Shown: positions 1 to 35,386 of the stretch, one piece after another | How the letters are laid out: every line of letters begins with the position of its first letter | Position numbering within the stretch: position 1 is the stretch's first letter | IMG/VR virus record: IMGVR_UViG_3300030103_004182 | Span: 1 to 35,386 of that record | DNA from: a virus | Direction: 5' to 3' (one strand) | Length of the DNA stretch: 35,386 bases | Made by a program: the position numbers and the translations under genes | Notes under the pieces: model-generated | What the model saw: the letters and a program-made list of their open reading frames with translations, nothing else | Told to the model about the DNA's origin: nothing | The model's database searches: none

Positions 1-1
1 G

Positions 2-60
2 GCATCAGGAGTCTAATAAGTTTACTCCCTATTTACTCCCCCGACTTCTGGTGCTTTTTT
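2..60 (+). terminator. Rho-independent terminator at left edge
   Basis: Bases 2-13 pair with 43-54 to give a 12-bp stem (two G-U wobbles), followed directly by six T (55-60). The long loop (14-42) carries a direct repeat, TTTACTCCC at 21-29 and 32-40. It would stop rightward transcription entering from the left edge, just before the HNH gene. If the edges join, it lies between the rightward promoter candidate at 35293-35320 and the first early gene, so it could act as an attenuator. Confidence 0.75.
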
Positions 61-73
61 AAAGGAAAATAAG

Positions 74-715
74 ATGAGAATATATACAGAAGCACAGTTA
101 GAACGAAAGAGACTTACTACTAAGCTCTGGAAAAAGAATAATAAAGATAGAGTGAGAGCTAGTGATAAGAAATATAGTAAGAAAAATAAAGATAGAATAA
201 ATGCTTGTTCAAAAGCTTGGTATAAGAAAAATAAAGATAAAAAGAAAGCTTATAATACACTTTGGTGTGAGAAAAATAAAGATAAAAGGAAAGCTTCAAG
301 AAAAGCTTGGGAGGAGAGAAATCCCGATAGAAGACGGGCTTGGCATGATAATAATAAAGATAAAGTGAAAGCTATTAATAAAGCTTATAGAGAAAATAAT
401 AAAAATAAAATAAATGCATGGGCAAGTGAAGGTAGGTGTAGACGATTATTTGCCACATGTAAAACAAGTATAAAAGCAAGGCGTGAAATGATTTATTTAA
501 TAGCAAGTGAAATTAGTCTTGAAACTGGAATAGATCATGATGTAGATCACATTATACCAATATCAAGAGGCGGTATAAATCACGAAGAATTTTTAATGGT
601 AACTACATATAAATATAATCGTCAAAAACGTGCTAAGTTAGATCATCCATTGCCGGAAATGCAATATTTAATATTGGACGATTTAGTTCAATTATATTTA
701 AAGGAGGTAAGTTGA
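74..715 (+). CDS. HNH endonuclease-like protein with N-terminal tandem repeats
   Basis: This 213-aa protein has two parts. Residues 23-119 are about seven copies of a basic 15-residue unit beginning NKD(R/K), one copy shortened to 11. Residues about 150-195 hold an HNH-like core, VDHIIPISRGG followed by H and N residues in NHEEF and YNRQKRAKL. VDHIIP supplies the expected metal/catalytic His. Repeats of this kind often precede HNH cores in phage homing-type or packaging-associated nucleases and probably bind DNA. A good ribosome binding site (AAAGGAAA) precedes the ATG. It follows the terminator at 2-60 and starts the rightward genes. If the genome closes on itself it lies beside the terminase end, where HNH proteins assist packaging in some phages. 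The role could be homing, packaging or host DNA breakdown; I cannot tell which. Confidence 0.75.
   Translation: MRIYTEAQLERKRLTTKLWKKNNKDRVRASDKKYSKKNKDRINACSKAWYKKNKDKKKAYNTLWCEKNKDKRKASRKAWEERNPDRRRAWHDNNKDKVKAINKAYRENNKNKINAWASEGRCRRLFATCKTSIKARREMIYLIASEISLETGIDHDVDHIIPISRGGINHEEFLMVTTYKYNRQKRAKLDHPLPEMQYLILDDLVQLYLKEVS
140..430 (+). repeat. Tandem 45-bp coding repeat
   Basis: Seven in-frame units encode NKDxxxAxxxxxxxK-like peptides (residues 23-119 of the HNH protein). Six copies keep the 15-codon period or are truncated at the end; the fifth is shortened to 11 codons. Copies have diverged in sequence but keep the Asn-Lys-Asp start and a central Ala. Confidence 0.8.
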
Positions 716-807
716 TGGGTGATGTATTTGATGGAATAGTTGTCGGTTTCACGTTAGGCGTGATAATAAATTTAATAAGAATAGTAATCAGGAGGTTGTT
801 TGAATGA
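715..807 (+). CDS. 30-aa single-pass membrane peptide
   Basis: The ATG overlaps the HNH stop codon (TGATG) and a strong AAGGAGG lies 7 bases upstream. The product is short: an acidic N-terminus (MGDVFDG), a hydrophobic stretch of about 15 residues (IVVGFTLGVIINLI) and a basic end (RIVIRRLF). This fits a tiny inner-membrane peptide. I do not recognise a family. Coupling to both neighbours supports real translation. Confidence 0.55.
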   Translation: MGDVFDGIVVGFTLGVIINLIRIVIRRLFE

Positions 808-968
808 TACATTTTAGTAAGCATACAGGACATTTTAATGATAAGGATAAAGAGCTAGTATCAATAAGTACAGAAGGAAAAACAATACAAGAAATAGAAA
901 TTGCGTTCCAAAAGTTTTTAAGAGCTTGTGGCTTTGCAATAGTAATAGATGAAGGAGGTGAAGAATGA
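804..968 (+). CDS. Hypothetical protein, 54 aa
   Basis: It overlaps the preceding stop by the ATGA arrangement and has AGGAGG 8 bases upstream. The body includes a predicted helix (TIQEIEIAFQKFLRACGFAI) and an acidic tail. I do not recognise a family. Its place in a chain of overlapping genes with good ribosome binding sites supports expression. Confidence 0.6.
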   Translation: MIHFSKHTGHFNDKDKELVSISTEGKTIQEIEIAFQKFLRACGFAIVIDEGGEE

Positions 969-1132
969 CAGATAAAGAGTTTATAAAGGAAATTTACGAG
1001 TTAGCTTATGGTGATAGTGCGTTTGATAAAGGTTTTATTACTGGACACGAAGAAGTATTATCAAAAATGCAGTATTATACAGAATTATCGTATAAAGCTG
1101 AGGAATTTATTCAAGATGCGGAGGGTTTGTAA
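965..1132 (+). CDS. Hypothetical protein, 55 aa
   Basis: It starts at an ATGA overlap with the previous gene and is preceded by GGAGGTGAAG. The protein is acidic and probably all-helical, rich in Glu and Tyr (for example KEFIKEIYELAYG and YKAEEFIQDAEG). No family is recognised. It ends at the start of the next small gene, again overlapping by one base. Confidence 0.6.
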   Translation: MTDKEFIKEIYELAYGDSAFDKGFITGHEEVLSKMQYYTELSYKAEEFIQDAEGL

Positions 1133-1302
1133 TGGGCATGTTTTTAATTATAATGTTTACAGTAACAGCTATCACTACCTTTACAGTAGAAGAGCAGCGT
1201 GCTAAGACTATTAGAGAGATAGAGGTAGGTAGGAAGCATATGCAAAGATTAGAACGAATAAGGCATAAGCGTATTAAACAATTTAGGAGGCATAAGAAAT
1301 GA
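1132..1302 (+). CDS. Small membrane-anchored basic protein, 56 aa
   Basis: The ATG shares a base with the previous stop (TAATG) and GGAGG lies 8-12 bases upstream. Residues 3-18 are hydrophobic (MFLIIMFTVTAITTFT); the rest is strongly basic and helical (REIEVGRKHMQRLERIRHK). This suggests one membrane segment with a positively charged cytoplasmic tail. No family is recognised. Confidence 0.6.
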   Translation: MGMFLIIMFTVTAITTFTVEEQRAKTIREIEVGRKHMQRLERIRHKRIKQFRRHKK

Positions 1303-1619
1303 AATATTTCTGTACTTGCGGAATTAAAGGTAAATCTGGGCATTATTGGCATAAAAAGTTTAGAGAGGTAGAGGTTAATAAAGAAGAAGTATGTAATGAT
1401 TGCGGATATTATACCGTTAAGGCGGAAGACCCCGAAGATGCACTATATCGCACTAGAGGATATGATGTTAAAAATGATTATAGGACGGCTAGGTACGGAA
1501 AAGAGTTGACACATTATATTTCGCAGGAGTGTTGCGGATTATCATTACAACACATGAAATCAACACGGCAAGAAGATTATGAAGGTATATCTTATATAAG
1601 AGGTTTTAATTATAATTAA
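1299..1619 (+). CDS. Small Cys-rich putative zinc-binding protein, copy 1
   Basis: This 106-aa protein starts at an ATGA overlap with the previous gene and has AGGAGG upstream. Its N-terminus carries FCTCG, then about 25 residues later VCNDCGYY, that is CxC...CxxC-GYY, a likely zinc site. Residues 46-106 are an extension with another Cys pair (QECCGL). The neighbour at 1632-1883 has the same N-terminal layout, so the two look like diverged tandem duplicates. I do not recognise a named family. Zinc-ribbon proteins this small in phages often contact host transcription proteins or nucleic acid, but nothing here proves that. Confidence 0.7.
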   Translation: MKYFCTCGIKGKSGHYWHKKFREVEVNKEEVCNDCGYYTVKAEDPEDALYRTRGYDVKNDYRTARYGKELTHYISQECCGLSLQHMKSTRQEDYEGISYIRGFNYN

Positions 1620-1631
1620 ATAAAGGAGAAT

Positions 1632-1883
1632 ATGTTAAAAAGAAATGAAGGTTATTGTACGTGTTTAACTACAAAAAATGAAAATGTTATTGGTACGTTT
1701 ACAAAAGTTCCAATTGATGAAGAAGGTATATGCTTTCACTGTGGTTATTATGCTGTACAAGGTGCAGTTGATGGTAGAGGTTTTAATAAAAGAGGTGAAA
1801 ATGGTTTTAAAAAAATGAAAAAAGATTATGATTATTATAAATATACATACGATCAAGTATGGAACAGAAAAATAAGGAGTTAA
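1632..1883 (+). CDS. Small Cys-rich putative zinc-binding protein, copy 2
   Basis: This 83-aa protein begins 12 bases after copy 1, with AAGGAG five bases before the ATG. It repeats the pattern YCTC, a 25-residue gap with matching character (FTKVPIDEEG against FREVEVNKEE), then ICFHCGYY. The C-terminal part is basic and Tyr-rich and differs from copy 1. A shared fold with copy 1 is a reasonable inference; the function is unknown. Confidence 0.7.
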   Translation: MLKRNEGYCTCLTTKNENVIGTFTKVPIDEEGICFHCGYYAVQGAVDGRGFNKRGENGFKKMKKDYDYYKYTYDQVWNRKIRS

Positions 1884-1886
1884 AAA

Positions 1887-2237
1887 ATGATTTTAAATAT
1901 TACATATTATGACAACAACAGGAAATTATTTATTAGAAACCGAAATAAGCAATCGGAAAAATTGGGCTTTGATTTGTCCTATTATATAGATAAGAATAAT
2001 TATATTAATGGATTGAATATAAGGAAGTTATTATATACATATCCTGAATTAAGTATAAAAGCGACGACTCTAAAAGGTGAAGATAAGACCAATTTAGTAT
2101 TGTTATCGGCTATTGATAAGAATGAGGTTAGCACCAATGATCTTCGCAAGTTGATAAAAGTACAAGTTCCAAACGGACTTGGATATAGAACTGATTCTTC
2201 ACAGCAGAAACAATTTTGCGAGAATTTAGTTCTGTAA
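1887..2237 (+). CDS. Hypothetical protein, 116 aa, overlapping rusA tail to tail
   Basis: A good AAGGAG precedes the ATG by 6 bases and the gene directly follows copy 2 of the Cys-rich pair. The protein is mixed alpha/beta in character, basic, with many Asn and Tyr residues. I recognise no family. Its last 110 bases overlap the 3' end of the leftward RusA gene, so the C-terminal 36 residues share DNA with the RusA tail. The N-terminal two thirds are the better supported part. Confidence 0.6.
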   Translation: MILNITYYDNNRKLFIRNRNKQSEKLGFDLSYYIDKNNYINGLNIRKLLYTYPELSIKATTLKGEDKTNLVLLSAIDKNEVSTNDLRKLIKVQVPNGLGYRTDSSQQKQFCENLVL

Positions 2238-2610
2238 TGTACTTATCATCGATATCGAGATTTTTGATAAGGATGTCATTAATCTCACGACCATTGAAAC
2301 GTTTGTCAAAGATATTATCTTGTACAAGCTTTTCAATATTAGTAAGGTCACAGCTACGTGCCGAAATTAACTTTTGTTTAGTAAATAAAATAGATTTGGG
2401 CATGCAGAAGCGATATGAGGCTTTTATACCGTGTATCTTAGGATCAAATTTAGACCTAAGTTCGTCAAACGATTTTTGTATATTAGCTTCTTGAAGTTGT
2501 AGTAAAAAAGTAGAACGCCATTTTCGGGCATCTTTAGTTAGTTGACGATTACGGTAGTATGCTTTATTAACGGAAAAGGGTTTTGAATTTACAGTAAACT
2601 GGATAATCAT
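2128..2610 (-). CDS. rusA: RusA-family Holliday junction resolvase
   Basis: RusA proteins are small dimeric nucleases that cut four-way junctions, useful for resolving recombination intermediates and branched DNA before packaging. The 160-aa product shows the family pattern: an N-terminal beta strand and loop (FTVNSKPFSVNKAYY), the central acidic motif DLTNIEKLVQD containing an Asp and the conserved Lys, and a later NDILI segment in the position of the second acidic site. It is longer than E. coli RusA (about 120 aa); the extra C-terminal 30-35 residues lie in the overlap with the gene at 1887-2237. It is the only leftward gene inside the rightward early block. No clear ribosome binding site precedes the ATG. 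It may be read from the leftward promoter at 3003-3031 or from a weak promoter giving a near-leaderless message. Confidence 0.8.
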   Translation of the reverse strand: MIIQFTVNSKPFSVNKAYYRNRQLTKDARKWRSTFLLQLQEANIQKSFDELRSKFDPKIHGIKASYRFCMPKSILFTKQKLISARSCDLTNIEKLVQDNIFDKRFNGREINDILIKNLDIDDKYITELNSRKIVSAVKNQFYIQVRLELVLLSTCEDHWC

Positions 2611-2615
2611 AGGTT

Positions 2616-2644
2616 ATCTTAACATATAAGGAGATTAAAAGCAA
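2616..2644 (-). promoter_or_regulatory. Weak leftward promoter candidate for rusA
   Basis: On the minus strand TTGCTT and TAAGAT are 17 bases apart and end 5 bases before the rusA ATG, which would make the message leaderless. Matches to consensus are only 3/6 and 4/6, so this may be chance. Confidence 0.3.
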
Positions 2645-2955
2645 TGACAAAGAAAGATGACCCAAAATTAAGGTTAGTGTTATATAATGAAAAACACGTT
2701 ACCCAATTTTACGAGGAGATTGTAGTAAAGGAGGTAATTGACAATCTAATATTAAGTTTAATAATGTCTATGGATGCGATTGATGAAGTAGATAATAATA
2801 AAATATTTGGCGATGATGAAAGGAGGGATTTATATATTGAAATATTAGATGCGCTAGAATATTCTATAGATGTGTCTATGGGTGGTAGAGATGCCTTTAT
2901 TCGGGGTATGGATTTAAAGCCTGAAGAGTTTTATTTTATGAAAGGTAAGGAGTGA
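2644..2955 (+). CDS. Hypothetical acidic protein, 103 aa
   Basis: An AAGGAG lies 11 bases upstream of the ATG. The protein is acidic and mostly helical, with a hydrophobic helix (VIDNLILSLIMSM) followed by acidic residues. No family is recognised. Its stop codon touches the base of the stem-loop at 2954-3000. A leftward transcript from 3003-3031 would be antisense to this whole gene, so its expression may be opposed by that promoter. Confidence 0.65.
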   Translation: MTKKDDPKLRLVLYNEKHVTQFYEEIVVKEVIDNLILSLIMSMDAIDEVDNNKIFGDDERRDLYIEILDALEYSIDVSMGGRDAFIRGMDLKPEEFYFMKGKE

Positions 2956-3000
2956 TTAAGCTCCGTGTCTGTAGACACAAACTTACTGGAGAGCTTAATC
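2954..3000 (-). ncRNA. Structured RNA leader: perfect 10-bp stem with inner hairpin
   Basis: GATTAAGCTC at 2954-2963 pairs perfectly with GAGCTTAATC at 2991-3000. Inside is a second hairpin, GTGTC-TGTA-GACAC at 2965-2978. There is no U-tract on the + strand, so it is a poor terminator for the upstream gene. Read leftward, the expected start of transcription from 3003-3031 is about base 2996, so the leftward RNA would begin inside this stem. It could be an RNA-stabilising 5' structure, a small RNA, or a transcript-end hairpin for the rightward gene. The strand choice is inference. Confidence 0.45.
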
Positions 3001-3002
3001 TA

Positions 3003-3031
3003 TTTATAACCTTGAAAACGAAGGTTGTCAA
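3003..3031 (-). promoter_or_regulatory. Leftward sigma70-type promoter with palindromic operator in spacer
   Basis: On the minus strand: TTGACA (3031-3026), a 17-bp spacer, then TATAAA (3008-3003). The spacer contains AACCTT, 7 bases, AAGGTT (3008-3026 in + coordinates), an inverted repeat touching both promoter boxes. A protein bound to it would block RNA polymerase, so this looks like an operator. The transcript would run left across 2955-2644 to rusA. Related palindromes occur at 11367-11414 and 35319-35347. Confidence 0.6.
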
Positions 3032-3088
3032 GAGTTTATTTTAAAAAAAGAGCATATACTAATAATTACACTTAGTTATGTAATATAG

Positions 3089-3117
3089 TTGTCAAAAGCC
3101 GCCGTTTTGTGTATACT
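3089..3117 (+). promoter_or_regulatory. Rightward sigma70-type promoter for the replication operon
   Basis: TTGTCA (3089-3094), 17 bases, TATACT (3112-3117): 5/6 matches in each box at ideal spacing. Transcription would start near 3124, inside the AATGACCA array, and run into PrimPol. It diverges from the leftward promoter at 3003-3031, with about 60 bases between them. The stretch 3032-3088 between the two holds nothing else I recognise. Confidence 0.7.
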
Positions 3118-3119
3118 GT

Positions 3120-3190
3120 AATGACCATGCAATAGCCATAGAATGACCACCAATGACCAACAATGACCATAAAATGGTCTAAAATGACCA
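3120..3190 (+). repeat. Phased AATGACCA iteron array (candidate origin or operator)
   Basis: Exact AATGACCA copies start at 3120, 3142, 3152, 3162 and 3183; a degenerate copy (AATAGCCA) starts at 3131, and an inverted TGGTC sits at 3175-3179. Start-to-start distances are 11, 11, 10, 10 and 21 bases, so the copies lie on one face of the helix. The array begins 2 bases after the -10 box and ends directly at the PrimPol ribosome binding site (AAAGGAGG, 3191-3198). Such arrays are typical initiator-binding iterons or cooperative operators; because it is transcribed, binding to the mRNA leader is also possible. Confidence 0.75.
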
Positions 3191-3204
3191 AAAGGAGGCA
3201 AAAA

Positions 3205-5325
3205 TTGAATTTATTTAAAGAGTATGCAATGGAATACACTCAAAAAGGGTATAGCGTTATTCCTGATAAGAGTCATACAAAACAACCACATATAAGACAA
3301 TGGAGTGCTTATTGTACTAGACGCCCAGAATTACATGAAATAGAGCAATGGGGCAATACATTTGATAAATCTAATATAGCTGTATGTTTAGGAAGCGCAT
3401 CTGGTATTATAGCCATAGACTTTGATTGTGTAGACCCTGAAATAATTAAGCTTGTAGAGGGCTTATTTCCACCTTCTCCTGTAGAAAAAGTAGGATCTAA
3501 GGGTTGGACTAGGTTTTATCGTTATATGGGCGAAGTTAGCAAAGTTATCAAATTTAATGGTGAGGTTGTCTTTGAGATACTTAGTAATAATAAAAAGACT
3601 ACTATTCCACCTAGTATACACCCTAATGGAAAATCATATACATGGAGCAATGCATCATTATTAGATATTGACATAAATGAGTTACCTGAATTTCCACCTT
3701 TCTTATGTTCACATATAGAGAGTAAGTTAAGAACAACTTATGCTCAAGATGTACAATATAGTGGAGGCAAATTTAGTTCAGCTTCGTTGGGTAGGAATGA
3801 TACATTAAAGACCGAATGTGCTAAGATGATAAATAATAATGTACCATTAGATAAAGCTATACAAGAATTAATTAAGATAGATGAAGAGCAACATGATACA
3901 CCTTTATTTACAGATGCTTCGCATCAAGGACATTTAGAAAAGTTTACTTCGGCAGGTAGATTTTACTTTAATATTTTAGAGACAATTAATAATAGACGGC
4001 ATATAGATAATAAGGAGTATTTAATTCCTTTATTAGAAAGTGCTGTAAACGAGACTTATGCAAAGGAGATAACTGAAAAAAAGTCACAAAGCGAGGGTTG
4101 CCAAAAAAAGTCAAACCCAGAATTACCGAAACCGGACGGTGCTCTCGCTGCAATACAGAATTACATATTAAAGAATAGTTTTATAAAGCAAGAAGCTTTT
4201 GCATTAAGTGCAGCACTATCTTTAATGGCAGTATTAGCAGGACGCAAATTTGAATTTGAAGGAGTAGCAAGTAATCTGTATATATTAAATGTTGCTCCTT
4301 CAGGAAGTGGAAAGGATGCTCCACAACAAAGAGTAAAGGAAATACTTATAGAGATTAATGCAGAAAGTTTATTAGGTGCAGGAGATTATGTAAGTGATGC
4401 TTCTTTAATGGATTCATTAGAACATTCACCTGTAAGGTTAGACATTATAGATGAAGCAGGAGGCTTATTAAGGAGTGTAAACTCAGGAGGAGCGACATTC
4501 AATGCCAAGATGGCAGATGTTCTAGCAGAATTATATACTTGTTCTACATCTAAATTTTTAGGTAGAGCTGTTGCAGAAGGAGTTAAAGGAAGTTGTATAA
4601 GACCGAACGTAAATTTATTATGTTCTACTACTCCGGCAGGTTTTACAGAAGGAGTTTCATTAAAATCTATTGAAAAAGGTTTAATGGGTAGATTCTTAGT
4701 ATTCTTAGGAGATGGAAATCAAGGAGCGCAACGTATAAAGAAGATGTCAACTTTAGACGAAGATACTATTATACAATTAAAACATTGGGCTAGTTTTCAA
4801 CCTAAAGAAAGTGGTACTCAAGTAGGAAGAGTTAGTCAAGTATTTTATTCTTTAGAAAGTAATAGAGGAGCTGCAGAAGAATTGGATGAGGCATTTGAAT
4901 ATTATGATAATTTAAGAAGGAATTTAAAAGATGATAATGAATTATTACCTATAGTAAGTAGACTTTATCAACAAATACTAAAAGTCAGTATGTTACATGC
5001 ACTGTCTAGATGTGAAATAGATAAGTTACCTTGCGTAGGACGTAGAGATGTAGTGTTTGCTAGGAAGTTAATAGATTATTATTTTGACAATATGCAAAAT
5101 TTAGTGCAGAATAATATATATAGAAATAAGAATGAGGAATATTTAGTGAAAGTTTTAAAAATAATTAGTGCATATGGTAAAGAAGGAATTACAAGATCGC
5201 AATTATATAGAAAAACTAGACAACTAAATAAAAGAGAGCGACAAGATATAATAGAAAATTTATTAGAAGGAGATCAGATTGCTCTCGAACTTAAAAAGGG
5301 TAAACAATATATAAGGAGTATATAA
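3205..5325 (+). CDS. PrimPol / DUF3987 primase-helicase
   Basis: Likely the replicative primase-helicase, acting at the phage fork. From a TTG start (3205) with AAAGGAGG 6 bases upstream the protein has 706 aa; an ATG at 3163 would place the iteron array inside the gene and lacks a ribosome site, so I prefer TTG. Residues about 1-175 match the bifunctional primase/polymerase N-terminal domain: KQPHIRQW, motif I DFD (D72, D74) and motif II SIH (S137, H139). From about residue 310 a DUF3987-type helicase-like region follows, with Walker A APSGSGKD (K370) and Walker B-like DIIDEAGG (D416, E417). The C-terminus has a winged-helix-like basic segment (KEGITRSQLYRKTRQ). It heads an operon with the exonuclease, whose ATG follows the stop directly. 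Priming and unwinding in one chain replace separate DnaG and DnaB. Confidence 0.85.
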   Translation: MNLFKEYAMEYTQKGYSVIPDKSHTKQPHIRQWSAYCTRRPELHEIEQWGNTFDKSNIAVCLGSASGIIAIDFDCVDPEIIKLVEGLFPPSPVEKVGSKGWTRFYRYMGEVSKVIKFNGEVVFEILSNNKKTTIPPSIHPNGKSYTWSNASLLDIDINELPEFPPFLCSHIESKLRTTYAQDVQYSGGKFSSASLGRNDTLKTECAKMINNNVPLDKAIQELIKIDEEQHDTPLFTDASHQGHLEKFTSAGRFYFNILETINNRRHIDNKEYLIPLLESAVNETYAKEITEKKSQSEGCQKKSNPELPKPDGALAAIQNYILKNSFIKQEAFALSAALSLMAVLAGRKFEFEGVASNLYILNVAPSGSGKDAPQQRVKEILIEINAESLLGAGDYVSDASLMDSLEHSPVRLDIIDEAGGLLRSVNSGGATFNAKMADVLAELYTCSTSKFLGRAVAEGVKGSCIRPNVNLLCSTTPAGFTEGVSLKSIEKGLMGRFLVFLGDGNQGAQRIKKMSTLDEDTIIQLKHWASFQPKESGTQVGRVSQVFYSLESNRGAAEELDEAFEYYDNLRRNLKDDNELLPIVSRLYQQILKVSMLHALSRCEIDKLPCVGRRDVVFARKLIDYYFDNMQNLVQNNIYRNKNEEYLVKVLKIISAYGKEGITRSQLYRKTRQLNKRERQDIIENLLEGDQIALELKKGKQYIRSI

Positions 5326-6279
5326 ATGGATTTAGGATTTAATAACGAGATTTCAAATGAAGACTATCATGGTGATAGAACTTATGTATCTTCTTCAGCT
5401 TTGAAATTAATTTTAAAAGACCCGAAGGAATATTTTAAGGTCTATGTAAAGAATGAAAAGAATAATATATCTAGAGCAGCATTTGATTTTGGTACTTATG
5501 TACATGCTTTAGTACTAGAACCGGATACTATAGAAAGGGATTTTGCAATATTTGATGGAGCTTCTAGACGGGGTAAAGTTTATGATGAATTTAAAAAAGT
5601 TAATGAAGGAAAGATTATATTAACTAAATCACAAGCATTGAAAGCCGATGGAATGGTAGAGAAGTTAAGAGAGAATAAAAAAGCTAATGATCTCATAGAC
5701 TTAACTGAAGGAGAAGTAGAGCAGACTTTATGTGTAGAATTAGATGGAGTTAAAGTAAAAGTTAGAACCGATTATAATAATCAAACTGCGGCTATAATTA
5801 ATGAACATGTTATACCTTTTGGATTAATTATAGATGTAAAGACTACTAGTGACCCTATAGATAAATTCTCTATAGGAAAAACTATAGCTAGGTATGATTA
5901 TGATTTAAGTGCAGCACTTTATATAGACGCTCTACAAGAACAATTAGGTACAGAACAAACTTTTATATTTTGTTTTATGAGTAAGCTAACTAATGAAGTA
6001 GAAATGTATCAAGCTTCAGATGAAATGGTAGAGAATGGTAGAAGAAAATATAAAGCAGCAATTAAAAAATTAAAAGCAGCTAGAGAGACAGGTATATATT
6101 TTGATGAGAATGCCATACCTACTGTTAACCTACCCTATTGGGCAAAATTTGAGGACATAGATAATGACGGAAGATCAGATGATAACACATCTAAAAAAGT
6201 TAAAAAGGTTACTAGTGGAAGTGAACAGAGCAATGGAGGAAATTCCTTATCTACCACACACCACCCTCAAGGCTTCTAA
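5326..6279 (+). CDS. RecE/YqaJ-like PD-(D/E)XK exonuclease
   Basis: This protein belongs to the phage exodeoxyribonuclease VIII-like PD-(D/E)XK group, which resects double-stranded DNA for single-strand annealing recombination. Signs in the 317-aa sequence: an N-terminal YVSSSALKLILKDPKEYF, then GTYVHALVLEP, typical of the family, and a nuclease core with D149 (RTDYNN) and D170-V-K172 (IIDVKTT). The family usually ends soon after a PxWA motif; here LPYWA is near residue 270 and is followed by about 45 Ser/Lys/Asn-rich residues. That tail overlaps the next gene by 116 bases. The start follows the PrimPol stop with AAGGAG 7 bases upstream. No RecT-type annealing protein is evident; the DUF669 protein downstream may be the partner. 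Confidence 0.8.
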   Translation: MDLGFNNEISNEDYHGDRTYVSSSALKLILKDPKEYFKVYVKNEKNNISRAAFDFGTYVHALVLEPDTIERDFAIFDGASRRGKVYDEFKKVNEGKIILTKSQALKADGMVEKLRENKKANDLIDLTEGEVEQTLCVELDGVKVKVRTDYNNQTAAIINEHVIPFGLIIDVKTTSDPIDKFSIGKTIARYDYDLSAALYIDALQEQLGTEQTFIFCFMSKLTNEVEMYQASDEMVENGRRKYKAAIKKLKAARETGIYFDENAIPTVNLPYWAKFEDIDNDGRSDDNTSKKVKKVTSGSEQSNGGNSLSTTHHPQGF

Positions 6280-6388
6280 AAAAGGTTTACAAAAGGAAAT
6301 AGATAAATTTGAAGAACATTTACATTTAGGAGAATATGAAGAAGCAAATGCTAAACCATATAGTAACGATAAGGTGATAAAGATATGA
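6164..6388 (+). CDS. Hypothetical helical protein, 74 aa
   Basis: It begins inside the 3' tail of the exonuclease gene, with GAGGA 8 bases before the ATG, and its stop overlaps the next start (ATGA). The protein is basic and helical (LKKLKRLLVEVN, KKGLQKEIDKFEEHL), perhaps a short coiled coil. An internal ATG at 6233 would give a shorter product but has no clear ribosome site. No family is recognised. Confidence 0.55.
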   Translation: MTEDQMITHLKKLKRLLVEVNRAMEEIPYLPHTTLKASKKGLQKEIDKFEEHLHLGEYEEANAKPYSNDKVIKI

Positions 6389-6798
6389 CAAAGAAAATAG
6401 TAACACGAATAGATGATAATGGATTAATAAGAGAATATACTATAGATGATGACAATGGATTATTAAAAGAGTGTGAGAAGGTTAAAGTAGATGGTGGCGG
6501 ATTGCGGAAAAATGGCGGAAAGTTAAGAGCAGATTTAATTCCTATGTCGTCATTAAGATCCTTATCTCGGGTTTTAGGAAAAGGTGCTGAGAAGTATGAT
6601 GATAATAACTGGAGAAGAGGGATGAAGTGGTCTACTGTACAGGCTTCTTTATTCAGACACTTAATGAAATGGATCGATGGAGAAGACTTTGATGATGAAA
6701 GTGGTTTAAATCATATGGATCATGTAATGGCAAATGTTGCTTTTCTGGTAGAATATATAGAAAGATACCCAGAAGGTGATGACAGATTTAAGGAGTAA
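6385..6798 (+). CDS. dATP/dGTP diphosphohydrolase-like protein (DUF5664 type)
   Basis: This 137-aa protein carries the DUF5664 signature: a short variable N-terminus, then KLRADLIPMSSLRSLSRVLG, GAEKYDDNNWRRG, SLFRHLMKWIDGEDFDDESG and HMDHVMANVAFLVEY. The family is annotated as the N-terminal domain of phage dATP/dGTP diphosphohydrolases, and related proteins (MazZ) serve 2-aminoadenine DNA synthesis in some phages. Here purZ and datZ are not seen, so base replacement is not supported; a role in dNTP pool control or evasion of nucleotide-sensing defence is more likely. AAGGTG precedes the ATG, which overlaps the previous stop. Confidence 0.7.
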   Translation: MTKKIVTRIDDNGLIREYTIDDDNGLLKECEKVKVDGGGLRKNGGKLRADLIPMSSLRSLSRVLGKGAEKYDDNNWRRGMKWSTVQASLFRHLMKWIDGEDFDDESGLNHMDHVMANVAFLVEYIERYPEGDDRFKE

Positions 6799-6800
6799 GT

Positions 6801-7076
6801 ATGTTAAATGTAATAAGATTTGGAATTAAAACAGCAGTTGTATTGACAATAATCTTTCTACAACTTATAATGGTATTACAAAATAATTTAATAGGAATGA
6901 ATGTAGAGTGGATTAAATTCTTAGTAGAACCACCTGTAACAAAGGAGAGAGTAAATGGAAACAGAAATAAAGATGCTATACATAATAGAGGCATTAATAA
7001 TTTACGACATTATGAAATTCTTAATAGGATTGACAATAAGTCTACTAATGCCTCAGAAACCGACTATAGAATTTAG
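6801..7076 (+). CDS. Possible small membrane protein, 91 aa
   Basis: AAGGAG lies 6 bases before the ATG, but those bases also encode the end of the previous gene. Residues 5-30 are hydrophobic (IRFGIKTAVVLTIIFLQLIM); the rest is Asn-rich without a family match. A perfect consensus promoter (6843-6871) lies within the hydrophobic segment, and the last 122 bases overlap the well-supported gene at 6955. Either a real gene contains a promoter or this frame is partly incidental. Confidence 0.4.
   Translation: MLNVIRFGIKTAVVLTIIFLQLIMVLQNNLIGMNVEWIKFLVEPPVTKERVNGNRNKDAIHNRGINNLRHYEILNRIDNKSTNASETDYRI
6843..6871 (+). promoter_or_regulatory. Perfect consensus sigma70 promoter, rightward
   Basis: TTGACA (6843-6848), exactly 17 bases, TATAAT (6866-6871). 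Transcription would start near 6878, before the gene at 6955, and drive the DUF669, DNA polymerase and MazG-like genes apart from the PrimPol promoter. It lies inside the reading frame at 6801-7076. Confidence 0.8.
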
Positions 7077-7152
7077 TAAAGGGCAGTTAATGAGTTTAGA
7101 AGAATTTGAAAAAGAAATGAAGAAAATAGATAAGGAGAATAAAGATGAATAA
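6955..7152 (+). CDS. Small membrane protein, 65 aa
   Basis: AAGGAGA lies 7 bases before the ATG, a good site. Residues 8-32 form a hydrophobic stretch (YIIEALIIYDIMKFLIGLTI), followed by a soluble charged tail ending EKEMKKIDKENKDE. This suggests one or two membrane passes with a cytoplasmic helical tail. No family is recognised. It is the first gene downstream of the consensus promoter at 6843-6871. Confidence 0.65.
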   Translation: METEIKMLYIIEALIIYDIMKFLIGLTISLLMPQKPTIEFSKGQLMSLEEFEKEMKKIDKENKDE

Positions 7153-7261
7153 GAGAGAATTAGAATTACAACAGCAACAATTAATTAAAAACATGAATGA
7201 AAAATTAGATAAGATTTTAAGTTTATTAAATAGTAAAAAGAAAAAGGTGGTAAAGAAATGA
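7145..7261 (+). CDS. Hypothetical helical peptide, 38 aa
   Basis: AAGGAGA stands 8 bases upstream of the ATG and the start overlaps the previous stop. The peptide is Gln/Lys-rich and helical (ELELQQQQLIKNMNEKLDKI) with a very basic end. It resembles a short coiled coil. No family is recognised. Confidence 0.55.
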   Translation: MNKRELELQQQQLIKNMNEKLDKILSLLNSKKKKVVKK

Positions 7262-7425
7262 TTGAGTTTGATAAAGAAGCTTATAAGAAATTAATAAAAG
7301 AAATTGCAGATGGACCTGAGGAGGCTTTAGAAATAAAAACAATAATACTAAGTTATATAATATATTCAAATGAAAATGAAGTTAACGAGCTGTCCGAATA
7401 TACGGACCAATTATCAAGACTGTAG
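7258..7425 (+). CDS. Hypothetical protein, 55 aa
   Basis: The ATGA overlap with the previous gene and an AAGGTGG site upstream support translation. The sequence is acidic and helical (FDKEAYKKLIKEIADGPEEA). No family is recognised. It ends just before the AGGAGG of the DUF669 gene. Confidence 0.55.
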   Translation: MIEFDKEAYKKLIKEIADGPEEALEIKTIILSYIIYSNENEVNELSEYTDQLSRL

Positions 7426-7436
7426 GAGGTATATTG

Positions 7437-7835
7437 ATGAATGCACAAACAAACGCAAAAAAGGTTTACGAACCTATTCCGGCAGGAGAATATTTGGCGA
7501 AAGCCGGACGTTTTACTGAGAAGGCTACTAAAGCCGGAAATGGATCTTATGTCACAGGGACATTTGAAATCTTAGAAGGAGAACATGCCGGAAGATTGGT
7601 CTTCCAAAATTTTATGTTATCCCATCCGAACCCAAAATCGGTAGAGATTGGAAGCGAACAATTAGGTAAGTTTTTAAAAGCCGTAGGACAAGGAGGAGGT
7701 TTTGATGCCCTAGGTAATGATGCTACTGCTCTAGAAGACTATGTAAATAGGGCTTGTGTTATTTCTGTAAGTATTAAGGAAGGCACTAATGGTTATAAAG
7801 ATTCTAATATAATCAATAAATGGGCAACTAGATAA
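7437..7835 (+). CDS. DUF669-family protein (likely single-strand DNA-binding)
   Basis: The 132-aa protein fits DUF669: an N-terminal EPIPAGEYLAKAG, a central strand-rich part (GSYVTGTFEILEGEHAGRLV then FQNFMLSHPN), GSEQLGKFLKAVG, and a C-terminal VISVSIKEGTNGYKDSNII. In phages DUF669 genes sit beside recombination and replication nucleases and are thought to bind single-stranded DNA; that is family context, not proven here. The ATG at 7437 is chosen over the TTG just before it because AGGAGG (7424-7429) is then 7 bases away. The polymerase gene follows after 9 bases. Confidence 0.75.
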   Translation: MNAQTNAKKVYEPIPAGEYLAKAGRFTEKATKAGNGSYVTGTFEILEGEHAGRLVFQNFMLSHPNPKSVEIGSEQLGKFLKAVGQGGGFDALGNDATALEDYVNRACVISVSIKEGTNGYKDSNIINKWATR

Positions 7836-7844
7836 AGGTTATTA

Positions 7845-9545
7845 ATGAAATACGGAAGTAGAGAAATAGATATTAATGTATGGAATGGTGAAAAGTTAGG
7901 CTACTATATAGCAATTGATACGGAGACTGAATATATTAAGAATGTAGAAATACCTGAGATAATTACTTGTCAGGTATATTCTGGAAAACATGCTTATTAT
8001 GTTCCAATAGACCGTATAAAAGAGTTCATTGATCTGCATGATAAATCTATTTTCGTATTTGCTAATGCACCTTTTGATTTAGATGTCTTAAATAAATGTT
8101 CTAACTGGGATTACTTTCCTAAGGTTGACGAGGGAGGAGTATTCGATATACAGATAATGTATAGATTACATAAACTTGCAACTACAGGAGTAATCCCTTT
8201 TAAATATAATTTAAATTTATTGTCAAAAGAATTTTTACATCTTGAATTAGATAAGAATGAGGATATAAGATGTAATTTTGCACAATTTAAAAATAAACCT
8301 ATAGCACACATACCAAATGATTTTTTAGAGTATGGGGCAATGGATGTTGTAGCTACATATGATATATTCAATATATTATTAGGAGAGATAAAGGAAAAAT
8401 TTCCTTCCTCAAATGTACTAGGTCATATGTATCAAATTAAAGGGTCAATTGCTTTACATCATATCCGAAGGAATGGAATAGGTTTTAACTTAGAAAAGGC
8501 AAAAGAATTTTTAGATACTGTACAAAGCGAAATGAAAGATTTATCAGAAATCTTAGCTACGTATGGTTGGGTTAGAGGGGAAAAAGGAGGAAAGAAAAGA
8601 TTCAATAGAATTATTGATCGAGCAGGTATTGAGTTACCAAAAACCGAATCTGGTGATTATTCATCTAAAGAAAAAGATTTAATTAAATATAGAGACCACT
8701 ATTTTATTTTCTCTTACTTAAGATATATCACTTTAGAAAAAAGAACCACATTCATAAGGAACATTACTACATCTAGAGTACATCCTAGATATAATTTATT
8801 AATGAATACAGGGAGGACGAGTTGTAGTTCTCCTAATTTTCAACAGTTACCTAGAGAAGGAAGTATTAGATCTATGTTCTGTGCCGAAGATGGCAAGACT
8901 TTTTTAATAACGGATTATTCTGCAATTGAATTAGGTACTCTAGCACAAGTCTTATATAGTAGATACGGTGCAAATGAGATGCAAAAAAGGATCAATGCAG
9001 GGGAAGATTTACATAAATATTATGCTTCGGTATTATATAACATACCAGTTGAAGAGGTAACTAAAGGACAAAGACAATCTGCTAAGGCAGCAAATTTCGG
9101 GTTTCCCGGAGGGTTAGGAATACATACATTTATTGAGTTTGCCGAAGGATATGGCTTAAAACTAACTGAAGATGTTGCTCAAAATATGAAGAATCAATGG
9201 TTTAATGCTTTTCCTGTAATGAGAAAATATTTACAAGGAGAAGAAGGTTTCGTAGAAACATTGACAAAAAGAATGAGAGCTAATACTACTTACTGTCAAG
9301 AGAAGAATACACCTTTTCAAGGACTGGCAGCAGATGGGGCAAAAATCGCCCTCTATGACTTAATTAAAGTAGGTTATAAAGTTGTAGGTTTTGTTCATGA
9401 TGAAATTATTACAGAAGTAGATGAGACTAAGGCAGAAGAACTTTTAGATTTACAAGAGCATATAATGGTTGCATCTATGAAGAGTGTAGTTCCCGATGTA
9501 GATGTAGCTGTAGAATCAACTGTAAGTAAGGAGTATTGTAAATGA
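7845..9545 (+). CDS. polA: Family A DNA polymerase with 3'-5' exonuclease domain
   Basis: This is the replicative polymerase. The 566-aa protein lacks a 5'-3' exonuclease domain. Residues 20-175 form a DEDDy proofreading domain: D25/E27 in AIDTETE, D78 in NAPFDLD, and Y163xxxD167. The palm and fingers show motif A DYSAIELG (D357), motif B RQSAKAANFGFPGGLG (R410, K414, F418) and motif C VHDEI (H518, D519, E520). All catalytic acids are present. Compared with E. coli Pol I, the motif A Gln and Arg (Q708, R712) are Ala and Gly, and Tyr766 is Gly, while position 762 is Phe. Phe at 762 has been linked to virulent marine phages. An AAAGG site precedes the ATG, and the stop overlaps the MazG-like start. 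Confidence 0.93.
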   Translation: MKYGSREIDINVWNGEKLGYYIAIDTETEYIKNVEIPEIITCQVYSGKHAYYVPIDRIKEFIDLHDKSIFVFANAPFDLDVLNKCSNWDYFPKVDEGGVFDIQIMYRLHKLATTGVIPFKYNLNLLSKEFLHLELDKNEDIRCNFAQFKNKPIAHIPNDFLEYGAMDVVATYDIFNILLGEIKEKFPSSNVLGHMYQIKGSIALHHIRRNGIGFNLEKAKEFLDTVQSEMKDLSEILATYGWVRGEKGGKKRFNRIIDRAGIELPKTESGDYSSKEKDLIKYRDHYFIFSYLRYITLEKRTTFIRNITTSRVHPRYNLLMNTGRTSCSSPNFQQLPREGSIRSMFCAEDGKTFLITDYSAIELGTLAQVLYSRYGANEMQKRINAGEDLHKYYASVLYNIPVEEVTKGQRQSAKAANFGFPGGLGIHTFIEFAEGYGLKLTEDVAQNMKNQWFNAFPVMRKYLQGEEGFVETLTKRMRANTTYCQEKNTPFQGLAADGAKIALYDLIKVGYKVVGFVHDEIITEVDETKAEELLDLQEHIMVASMKSVVPDVDVAVESTVSKEYCK

Positions 9546-9874
9546 TATTTGATAGACTTAAAAAATGGAGAGAAGCAAAAGGGTTAGATATAATAGCTTA
9601 TAATAAGATAACACAGGCAGGAAATATCGCAGAAGAATTATCTGAATTACTTATTGCTTCAGATATAGAGAAACAGATGGATGCATTTGCTGATCTAATA
9701 ATATATTCTATTAATGCAGTAGAAATGGCAGGTTACAATGCTGAGTCATTATTAGGAGAAGTTATAAAAGAAATTGAATGTAGAGAAGGTGTAATTATAG
9801 ATGGAAAATTTTATAAGGAAAATGCGGAAACATATAAGGCTAAAATAAAGGAGTGTAAAAGATGTCAACAATAG
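9542..9874 (+). CDS. MazG-like nucleotide pyrophosphohydrolase
   Basis: The 110-aa protein fits the all-alpha NTP pyrophosphohydrolase group. An EELSELL motif (E and E as metal ligands) is followed by DAFADLIIYSINAVEMAG, the expected ExxE...D(x2)D pattern, in a helical context. Members hydrolyse nucleoside triphosphates to monophosphates and PPi. In marine phages MazG-like proteins are usually thought to tune nucleotides or the host alarmone response. It overlaps the polymerase stop by ATGA, so translation is coupled and a link to DNA synthesis is likely. Confidence 0.75.
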   Translation: MIFDRLKKWREAKGLDIIAYNKITQAGNIAEELSELLIASDIEKQMDAFADLIIYSINAVEMAGYNAESLLGEVIKEIECREGVIIDGKFYKENAETYKAKIKECKRCQQ

Positions 9875-10236
9875 CCAATAATATTATGACAAAATTTGAT
9901 GTGCAAGATGTAGTTATTATACTACGTACTGGAACATATGCAAATACTGCAGGAGTTGTAATTGAAATTGTTCAAGTAGGGGCACCGGGTCATACAGCTA
10001 TTATGTATAGAGTCGAGATGCTAGATGGTAATATAATAACTGTAGACGAAAATGATTTAATGGATTTTGAAACTTGGTTAGATGATCAAGATGATATAGA
10101 TGCTTTAAATGGATTAAATGTTGATTTTGGAGACTTAGAAAATAATATATTTGAAGGAGATAAGAAATGTGAATGTGGTAGTGATAAAGTAAACTCTAAT
10201 AAACATTCATCTTGGTGTCCGAAATATGACTCTTAA
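9862..10236 (+). CDS. Hypothetical protein with beta-barrel-like core and C-terminal Cys/His site
   Basis: This 124-aa protein has two parts. Residues 10-70 are strand-rich (VQDVVIILRTGTYANTAGVV then TAIMYRVEMLDGNIITVDEN) and resemble small SH3- or KOW-like barrels. After an acidic linker the end holds CECGSDKVNSNKHSSWCP, a C-x-C...H...C pattern likely to bind zinc. I recognise no specific family. It overlaps the MazG-like gene by 13 bases and has AAGGAG 8 bases upstream. It may be a nucleic-acid or replication accessory protein, but that is a guess. Confidence 0.65.
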   Translation: MSTIANNIMTKFDVQDVVIILRTGTYANTAGVVIEIVQVGAPGHTAIMYRVEMLDGNIITVDENDLMDFETWLDDQDDIDALNGLNVDFGDLENNIFEGDKKCECGSDKVNSNKHSSWCPKYDS

Positions 10237-10375
10237 AGAATTGATTGATTTATTTAGACAGGGTGAAGAACCAAATTTTATTAAATTTTTAGACAGAATA
10301 GAGGATGAATATGGCGAAAAGAAATCCCCCTACACCAATAGACCCAAGAGACAGAGTAATAGACCAACTGATTGA
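10226..10375 (+). CDS. Possible hypothetical protein, 49 aa
   Basis: A short frame starts within the stop region of the previous gene, so re-initiation is possible, but the ribosome site is weak. The N-terminal half looks protein-like (MTLKELIDLFRQGEEPNFIK); the C-terminal half overlaps the next gene in another frame. No family is recognised. Confidence 0.4.
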   Translation: MTLKELIDLFRQGEEPNFIKFLDRIEDEYGEKKSPYTNRPKRQSNRPTD

Positions 10376-10529
10376 TGATAAAAATAGGATATATAAAGAG
10401 TTAAAAAAAGCGGAGGAAAATATAAGAAATTTAAAAGCACAAAAAAGATTATTAAAATCAAGGATTAAATTTTTACAGGAGAAGTACAGTGACAGAGGAA
10501 AAAAAGTACATAACGAAAAAGATTACTGA
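10311..10529 (+). CDS. Hypothetical coiled-coil protein, 72 aa
   Basis: The ATG at 10311 is preferred over 10305 because GAGGA then lies 5 bases away. After a Pro-rich start (MAKRNPPTPIDPRD) the sequence is a basic coiled coil (YKELKKAEENIRNLKAQKR). It overlaps the next gene by 41 bases. No family is recognised. Confidence 0.55.
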   Translation: MAKRNPPTPIDPRDRVIDQLIDDKNRIYKELKKAEENIRNLKAQKRLLKSRIKFLQEKYSDRGKKVHNEKDY

Positions 10530-11115
10530 TAAGGATATAGCTCTTGCTACCGAATTTGCTGAACAGCGTTATGAAAAGAGTAAAGTACATTATATGCGAA
10601 GAAGGCAGTTTAATGAGACTAAGGTTAAGTATGATATTATGATAGGTGCATTAGGCGAGATTGGGGCATATAAGATGCTTAAGAAGGATTATGGTATAGA
10701 GGTATGTAAGCCTGATTTCGAGGTCTATGAGGCTAAGAATAAGAGCTTTGATGCCGATCTAACGGATGATAAAGGACGGAAATATCATTGTAAGTCACAA
10801 TCTATGGAATCCTCTTCTAAGTATGGAAGATCTTATATATTACAATGGGGAGGGAAAGGATATGGTCATACTGACAAGCTGTTTAGAAATACCGATAATA
10901 ATGATTATCTCATACCTACTGAAGTGGATGTCGAAAAGAAGGAAGTGCGAATTTTTGGATGTTACAAGGTAAAGAAGATAATGGATGAAGGATATATAAA
11001 GCCACCTAAAGTCAAATGGTTAGAGGATACAAAACGTGCAATATACTTGAAAGACATAGAAAATATGCCATATTATGAGAGATGGGGTAGACTGAATAAG
11101 TTTTCTGTGTTATAG
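10489..11115 (+). CDS. Putative PD-(D/E)XK-type nuclease, 208 aa
   Basis: The start is GTG with AGGAG 7 bases upstream. GALGEIGAYKML near residue 53 is the helix-plus-acid pattern (GxxGExxA) common at the start of PD-(D/E)XK folds. Then FDADLTDDKGRKYHCKSQS (residues about 86-104) gives an Asp, a beta hairpin and xxK, as in type II restriction-like nucleases. Basic residues dominate the C-terminal half. I do not recognise a named family; the nuclease call rests on motif spacing alone. It is the last early gene, before the converging terminators, and could degrade host DNA or trim branched phage DNA. Confidence 0.45.
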   Translation: MTEEKKYITKKITDKDIALATEFAEQRYEKSKVHYMRRRQFNETKVKYDIMIGALGEIGAYKMLKKDYGIEVCKPDFEVYEAKNKSFDADLTDDKGRKYHCKSQSMESSSKYGRSYILQWGGKGYGHTDKLFRNTDNNDYLIPTEVDVEKKEVRIFGCYKVKKIMDEGYIKPPKVKWLEDTKRAIYLKDIENMPYYERWGRLNKFSVL

Positions 11116-11132
11116 TATTTACATGGATTATG

Positions 11133-11191
11133 AATGGGGGCAGTTCCCAAAGGATTAAAATCGCTGTCCAAGTCCATATTACCCCATTTTT
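11133..11191 (+). terminator. Rightward terminator candidate for the early genes
   Basis: AATGGGG (11133-11139) pairs with CCCCATT (11182-11188), followed by T residues (run 11187-11191). The loop is 42 bases, so efficiency is uncertain. It lies 18 bases after the last rightward gene. Confidence 0.45.
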
Positions 11192-11237
11192 AAGGATAAA
11201 TCTGAAAGTTCAAGTGGCAGATTGTACTAGAAAAAGG

Positions 11238-11259
11238 AAAAAACTGGATAGGTGTCCAG
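11238..11259 (-). terminator. Leftward terminator of the late operon
   Basis: On the minus strand CTGGA-CACCTA-TCCAG is followed by six T (11243-11238). It is short but canonical, and lies downstream of the holin gene. Confidence 0.6.
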
Positions 11260-11311
11260 AAAAAGTCATGATAAAACACCAATGAATGTAGTAAAAATAC
11301 ATTTACTGGAG

Positions 11312-11331
11312 AAAAAGGCAGAGGTAGTGCC
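11312..11331 (-). terminator. Second, weak leftward terminator
   Basis: On the minus strand GGCA-CTACCTC-TGCC is followed by five T (11316-11312). The 4-bp stem is weak; with 11238-11259 it would form a tandem pair. Between the pair is another small hairpin (AGTAAA...TTTACT, 11290-11307). I see no gene in the rest of 11116-11410. Confidence 0.4.
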
Positions 11332-11366
11332 AGAAATGGTTTAAAAACGGCAGTAAGTGGAGCAAG

Positions 11367-11414
11367 TTTATAACCTCTAATAAAGGTTATATAACCTCGA
11401 ATCGAGGTGGTTAT
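11367..11414. repeat. Two adjacent palindromes of the ATAACCT family
   Basis: Palindrome A: ATAACCT (11370-11376), 7 bases, AGGTTAT (11384-11390). Palindrome B: CCTCG-AAT-CGAGG (11395-11407) flanked by ATAA and a bulged GTTAT, reaching the holin stop codon. Neither has a T-tract, so they are weak terminators. On the minus strand A reads AGGTTATAAA, matching the operator/-10 junction at 3003-3031. Confidence 0.65.
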
Positions 11415-11800
11415 TTCCCTAATTTACTCACATTTAGCATTTTTTCAAAAGACCTTCCTCCGGCATATGTACCTAGAAATATCTTTGCTAATTCGTAAAG
11501 TTCGGGTTTGGGATGTGCTAGATCAAATGCTGCTAGGACTATTATTCCAACCAAGAGTATAGAACATAATGGTCGCCATGTTGCTGTGATCCAGTGTTTG
11601 GAATTCGATTCTGCAATTGAGATCTGAGCTTTCGTTTCCAAGACCTTTGACTCAAATTTGAGTAGCTCTTGTTGAGCTTTCGCTTGAGTTTTTGCAAGCT
11701 CATTCCTGAGTTTGCCTTTTTCTTCTTCTGAGACATGTAGTTCATCTATAATCTCCGATGCAGGTTTAAATATATCTGTTATAAAGCTTAGTATACCCAT
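11411..11800 (-). CDS. Holin, GTA/3TM type
   Basis: The 129-aa protein matches the 3TM holin family first noted in gene transfer agents: an N-terminal GILSFITDIFKPASEIIDEL, a charged coiled-coil (KAQQELLKFESKVLETKAQI), SNSKHWITATWRPL, then a hydrophobic segment (CSILLVGIIVLAAFDL) and a C-terminal LAKIFLGTYAGGRS. Holins open the inner membrane to let the endolysin through at the end of infection. The ATG overlaps the endolysin stop by one base (TAATG). It is the last gene of the leftward late operon and is followed by the palindromes and terminators. Confidence 0.75.
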   Translation of the reverse strand: MGILSFITDIFKPASEIIDELHVSEEEKGKLRNELAKTQAKAQQELLKFESKVLETKAQISIAESNSKHWITATWRPLCSILLVGIIVLAAFDLAHPKPELYELAKIFLGTYAGGRSFEKMLNVSKLGK

Positions 11801-12657
11801 TAATTTCTTATACCTAATTCACCTAATTCAGATAACTTTCTTATGTTCTCTTCATTTAGTCTTTTCTTTTCATTTCTAGATACATTTCTAGCTTTAGCTT
11901 CTAAAACCTTTCTATCATAAAAAGAACCTTTAAATTCTTCTTTCTTCTTAGGTATTTTTCTATCTTTAATAATAGATTCTAATATATTAGTAGATTCTAT
12001 TTTTACTTCTTTCTTTTTAACAGAAGCAGGTTTTCTTATACTTTCAACTACTTCTTTTACTTCAACTTTTTTGGTAGGTTTACTTGTAGATTCTTTCATT
12101 TCGAGTTTTAAATCTTTTATAAGTTCATTATATTTTTTTTCTTCTTTAGCATTTTTTCTAGGATAATCCTTAGATAAAAATCTTAAATCGCTAGAAAAAT
12201 TAGTTTTATCTTTTCCAAAATGAAAATGATCTTCTTCTATAAGCAAGTCTTCAAAACCTGCTCCTTTAGCTTGCTTTAAGGTCTTAGCAATTTCTTTAAC
12301 AAATTCCCTATATTTATTTCCCTTATACTTACCAGATTTACCTTCTCTAAAAGCTTCTGTTAATTTACTTTTAAAATTTTTGGGTAAAGATATATCTACA
12401 GCTCTTCCTGTAGAATGTTTACCTAATTTAAAATTTTCATACCGAGGGTTTTTAGGATCTCTTACAGCACTAGAAATATTTCTTTTCTCTTTTCTATTTT
12501 GGGTAAATACATATAGTGATTCTAAAACATCTTCAGGGATACCTGTGAATGTAGGTTTTTCATGTATTACAGCTTTTGATTGTAAATATTTTAACTTTCT
12601 TTTTCTTTCATTTCTTTTTGCAGTTTTAGATATAGGTTTATAAGGATCAAATCTCAT
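11800..12657 (-). CDS. M15-type peptidoglycan peptidase (endolysin)
   Basis: This 285-aa protein (from the ATG at 12657) carries the zinc peptidase motif HSTGRAVD (H81, D88) and the downstream EEDHFHFG (His at 144/146), typical of M15/VanY-like D-Ala-D-Ala or L-Ala-D-Glu peptidases. It should cut peptide stems or bridges in peptidoglycan. Residues 150-285 are an unusual Lys/Glu-rich tail. A longer reading starts at a TTG (12792) with a strong upstream GGAGGA and adds 45 residues including a membrane segment; see the entry for 12658-12792. The shorter form has AAGGGA upstream and immediately follows the TM-protein gene stop. Next comes the holin. Confidence 0.8.
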   Translation of the reverse strand: MRFDPYKPISKTAKRNERKRKLKYLQSKAVIHEKPTFTGIPEDVLESLYVFTQNRKEKRNISSAVRDPKNPRYENFKLGKHSTGRAVDISLPKNFKSKLTEAFREGKSGKYKGNKYREFVKEIAKTLKQAKGAGFEDLLIEEDHFHFGKDKTNFSSDLRFLSKDYPRKNAKEEKKYNELIKDLKLEMKESTSKPTKKVEVKEVVESIRKPASVKKKEVKIESTNILESIIKDRKIPKKKEEFKGSFYDRKVLEAKARNVSRNEKKRLNEENIRKLSELGELGIRN

Positions 12658-12792
12658 CTTACATCCCTTTTGATTTGAGGTAGAAGAAAATACAGGCAGC
12701 AGTACCAGACACAATAAAAGTAATGAACTTATAATTGTCTTTAAAAAAGTGTACCACGTAAAGCGGTTTAATGTCTGTTTCAATAACTTCAA
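12658..12792 (-). other. In-frame signal/anchor extension of the endolysin, nested in the upstream gene
   Basis: The endolysin frame stays open upstream of its ATG for 45 codons to a TTG at 12792. GGAGGA (12798-12803) is 5 bases before it. The extension has a basic start (MKLLKQTLNRF), a hydrophobic core (TIISSLLLLCLVLLPVF) and a polar end, like a signal peptide or signal-arrest-release anchor. All of it overlaps the 79-aa gene in another frame. It may be a second start or a frame-chance effect of a Leu/Phe-rich region. Confidence 0.4.
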
Positions 12793-12898
12793 GTCGATCC
12801 TCCAATATGTCAGTTCTTTTTATATGGTACTGTAAATCGGCTTCCATACGAATCTGACTTTCCCTAATTATTTTAACGTCTTTTTTTAACTCTTTCAT
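12659..12898 (-). CDS. Lysis-cassette membrane protein, 79 aa
   Basis: The N-terminal two thirds are a charged coiled coil (KKDVKIIRESQIRMEADL, TDILEDRLEVIETDI); the C-terminal third has one membrane segment (FITFIVSGTAACIFFYL) with a basic tail. This resembles XhlA-like or other small lysis accessory proteins with a cytoplasmic coil and a C-terminal anchor. Because the downstream 129-aa protein is a better holin match, this may be an antiholin, accessory holin or spanin-like component; I cannot decide. It has AAGGTAAG before its ATG and partly overlaps the endolysin extension in another frame. Confidence 0.55.
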   Translation of the reverse strand: MKELKKDVKIIRESQIRMEADLQYHIKRTDILEDRLEVIETDIKPLYVVHFFKDNYKFITFIVSGTAACIFFYLKSKGM

Positions 12899-12905
12899 AT
12901 CTTAC

Positions 12906-14993
12906 CTAATAAGGTTTACGCTTTGCCTTATCCTTTGCTTTTTCATATATCTTAGCTTCTTGCAACTGATCTTCTTGTTCTAAATCAGGAATAACACTAT
13001 CTTGTCTAAACTTAGTTAAAAGCTCACTTTGTATTTTAAGTCCAAATTTACCTTTAACTTGAGCTTCTATTTCTTGCTTTTCTTCTTCTGTAACAGCTCT
13101 TCCATCCCATCCCATTCCGGCTTGAAAAAATTCAGCTAATTTCGGGTTTTGAGATAATGTATGTAGTTGTCCAGAAGCATTACCTTCATTTAAAGATTTT
13201 CTTAAAGCTGACGCTTCATCAAACATTCCTTGACCATGCATTATAGTTAAAATATCATCTTTTCTTTTTTCTGCTTCTTCTGTAGATCTAGGTATTGGAT
13301 TTTGCATTAAGTCTACAGTAGAGTTAGCTTCTGATAAGGTTTGTCCTAATACTAAGTTATTTTTCGTAGCAGCAGCTCCAATTTTTGCTGCTAATTTTTC
13401 AAACTTATCTGGGTTATTTGCAAAAGCATCTGCTACTTTCTTTAGTTGATGTACCATAGATGCAGGTGTTGAAGGATTTACTACTAATTTATTAAAAGCC
13501 ATACCTACACCGATTGCTGCTTTATCAGGTACTCCCATAGATCTAGTAATTCCTGCCATTACCATTCCTCGATAATTCAAAGCATCTTTAAGAGAAGATA
13601 ATACTCCGGGTGAGTCTAACTTATCTATTGTCTGAGCAATAGCTATTTCAGCATGTTCTAAGTCACCATAATTTTTCTTATGTGCTAAAAAAGCATTCAT
13701 AATAGTTTCATCTTCTTTTACCATAGGAGATCTTAATACTCCCTCATCTATTTCTCCAGTTAAAGCTCCAACTACTTTCTCATCAAATTGTTGTCTAGAT
13801 AAATCAGCACTATTACTTACAATAACTTTCTTACCTTCTTTATCTCTTAATCTTTTACCTATTTGAGTTTTCATTCTTTGTAAATCTTCTAAAGTAAGAT
13901 CTTTTGCTTCTAACTTCATAGTCTCTACTTTACCTGCTATATTTCCTTCTGCATCGAAAGTTATTTTTGTTTCAGGAACTTCATTAAAGAAATTTCGCTT
14001 TAAAGAATCTACATGTTTAGAAGCTTGTGATGTAGCAAATTCATCTCCAGAGTCTAATATAGGATCTAGGTAATCAGATGTTATATTGTGGAATATAGAG
14101 TCACCTTTAACAGTTTCAGATTCTTTACTTGCCTTCCTAACAAGATTCCCTATATCTGCACCTATTTCATCTGAAAATTGAACTAATTTATCATAAGTTT
14201 CTGTATATGTTTGACCCGGTTCTATTAAACCTACTCCTTTTTTATCTTTAAGTGACATTAAGTTATCTGCCCAATCTTGCATTGAACGTCCACCTCTTCT
14301 TAATTTAGTATTTAATTCTTTTCTAATCTTTCCTGCATATCCAAAAGCTTCTGCTAACGTACCTGCCATATATTCTTTAAACATACCTGCAGTTTTAGCT
14401 GTTTGTGAATCTGCTATTTTAGCTATACCAACTGGAGCTAAATTACCTGCTATTTCCCATCCACCTGCTCTAACTACAGCATCTGCAGCCTCTTCTAAAG
14501 ATAGTGTCTCACTTCTTTTCTTTGGTTCAGAGTAACCTAATCCTGCAGCAAGTCCAGTAGCAACTGAGGCAGGTATTCCACCTAAACCTAATGCAGCACC
14601 ACCTGTAACCATTGCTCCTGTTACATTTCCTACACCAAATGCAGCCGGATTATTTTTTTCTATATCTTCTAAAGCTTCTTCATAAGAATTTCTTTTACCT
14701 ATATAAGCTTCTCCAAAAGAACCTAATGTTAAGTCTCCTTTTGTTATATCTAATATAGTTTCTGCTCCTGCACCTATCTCTGAAGAAAAACCTAAAGTTG
14801 CACCTTCAACCGCTCCTGCTCCTACAGCGAAAGCTGCGTCTATACCTTCTTCAGTTACCGGAACCCTATCTCTAGGAGATAATCCGGAAGCTTCGGGATT
14901 GAGCTTATCTTCAGCTAATTCAGCTTCCTTCTTCTTTATAGCTGCTATTTTCTCTTCTCTATGTATAGCTGCAATTTTTTCTTCTCTAGTCAT
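12906..14993 (-). CDS. Large internal virion / DNA-ejection-type protein
   Basis: The 695-aa protein begins with a tandem octapeptide (REEKIAAI twice), followed by Gly/Ala-rich hydrophobic stretches at residues about 55-190 (AFAVGAGAVEGATLGF; GNVTGAMVTGGAALGLGG) that could insert in membranes, then long charged helical regions to the end (KAKDKAKRKPY). This composition, its size and its place after the nozzle-like gene match podovirus ejection proteins (P22 gp16/gp20-like, T7 gp15/16-like roles), which form a channel for DNA across the host envelope. No enzymatic domain is seen. It has a GGAG site before the ATG and directly follows the 378-aa gene. Specific homology was not established. Confidence 0.6.
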   Translation of the reverse strand: MTREEKIAAIHREEKIAAIKKKEAELAEDKLNPEASGLSPRDRVPVTEEGIDAAFAVGAGAVEGATLGFSSEIGAGAETILDITKGDLTLGSFGEAYIGKRNSYEEALEDIEKNNPAAFGVGNVTGAMVTGGAALGLGGIPASVATGLAAGLGYSEPKKRSETLSLEEAADAVVRAGGWEIAGNLAPVGIAKIADSQTAKTAGMFKEYMAGTLAEAFGYAGKIRKELNTKLRRGGRSMQDWADNLMSLKDKKGVGLIEPGQTYTETYDKLVQFSDEIGADIGNLVRKASKESETVKGDSIFHNITSDYLDPILDSGDEFATSQASKHVDSLKRNFFNEVPETKITFDAEGNIAGKVETMKLEAKDLTLEDLQRMKTQIGKRLRDKEGKKVIVSNSADLSRQQFDEKVVGALTGEIDEGVLRSPMVKEDETIMNAFLAHKKNYGDLEHAEIAIAQTIDKLDSPGVLSSLKDALNYRGMVMAGITRSMGVPDKAAIGVGMAFNKLVVNPSTPASMVHQLKKVADAFANNPDKFEKLAAKIGAAATKNNLVLGQTLSEANSTVDLMQNPIPRSTEEAEKRKDDILTIMHGQGMFDEASALRKSLNEGNASGQLHTLSQNPKLAEFFQAGMGWDGRAVTEEEKQEIEAQVKGKFGLKIQSELLTKFRQDSVIPDLEQEDQLQEAKIYEKAKDKAKRKPY

Positions 14994-14995
14994 AA

Positions 14996-16132
14996 TTACT
15001 CCAGTATTATACCTAACTCTTTCATTCTTTGATCTAATGCTTTATCTGAGGCTTTACTCCAATCTTTTTCTTTTTCAACTTTAGAAGCTTTCGCACCTTT
15101 TTCATTAAATTCAAAATTAGTAGCTTCTCCTATTTCGTACTCTTTAGGTATTTTTTTACCTTGTAGTATTTTCATAGTTCTTAAATTTCTATCTTTAAGC
15201 ATTTTTAATTTACGTTGCAATTCTTTAACTTTAACATCAAAAGTAGCATCATCATCTTCCATTGATGGTACAGACTCTTTTAACCACCTTCTTTCAGCAT
15301 CTGTAGCTTGTGCTCCGGTAGTGGCTTTAGTTACACTAGCTAAGGTTCCAATAACATTTGTTTTTAATTGGGTATATTCTTCTGGAGCAGCATCAAACAT
15401 TTCTGCTAATCCTTGACCAAAACTTGCAAATATACCTGTATTTACTTTACCAGATAATTCTGCCATTCTGTTTGCCATACCTAAAGTTTGGTCTATAATA
15501 GACAATTCTTCTACTTGTTGTCCGGTTGGGGTTTCATATTGTTTTTCTTTAAACCCATGTGTTTTTCCAAACTGTTTTCCGTATCTAGCACTTTCTTTTT
15601 CACGAAAAGCTAATTTTTCTTTATTAAATTCATGTTGACCTATATTTGACCAAGCCCGAACTTTTTGTGCTTGAGTCATTTCTTCTTCAGCATTCTCTTG
15701 CATCTTTTGATTTTCTATTGCTCTTTTTCTTTCTCTATCTATTATGCCTTCACCAACTTTCTGACCTGCGATTGCACCTTCATAACCTGCTACATCTTCA
15801 CCCATTGCTACACCAACAGCGGTTCCTAACAGTTGAGGAGTCATCAATAATAGAGCTGAAACCATTTGATCTTTCATCGAAGGTTTCTTCCTATTATTAG
15901 GATTCAGTTTTTCAATTGATTTATCAGTCTTTTTAGGAGATTCTAAAATCTTTTTAACTTCACCAAAGGCTTTATCAGATAAACTAAGACCACTTTTTTC
16001 TACGTGTGTTCTAGCCTCATCCATTACCTCACCACTGGAAATGACTTTATGCATATCCTCTTTACTTTTTCTATCTATGTTGACCTTTTTAGCCGCATCA
16101 TAAATTTGTTCTTGAGATTTTTCTTTACTCAT
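14996..16132 (-). CDS. Internal virion-type protein, 378 aa
   Basis: A charged helical N-terminus leads to a hydrophobic, Gly-rich segment at residues about 90-130 (MVSALLLMTPQLLGTAVGVA), then an acidic/basic helical region (QKMQENAEEEMTQAQKVRAW), a small folded part around residues 215-300, and a charged tail. It fits a component of the ejectosome with the neighbours at 12906 and 16134-17674. No family is recognised. It begins 1 base after the 177-aa gene stop; the ribosome site is weak. Confidence 0.55.
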   Translation of the reverse strand: MSKEKSQEQIYDAAKKVNIDRKSKEDMHKVISSGEVMDEARTHVEKSGLSLSDKAFGEVKKILESPKKTDKSIEKLNPNNRKKPSMKDQMVSALLLMTPQLLGTAVGVAMGEDVAGYEGAIAGQKVGEGIIDRERKRAIENQKMQENAEEEMTQAQKVRAWSNIGQHEFNKEKLAFREKESARYGKQFGKTHGFKEKQYETPTGQQVEELSIIDQTLGMANRMAELSGKVNTGIFASFGQGLAEMFDAAPEEYTQLKTNVIGTLASVTKATTGAQATDAERRWLKESVPSMEDDDATFDVKVKELQRKLKMLKDRNLRTMKILQGKKIPKEYEIGEATNFEFNEKGAKASKVEKEKDWSKASDKALDQRMKELGIILE

Positions 16133-16133
16133 T

Positions 16134-16667
16134 CTATGCCCCTGTATTTAATATAGCTAATTTTTCTTGAACTTTTTCTGGCGTGATTGCTTCTTTATTA
16201 GCTATCATAGCTGTTATAATACTTTGTCTTAATTCATCTTTAAAATCTTTTCTTCCAGTAGTATATTCTAATTCTGCCTTATCTTGTCCTATATCATATT
16301 GAGATACATCTGCTGCCATTTGAGCTTTTCTTTCTGAAGCCGCTTGTTTTGCTGCTAAATCTCTTGCAGCTAAATCTCCTTCAAAGGTTGCCATTTGATT
16401 CATACCTCCGGCTAAAACTCCTGCTGTTCTACTAGCTGCTGTAGCTCCTTTAATACCTTTATCAACTCCGAATGCAGCCGCTGCTCTTAAATTAGCTGAA
16501 GTTTGTGCCCCTACTTGAGATTGTTTTTGAGATCTTTCTAATTCTTCCATACCAGTTTCTATACCTGTAGAAGCTCTTCTAGACAATTCTTTTAATCTAG
16601 ATTGAGTATCTGGATCATCAGCTAGTTTTTTAAAAGCTCCTGCTTTAGTTGATTCATAAGCTGCCAT
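16134..16667 (-). CDS. Internal virion-type protein with DIGQDKA motif, 177 aa
   Basis: The protein is Ala- and Gln-rich and helical. Residues about 110-145 contain RKAQMAADVSQYDIGQDKAE, which matches KKATMGMDMKQFDIGQDKAG in the upstream 335-aa protein in spacing and residues, so these two are related. The C-terminal segment after the motif also resembles the other (RQSIITAM against RQQIINSL). Gly/Ala-rich pieces (SRTAGVLAGGMNQM) suggest membrane contact. Its start overlaps the previous stop by one base (TAATG), with GAGGAG upstream. It is probably an ejection or portal-inner protein. Confidence 0.6.
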   Translation of the reverse strand: MAAYESTKAGAFKKLADDPDTQSRLKELSRRASTGIETGMEELERSQKQSQVGAQTSANLRAAAAFGVDKGIKGATAASRTAGVLAGGMNQMATFEGDLAARDLAAKQAASERKAQMAADVSQYDIGQDKAELEYTTGRKDFKDELRQSIITAMIANKEAITPEKVQEKLAILNTGA

Positions 16668-17674
16668 TATAACTCCTCTGCGGTATTTAAGTTTGACATA
16701 AGAGAAGTAGCCCCTCCTTTGCCTTGTGCCTGTAAACTATTTATTATTTGTTGTCGTCTTTCTAAAGGTTTTCTTCTTCGGGCTTCCATAAACTCTAATC
16801 CGGCTTTATCTTGACCTATATCAAATTGTTTCATATCCATACCCATTGTAGCTTTTTTATCTGCAGCTTCTTTTTTAGCTTGATAAGATCTAGCCATTTG
16901 CCCCATTTCAAATTGAGCTGATTGTTTTTTTGCTTTTTGATCTATGCTTTGCATAACAGAGCTAGCTGCGGCTCCTCTCATACCTTGTCCACCTAATACA
17001 GATTGCATTCTTCTACCGATGGATTTTTGTTGTCCTCTAATTGCTGCTCCGACTTGAGCTTTTTCAGCTTGCTTTTGTTGTAAGCTTAAACCACTTTGAG
17101 CAGTTTGGGATAATTCAGCTTGTCTTTGCTTTAGTGCATCAACATCAGATAATTTAGAAAATGCTTGTCTTTTAGATAGGGCTGTTTCAGCTTGACCTTG
17201 TTTCCTTATTCTTTCCCCTTCTCTACCAACAAATTCTCTAGATGCTTTTCCTTTCTTTTCTAAAGCTTTTATTTTTTTATCAATTTCGTTTTGTTTTTTA
17301 GTGTTCCATTGTTTATCTTCTTCTTCTCGTTTTTCTGCATATAATTTTTTTAATTCATCAGAAGTATCTAATGTATCTGACCAATATTCTTGATCTCCCA
17401 TAGCAGATTTATTTAGACTTGAAGCTTCTTTTTTAATATCTGCATATTCTTTCTCACGAGCAGTATCTTCTTCCCTATGTCTAGTTTCTTTTCGACTTTC
17501 TTGCTTAACTATTTGCATGTATCTTTGATGTTCAGGGTTAGATTTCATCATAAAAACTTTATCACCCTCTTTACCATATTTTTCTTCCATATCACCAAGC
17601 CAAATTTGATGACGTTTATCAGCTTCTTCTTTTCTTTTTTTCTCTTGCTCTCGTCTTACACTTATTGCGCTCAT
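16667..17674 (-). CDS. Coiled-coil internal virion-type protein with DIGQDKA motif, 335 aa
   Basis: Residues 1-180 are strongly charged coiled coil (EQEKKRKEEADKRHQIW; KQNEIDKKIKALEKKGK). Residues 180-260 are Gln/Ala-rich (QRQAELSQTAQSGLSLQQ). The C-terminus has the DIGQDKA motif shared with the next gene. GAGG lies 8 bases before the ATG. High charge and repeated heptads fit a structural or scaffold-like internal protein; no enzymatic motif is seen. It is probably the older or larger member of a duplicated pair. Confidence 0.6.
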   Translation of the reverse strand: MSAISVRREQEKKRKEEADKRHQIWLGDMEEKYGKEGDKVFMMKSNPEHQRYMQIVKQESRKETRHREEDTAREKEYADIKKEASSLNKSAMGDQEYWSDTLDTSDELKKLYAEKREEEDKQWNTKKQNEIDKKIKALEKKGKASREFVGREGERIRKQGQAETALSKRQAFSKLSDVDALKQRQAELSQTAQSGLSLQQKQAEKAQVGAAIRGQQKSIGRRMQSVLGGQGMRGAAASSVMQSIDQKAKKQSAQFEMGQMARSYQAKKEAADKKATMGMDMKQFDIGQDKAGLEFMEARRRKPLERRQQIINSLQAQGKGGATSLMSNLNTAEEL

Positions 17675-17682
17675 AATTTCCT

Positions 17683-17991
17683 CTATTTCATAAAAATGAC
17701 ACTTACTGTGACATCTTCTGTTCCATAATTTTTTAAGGATATCGAGGATTTACTCCACGCATCCGATGCTGATTTTGCTACTAAAGATCCCCCTGTCTGA
17801 CTTGTTATTATATACTTAGACGGGGTTACTGTCAAGGCATTTGGGAAATTAGCCGTTGCTCCGGCTTTAATTACCTTATTTTTGACCTCAAAAGATTCAA
17901 AGTTATCTGTTAAGGTAAGCTTTGATAAACCTGTCATTAGTTCATTAATAACATCAAAGAGAGAATCTAATCCACTTAAACCAAATTTCAT
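17683..17991 (-). CDS. Small strand-rich virion-type protein, 102 aa
   Basis: The ATG overlaps the stop of the nozzle-like gene (ATGA). The C-terminal half looks like a small beta domain: ANFPNALTVTPSKYIITSQ, a Gly-Ser turn, then ISLKNYGTEDVTVSVIFMK. It may be a tail-tip or capsid-binding protein, with the late genes as context. I recognise no family. A perfect consensus promoter (17807-17835) is embedded in its coding sequence. Confidence 0.6.
   Translation of the reverse strand: MKFGLSGLDSLFDVINELMTGLSKLTLTDNFESFEVKNKVIKAGATANFPNALTVTPSKYIITSQTGGSLVAKSASDAWSKSSISLKNYGTEDVTVSVIFMK
17807..17835 (-). promoter_or_regulatory. Perfect consensus sigma70 promoter, leftward, inside a gene
   Basis: On the minus strand TTGACA (17835-17830), 17 bases, TATAAT (17812-17807). 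It would start transcription near 17800, before the ejection and lysis genes (17674 to 11411), and could boost them late. It lies in the 102-aa gene, whose codons carry the sequence. Confidence 0.75.
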
Positions 17992-20900
17992 ACCTTTAGC
18001 TCCCCGGGTTTATATGGTGTTGCCACCTCTATCTCTATACCCTTTATAACCAAAGGTTCATTATATGTATTTGTATGTTCTATAAGAAATCTACACGACA
18101 TACATTTAGTACCATTTAACTTAGTCATGCCCCATTTTTTAGTACTTTGATTTATAAGTAAATTATATTTTGTAGCTATAGTAGAGGGTCTATAATCTCT
18201 TTGTTGTTTTATACTATTTATATTTGTAGACGACCATTCTTGTCCATAACCATCTGAATCTGCTGAATATATTTTTATCCTTAAAAACTTTTTAGGTGTA
18301 GCCGGATCTCCCAAACTTTCCCAATGAGTGCCATATTTTGCAGGAATGCCTGTTAAAGTAACTAGGTCTGCTATTCCTTCACAATCACCTAATTTATTGA
18401 CTGCAGTTTTTTCAAAGCTGACTAAATGACCATCATTTGCTACTCCAGTTGAATTATTAACTTCACTAAGGTATGTGTAATATAATTTATTATTAAAAAA
18501 GGCAAAGCCGCCACTAGCTCTGATGACGGTCCAATCGAACCATGCATCTCTTTTATAATCGTATGCTAAACAAATACTACCGTCTGCACCTTCTATACCG
18601 TTATTTACAGCTTCAAAAGCACCTGCTCCCGAAGCTACTCCTTTATTAGGTATGTAGACTACAAATATATCTCTTTCCTTCCAATTATATGCTGATATTC
18701 TATTCCATCTTTTATCAAGATCATCTTTTAGCTTAGTAAATGTCTTTTTAATTAATTTACTAACTTCAACTACTTGATTACCTTTAACAGCAAATACGCC
18801 ATTTTTGTTTGTAAAGAACAACGATCCCTCTACTTCGGTTAAAGAATTAGGAGCTAATGTACCTATTTCCGGACCCGAGGCAATTTGGGATACACGAAAA
18901 TTATCTTGGATTAAATCTCCGGACATCATATGTATCTTATCTTGTTGAAATATGTATAAGACTTGTCCCACGGTTTTTATACCTGTAACTTTCTCATCTA
19001 CATTAAATGCATTTGTTCCTTGAGGAAAGTTTTCTGGGGCATCATAATCTGAATAATATACTGTAGTTGGATTATCCGGATCTCCAGATAATATAAGTTG
19101 ATTGTTATATGTAGTTGATAGAGTACATTTTTTAGGTGCCGCTCCGGGGATTTTGTCCGGAACTATGAAAGGTTCGGAGGCAGCTAAAGATGAATCGGAT
19201 TGATAATCACGAAATACAACTGTTTTCTCTGTTGTGAACGCACCTATATCAAAGTTATCATAACTATTTGCAGGTTGAGCTATTTCTTCTACGAGATAGT
19301 AGGTTGGATCTGCTATATAAGATTTTATATCTGGATACCAAATATTTTTTGTTCTGTATATTAATATTCTATGATTTGAAGCAGATGCCCACATTTCCCA
19401 ATCTGCTGCATTTACTACTCCTCCTGAAAAATTACTAAAATCTCTAAATTCATTTGCACCACTTGTAAAAAACCAATTTGGATCTCCCTCTACAACTGGT
19501 TCTACCACTATTTCCCAATATTTCCAGTTAGCAGCATCGTGAGATCCTGTATATCCAGCACCATTAGTTATTCCTGAATCTTTAATTAGACCCCCATCTG
19601 TCTTACTTAAAACTCGGTATTCTCTAGAAAGATAATGAAAATGTCCTGTAGCTCCATCAGAATGAGCTTGTTTACCTGCGGCAGTATCTACATCACATAA
19701 AGCCTTAGTTGTATGACCTCCGACTCCCTCATCGCATTGCCCTACACCTGCAGTATTTCCATGATTGTGTGCAAAGACAATATCTCCGACTTCTATTTCA
19801 CAGGAAATATTATTAGTTAAAGCTGCGTCTGTATCAATCGGGTATGTAGGCATGGAAGGACATTCTAAAGTATACATTACATTTCCCATTCCACCTATAA
19901 TAAGTGATCCCCTTGCATTAGATGTTGCACTATTTTCAAATGGAATACTTAGTTCGTTAAAGTCTACTCCAGTAGTTGAATCATAAGATAGACCTATATC
20001 TTGTCTAAAAACACCGAGAGAGTCGTCTAAATGTTGAGAAGATGGTGTTCCGTAATGTATATTTCCTTTAGCATCTTTGTGTACTTTTTGATACAAATAT
20101 CTATAAGAAGATGCACCTTTACTATCTATTTCTAAATCATCGTGAGGTTCTATACTTGTATTTAGGGTTGCTAATGATGTATTTTCATCATAAGCTGTTA
20201 TGGAAGCAAACCCTGTAGTAGATCCTGCCTCTGAAGTATAAGAAAATATATCTCCTATACGTAGACTAGTAGTATTACTAGGGATAGGAAGAATATTAGT
20301 TGCGTAATGTATTTCAGTATAAGTAGCATTAACATCTAAATATTTATATATTAAATGATAAGATCCAGCAGGTAGATAATGATGTATTGTACAACCAGTA
20401 TTTCTAGTTTCTCCTGTCTCATCTTCTGCGAAGGATGCTATACTACCATAACTAAAACTTTGTCCCAAAACTAATGCTGGCGAATATTTGTGTATCCTTA
20501 ATACTCCTTTTTTATTCTTTTTAGATGTTATAGCTATACTTCCTACCTCAAACCATTGCCAAGAACCTCCTTTTTGTGTTAGAAAAGGAACATATGTATC
20601 TAGATCCCCAAACTCATCAGATTCTGATGTTCGACCTCCTACTACGTGTATACTTCCTGAAAGAGCTAATGAAATATTATCACAATAAGCAGTAGAGAGT
20701 GCAAAAGGTTCATCATTAAAGGTTATAGGTACATCATAAGTAGTTGTAGATTCAGTATGACTACCTAAAGTTAAGTCATGCTCATGATGCATAAATAAGG
20801 TTTCTGTATCTATTGAAAAAGAAGGTAAATTACTTACATTACTTACATCACTCTTAAATCTTTTTGCATCGGTTGTTCCATCATCTATAGTCGGTATAAT

Positions 20901-21503
20901 AGGTTCACTATAATCTATATCTGTATCTGCCCCATCCCATGTACTGAGCAAAGAGGCTTCTTGTAACATATGTCCATCATATTTAAGCAGACCACGGCTA
21001 GAAACGCCTGTTATATAGACGCAGTTTTTTAATAAATCCATAGATGGGTTTTCACCAAGATCATTTACTACGTGAACCTTATCTACATATCCTAAAAGTT
21101 TATCTGTAGCATAAGTATTACTTGATGTTCCTATGTAATCTTTTCTAGGAATAGGTGCTCCAGATGTAGAGGAAAGAATATCATTAGTAGAACCGTCAGT
21201 ATACCATCTTACTATATCTTCAGAACCTATAGTTATAAGCTCATCTATTGTTGCTGCAATTCCTGTATTTTGAATTATAAGTGGAACTGCATCATTTACA
21301 TAAGGTAAAATTCCAAATCCTTGTTTGGTAGCATCCGTAGTATGTGCTTGTATACCATATCTAGTAATTAAAGATCCTTGATCATTTAACATTAGATTTT
21401 GAGCTGTAGTTGCATGATGCGGACTACGTTCATAATCGGAGCTAGAGGTATCTAAGCCTTTAAACTTGTTAAAAACTCTTAATATTTTATGAGGCATTGC
21501 CAT
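17988..21503 (-). CDS. Tail nozzle / stabilisation-like protein, 1171 aa
   Basis: The N-terminus reads FKGLDTSSSDYERSPHHATT and AQNLMLNDQGSLITRYG, the pattern of podovirus nozzle proteins (T7 gp12, P22 gp10 type): a start that places defaults followed by beta-propeller repeats. A later block has NQLILSGDPDNPTTVYYSDY and VGQVLYIFQQDKIHMMSGD, typical of the same class. Residues about 585-620 carry a Cys-containing insert (GHTTKALCD, GKQAHSDGATGH) also found in the LamG protein. The ATG at 21503 follows GGAG and overlaps the adaptor stop (TAATG); a longer in-frame start (21518) has no site. At 1171 aa it is longer than T7 gp12 (about 790 aa), partly because of inserts. Confidence 0.65.
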   Translation of the reverse strand: MAMPHKILRVFNKFKGLDTSSSDYERSPHHATTAQNLMLNDQGSLITRYGIQAHTTDATKQGFGILPYVNDAVPLIIQNTGIAATIDELITIGSEDIVRWYTDGSTNDILSSTSGAPIPRKDYIGTSSNTYATDKLLGYVDKVHVVNDLGENPSMDLLKNCVYITGVSSRGLLKYDGHMLQEASLLSTWDGADTDIDYSEPIIPTIDDGTTDAKRFKSDVSNVSNLPSFSIDTETLFMHHEHDLTLGSHTESTTTYDVPITFNDEPFALSTAYCDNISLALSGSIHVVGGRTSESDEFGDLDTYVPFLTQKGGSWQWFEVGSIAITSKKNKKGVLRIHKYSPALVLGQSFSYGSIASFAEDETGETRNTGCTIHHYLPAGSYHLIYKYLDVNATYTEIHYATNILPIPSNTTSLRIGDIFSYTSEAGSTTGFASITAYDENTSLATLNTSIEPHDDLEIDSKGASSYRYLYQKVHKDAKGNIHYGTPSSQHLDDSLGVFRQDIGLSYDSTTGVDFNELSIPFENSATSNARGSLIIGGMGNVMYTLECPSMPTYPIDTDAALTNNISCEIEVGDIVFAHNHGNTAGVGQCDEGVGGHTTKALCDVDTAAGKQAHSDGATGHFHYLSREYRVLSKTDGGLIKDSGITNGAGYTGSHDAANWKYWEIVVEPVVEGDPNWFFTSGANEFRDFSNFSGGVVNAADWEMWASASNHRILIYRTKNIWYPDIKSYIADPTYYLVEEIAQPANSYDNFDIGAFTTEKTVVFRDYQSDSSLAASEPFIVPDKIPGAAPKKCTLSTTYNNQLILSGDPDNPTTVYYSDYDAPENFPQGTNAFNVDEKVTGIKTVGQVLYIFQQDKIHMMSGDLIQDNFRVSQIASGPEIGTLAPNSLTEVEGSLFFTNKNGVFAVKGNQVVEVSKLIKKTFTKLKDDLDKRWNRISAYNWKERDIFVVYIPNKGVASGAGAFEAVNNGIEGADGSICLAYDYKRDAWFDWTVIRASGGFAFFNNKLYYTYLSEVNNSTGVANDGHLVSFEKTAVNKLGDCEGIADLVTLTGIPAKYGTHWESLGDPATPKKFLRIKIYSADSDGYGQEWSSTNINSIKQQRDYRPSTIATKYNLLINQSTKKWGMTKLNGTKCMSCRFLIEHTNTYNEPLVIKGIEIEVATPYKPGELKV
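19640..19742 (-). repeat. Cys-containing module shared with the LamG protein (copy in nozzle-like gene)
   Basis: Encodes CDEG..GHTTKALCDVDT..GKQAHSDGATGH. The DNA is also similar: 31 of 36 bases match over 24178-24213 in the other copy. Confidence 0.8.
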
Positions 21504-22198
21504 TAATATATACTCCAATCATCAAATTGATTTATTTCGGGTATCATTTGTACATCGTCATTTATATGTTTATATGAATCTACTATTTCTTTTTGCATTT
21601 GCAGTAATTCTGACATTGCTTCTGTAGAATCGACTGATGAATCTCTTTTTAATATTTTCCATTCGGTATAAGCTATAATGTATCTTTCGCATATTTCGGG
21701 TAGTTCGGGTGTAAGAGTTTGTTTTGTAGCATCTGATACCGCAGCTACTAATTCTTTTAATCGTTTAATGTATGTTACTCTTAATTTACCGGAGCTTGGT
21801 TTTCCTACAGGAATAATTTTTCCTGAGCTTCTTACATAGAAAGATGGACTACCTGTGCTTCCCGGGGATCTATTTTTTAAACTAGTTTCTTCTAAAACAT
21901 AGTAATCATCACTACTTCCCGTAGAACTGTATTCTACATTAAGTACTTTGTTGTTAATTAAAATAAGTGGAGCTGCCGTTGCTAGGTCATATTTTTCACT
22001 TCCATCTACTGTTATTTCTGCCTCATCCGAAAATACATCCGGGTGTTGCTGAACAATTAAAGACTGTAACCTATATTGAGCATCATTTAAATACTGTATA
22101 AATTCTGTATCATCTATACCTATATTACTAGGCGTATCCACATCTGTATTTTCAGTTGTTACTCTAATATGTGTAATTAAATTTGCGACTGTTTTCAT
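21503..22198 (-). CDS. Head-tail adaptor-like protein, 231 aa
   Basis: Residues 1-50 show the adaptor pattern: ANLITHIRVTTENTDVD, then DDTEFIQYLNDAQYRLQSLI, the helix pair that contacts the portal in P22 gp4 / T7 gp11-type proteins. A strand-rich middle (KIIPVGKPSSGKLRVTYIKR) and a C-terminal helical part (ELLQMQKEIVDSYKH) follow. It would sit under the portal and anchor the nozzle-like protein, encoded directly after it. Family-level identity is an inference from pattern and order. Confidence 0.6.
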   Translation of the reverse strand: MKTVANLITHIRVTTENTDVDTPSNIGIDDTEFIQYLNDAQYRLQSLIVQQHPDVFSDEAEITVDGSEKYDLATAAPLILINNKVLNVEYSSTGSSDDYYVLEETSLKNRSPGSTGSPSFYVRSSGKIIPVGKPSSGKLRVTYIKRLKELVAAVSDATKQTLTPELPEICERYIIAYTEWKILKRDSSVDSTEAMSELLQMQKEIVDSYKHINDDVQMIPEINQFDDWSIY

Positions 22199-22199
22199 A

Positions 22200-23093
22200 C
22201 TATGTCCTAATTTTTACTTGGTTATCTCGTCTTAATGCCGAAGATACGGCTCTTTGTAAGTTTGCAAAGGCTGCCTGATCTGCCCCCATTTTTGCTGTAT
22301 ATACTCTTTCTGTTCTAGCTTCTTTTTCTCTTCTTTTTCGTTCTCTCTCTGCTTTTTCTCTAGCTTGTCTAGCTTTTTTTGCTTTTCTAGATCCCATGAA
22401 AGCACCTAAGATTGCTGAACCTGCTATGACACCTATTCCTAAAGGAGTTAATGCTGCTGCTGCTCCTACACCAGTCGTCATTCCACCTACACCTAACATA
22501 CTTAAACTACTTACAGCACCTAACCCTGTAGATAAACCACTTAAACCTCCAGACATAGTTCCATCTTCTGTTTGAGCTGCTAATTGAGCAGTTGTATCAC
22601 CGAGTGCTCCCATTCCTTTATTAAATTGTGTGGAAGATCCACTATCTATTCCTTTAGAATCTTTTGTTTGAAGAAAAGAACTGTCTTGTTGTACATTTTC
22701 TGCAAATTGATCACTTATACTTGGACCTAAATCAGGAGCTGCTTTACCAAAATCTGGATTTGCTACAGGAGCACCATCTACCATTATATCTTGTTGTCCC
22801 GGTAAATAAGATTTTTGAGCAATATTTGTAGCATGATTTATTGCTGCAGTATTTTGAGCTAAATCATTTCCTGTAATTAAATTACCTACATCCATAGAAG
22901 GAGATGTCTTAGATATTTTTCCTAAAGCAAATTCACTAGCACTTAAAGGTTGTATATTAGGAGAATCCATTAATAAAGAAGTTTCTCCCGGAGCACCGAA
23001 ATTAGATATAGTTCTTTTATCTATCCATCCTCTATTAATATCATAAACTAGATTGGGATCGCTAGGATGTTTTTTTCCGTGCTGTATTGTCAT
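22200..23093 (-). CDS. Gly/Ala-rich virion protein, 297 aa
   Basis: The N-terminal two thirds are low-complexity, with many Ser, Gln and Asn. Residues about 190-235 are Gly/Ala/Leu-rich (GLSTGLGAVSSLSMLGVGG; LTPLGIGVIAGSAILGAF) and look membrane-seeking, followed by a very basic coiled coil (SRKAKKARQAREKAERERKR). It lies between small fibre-like proteins and the adaptor. It may be an ejection or head-interior protein. The ATG at 23093 is one base past the previous stop and has GGAG upstream; the longer reading lacks a site. No family is recognised. Confidence 0.55.
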   Translation of the reverse strand: MTIQHGKKHPSDPNLVYDINRGWIDKRTISNFGAPGETSLLMDSPNIQPLSASEFALGKISKTSPSMDVGNLITGNDLAQNTAAINHATNIAQKSYLPGQQDIMVDGAPVANPDFGKAAPDLGPSISDQFAENVQQDSSFLQTKDSKGIDSGSSTQFNKGMGALGDTTAQLAAQTEDGTMSGGLSGLSTGLGAVSSLSMLGVGGMTTGVGAAAALTPLGIGVIAGSAILGAFMGSRKAKKARQAREKAERERKRREKEARTERVYTAKMGADQAAFANLQRAVSSALRRDNQVKIRT

Positions 23094-23094
23094 T

Positions 23095-23382
23095 CTATAC
23101 TCCGTAATATAATTTAGCTGAATCAGGATAATCACCGCTAGATTTAGCTATTTTTACATGTAATAATAGAGAATCAGATATTCTAGTCACTTTCGTATTT
23201 GTTGCATGAGTAGTTATATCTACACTGAGTAACCCACTTCCACTAGCTATATTAGAACTCTCTAAAGTGATTGCAGACGCTGTGCTCCCACCTGTACATA
23301 TCATTATTAAATTCTTAGCGTCTGAGGGTAACACATGATATTCTCCATCTGTTAAATCTATAAAGTGTGATGCTACTGCCAT
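23095..23382 (-). CDS. Small beta-rich virion protein, 95 aa
   Basis: The sequence is strand-rich with Ser/Thr turns (LTDGEYHVLPSDAKNLIMI; SGLLSVDITTHATNTKV) and ends AKLYYGV. The two upstream proteins end similarly (LYYRSQK, LFYRKEK), so the three may share one module. It may be a decoration or short fibre protein. GGAG lies 7 bases before the ATG. No family is recognised. Confidence 0.6.
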   Translation of the reverse strand: MAVASHFIDLTDGEYHVLPSDAKNLIMICTGGSTASAITLESSNIASGSGLLSVDITTHATNTKVTRISDSLLLHVKIAKSSGDYPDSAKLYYGV

Positions 23383-23391
23383 AATATTCTC

Positions 23392-23754
23392 CTATTTTTG
23401 ACTTCTATAGTATAAATCTAAATCACAAAGTGCTGTCTCTTCTCCACCTAATTGACATGTTGCCCTAACATGGGGTAAGAGGGGTGTATCTAATATTGCA
23501 CATTGACAAGCTGGACCTGTCGTACATTCAAATTCTATTGCTTCTCCAGCACTATCTGTAACAGCACTAAAACTACTACCATCAGGACTATGCTCTAGAG
23601 TAAATTTAATTGTTCCGCTTCCTGTACATTTTGCACATAAAAGTAAGTCTATCATATGATTTTCTAAAGCAACTGAATCACTTGTGTGAATAGTCTCACT
23701 AGCTTTAGGGCAAGACACTTCTTTTAAAATACTAACAAAATTTCCTGATGCCAT
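23392..23754 (-). CDS. Small beta-rich virion protein, 120 aa, related to LamG protein ends
   Basis: The N-terminal half contains LEHSPDGS within strands, matching the N-terminal LEHSPDGS of the 1010-aa protein. The end (LPHVRATCQLGGEETALCDL then YYRSQK) matches that protein's end (LHYVRVVYVGDGACTAGQCI then FYRKEK). It looks like the plain version of a module that the larger gene has split by inserts. The ATG overlaps the previous stop by one base (TAATG) and has AAGGAG upstream. It may be a capsid decoration protein. Confidence 0.65.
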   Translation of the reverse strand: MASGNFVSILKEVSCPKASETIHTSDSVALENHMIDLLLCAKCTGSGTIKFTLEHSPDGSSFSAVTDSAGEAIEFECTTGPACQCAILDTPLLPHVRATCQLGGEETALCDLDLYYRSQK

Positions 23755-26700
23755 TATTTCTCCTTTCTATAAAATAGAGATGCTATACATTGTCCTGCGG
23801 TGCAAGCTCCATCTCCAACATATACAACTCTTACATAATGTAAATGAGGTGCGTTTAGATATGTTATTACATGATTACCTGTAGCCGAACAATTATTTAT
23901 AGCATCTATATAAGTTACTGATCCTGCTCCTCCACCTCCGGAAGATCCTTCTACGTAAATTTTTTCTGCGGTAGTTACCGATAATTTTAAGTCTCGCCAA
24001 TCTAGAGATCCTTCAATATTCGCAGATCTTTTCAAAGTATCCTCTACATTTGTATAAGCCTCATCATCACTAATACCTGTAGTATATCCTCTAGCTTCGT
24101 TTACACAGTTTTGGCAATCCGTAGGAACGTCACCCCATCTATAATAAACTTCTAATCCACCACCATTTGCTGTCCAATGTCCGGTTGCTCCATCACTATG
24201 AGCTTGTTTTCCTACTAACGTATCAGCATCGCATAAGGCTTTGGATGTATGTCCCGGCATATTTTCATCACATCTATACATTCCACTTGGAAATGGCTCT
24301 ATATATGCCCAATCTCCGGGTTTTGTCATAATTGATTGAGGGTCCATTAAGTCGTGAGGTACGCTTGGTGCGTTGTCCATTGGAGTAAATCCGTAAGCTG
24401 CAGGAGATCCTGCTTGCCCTCCGGTTAATCTTTGAGCGTTATCTCCCCATATAGATTCAATAGGGCAATCACACATTTTATGTGGATTCCCAGTATCTTT
24501 CCACCAAGAGTCAGAATGAAAACTTGTTTCATCTATATACCCTTGAAAAGCATATCTAGAATCTGTTGCTGCCGCTTCTAAAAATCCTGAAGCAAAGAAT
24601 GTTGTTGGAACATATGTATCTGAGACATTTTTTAAATGTTTATCATGTATAGCTAAGGTGGCAATACCATATGCATCTACTGTTTTTGCAGCATCAAAAC
24701 CTTTGTTAATATTTATAGTATCGGTTAACTGTCCATCCATAGAAACATGAAATTCATATCCTTCATTGGCGTGTCCTCCTACGGTTGGGTCTGCATCTGG
24801 ACCTAAGTAAGCAGTATCTCCATCAGAAGCTACTCCTTTATAATTTAATATTATATTATGCCAAGAATCATCTAATAAATTAACATTCTCTGTCGTAGGT
24901 GTTGCTCCGCTATAAGAAACATTTCTTTGAACTGCGGAGCCTTGGTTACATTTATAAGCAACCCATTGATCAGCATCATTTTCAAATCCATTAAAAGATA
25001 TAAGTAAGTGAGGAAGTTCATTTCCTTGTATGTTCCATGTACCATCGGTTTTTACTTTATCTGTTAAAGAAACGGTTATTCCTTCACCAAAATCTTCGTT
25101 AGGAGCAGTACCTGTTTTACCACCGCTTCTAAAAAGAATTGGTCCGTATGTTGTATTTGCATTTTCAGCTATAAAGGTAGCCGAATCCCCTGAATTATCT
25201 GCTATTTTTATCAGATTGGCATCTATTCTATTCCAATTCTGGGCACTGTAATATCTATACTTAATATTAGCATTACTACCTTTATTATTAAAATCATATT
25301 GTATTCCGTAATCACTATTTGAACTGTCGGTGTCACTAGGATTACCTATTGAATTTAAAGTGTGTCCTGTAGTCCCGTCTCCAATATTGGCATGTCCTGC
25401 ACCAAGTTCCTCAAAGTCGAAGAACCCTACACAAGGATTCGTTACAAATCCAGTTAAACTTAAATCATATTCTTGCTGAGGTTTTCCGTCTAATGCTCCC
25501 GGAGTAGATGCTCCATACAATTTATCTACATTTTCCTGAGTCATGTATTCGGAATGAAATGCCTCTTGAAGAATATATCTTTTATCAAGTGTCGTGCCCA
25601 AAGCTTGAGTTGTACCATAAGTACCGTCCCAATAATAACCATGGTGAATATCATATTCAAAATCGTCCATTACATACGGAACACTACCGTCTAGAGCTGC
25701 AGTTACCGAGGAATGACTCTGTTGATAACATTCATAGCCATCAACGTAATATCTAAGTCCTGCAGCACCTTCTGCAACTTCTGGAGAAAGAGCAGCCCAA
25801 TTATCAACTGCCGGATCTGCTGCTGCTTTGAAAGTAAGGACAATATGATGCCACTCTCCATCTGTAGGGTCTACAATTGTCTTTTCGTCTTGATCTCTAT
25901 TTCCGGCAGCTACTGCATTTAATGTTCCTCCATCACCAGTATACTTTGCCGTAGTTCCGGTGTTAGGAGATCCATCATATGCAGCACTAAATTGTACTAC
26001 TCCTGCTCTGGAGTTTGTTCCATTACGTGCAGCATACGAAGCAGATAATATCGTTGTACTATCCTCTATGAAATAGAATTTGGGAGCACTAGACGCCCAT
26101 ACACCAGAGCAATAGAATCCATGTTTTCCTGCGGAAGGAGCAATAGCGGCATTCATAGTCGTGAGACCATAATGATTAGCCCCTTTATAATAAGTAGTAG
26201 AATATTTTTCCCACCAAGATATAGTCCAACTCTTATCTGTTCCTACAATTCTGTCAGCTCCTACAGCAGTTCCGGGCATAGTGAGAACATGAGAACCAGT
26301 CTGATTTGTATCTAAATATACTTCATTTTGAGCAGGAACATATGTTGTTGCCGGAACCTCGCCACTTTTCATCCATAAAGATAGGTTGAAGGGTGAAGTT
26401 GCATCTAATTTATGCTGTATTATGTCTACGCCACTGAAATTTGTGGTTAATTTTAAATGTTTATTTTTGTAATCTGGGTCGGTTCCTGAGGAAGGTCTTT
26501 TTGGAGCTGTATCTAAATATTTCTCATTTCCCCAAGAGGTTGCAGCTTCTCCCCCACTAATTTGTTTGGTTTGAACTGTAGCCCAAGATCCTGCTGAACC
26601 ATCGGGACTATGTTCTAGACGAGCTTTAACATCAGCTCCTACAAAGCAGTCTGATACAAAGAGTACATCTCTTATTCCATGAGGGAGAGATATGGCTTCA

Positions 26701-26786
26701 CATTCTAAATCATTAGGATCATCTCCATCTCTAGCGAGCTTTGTCGCAGTAGTTCCGCATAATTCTATTTTATTAACTGAAGCCAT
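23754..26786 (-). CDS. LamG-containing fibre/adhesin-like virion protein, 1010 aa
   Basis: The protein opens with a short beta module (LEHSPDGS, residues about 57-64). Two concanavalin/LamG-like regions follow: about 180-400, with KSWTISWWEKYS, DGEWHHIVLTFK and LRYYVDGYECYQ; and about 570-740, with DDSWHNIILNYK and FHVSMDGQLTDTI. Residues about 835-870 hold the Cys module shared with the nozzle-like protein, and the C-terminus (LHYVRVVYVGDGACTAGQCI) returns to the short module. LamG domains bind glycans or proteins and fit a receptor-binding or head-decorating fibre. It lies just after the capsid genes. GAGG precedes the ATG. Nothing here identifies the ligand. Confidence 0.65.
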   Translation of the reverse strand: MASVNKIELCGTTATKLARDGDDPNDLECEAISLPHGIRDVLFVSDCFVGADVKARLEHSPDGSAGSWATVQTKQISGGEAATSWGNEKYLDTAPKRPSSGTDPDYKNKHLKLTTNFSGVDIIQHKLDATSPFNLSLWMKSGEVPATTYVPAQNEVYLDTNQTGSHVLTMPGTAVGADRIVGTDKSWTISWWEKYSTTYYKGANHYGLTTMNAAIAPSAGKHGFYCSGVWASSAPKFYFIEDSTTILSASYAARNGTNSRAGVVQFSAAYDGSPNTGTTAKYTGDGGTLNAVAAGNRDQDEKTIVDPTDGEWHHIVLTFKAAADPAVDNWAALSPEVAEGAAGLRYYVDGYECYQQSHSSVTAALDGSVPYVMDDFEYDIHHGYYWDGTYGTTQALGTTLDKRYILQEAFHSEYMTQENVDKLYGASTPGALDGKPQQEYDLSLTGFVTNPCVGFFDFEELGAGHANIGDGTTGHTLNSIGNPSDTDSSNSDYGIQYDFNNKGSNANIKYRYYSAQNWNRIDANLIKIADNSGDSATFIAENANTTYGPILFRSGGKTGTAPNEDFGEGITVSLTDKVKTDGTWNIQGNELPHLLISFNGFENDADQWVAYKCNQGSAVQRNVSYSGATPTTENVNLLDDSWHNIILNYKGVASDGDTAYLGPDADPTVGGHANEGYEFHVSMDGQLTDTININKGFDAAKTVDAYGIATLAIHDKHLKNVSDTYVPTTFFASGFLEAAATDSRYAFQGYIDETSFHSDSWWKDTGNPHKMCDCPIESIWGDNAQRLTGGQAGSPAAYGFTPMDNAPSVPHDLMDPQSIMTKPGDWAYIEPFPSGMYRCDENMPGHTSKALCDADTLVGKQAHSDGATGHWTANGGGLEVYYRWGDVPTDCQNCVNEARGYTTGISDDEAYTNVEDTLKRSANIEGSLDWRDLKLSVTTAEKIYVEGSSGGGGAGSVTYIDAINNCSATGNHVITYLNAPHLHYVRVVYVGDGACTAGQCIASLFYRKEK
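24178..24276 (-). repeat. Cys-containing module shared with the nozzle-like protein (copy in LamG gene)
   Basis: Encodes CDEN.PGHTSKALCDADT..GKQAHSDGATGHW; compare the nozzle-gene copy at 19640-19742. Nucleotide similarity as well as protein similarity suggests recent duplication or exchange. Confidence 0.8.
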
Positions 26787-26801
26787 ATATTCCTCTATTT
26801 A

Positions 26802-27137
26802 TTAAATTTTACTGTCTACGTCTGATCCTATAATAATCATCTGTACATCTGCTTCTGCTGCTGCAGGAGATCCTGCTATAGTTCTTATTATAACTCTTAC
26901 AGATGACTTTGTAGGAATAACATTAGCATTTTGATCTGCCGATTCGCACGAAGCAACTGCTATAGGTTTTGCTGCAAAAGCTTGATTTAAATTAACAGTG
27001 TAATCTCCAACATCATTATCCGTAACTGTTACCTGATTAGAATCCGGTCCTTCTGCAGAAAGCGTTCCTGTACTTCCTTCTAATCTTAAAGATATAATTC
27101 TTAGTTTCCTCTGTGAGGATTTAATACTTCTTAACAT
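26802..27137 (-). CDS. Small virion protein after the capsid gene, 111 aa
   Basis: It is strand-rich with alternating Val/Ile and Thr/Asn (NQVTVTDNDVGDYTVNL; SSVRVIIRTIAGSP) and resembles small head-decoration proteins encoded beside capsid genes in marine phages, though I recognise no named family. AAGGAG lies 6 bases before the ATG. The transcription terminator at 27178-27220 stands between it and the capsid gene, so it would receive only read-through or a separate start. Confidence 0.6.
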   Translation of the reverse strand: MLRSIKSSQRKLRIISLRLEGSTGTLSAEGPDSNQVTVTDNDVGDYTVNLNQAFAAKPIAVASCESADQNANVIPTKSSVRVIIRTIAGSPAAAEADVQMIIIGSDVDSKI

Positions 27138-27177
27138 TTTTTACTCCTTGGTAAAATTCTCAAGTTAATCTCCCTTT

Positions 27178-27220
27178 AAAAAACCCCAGAATTTTAGCAG
27201 TTAAGCAGACTCTTCTGGGG
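27178..27220 (-). terminator. Strong leftward terminator after the capsid gene
   Basis: On the minus strand CCCCAGAA (27220-27213) pairs perfectly with TTCTGGGG (27191-27184), followed by six T (27183-27178). Partial termination here would give more capsid than tail and ejection transcripts. The rest of 27138-27257 holds no gene. Confidence 0.85.
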
Positions 27221-27257
27221 AACTAGGTAGGGAGGAAAACCCAGTTTTTTTACTTTA

Positions 27258-28478
27258 TTAAGCTAGGTCTGTTAAAACACCTTGGAAAGCAGGGTTGATG
27301 TATACTTCAAGGTATCCACCATATCTTGCTTCATAAGCATCTGATTCAGCTTTTCTTAAGAAAACCGTTCCATCATCATCGAACCAACCAAAATCTGGTC
27401 TGTGGTGAATATGGATGTGATTATCATTAAGAGCATAAACTCTATCGTCATCACAAAATCTTTCAGGAAAAATCCCTACTGGACCTGCACTTGACATAAA
27501 TTCTACACCAGAAAAACTAATATCAGCACCAGATTTAGACTTAAGTCCTGCTCTAGTATTAACAGAGTATCTTTTCTGATCTTCTAAAACATTCAATATT
27601 TTTTCATATTGTTTGTAAGAAGTAATAAGTAGATTTGGTGCTTTACCACATTTTTTCTCAACATCTAACATAAGCTTATTAAGCAAGTCAGTTGAAATAG
27701 AAGCAGAAGAAGCACTATTTTCTACAGAAGACCACTTTCTAGTAGCTGTAATACCATAAGGTGATTTACTTGCAGAAACAAGATTAGCCTTACTTTTTAC
27801 AATACCTTTTAAACCTTCAGGATCTTTATCTTTAGAACCTTGCATATAAATTATATCTGTTGCCAATACACCTCCGGTATCTGCTCCAGAAATAATTACT
27901 TCTGCATTTCCATTAGCAAGAATTTCAACTGAAGTTATTTCTAATGGACTTCCTGCAACTGTTCTAGCAGAACCACCTGCTTGAGTAATATCTACTAAAT
28001 CACCTTCTTCAAGATCAGCTTCTTTAAAAGTACCTGCAGTTAATGTACAAGTATCTGTAGAAATACTAGCAACTGTACCTAACTTACCTGAAGCATCATT
28101 AAAAAGAATACGAGACATATTTCTCATATATGACTCAACGCCTTTTTTAACTACTTCTTTAGTAGCTCTAACAAAAGAACCTTCATCTTTAAGAGCAGCT
28201 TTTATCGTTTCACGATCAACTTCTACTCTAGCATAAAGTTTCTTTGCTTCAATTTCAGCAGGTTCATAAGTTGCAGATGAAGCTTTTGGTAAACTACCAG
28301 AACCAACACCACCTGCGAAAGATTGTGGAATTGCAATTTGCATTTTTGAACCTACGAAATTGTAGGATTTTTTACATCTTCCTAATAAGACATTAGATGA
28401 GTTATATACGTTTTCAGATAGTTTCTCATATTTTATCTTAAATAGGGCAGATGCGTCTGTTAAATTAAAATTAGCCAT
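27258..28478 (-). CDS. Major capsid protein (HK97-fold type)
   Basis: The 406-aa protein lies directly after the scaffold gene. Typical features are a short helical start, a strand/loop region (GRCKKSYNFVGSKMQIAIP), long alpha segments (VDRETIKAALKDEGSFVR; VVKKGVESYMRNMSR) and a C-terminal beta part (YEARYGGYLEVYINPAFQG). This matches P22/T7-like capsid proteins in size, order and composition. AGGAG lies 6 bases upstream of the ATG. The strong terminator just downstream supports high, separate expression. I call the fold from context; sequence identity to a known capsid was not tested. Confidence 0.75.
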   Translation of the reverse strand: MANFNLTDASALFKIKYEKLSENVYNSSNVLLGRCKKSYNFVGSKMQIAIPQSFAGGVGSGSLPKASSATYEPAEIEAKKLYARVEVDRETIKAALKDEGSFVRATKEVVKKGVESYMRNMSRILFNDASGKLGTVASISTDTCTLTAGTFKEADLEEGDLVDITQAGGSARTVAGSPLEITSVEILANGNAEVIISGADTGGVLATDIIYMQGSKDKDPEGLKGIVKSKANLVSASKSPYGITATRKWSSVENSASSASISTDLLNKLMLDVEKKCGKAPNLLITSYKQYEKILNVLEDQKRYSVNTRAGLKSKSGADISFSGVEFMSSAGPVGIFPERFCDDDRVYALNDNHIHIHHRPDFGWFDDDGTVFLRKAESDAYEARYGGYLEVYINPAFQGVLTDLA

Positions 28479-28507
28479 TTTAGACTCCTATTATAAATTG
28501 TTAATAA

Positions 28508-29704
28508 TTAGTCGAAATCATCGAAATCGACAAAGTTTTCATATTCCTCAGAAGTCCTTGTAGGCTGCTCCTTTGATTTATTCTGCATCTTCTTTGATAC
28601 AGCTTTTGATGCTTTCTTTTGCTCACCACCATAAATGTCTTTTACAATCTCTGTAACTTGTTCCTTAGTAAATTCTGGATTATCAAAAATTATCTTTTCG
28701 ATTGCATCCACAACATACTGATTTGAAGCTAGAGAAGGTTGTACGTCATTAATTACAACATCCGCTCTAGTAAATGCATCCTTATGCCTAAGGTAGTTTA
28801 CTATGAGTTCCGGATTTAGTTGATCTTTTAAATCAGTCTCCTTTAATTCATCATATGCGTTATCAAAATCATCATCACTAATACCGTAAGTTGATTGTAA
28901 AGCAGAAATCTTTTGTTCCAGTTCCGTATAGGCTTGCTGTTGATTACTACTTTGCTTTTCAGACTCACGCATTTGTTCTAAATACTTATTTTCTTCTTGC
29001 AATTGTTCATTACTTAACTGATCTTGAGATAGTGTTCTTCTTCTATCTATTTCTGGAGTTAAGTTTTGAATTAATTGTTGTTTAAATTCATAAGGTTTCA
29101 TTCCTGCAAACTCAGCTAGAAATCCTAAAGCTTCTACTGCTTTTCCTGATTGCATTTTTTCAGCAAATTCACCTATATAATTATTTATATATTCTTTTTC
29201 TTTATCATAATCTTCTTTAGATTTTTCATATTCTTTTTTAGATATATTAAGCTCATTAAATCTTTTATCATAAGGTACTTTACCTGAATAATTTTCTAAT
29301 AAGTCTTTAAGAGTTACATCTATTTCTTCTCCATCAACTTTATGTCTAAAAGTGGTTTCTTCAGCAACTTCCTGTGCGATGTCTTTAAAACTACCTTGTT
29401 TATATCTAGTTTCTTCTTTTTCTTCAGCTTCAACTTCAGTAGCCTCTTCTCCCTCTTCAGATTCAGCAATTTCCTCTTTTCTTTTATCCTTTGCCGGGAC
29501 CTTAGATTTCCCCTCTTCTTTCGTTGATGTTTCTTCACTTCCCTTTTCCAAAAAGTCTTTAGCGTCATTCATTAATTCCTGTGAATTTTTTGTATTGGTT
29601 AATGAATCTAGATCATCAAAAGACATAGCAGATCCAGTATTTAAATCTGACTCTTCTGTACCTATAACTTCATTTACCTCTACATTTTCTATTGCATCAC
29701 TCAT
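28508..29704 (-). CDS. Scaffolding protein
   Basis: The 398-aa protein is very acidic and helical, with Glu/Lys-rich low complexity at residues 50-110 (AESEEGEEATEVEAEEKEE), long coiled-coil stretches (YEKSKEDYDKEKEYINN; ENKYLEQMRESEKQSSNQQ) and a basic segment near the end (KKASKAVSKKMQNKSKEQP). This is the usual build of podovirus scaffolds, which guide procapsid assembly and leave before packaging. It sits between portal and capsid genes. The ATG overlaps the portal stop (ATGA) with GAGGGG upstream. Confidence 0.75.
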   Translation of the reverse strand: MSDAIENVEVNEVIGTEESDLNTGSAMSFDDLDSLTNTKNSQELMNDAKDFLEKGSEETSTKEEGKSKVPAKDKRKEEIAESEEGEEATEVEAEEKEETRYKQGSFKDIAQEVAEETTFRHKVDGEEIDVTLKDLLENYSGKVPYDKRFNELNISKKEYEKSKEDYDKEKEYINNYIGEFAEKMQSGKAVEALGFLAEFAGMKPYEFKQQLIQNLTPEIDRRRTLSQDQLSNEQLQEENKYLEQMRESEKQSSNQQQAYTELEQKISALQSTYGISDDDFDNAYDELKETDLKDQLNPELIVNYLRHKDAFTRADVVINDVQPSLASNQYVVDAIEKIIFDNPEFTKEQVTEIVKDIYGGEQKKASKAVSKKMQNKSKEQPTRTSEEYENFVDFDDFD

Positions 29705-31797
29705 TTAGTTATCCCCTCCTCTTTTTCCGTTCCCGGAATTATTGTTGTAATCTCATCACCTCTATTTGCTTGTCCATGAGCTTCTGCAGCCATATGTTCA
29801 GCAGAACGTGCTGTATAAGATGGAGCAGCTATTGGAAACATAGCTAGTTCAGCTATTTTTGCTTCAAATAAAGGATTTGTTTTTGCTTTTTCAATCATTG
29901 CATATTCAGTAACAGCTATATGTTCTATCATAACCATTCTTATTTCTACAGGTGTCTCTTCTTTAAAAGATCTAGACTGTAAAGACCTAACGTGAGTTTT
30001 CCAATGAATAATATGATCTTCCCATGTTTCAGGATCACCTGTTGGTTTTCCTGCCAAAATATCTTCATTTTCAGATTCGGCAGCTTTAACTGCAGATGTA
30101 AGTAGTGTATTCATTTTTTCTGTATCGCCAAATTCTAATAAATCAATCCATCTTTCATTAGATAGTAGATCCGGTTTCATTTGCATTATTTCAATTATAC
30201 GTTGAATTTTTCCTGCTTTAGATTCTGGAAGAGCTGACCCTACCTGTACACGTACATCATAATCTTTACTAAGATTGGCAGAATCGAAATGACGTATGGA
30301 GTATTGATTATCTTTACCCACAATTCGTAACATACGACCATCATCCGGTGCATAGTAATCTCCTGCTACTGAAATAGTTTTTCTAGCAATACGTTGAATC
30401 ATTTCATTATGTTTAGCAACATCTGAAGTTGCTCTTTCTTGTTCTTGTTCATTTAAAAATTGTAAAGCTACACCTGCTGTAATACCAGCCGGAGGTGCTC
30501 CACGAGAAACGCCTTGTACACCATATACTTGACCCATTTCCTGTACTAAATGATTTCTAAAATTATATGCTTCAGAAGGATTGGGTTTAACTTGTAACAT
30601 TTGAGGAGCTACTGCTCCTTGGTACTGAACTATTGTACTATCATTACCTAAAGATTCTATTTTACAAGCACCTCTTGGCATAACCCATTTAGCATGTCCA
30701 GTTAAGTATATATTTTTTGCTAAAAGAGTAGATAAGTTATTATGCATATTTTGCATAGGTCTTACTAATTCATATGAAGATACACCATTTAGATTTTCTG
30801 GAATATCCATATCTGTCAATCTTACAAAAGGTAGACTTTCATGTGAATAAGGATATCTATGAGATTCTAATATTACATCATCTGTAAACTTAACATATAT
30901 CCCTTCAGGACAATGTTGTGTTGGCTTATGAAAAAATTCATGTATCATTGTATTTTCTTCTAATAATTGATCCATTAAATCTTCTTGATCCAATACTTTC
31001 ATATTTTTAGTAGATTTTATTTTCTTTTTAAATTTCTTATATTCTAATTTTAAATCTTCTGTAGGAGAAACTGATGTTTTAAAGCAATACTCTACTTCTT
31101 CAATCTTGTTCTTTCTTTGTAAATGTATTCTCCAAGGTACTTCAATAGAATATTTAATATCACCTGTTTTAATAGGTTTTCCTAAATCTATTTTTTTAGG
31201 CTTTCCTTCTTCATCTATAATAACTTGACCTTGCTCATCATACTCATCTAGATCTATTTTACCATCTCTAGCAGCTACCCATATTGGATGTAGATCTCCT
31301 GCATGTTTATCCCATTCAATAAAAAGAAAAGACTCGCCAAATATACGGGCATTTCTTTGCATTCTTTGGATTAAGGTATCCATATCATTAATATACCATA
31401 AATGATTTATAAGAAGTTTTACTGCTTTTGCTGCATTCTTATCTTCAAATTCATCATTAGTAGGTAGAACATCTACATGAGGTTTCATTCTACACATTTG
31501 AGAAACTTTGGTTTCTGTCATATCATGTAAATGATTAACTACAAATTTGCTAGATTGATTAAATGATTGACTATTTCTAGTTGTTCTTCTATCAAAACTT
31601 TTCTTAGTAATCCCTCTATAGGATTCTAAATTCTTTCTAGATTCTGTATTTCTATGTAAAGCTTGTTTCTGTAAAGCATTAATAACACTATTAAGCCATT
31701 CTAACTTTTCTTTATCTGATTTATTTTTAATTGTGTGAAAAGGTTTAATTTCTTTACTGATTACGTCTGAATCAAATTCGGCATCAAATAAACTCAT
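29701..31797 (-). CDS. Portal protein
   Basis: At 698 aa it is close to P22 gp1 (725 aa). It starts with a helical region (KEKLEWLNSVINALQKQ), continues with FVVNHLHDMTETKVSQM and MKPHVDVLPTND, and contains AVKLLINHLWYINDMDTL, IFGESFLFIEWDKHAG and a later SAEHMAAEAHGQA. This pattern is shared by large portal proteins of podoviruses. The portal dodecamer forms the DNA channel at one capsid vertex and holds TerL during packaging. It follows a small membrane protein and precedes the scaffold, the normal order. Confidence 0.8.
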   Translation of the reverse strand: MSLFDAEFDSDVISKEIKPFHTIKNKSDKEKLEWLNSVINALQKQALHRNTESRKNLESYRGITKKSFDRRTTRNSQSFNQSSKFVVNHLHDMTETKVSQMCRMKPHVDVLPTNDEFEDKNAAKAVKLLINHLWYINDMDTLIQRMQRNARIFGESFLFIEWDKHAGDLHPIWVAARDGKIDLDEYDEQGQVIIDEEGKPKKIDLGKPIKTGDIKYSIEVPWRIHLQRKNKIEEVEYCFKTSVSPTEDLKLEYKKFKKKIKSTKNMKVLDQEDLMDQLLEENTMIHEFFHKPTQHCPEGIYVKFTDDVILESHRYPYSHESLPFVRLTDMDIPENLNGVSSYELVRPMQNMHNNLSTLLAKNIYLTGHAKWVMPRGACKIESLGNDSTIVQYQGAVAPQMLQVKPNPSEAYNFRNHLVQEMGQVYGVQGVSRGAPPAGITAGVALQFLNEQEQERATSDVAKHNEMIQRIARKTISVAGDYYAPDDGRMLRIVGKDNQYSIRHFDSANLSKDYDVRVQVGSALPESKAGKIQRIIEIMQMKPDLLSNERWIDLLEFGDTEKMNTLLTSAVKAAESENEDILAGKPTGDPETWEDHIIHWKTHVRSLQSRSFKEETPVEIRMVMIEHIAVTEYAMIEKAKTNPLFEAKIAELAMFPIAAPSYTARSAEHMAAEAHGQANRGDEITTIIPGTEKEEGITK

Positions 31798-32016
31798 CTA
31801 CACCATCCTATAAAATTCTTCATTATCTTCTTTTTGTTCTACATTCATTTCATCCATATCTGTTTTATTAGAAAATTCCTCATCCACAGGCATAAATTGT
31901 ACCGTATGTGTGGCTTTTTCTAGTGATTTAGCTAAGATACAGGCATACAGTGACAATCCTACACTAAAAAACGAAAAAATGCAAGCAAAAACTTCAAATA
32001 TTAATAAATAATTCAT
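31798..32016 (-). CDS. Small membrane protein between terminase and portal, 72 aa
   Basis: The ATG at 32016 overlaps the TerL stop (TAATG) with GGGAGGAA upstream. Residues 3-28 are hydrophobic (LLIFEVFACIFSFFSVGLSL), with Cys in the next turn; the tail is acidic (EEFSNKTDMDEMNVEQKED). It is a single-pass membrane protein in a late operon. The role is unknown; possibilities are membrane-linked assembly or lysis. Confidence 0.65.
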   Translation of the reverse strand: MNYLLIFEVFACIFSFFSVGLSLYACILAKSLEKATHTVQFMPVDEEFSNKTDMDEMNVEQKEDNEEFYRMV

Positions 32017-33497
32017 TATTCCTCCCAATCACTGAAACCAAAGGTCCAATCTTCCTCTTTTAAAAAGGATTTTATATCTTGCTCTAAAGATACGTATCTA
32101 GGATCATCTGGCTTCACTTCTCTAATATTTTCAAGTACTTCATTCATATTATAGTGAGATACAGCATTTAAATAACGATAACAATCTATTAAATGGTCAT
32201 CCTTTTTAGGTATATCTCCCCTATCATTTTTAACATATCCTTCTATTTCTTTCTTTAAATTCGGACACCTATCACTAATATTTACTAAATTATATATCAT
32301 TTGATCCTTTATAAGAGATAAACCATGCTCTTTTTTGTTTAGATGTTTCTCTGTAGGAAAGAAATATAGGTTATATTGATTTAAAATCTCTGTAGCAAAC
32401 CATGCTGCAGCTTCATCATATACCTTTATCCAATCATCATCTAATGAAGATCCGGGATATAGGTCATTCATTTTAGCTCTTATCTTAGGAAATATACGTC
32501 TAACTGAAGTATTCTCTTGAGTTGTTTCATATATTTCATCTAATAAGTACATTTGTTTATTATAGGGATTGATACATCCAAAAAGAACAGCAAAACAAGT
32601 TGTAGATCCGGGGTCACATATGCAAAACCAATCTAATTTATTCTTATCTCTATTTATTTCTTTTGTTAATACGTTATGAGAACGTATAAGTTCTTCTTTA
32701 AACATAGGAAAAATAGCATTCTTTCCTCCCCGAACTATCTTTCCGAAGTATTCCCTTTGGACGATATCCTCTTCGCCTCTTTTTCTGAGTTTTTCAATTT
32801 CACGGTCGATTTCTTCAACTGGTGTGTAAGGGTTATCATAACTTGAAGCAGTAATGTGATGACAATCATCCCTGCTAGTACACTCATCAGCAAATTCCAT
32901 ATATTGATCTGCATTTCTATCTCCTGTCTTGGGAGGCGTTCCTATAATTACTAAAGGAGCTTTCCTCACGATTCTATTTGGATTCATTTCATTATGAAAC
33001 TGAGTATGAAAAACTTTAAATTCGTCATACACAACAAAGTCGGGCGTAAGCCCATTGGCTGCTGCCCAGTTTTCTGAACCTACAATTTTTATTGAAGATC
33101 CGTTTTTAAACGTAACTCGGGAATCCACATTACTTATATGTTTAATATACTTTCTTAAAGGTTCTTTTCCACCCGGAGTTATTCTTCCTACCTCATCTCT
33201 TTCTCTAGCAAATTGCTGGAGTCTTGAATTATGCCAGATGATTTCTCTACCGTGACTTAATTCTGGAGTAATGTAATAACATGTTGAACCGGGATGTAAT
33301 AGAGCATGTCTCCAAAGAAGATATACGGCAAAATCGGTCTTACCCCATTTCCGTCCACATTGTACAAACAACGTAGAAACTTTTCCTTCTATTAATGGAC
33401 GACCCACAGCTAGCTGACCCGAGTGGGGTTGCCAGAAATTGTGGAGATCGTCCATGATTTGGAGGTATAGTTTATCTTCTTTAGAAAGTTCTATCAT
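32016..33497 (-). CDS. terL: Terminase large subunit
   Basis: The 493-aa protein is the packaging motor and nuclease. ATPase motifs: GRKWGKT at residues 48-54 (Walker A) and VVYDEF (residues 155-160, Walker B with E159). The third motif region reads VIIGTPPKTGD. The nuclease part shows CICDPGSTTCFAVLF and a C-terminal DDHLIDCYRYL, consistent with the RNase H-like acids. It overlaps the ClpP-like gene by ATGA and the small membrane gene by one base, so the four genes from TerS onward are translationally coupled. Confidence 0.92.
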   Translation of the reverse strand: MIELSKEDKLYLQIMDDLHNFWQPHSGQLAVGRPLIEGKVSTLFVQCGRKWGKTDFAVYLLWRHALLHPGSTCYYITPELSHGREIIWHNSRLQQFARERDEVGRITPGGKEPLRKYIKHISNVDSRVTFKNGSSIKIVGSENWAAANGLTPDFVVYDEFKVFHTQFHNEMNPNRIVRKAPLVIIGTPPKTGDRNADQYMEFADECTSRDDCHHITASSYDNPYTPVEEIDREIEKLRKRGEEDIVQREYFGKIVRGGKNAIFPMFKEELIRSHNVLTKEINRDKNKLDWFCICDPGSTTCFAVLFGCINPYNKQMYLLDEIYETTQENTSVRRIFPKIRAKMNDLYPGSSLDDDWIKVYDEAAAWFATEILNQYNLYFFPTEKHLNKKEHGLSLIKDQMIYNLVNISDRCPNLKKEIEGYVKNDRGDIPKKDDHLIDCYRYLNAVSHYNMNEVLENIREVKPDDPRYVSLEQDIKSFLKEEDWTFGFSDWEE

Positions 33498-34195
33498 CTT
33501 TTAGTAAAATTCCTTATTAGAGGACATCCGGAAACGACACCGGAAAACCCCCGTGCATAAAGAGTATACTTACTCTGTAGTAACTCAGCAGAACAACGTA
33601 TGTTAGCAACAGCATCCACAAAATTATCTTTGACACAATTCTCTCCTTCACACCAAAATTCATTAGCGGCTAGTTTTTTATATTCATCTAGTTTTAAACT
33701 CATTCTGTTAGCATTTCTCTGTTCCATTCTTTCAACAAATGCCTTCCAGAATTTTAATTGCGATTCAACTTCTCCATCATTAAACTGACCTCCGAATACG
33801 CCCTTCGCTCGGTGTATCATTGAAACTCCAGATGGTGTGATGTAACGTGTATTACAGGCTTGTAAGATTGCATGTGCCATAGACGCTGCATACATTGCAA
33901 TACAAATAACAGGTTTATTCATTGTATCTATTGCTTCTACAATAGTACTCCCTGCAACAATACTTCCTCCACCCGAATCTAGGACTAAGTAGACGGCTTT
34001 GCTATTAGAACTTTCTGCCAATAGAAGCCTGTGTACTAGATCTGATGCACTAACTGAGTCAATAGGTCCACGAAGAACTACGGTGTTTCCTGCATCTAGT
34101 GTAATTATTTCATTTCCTCTTGCTGTGAAAGCTACAATAAATACAATTAATGTAAGTCCAATGTAACTTAAATATTTTCTAATCATTTTTGTCAT
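33494..34195 (-). CDS. ClpP-like serine protease with N-terminal signal/anchor sequence
   Basis: The 233-aa protein starts with a basic n-region and hydrophobic core (MIRKYLSYIGLTLIVFIVAF, residues 4-23) and a possible cleavage site at TARG-NE. The rest is ClpP-like: LDSGGGSI (residues 72-79), AASMAHAIL with nucleophile S105, and MIHRA with H128. The third catalytic Asp is not obvious: the aligned segment is AANEFW, so activity is uncertain. It has several Cys (notably CEGENC near residue 190), which suit an oxidising compartment. ClpP-like proteins in phages are usually cytoplasmic capsid proteases between portal and capsid. AGGAGG lies 6 bases before the ATG, and the gene overlaps TerS. Confidence 0.65.
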   Translation of the reverse strand: MTKMIRKYLSYIGLTLIVFIVAFTARGNEIITLDAGNTVVLRGPIDSVSASDLVHRLLLAESSNSKAVYLVLDSGGGSIVAGSTIVEAIDTMNKPVICIAMYAASMAHAILQACNTRYITPSGVSMIHRAKGVFGGQFNDGEVESQLKFWKAFVERMEQRNANRMSLKLDEYKKLAANEFWCEGENCVKDNFVDAVANIRCSAELLQSKYTLYARGFSGVVSGCPLIRNFTKR

Positions 34196-34661
34196 CTTCT
34201 ACCTCCTCGAATGACGTATCCTCTATATAAAAAGGATCTTTCTTTAATTTCTCTTTTATTTCTATTATTGTGGCAGGTTTATGTTCTGAAATGATGTCTG
34301 TAGGAGTTCCATCATCTAACCGCAAAATTTTATCTATTTCTGCAATTATGTTTGTTAGCATTCTCGCTTCCTGAATTGTAGGAGGGTTCTCCCGACGTTT
34401 CAAAGTTGCGATAGCTCTATCCACACATGTAAGAGAATTAGAAGTTAAACTGGAAAGAATGGCTTTCTTATTTTCCGAAATTTCCTTCAGTATCTCATGG
34501 CGTAATGTGTTCCTATCTTCTGCCCAATTGGTTTTTGCATGATAAAGTACAGTCCTATATTTAATACCCGTTGCCGAAGCAATTTCTCTCGGAGATTTAA
34601 ACTCCATATATAGAGACCGGGCTAGGTCAATCTGTTCTTCATCATACTTCTTATTACTCAT
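34179..34661 (-). CDS. terS: Terminase small subunit-like DNA-binding protein
   Basis: The 160-aa protein has a helix-turn-helix near the start (YDEEQIDLARSLYMEFKSPR, then EIASATGIKYRTVLYHA), followed by helical oligomerisation segments (EARMLTNIIAEIDKIL) and an acidic C-terminus. It stands before TerL in the late operon. Small terminases recognise the packaging start and feed DNA to TerL. The ATG at 34661 overlaps the previous stop region; GGAGG is 12 bases upstream, longer than usual. A longer reading (34682) lacks a site. Confidence 0.65.
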   Translation of the reverse strand: MSNKKYDEEQIDLARSLYMEFKSPREIASATGIKYRTVLYHAKTNWAEDRNTLRHEILKEISENKKAILSSLTSNSLTCVDRAIATLKRRENPPTIQEARMLTNIIAEIDKILRLDDGTPTDIISEHKPATIIEIKEKLKKDPFYIEDTSFEEVEDDKND

Positions 34662-34932
34662 TACTAGCTTTAGCCTCCACAACTTCTGCTTCAGATGTAG
34701 ATTCCTTCTCAGCTTTGGCTTCCTTCTCTTCTTTACCCGGAGCCGTAGCTTCTGGTGCCGGAGCCAATTCCTTATATATCCTCTGACAGATATCCATTAG
34801 ATTAGCTGCTTTTAAAATACCATCTCCTGTAAAAGAACCATCTATAACAGTATTATTAGCTATTGCTGATAGCTCTAATAACTGCCCCTCTAGTTCTTTA
34901 ATCTTTTTTGTTAATCTTGCTTCTCCGCTCAT
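34654..34932 (-). CDS. Hypothetical acidic protein, 92 aa
   Basis: GGAGG lies 6 bases before the ATG at 34932. The N-terminal half is helical (ARLTKKIKELEGQLLELSA), then AANLMDICQRIYKEL; the C-terminal 30 residues are low-complexity Ala/Glu/Lys (EKEAKAEKESTSEAE). It resembles small coiled-coil packaging or scaffold helpers. No family is recognised. It overlaps the metallopeptidase gene by 35 bases. Confidence 0.55.
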   Translation of the reverse strand: MSGEARLTKKIKELEGQLLELSAIANNTVIDGSFTGDGILKAANLMDICQRIYKELAPAPEATAPGKEEKEAKAEKESTSEAEVVEAKASNE

Positions 34933-35260
34933 TTTTTCCTCCAAATAAGAATTTATGAAGTTTATCATTGCTTGACAGAATATCCATCATCACAGGCGAA
35001 ACTAGGCGAACCATGTTTTCTTCCTTAGATTCGATCTTTTGATCATCTGAGAACATGAAAATAGACTCAACCTTATCATCTAGGGCTGCATGTAATAATT
35101 CGTGAAATAGAGTTTCTTTCTCTATCTGCACATTATCTTGCTTGTAGATGACAATGGTCTTATTGTGAACGTCTGTTTTCCCGAAACATTCTTCAACCTT
35201 TTCTTCTGACCATATGATTTTCCATTCATAAAAGCCCGATTTAAACTTCGTGGGTTTTAC
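34898..35260 (-). CDS. Small zinc metallopeptidase with HELLH motif
   Basis: The 120-aa protein (ATG 35260) has a basic, strand-rich start (PTKFKSGFYEWKIIW), then TLFHELLHAAL, an HExxH zinc motif, followed by KEENMVRLVSPVM with acidic residues suited to a third zinc ligand, as in ImmA/IrrE-like phage peptidases. It is the first gene of the leftward late operon. The promoter at 35271-35299 ends 10 bases before this ATG, so the message could be leaderless. Earlier starts (ATG 35290, TTG 35299) lie within or upstream of the -10 region and have no ribosome site. Substrate unknown. Confidence 0.65.
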   Translation of the reverse strand, partial: VKPTKFKSGFYEWKIIWSEEKVEECFGKTDVHNKTIVIYKQDNVQIEKETLFHELLHAALDDKVESIFMFSDDQKIESKEENMVRLVSPVMMDILSSNDKLHKFLFGGKNERRSKINKKD

Positions 35261-35270
35261 CATAGGCAGT

Positions 35271-35299
35271 AGAATATCAGGGAAAGCCATATCTGTCAA
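35271..35299 (-). promoter_or_regulatory. Leftward late promoter
   Basis: On the minus strand TTGACA (35299-35294), 17 bases, TATTCT (35276-35271): perfect -35 and 5/6 -10. Transcription starts near 35264, four bases before the metallopeptidase ATG. This is the likely promoter of the packaging and head genes. Confidence 0.7.
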
Positions 35300-35320
35300 G
35301 GATAAAATTATGGATAGTAT
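35293..35320 (+). promoter_or_regulatory. Rightward promoter candidate at right edge
   Basis: CTGTCA (35293-35298), 16 bases, TAGTAT (35315-35320), 4/6 and 5/6 matches. Its -35 overlaps that of the leftward late promoter. If the window edges join it would read into the terminator at 2-60 and the HNH gene. Confidence 0.4.
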
Positions 35321-35347
35321 TTATACCTCGAGAACCTCGGTATAAAT
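35319..35347. repeat. Palindrome of the ACCT...AGGT family near the late promoter
   Basis: TTTATACC (35320-35327) pairs with GGTATAAA (35339-35346), with GAG/CTC inside (35330-35332, 35336-35338). On the minus strand the right arm reads AGGTATAAA, as at 3003-3031. The element is about 20 bases upstream of the leftward -35 and directly downstream of the rightward candidate. Confidence 0.7.
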
Positions 35348-35361
35348 GCCCGAAATTAGGT

Positions 35362-35386
35362 GGGGGAGAGCGTGGTTTTGGGGGAG
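35362..35386. repeat. GGGGGAG repeats at right edge
   Basis: GGGGGAG occurs at 35362-35368 and 35380-35386; an inverted copy (CTCCCCC) lies at 36-42 near the left edge. The copies would cluster within about 70 bases if the ends join. They may be packaging-site repeats or form G-rich structures. No gene lies in 35300-35386. Confidence 0.5.

Follow-up and report, generated by a model that had tools for sequence, protein, structure and literature searches.

The initiator helicases SaPI Rep and SCCmec Cch2 bind the iterons of their origins via C-terminal domains; the Cch2 origin contains three AAGTG iterons in 23 bp, and the SaPI Rep and Cch2 origins lie downstream of the helicase gene (PMC7581432). 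The P4 alpha protein, according to work cited in PMC4234260, binds origin repeats with a C-terminal winged helix. For pRN1 ORF904 and phage BIP-1, a stem-loop origin downstream of the gene was proposed, and iterons were explicitly discounted (PMC4234260). The polymerase of phage NrS-1 recognizes the 8-nt sequence 5'-TTTGGTTA-3', of which the genome has two copies, as a priming template (PMC8718748), and its helicase region forms a ring (PMC7102993).

Here we describe an array of short direct repeats upstream of the PrimPol-helicase gene of a marine phage, represented by a virus record of 35,386 bases that was analyzed as a whole and is called the window below. To our knowledge, the place and manner of replication start in PrimPol-helicase phages are largely unknown; a literature search for a phage iteron origin with a primase-polymerase matched no paper, which is weak evidence of novelty as the coverage of the search was partial. 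We consider it probable that the array consists of initiator-binding iterons read by the C-terminal winged helix of the phage's own PrimPol-helicase, and that the site most likely serves as a replication origin.

The locus resembles the SaPI Rep and Cch2 systems in that a primase-associated initiator helicase of a mobile element is found with short direct repeats beside its own gene. In those systems iteron specificity resides in the C-terminal domain, and here covariation and a natural co-swap, both seen in sequence comparisons, would agree with such an arrangement. Unlike in SaPI Rep and Cch2, the array lies upstream of PrimPol in the window and in all array-bearing relatives, it has 6–8 units, one per helical turn, and the helicase is of the DUF3987 type with a fused PF09250 Prim-Pol domain. 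The alpha protein of satellite phage P4, as far as the citing work describes it, likewise has primase, helicase and C-terminal winged helix in one polypeptide, but with a TOPRIM bacterial primase where the present protein has Prim-Pol PF09250 and DUF3987. By analogy, the system may work like the SaPI Rep, Cch2 and P4 alpha origins, yet it is no member of these types, because its primase and helicase domains differ and the array is upstream.

With pRN1 ORF904 and BIP-1 the phage protein shares an AEP primase, a helicase and a C-terminal winged helix in one chain. Whereas a downstream stem-loop was proposed for these two, an iteron-like array lies upstream here, and it comprises several regularly spaced direct repeats near the initiator gene, as iteron origins do. 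A downstream non-coding stem-loop would have no room after PrimPol in the window, where this was checked, because the next gene starts at 5326, immediately past the PrimPol stop. In the Loktanella phage pCB2051-A (L010, 4150–4600), large inverted repeats lie directly downstream of the DUF3987 primase gene and recall the kind of stem-loop put forward as an origin for pRN1 and BIP-1. The NrS-1 polymerase, finally, also comes from a phage, is a PrimPol-helicase of about the same size and recognizes a specific sequence; in contrast to its two-copy template motif, the present sites form a phased array, and their specificity tracks the C-terminal domain.

A phased array upstream of the PrimPol-helicase gene

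The features of the region are, with positions in the window:
3030–3089, no strand assigned: AT-rich stretch, 82% A+T, candidate DNA unwinding element adjoining the array
3089–3117, plus strand: sigma-70-like promoter TTGTCA-17-TATACT, 10/12 matches (–35 box TTGTCA at 3089–3094, 17-nt spacer, –10 box TATACT at 3112–3117)
3120–3190, plus strand: phased array of seven units with consensus AATGACCA, proposed iterons for the PrimPol winged helix
3192–3198, plus strand: Shine-Dalgarno sequence AAGGAGG of PrimPol, conserved in the nearest relative, L002
3205–5325, plus strand: PrimPol-helicase of 706 aa with a TTG start at 3205 (Pfam, AlphaFold2)
5029–5325, plus strand: C-terminal domain with predicted winged helix, proposed iteron reader (AlphaFold2)

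Exact copies of AATGACCA were found at 3120, 3142, 3152, 3162, and 3183, with one further copy in the 35 kb window at 18425, and a degenerate unit, AATAGCCA, begins at 3131. A first-pass annotation, made from the letters alone, had reported these five exact copies and one degenerate copy in steps of 10/11 (and 21) bp, and their number exceeds shuffle expectation: five 8-mer copies fell within 80 nt in the array, against at most three in dinucleotide shuffles of the window. Within the 2.5 kb before PrimPol, chains at 10/11-bp lags reached up to five units, while chains at other tested lags, or in shuffles, did not exceed three. The inverted copy that had also been reported is ambiguous; a repeat-like site is indeed present at about 3175–3180 (GGTC), but it can just as well be taken as a direct unit starting at 3173, AATGGTCT, the second degenerate one. 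Unsupervised motif fitting placed seven units at 3120, 3131, 3142, 3152, 3162, 3173, and 3183, with spacings of 11, 11, 10, 10, 11, and 10. The bounds of the array were as first described, its start lying just past the –10 box and its end at the PrimPol Shine-Dalgarno sequence.

Promoter matches of this kind occurred five times in the window against 4.8 expected by chance. The promoter is largely retained in L002 (TTGTGA-17-TATACT), and the putative transcription start would lie at about 3124, within the first repeat unit. The AT-rich stretch is among the top 1.3% of 60-mers in the window and is conserved in L002; an AT-rich 60-mer lies directly upstream of the array in most relatives, although it was only moderately unusual against controls. 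The cumulative GC-skew minimum, which had been suggested as an origin marker, fails to mark the array: it lay about 3–5 kb away in most records, at a divergent gene boundary, and GC skew is unable to place the origin because it is confounded with gene direction.

Some further features of this end of the window were observed. Between the gene at 2644–2955 and the PrimPol promoter there is a hairpin (2950–3010) with the stem GATTAAGCTC/GAGCTTAATC and an inner GTGTC-TGTA-GACAC (RNA fold z –3.3); in L002 its stems are retained and its loop is altered, and an Rfam search with it gave no family at a meaningful score. The protein of a RusA-like gene (2128–2610, minus strand) is 100% identical to that of L002, although the overall DNA divergence between the two phages is about 10%. 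A 45-bp repeat in three in-frame copies (178–310) lies inside the gene at 74–715, which is KNKDK-rich and resembles an HNH-type nuclease.

Pfam and AlphaFold2 give the order of domains in the PrimPol-helicase as Prim-Pol (PF09250), DUF3987 helicase-like AAA+ domain and C-terminal winged helix. In the AlphaFold2 model the N-terminal part matches the PrimPol of pRN1 ORF904, and the helicase part matches MCM-type AAA+ chains. The modeled winged helix includes H2 (664–670), H3 (676–688) and a two-stranded beta wing, with a pLDDT of about 90; solved winged helices superpose on it at 1.2–1.5 Å over about 63 residues with weak Foldseek E-values, and winged-helix Pfam families give weak matches in PrimPol relatives. 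Genes for PolA, DUF669 and a PD-(D/E)XK nuclease follow downstream of PrimPol in the window.

Arrays of the same phase in related phages

Scans of viral contigs yielded about 45 contigs encoding related PrimPols. At least 15 of these, besides the window, had a phased array upstream of PrimPol, and their PrimPols were about 47–88% identical to that of the window. Chains in the 15 contigs were five or six units long at lags of 10/11 bp, against three, rarely four, in shuffles; as several of them are near-duplicates, they represent about ten independent arrays. By motif fit the arrays of the relatives have 6–8 units in 10/11-bp phase and one orientation relative to PrimPol. The units themselves are clade-specific: AATAGGCA, AAACCTGTA, AAAGGTGTA, AAAGGTGCA, AAACGGACA, AAACCGACCA, AAACGTGTA, and AAACCTTGCA. 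The comparison of relatives proposed in the first-pass annotation therefore came out as anticipated there, with a conserved phase and a changing repeat sequence. Contig 30333 had a chain of four units, and the degenerate arrays of contigs 17763 and 2785511384 were recovered by motif fit only. In each of the nine whole records with a scan-detected array (window included), the PrimPol array was the top-scoring phased chain, and five of the nine had no second chain of four or more.

The position of the array varied. In several relatives it lies within a small ORF, or 0.3–1.3 kb and at least one gene ahead of PrimPol; as small genes intervene or an ORF overlaps the array, the leader position varies more than the phase. 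The overlapping small ORFs (L037, 4360–4548; L028, 3220–3429; L056, 4465–4707; L041, 3752–3940) encode about 60–80 aa and are hydrophobic at the N-terminus. Those of L037 and L028 share a conserved C-terminal sequence, KRRPFLP[WH]EV, with the coding DNA differing by synonymous changes, which suggests that the repeats are part of a real gene.

Below about 49% identity, most relatives had no phased array near PrimPol, though PrimPol and winged helix were kept, and no such array was found in six whole records of this group. Relatives that keep PrimPol and lack the phased repeat had been named beforehand as an observation that would speak against the proposal; this situation mostly holds under about 49% identity, but not in the near clade. 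Five distant isolate loci that were checked had no array, protein relatives among isolates being at most about 31% identical. Searches of cultured phages for near-identical DNA and of prokaryote genomes for relatives found none. A scan of the viral contigs for an exact triple of AATGACCA returned five short tandem repeats, which were unrelated and without PrimPol. Repeats of 15 and 21 bp in distant relatives were set aside as well, being far from PrimPol and resembling low-complexity repeats more than phased arrays.

Joint exchange of array and C-terminus

The closest relative, L002, has a PrimPol 88% identical to that of the window, and this identity is uneven along the gene. One further feature is defined by the dS comparison of the two phages:
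4720–5325, plus strand: C-terminal module, residues 506–706, exchanged relative to L002

Between window and L002, dS was about 0.25–0.4 over residues 1–505 and about 1.0 over residues 506–706, and high identity resumed in the gene after PrimPol. At the array, DNA identity was 0.52, against near 0.9 in its flanks and in the 1.5 kb between array and module. Because identity drops at both places while the approximately 1.5 kb between them are conserved, the array and the C-terminal module (the last ~200 residues) must have been replaced together, most simply by recombination, with the catalytic N-terminus kept.

This pair also bears on which part of the protein would bind the repeats. The N-terminal domain had been put forward as the binder in the first-pass annotation; however, L002, whose repeat is different, has about 95% identity over residues 1–505. 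Since the C-terminus changed with the array and the N-terminal part did not, the reader is likely C-terminal.

Residue 669 and the 3' end of the unit

A single codon within the winged helix stood out:
5209–5211, plus strand: codon of Arg669, the residue covarying with the 3' bases of the repeat

Across the phages, residue 669 and the 3' end of the unit pair as R with CCA, N with GTA, K with ACA, and Q, S or T with GCA. No other PrimPol column is invariably R for CCA units, invariably N for GTA units and something else in the remaining phages, in groups that were chosen after inspection of the data and with a unit alignment made partly by eye. A tree of residues 1–600 shows each of these two groups as polyphyletic. 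In simulations along the tree, one of 60,000 columns met the pattern (three of 60,000 without the most degenerate array), corresponding to 0.013–0.04 expected columns of this type per protein. Among five other operon proteins (~1,250 columns), none follows the unit as residue 669 does; this comparison covers a subset of the phage genes, several further operon proteins having too few homologues. Further scans of viral contigs for the residue-669 rule gave no new array-bearing phage, the contigs being cut and lacking the array region. By this rule, contig 32820_612, which has R669, would carry units that end in CCA.

Residue 669 sits at the end of helix 2, outside the predicted recognition helix. 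Arginine with G and asparagine with A are classic protein-DNA pairings. The S669/GCA case combines two contigs from a single metagenome: within PrimPol, the right end of L053 (3300031785_000192) and the left end of L017 (3300031785_000213) share 127 identical bases, and judging from this sequence overlap the two are probably one phage split by assembly.

Origin, operator or other site

If the array is an origin, the winged helix would read one unit of 8–10 bp per subunit, and because the units recur every helical turn, six to seven subunits would come to lie along the same side of the double helix, roughly as many as a hexameric ring requires. Once loaded beside the AT-rich stretch and the promoter, they would melt the DNA and begin unwinding, and the PrimPol domain would then lay the first primers, so that replication would originate here. 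Array-bound PrimPol would in addition lower PrimPol transcription. Such autoregulation is to be expected because the array of the window covers the putative transcription start and the PrimPol leader; judged by this position, a second role as an autoregulatory site is plausible. We infer PrimPol binding, hexamer loading, origin activity and repression from the features described above.

The first-pass annotation had offered an origin, an operator controlled by PrimPol itself and a binding site in the mRNA leader as possibilities that might be linked. The comparison supports the first two, alone or together, with a phased iteron array that goes with PrimPol; an N-terminal reader is less likely than the C-terminal winged helix, and the mRNA-leader idea gains little from it.

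An operator without origin function is unlikely, though it fares best among the alternatives. The PrimPol winged helix would then act as a repressor of its own operon during early infection, with replication starting at another site. Such a role fits the window, where the array runs from the putative transcription start to the ribosome-binding site, and the covariation in the winged helix supports binding rather than origin function as such. However, an array inside a small ORF, or separated from PrimPol by 0.3–1.3 kb and at least one gene, as in several relatives, suits an operator of PrimPol poorly, a simple operator would be expected to have fewer than six to eight units, and the nearest functional analogues are origins (PMC7581432).

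Somewhat less probable still is an operator for a different DNA-binding regulator of phage or host that happens to precede the PrimPol operon. Although a position near a promoter would suit it, the only column that follows the unit among the tested proteins is in PrimPol, and the closest pair of phages changed the array and the PrimPol C-terminus together.

We regard it as very unlikely that the repeats are template sites for de novo priming, read in single-stranded form by the N-terminal PrimPol/helix-bundle domain as in NrS-1. The bottom strand of the last unit, TTTTGGTCATTTT, partially resembles the NrS-1 site, but the units of other phages are unlike it; single-stranded template sites need no helical phasing, and the N-terminal 310 residues are 92–95% identical in L002 despite its different unit. 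An RNA-level site, with the transcribed repeats bound by a protein in the PrimPol leader, is the least probable reading and finds little support. The array does lie within the putative 5' leader of the PrimPol mRNA in the window, but it showed no consistent RNA structure across phages (z –1.0, –4.1, +1.2) and no Rfam match, has the period of a DNA helical turn, and in relatives is contained in a different ORF or precedes further genes.

The reading as an iteron origin bound by the PrimPol C-terminus can be extended, more tentatively, to an exchangeable specificity module. The array, with one unit per helical turn, would then be hexamer-sized, and residue 669 of the winged helix would set the bases at the end of each unit. 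Recombination would swap array and C-terminus as a pair, and the replicons of closely related phages would be mutually insulated; this might be the first such origin reported for a phage initiator of the PrimPol-DUF3987 type, with a specificity code that can be read. We hold this extended version to be possible rather than probable.

The near clade provides about ten natural initiator variants with matching, differing arrays, including a near-identical pair that exchanged both. Short DNA probes and exchanges of single residues would thus allow a direct test of the proposed origin, its reading domain and the candidate specificity residue. The variation of array and C-terminus suggests how related phages may keep their replication systems apart.
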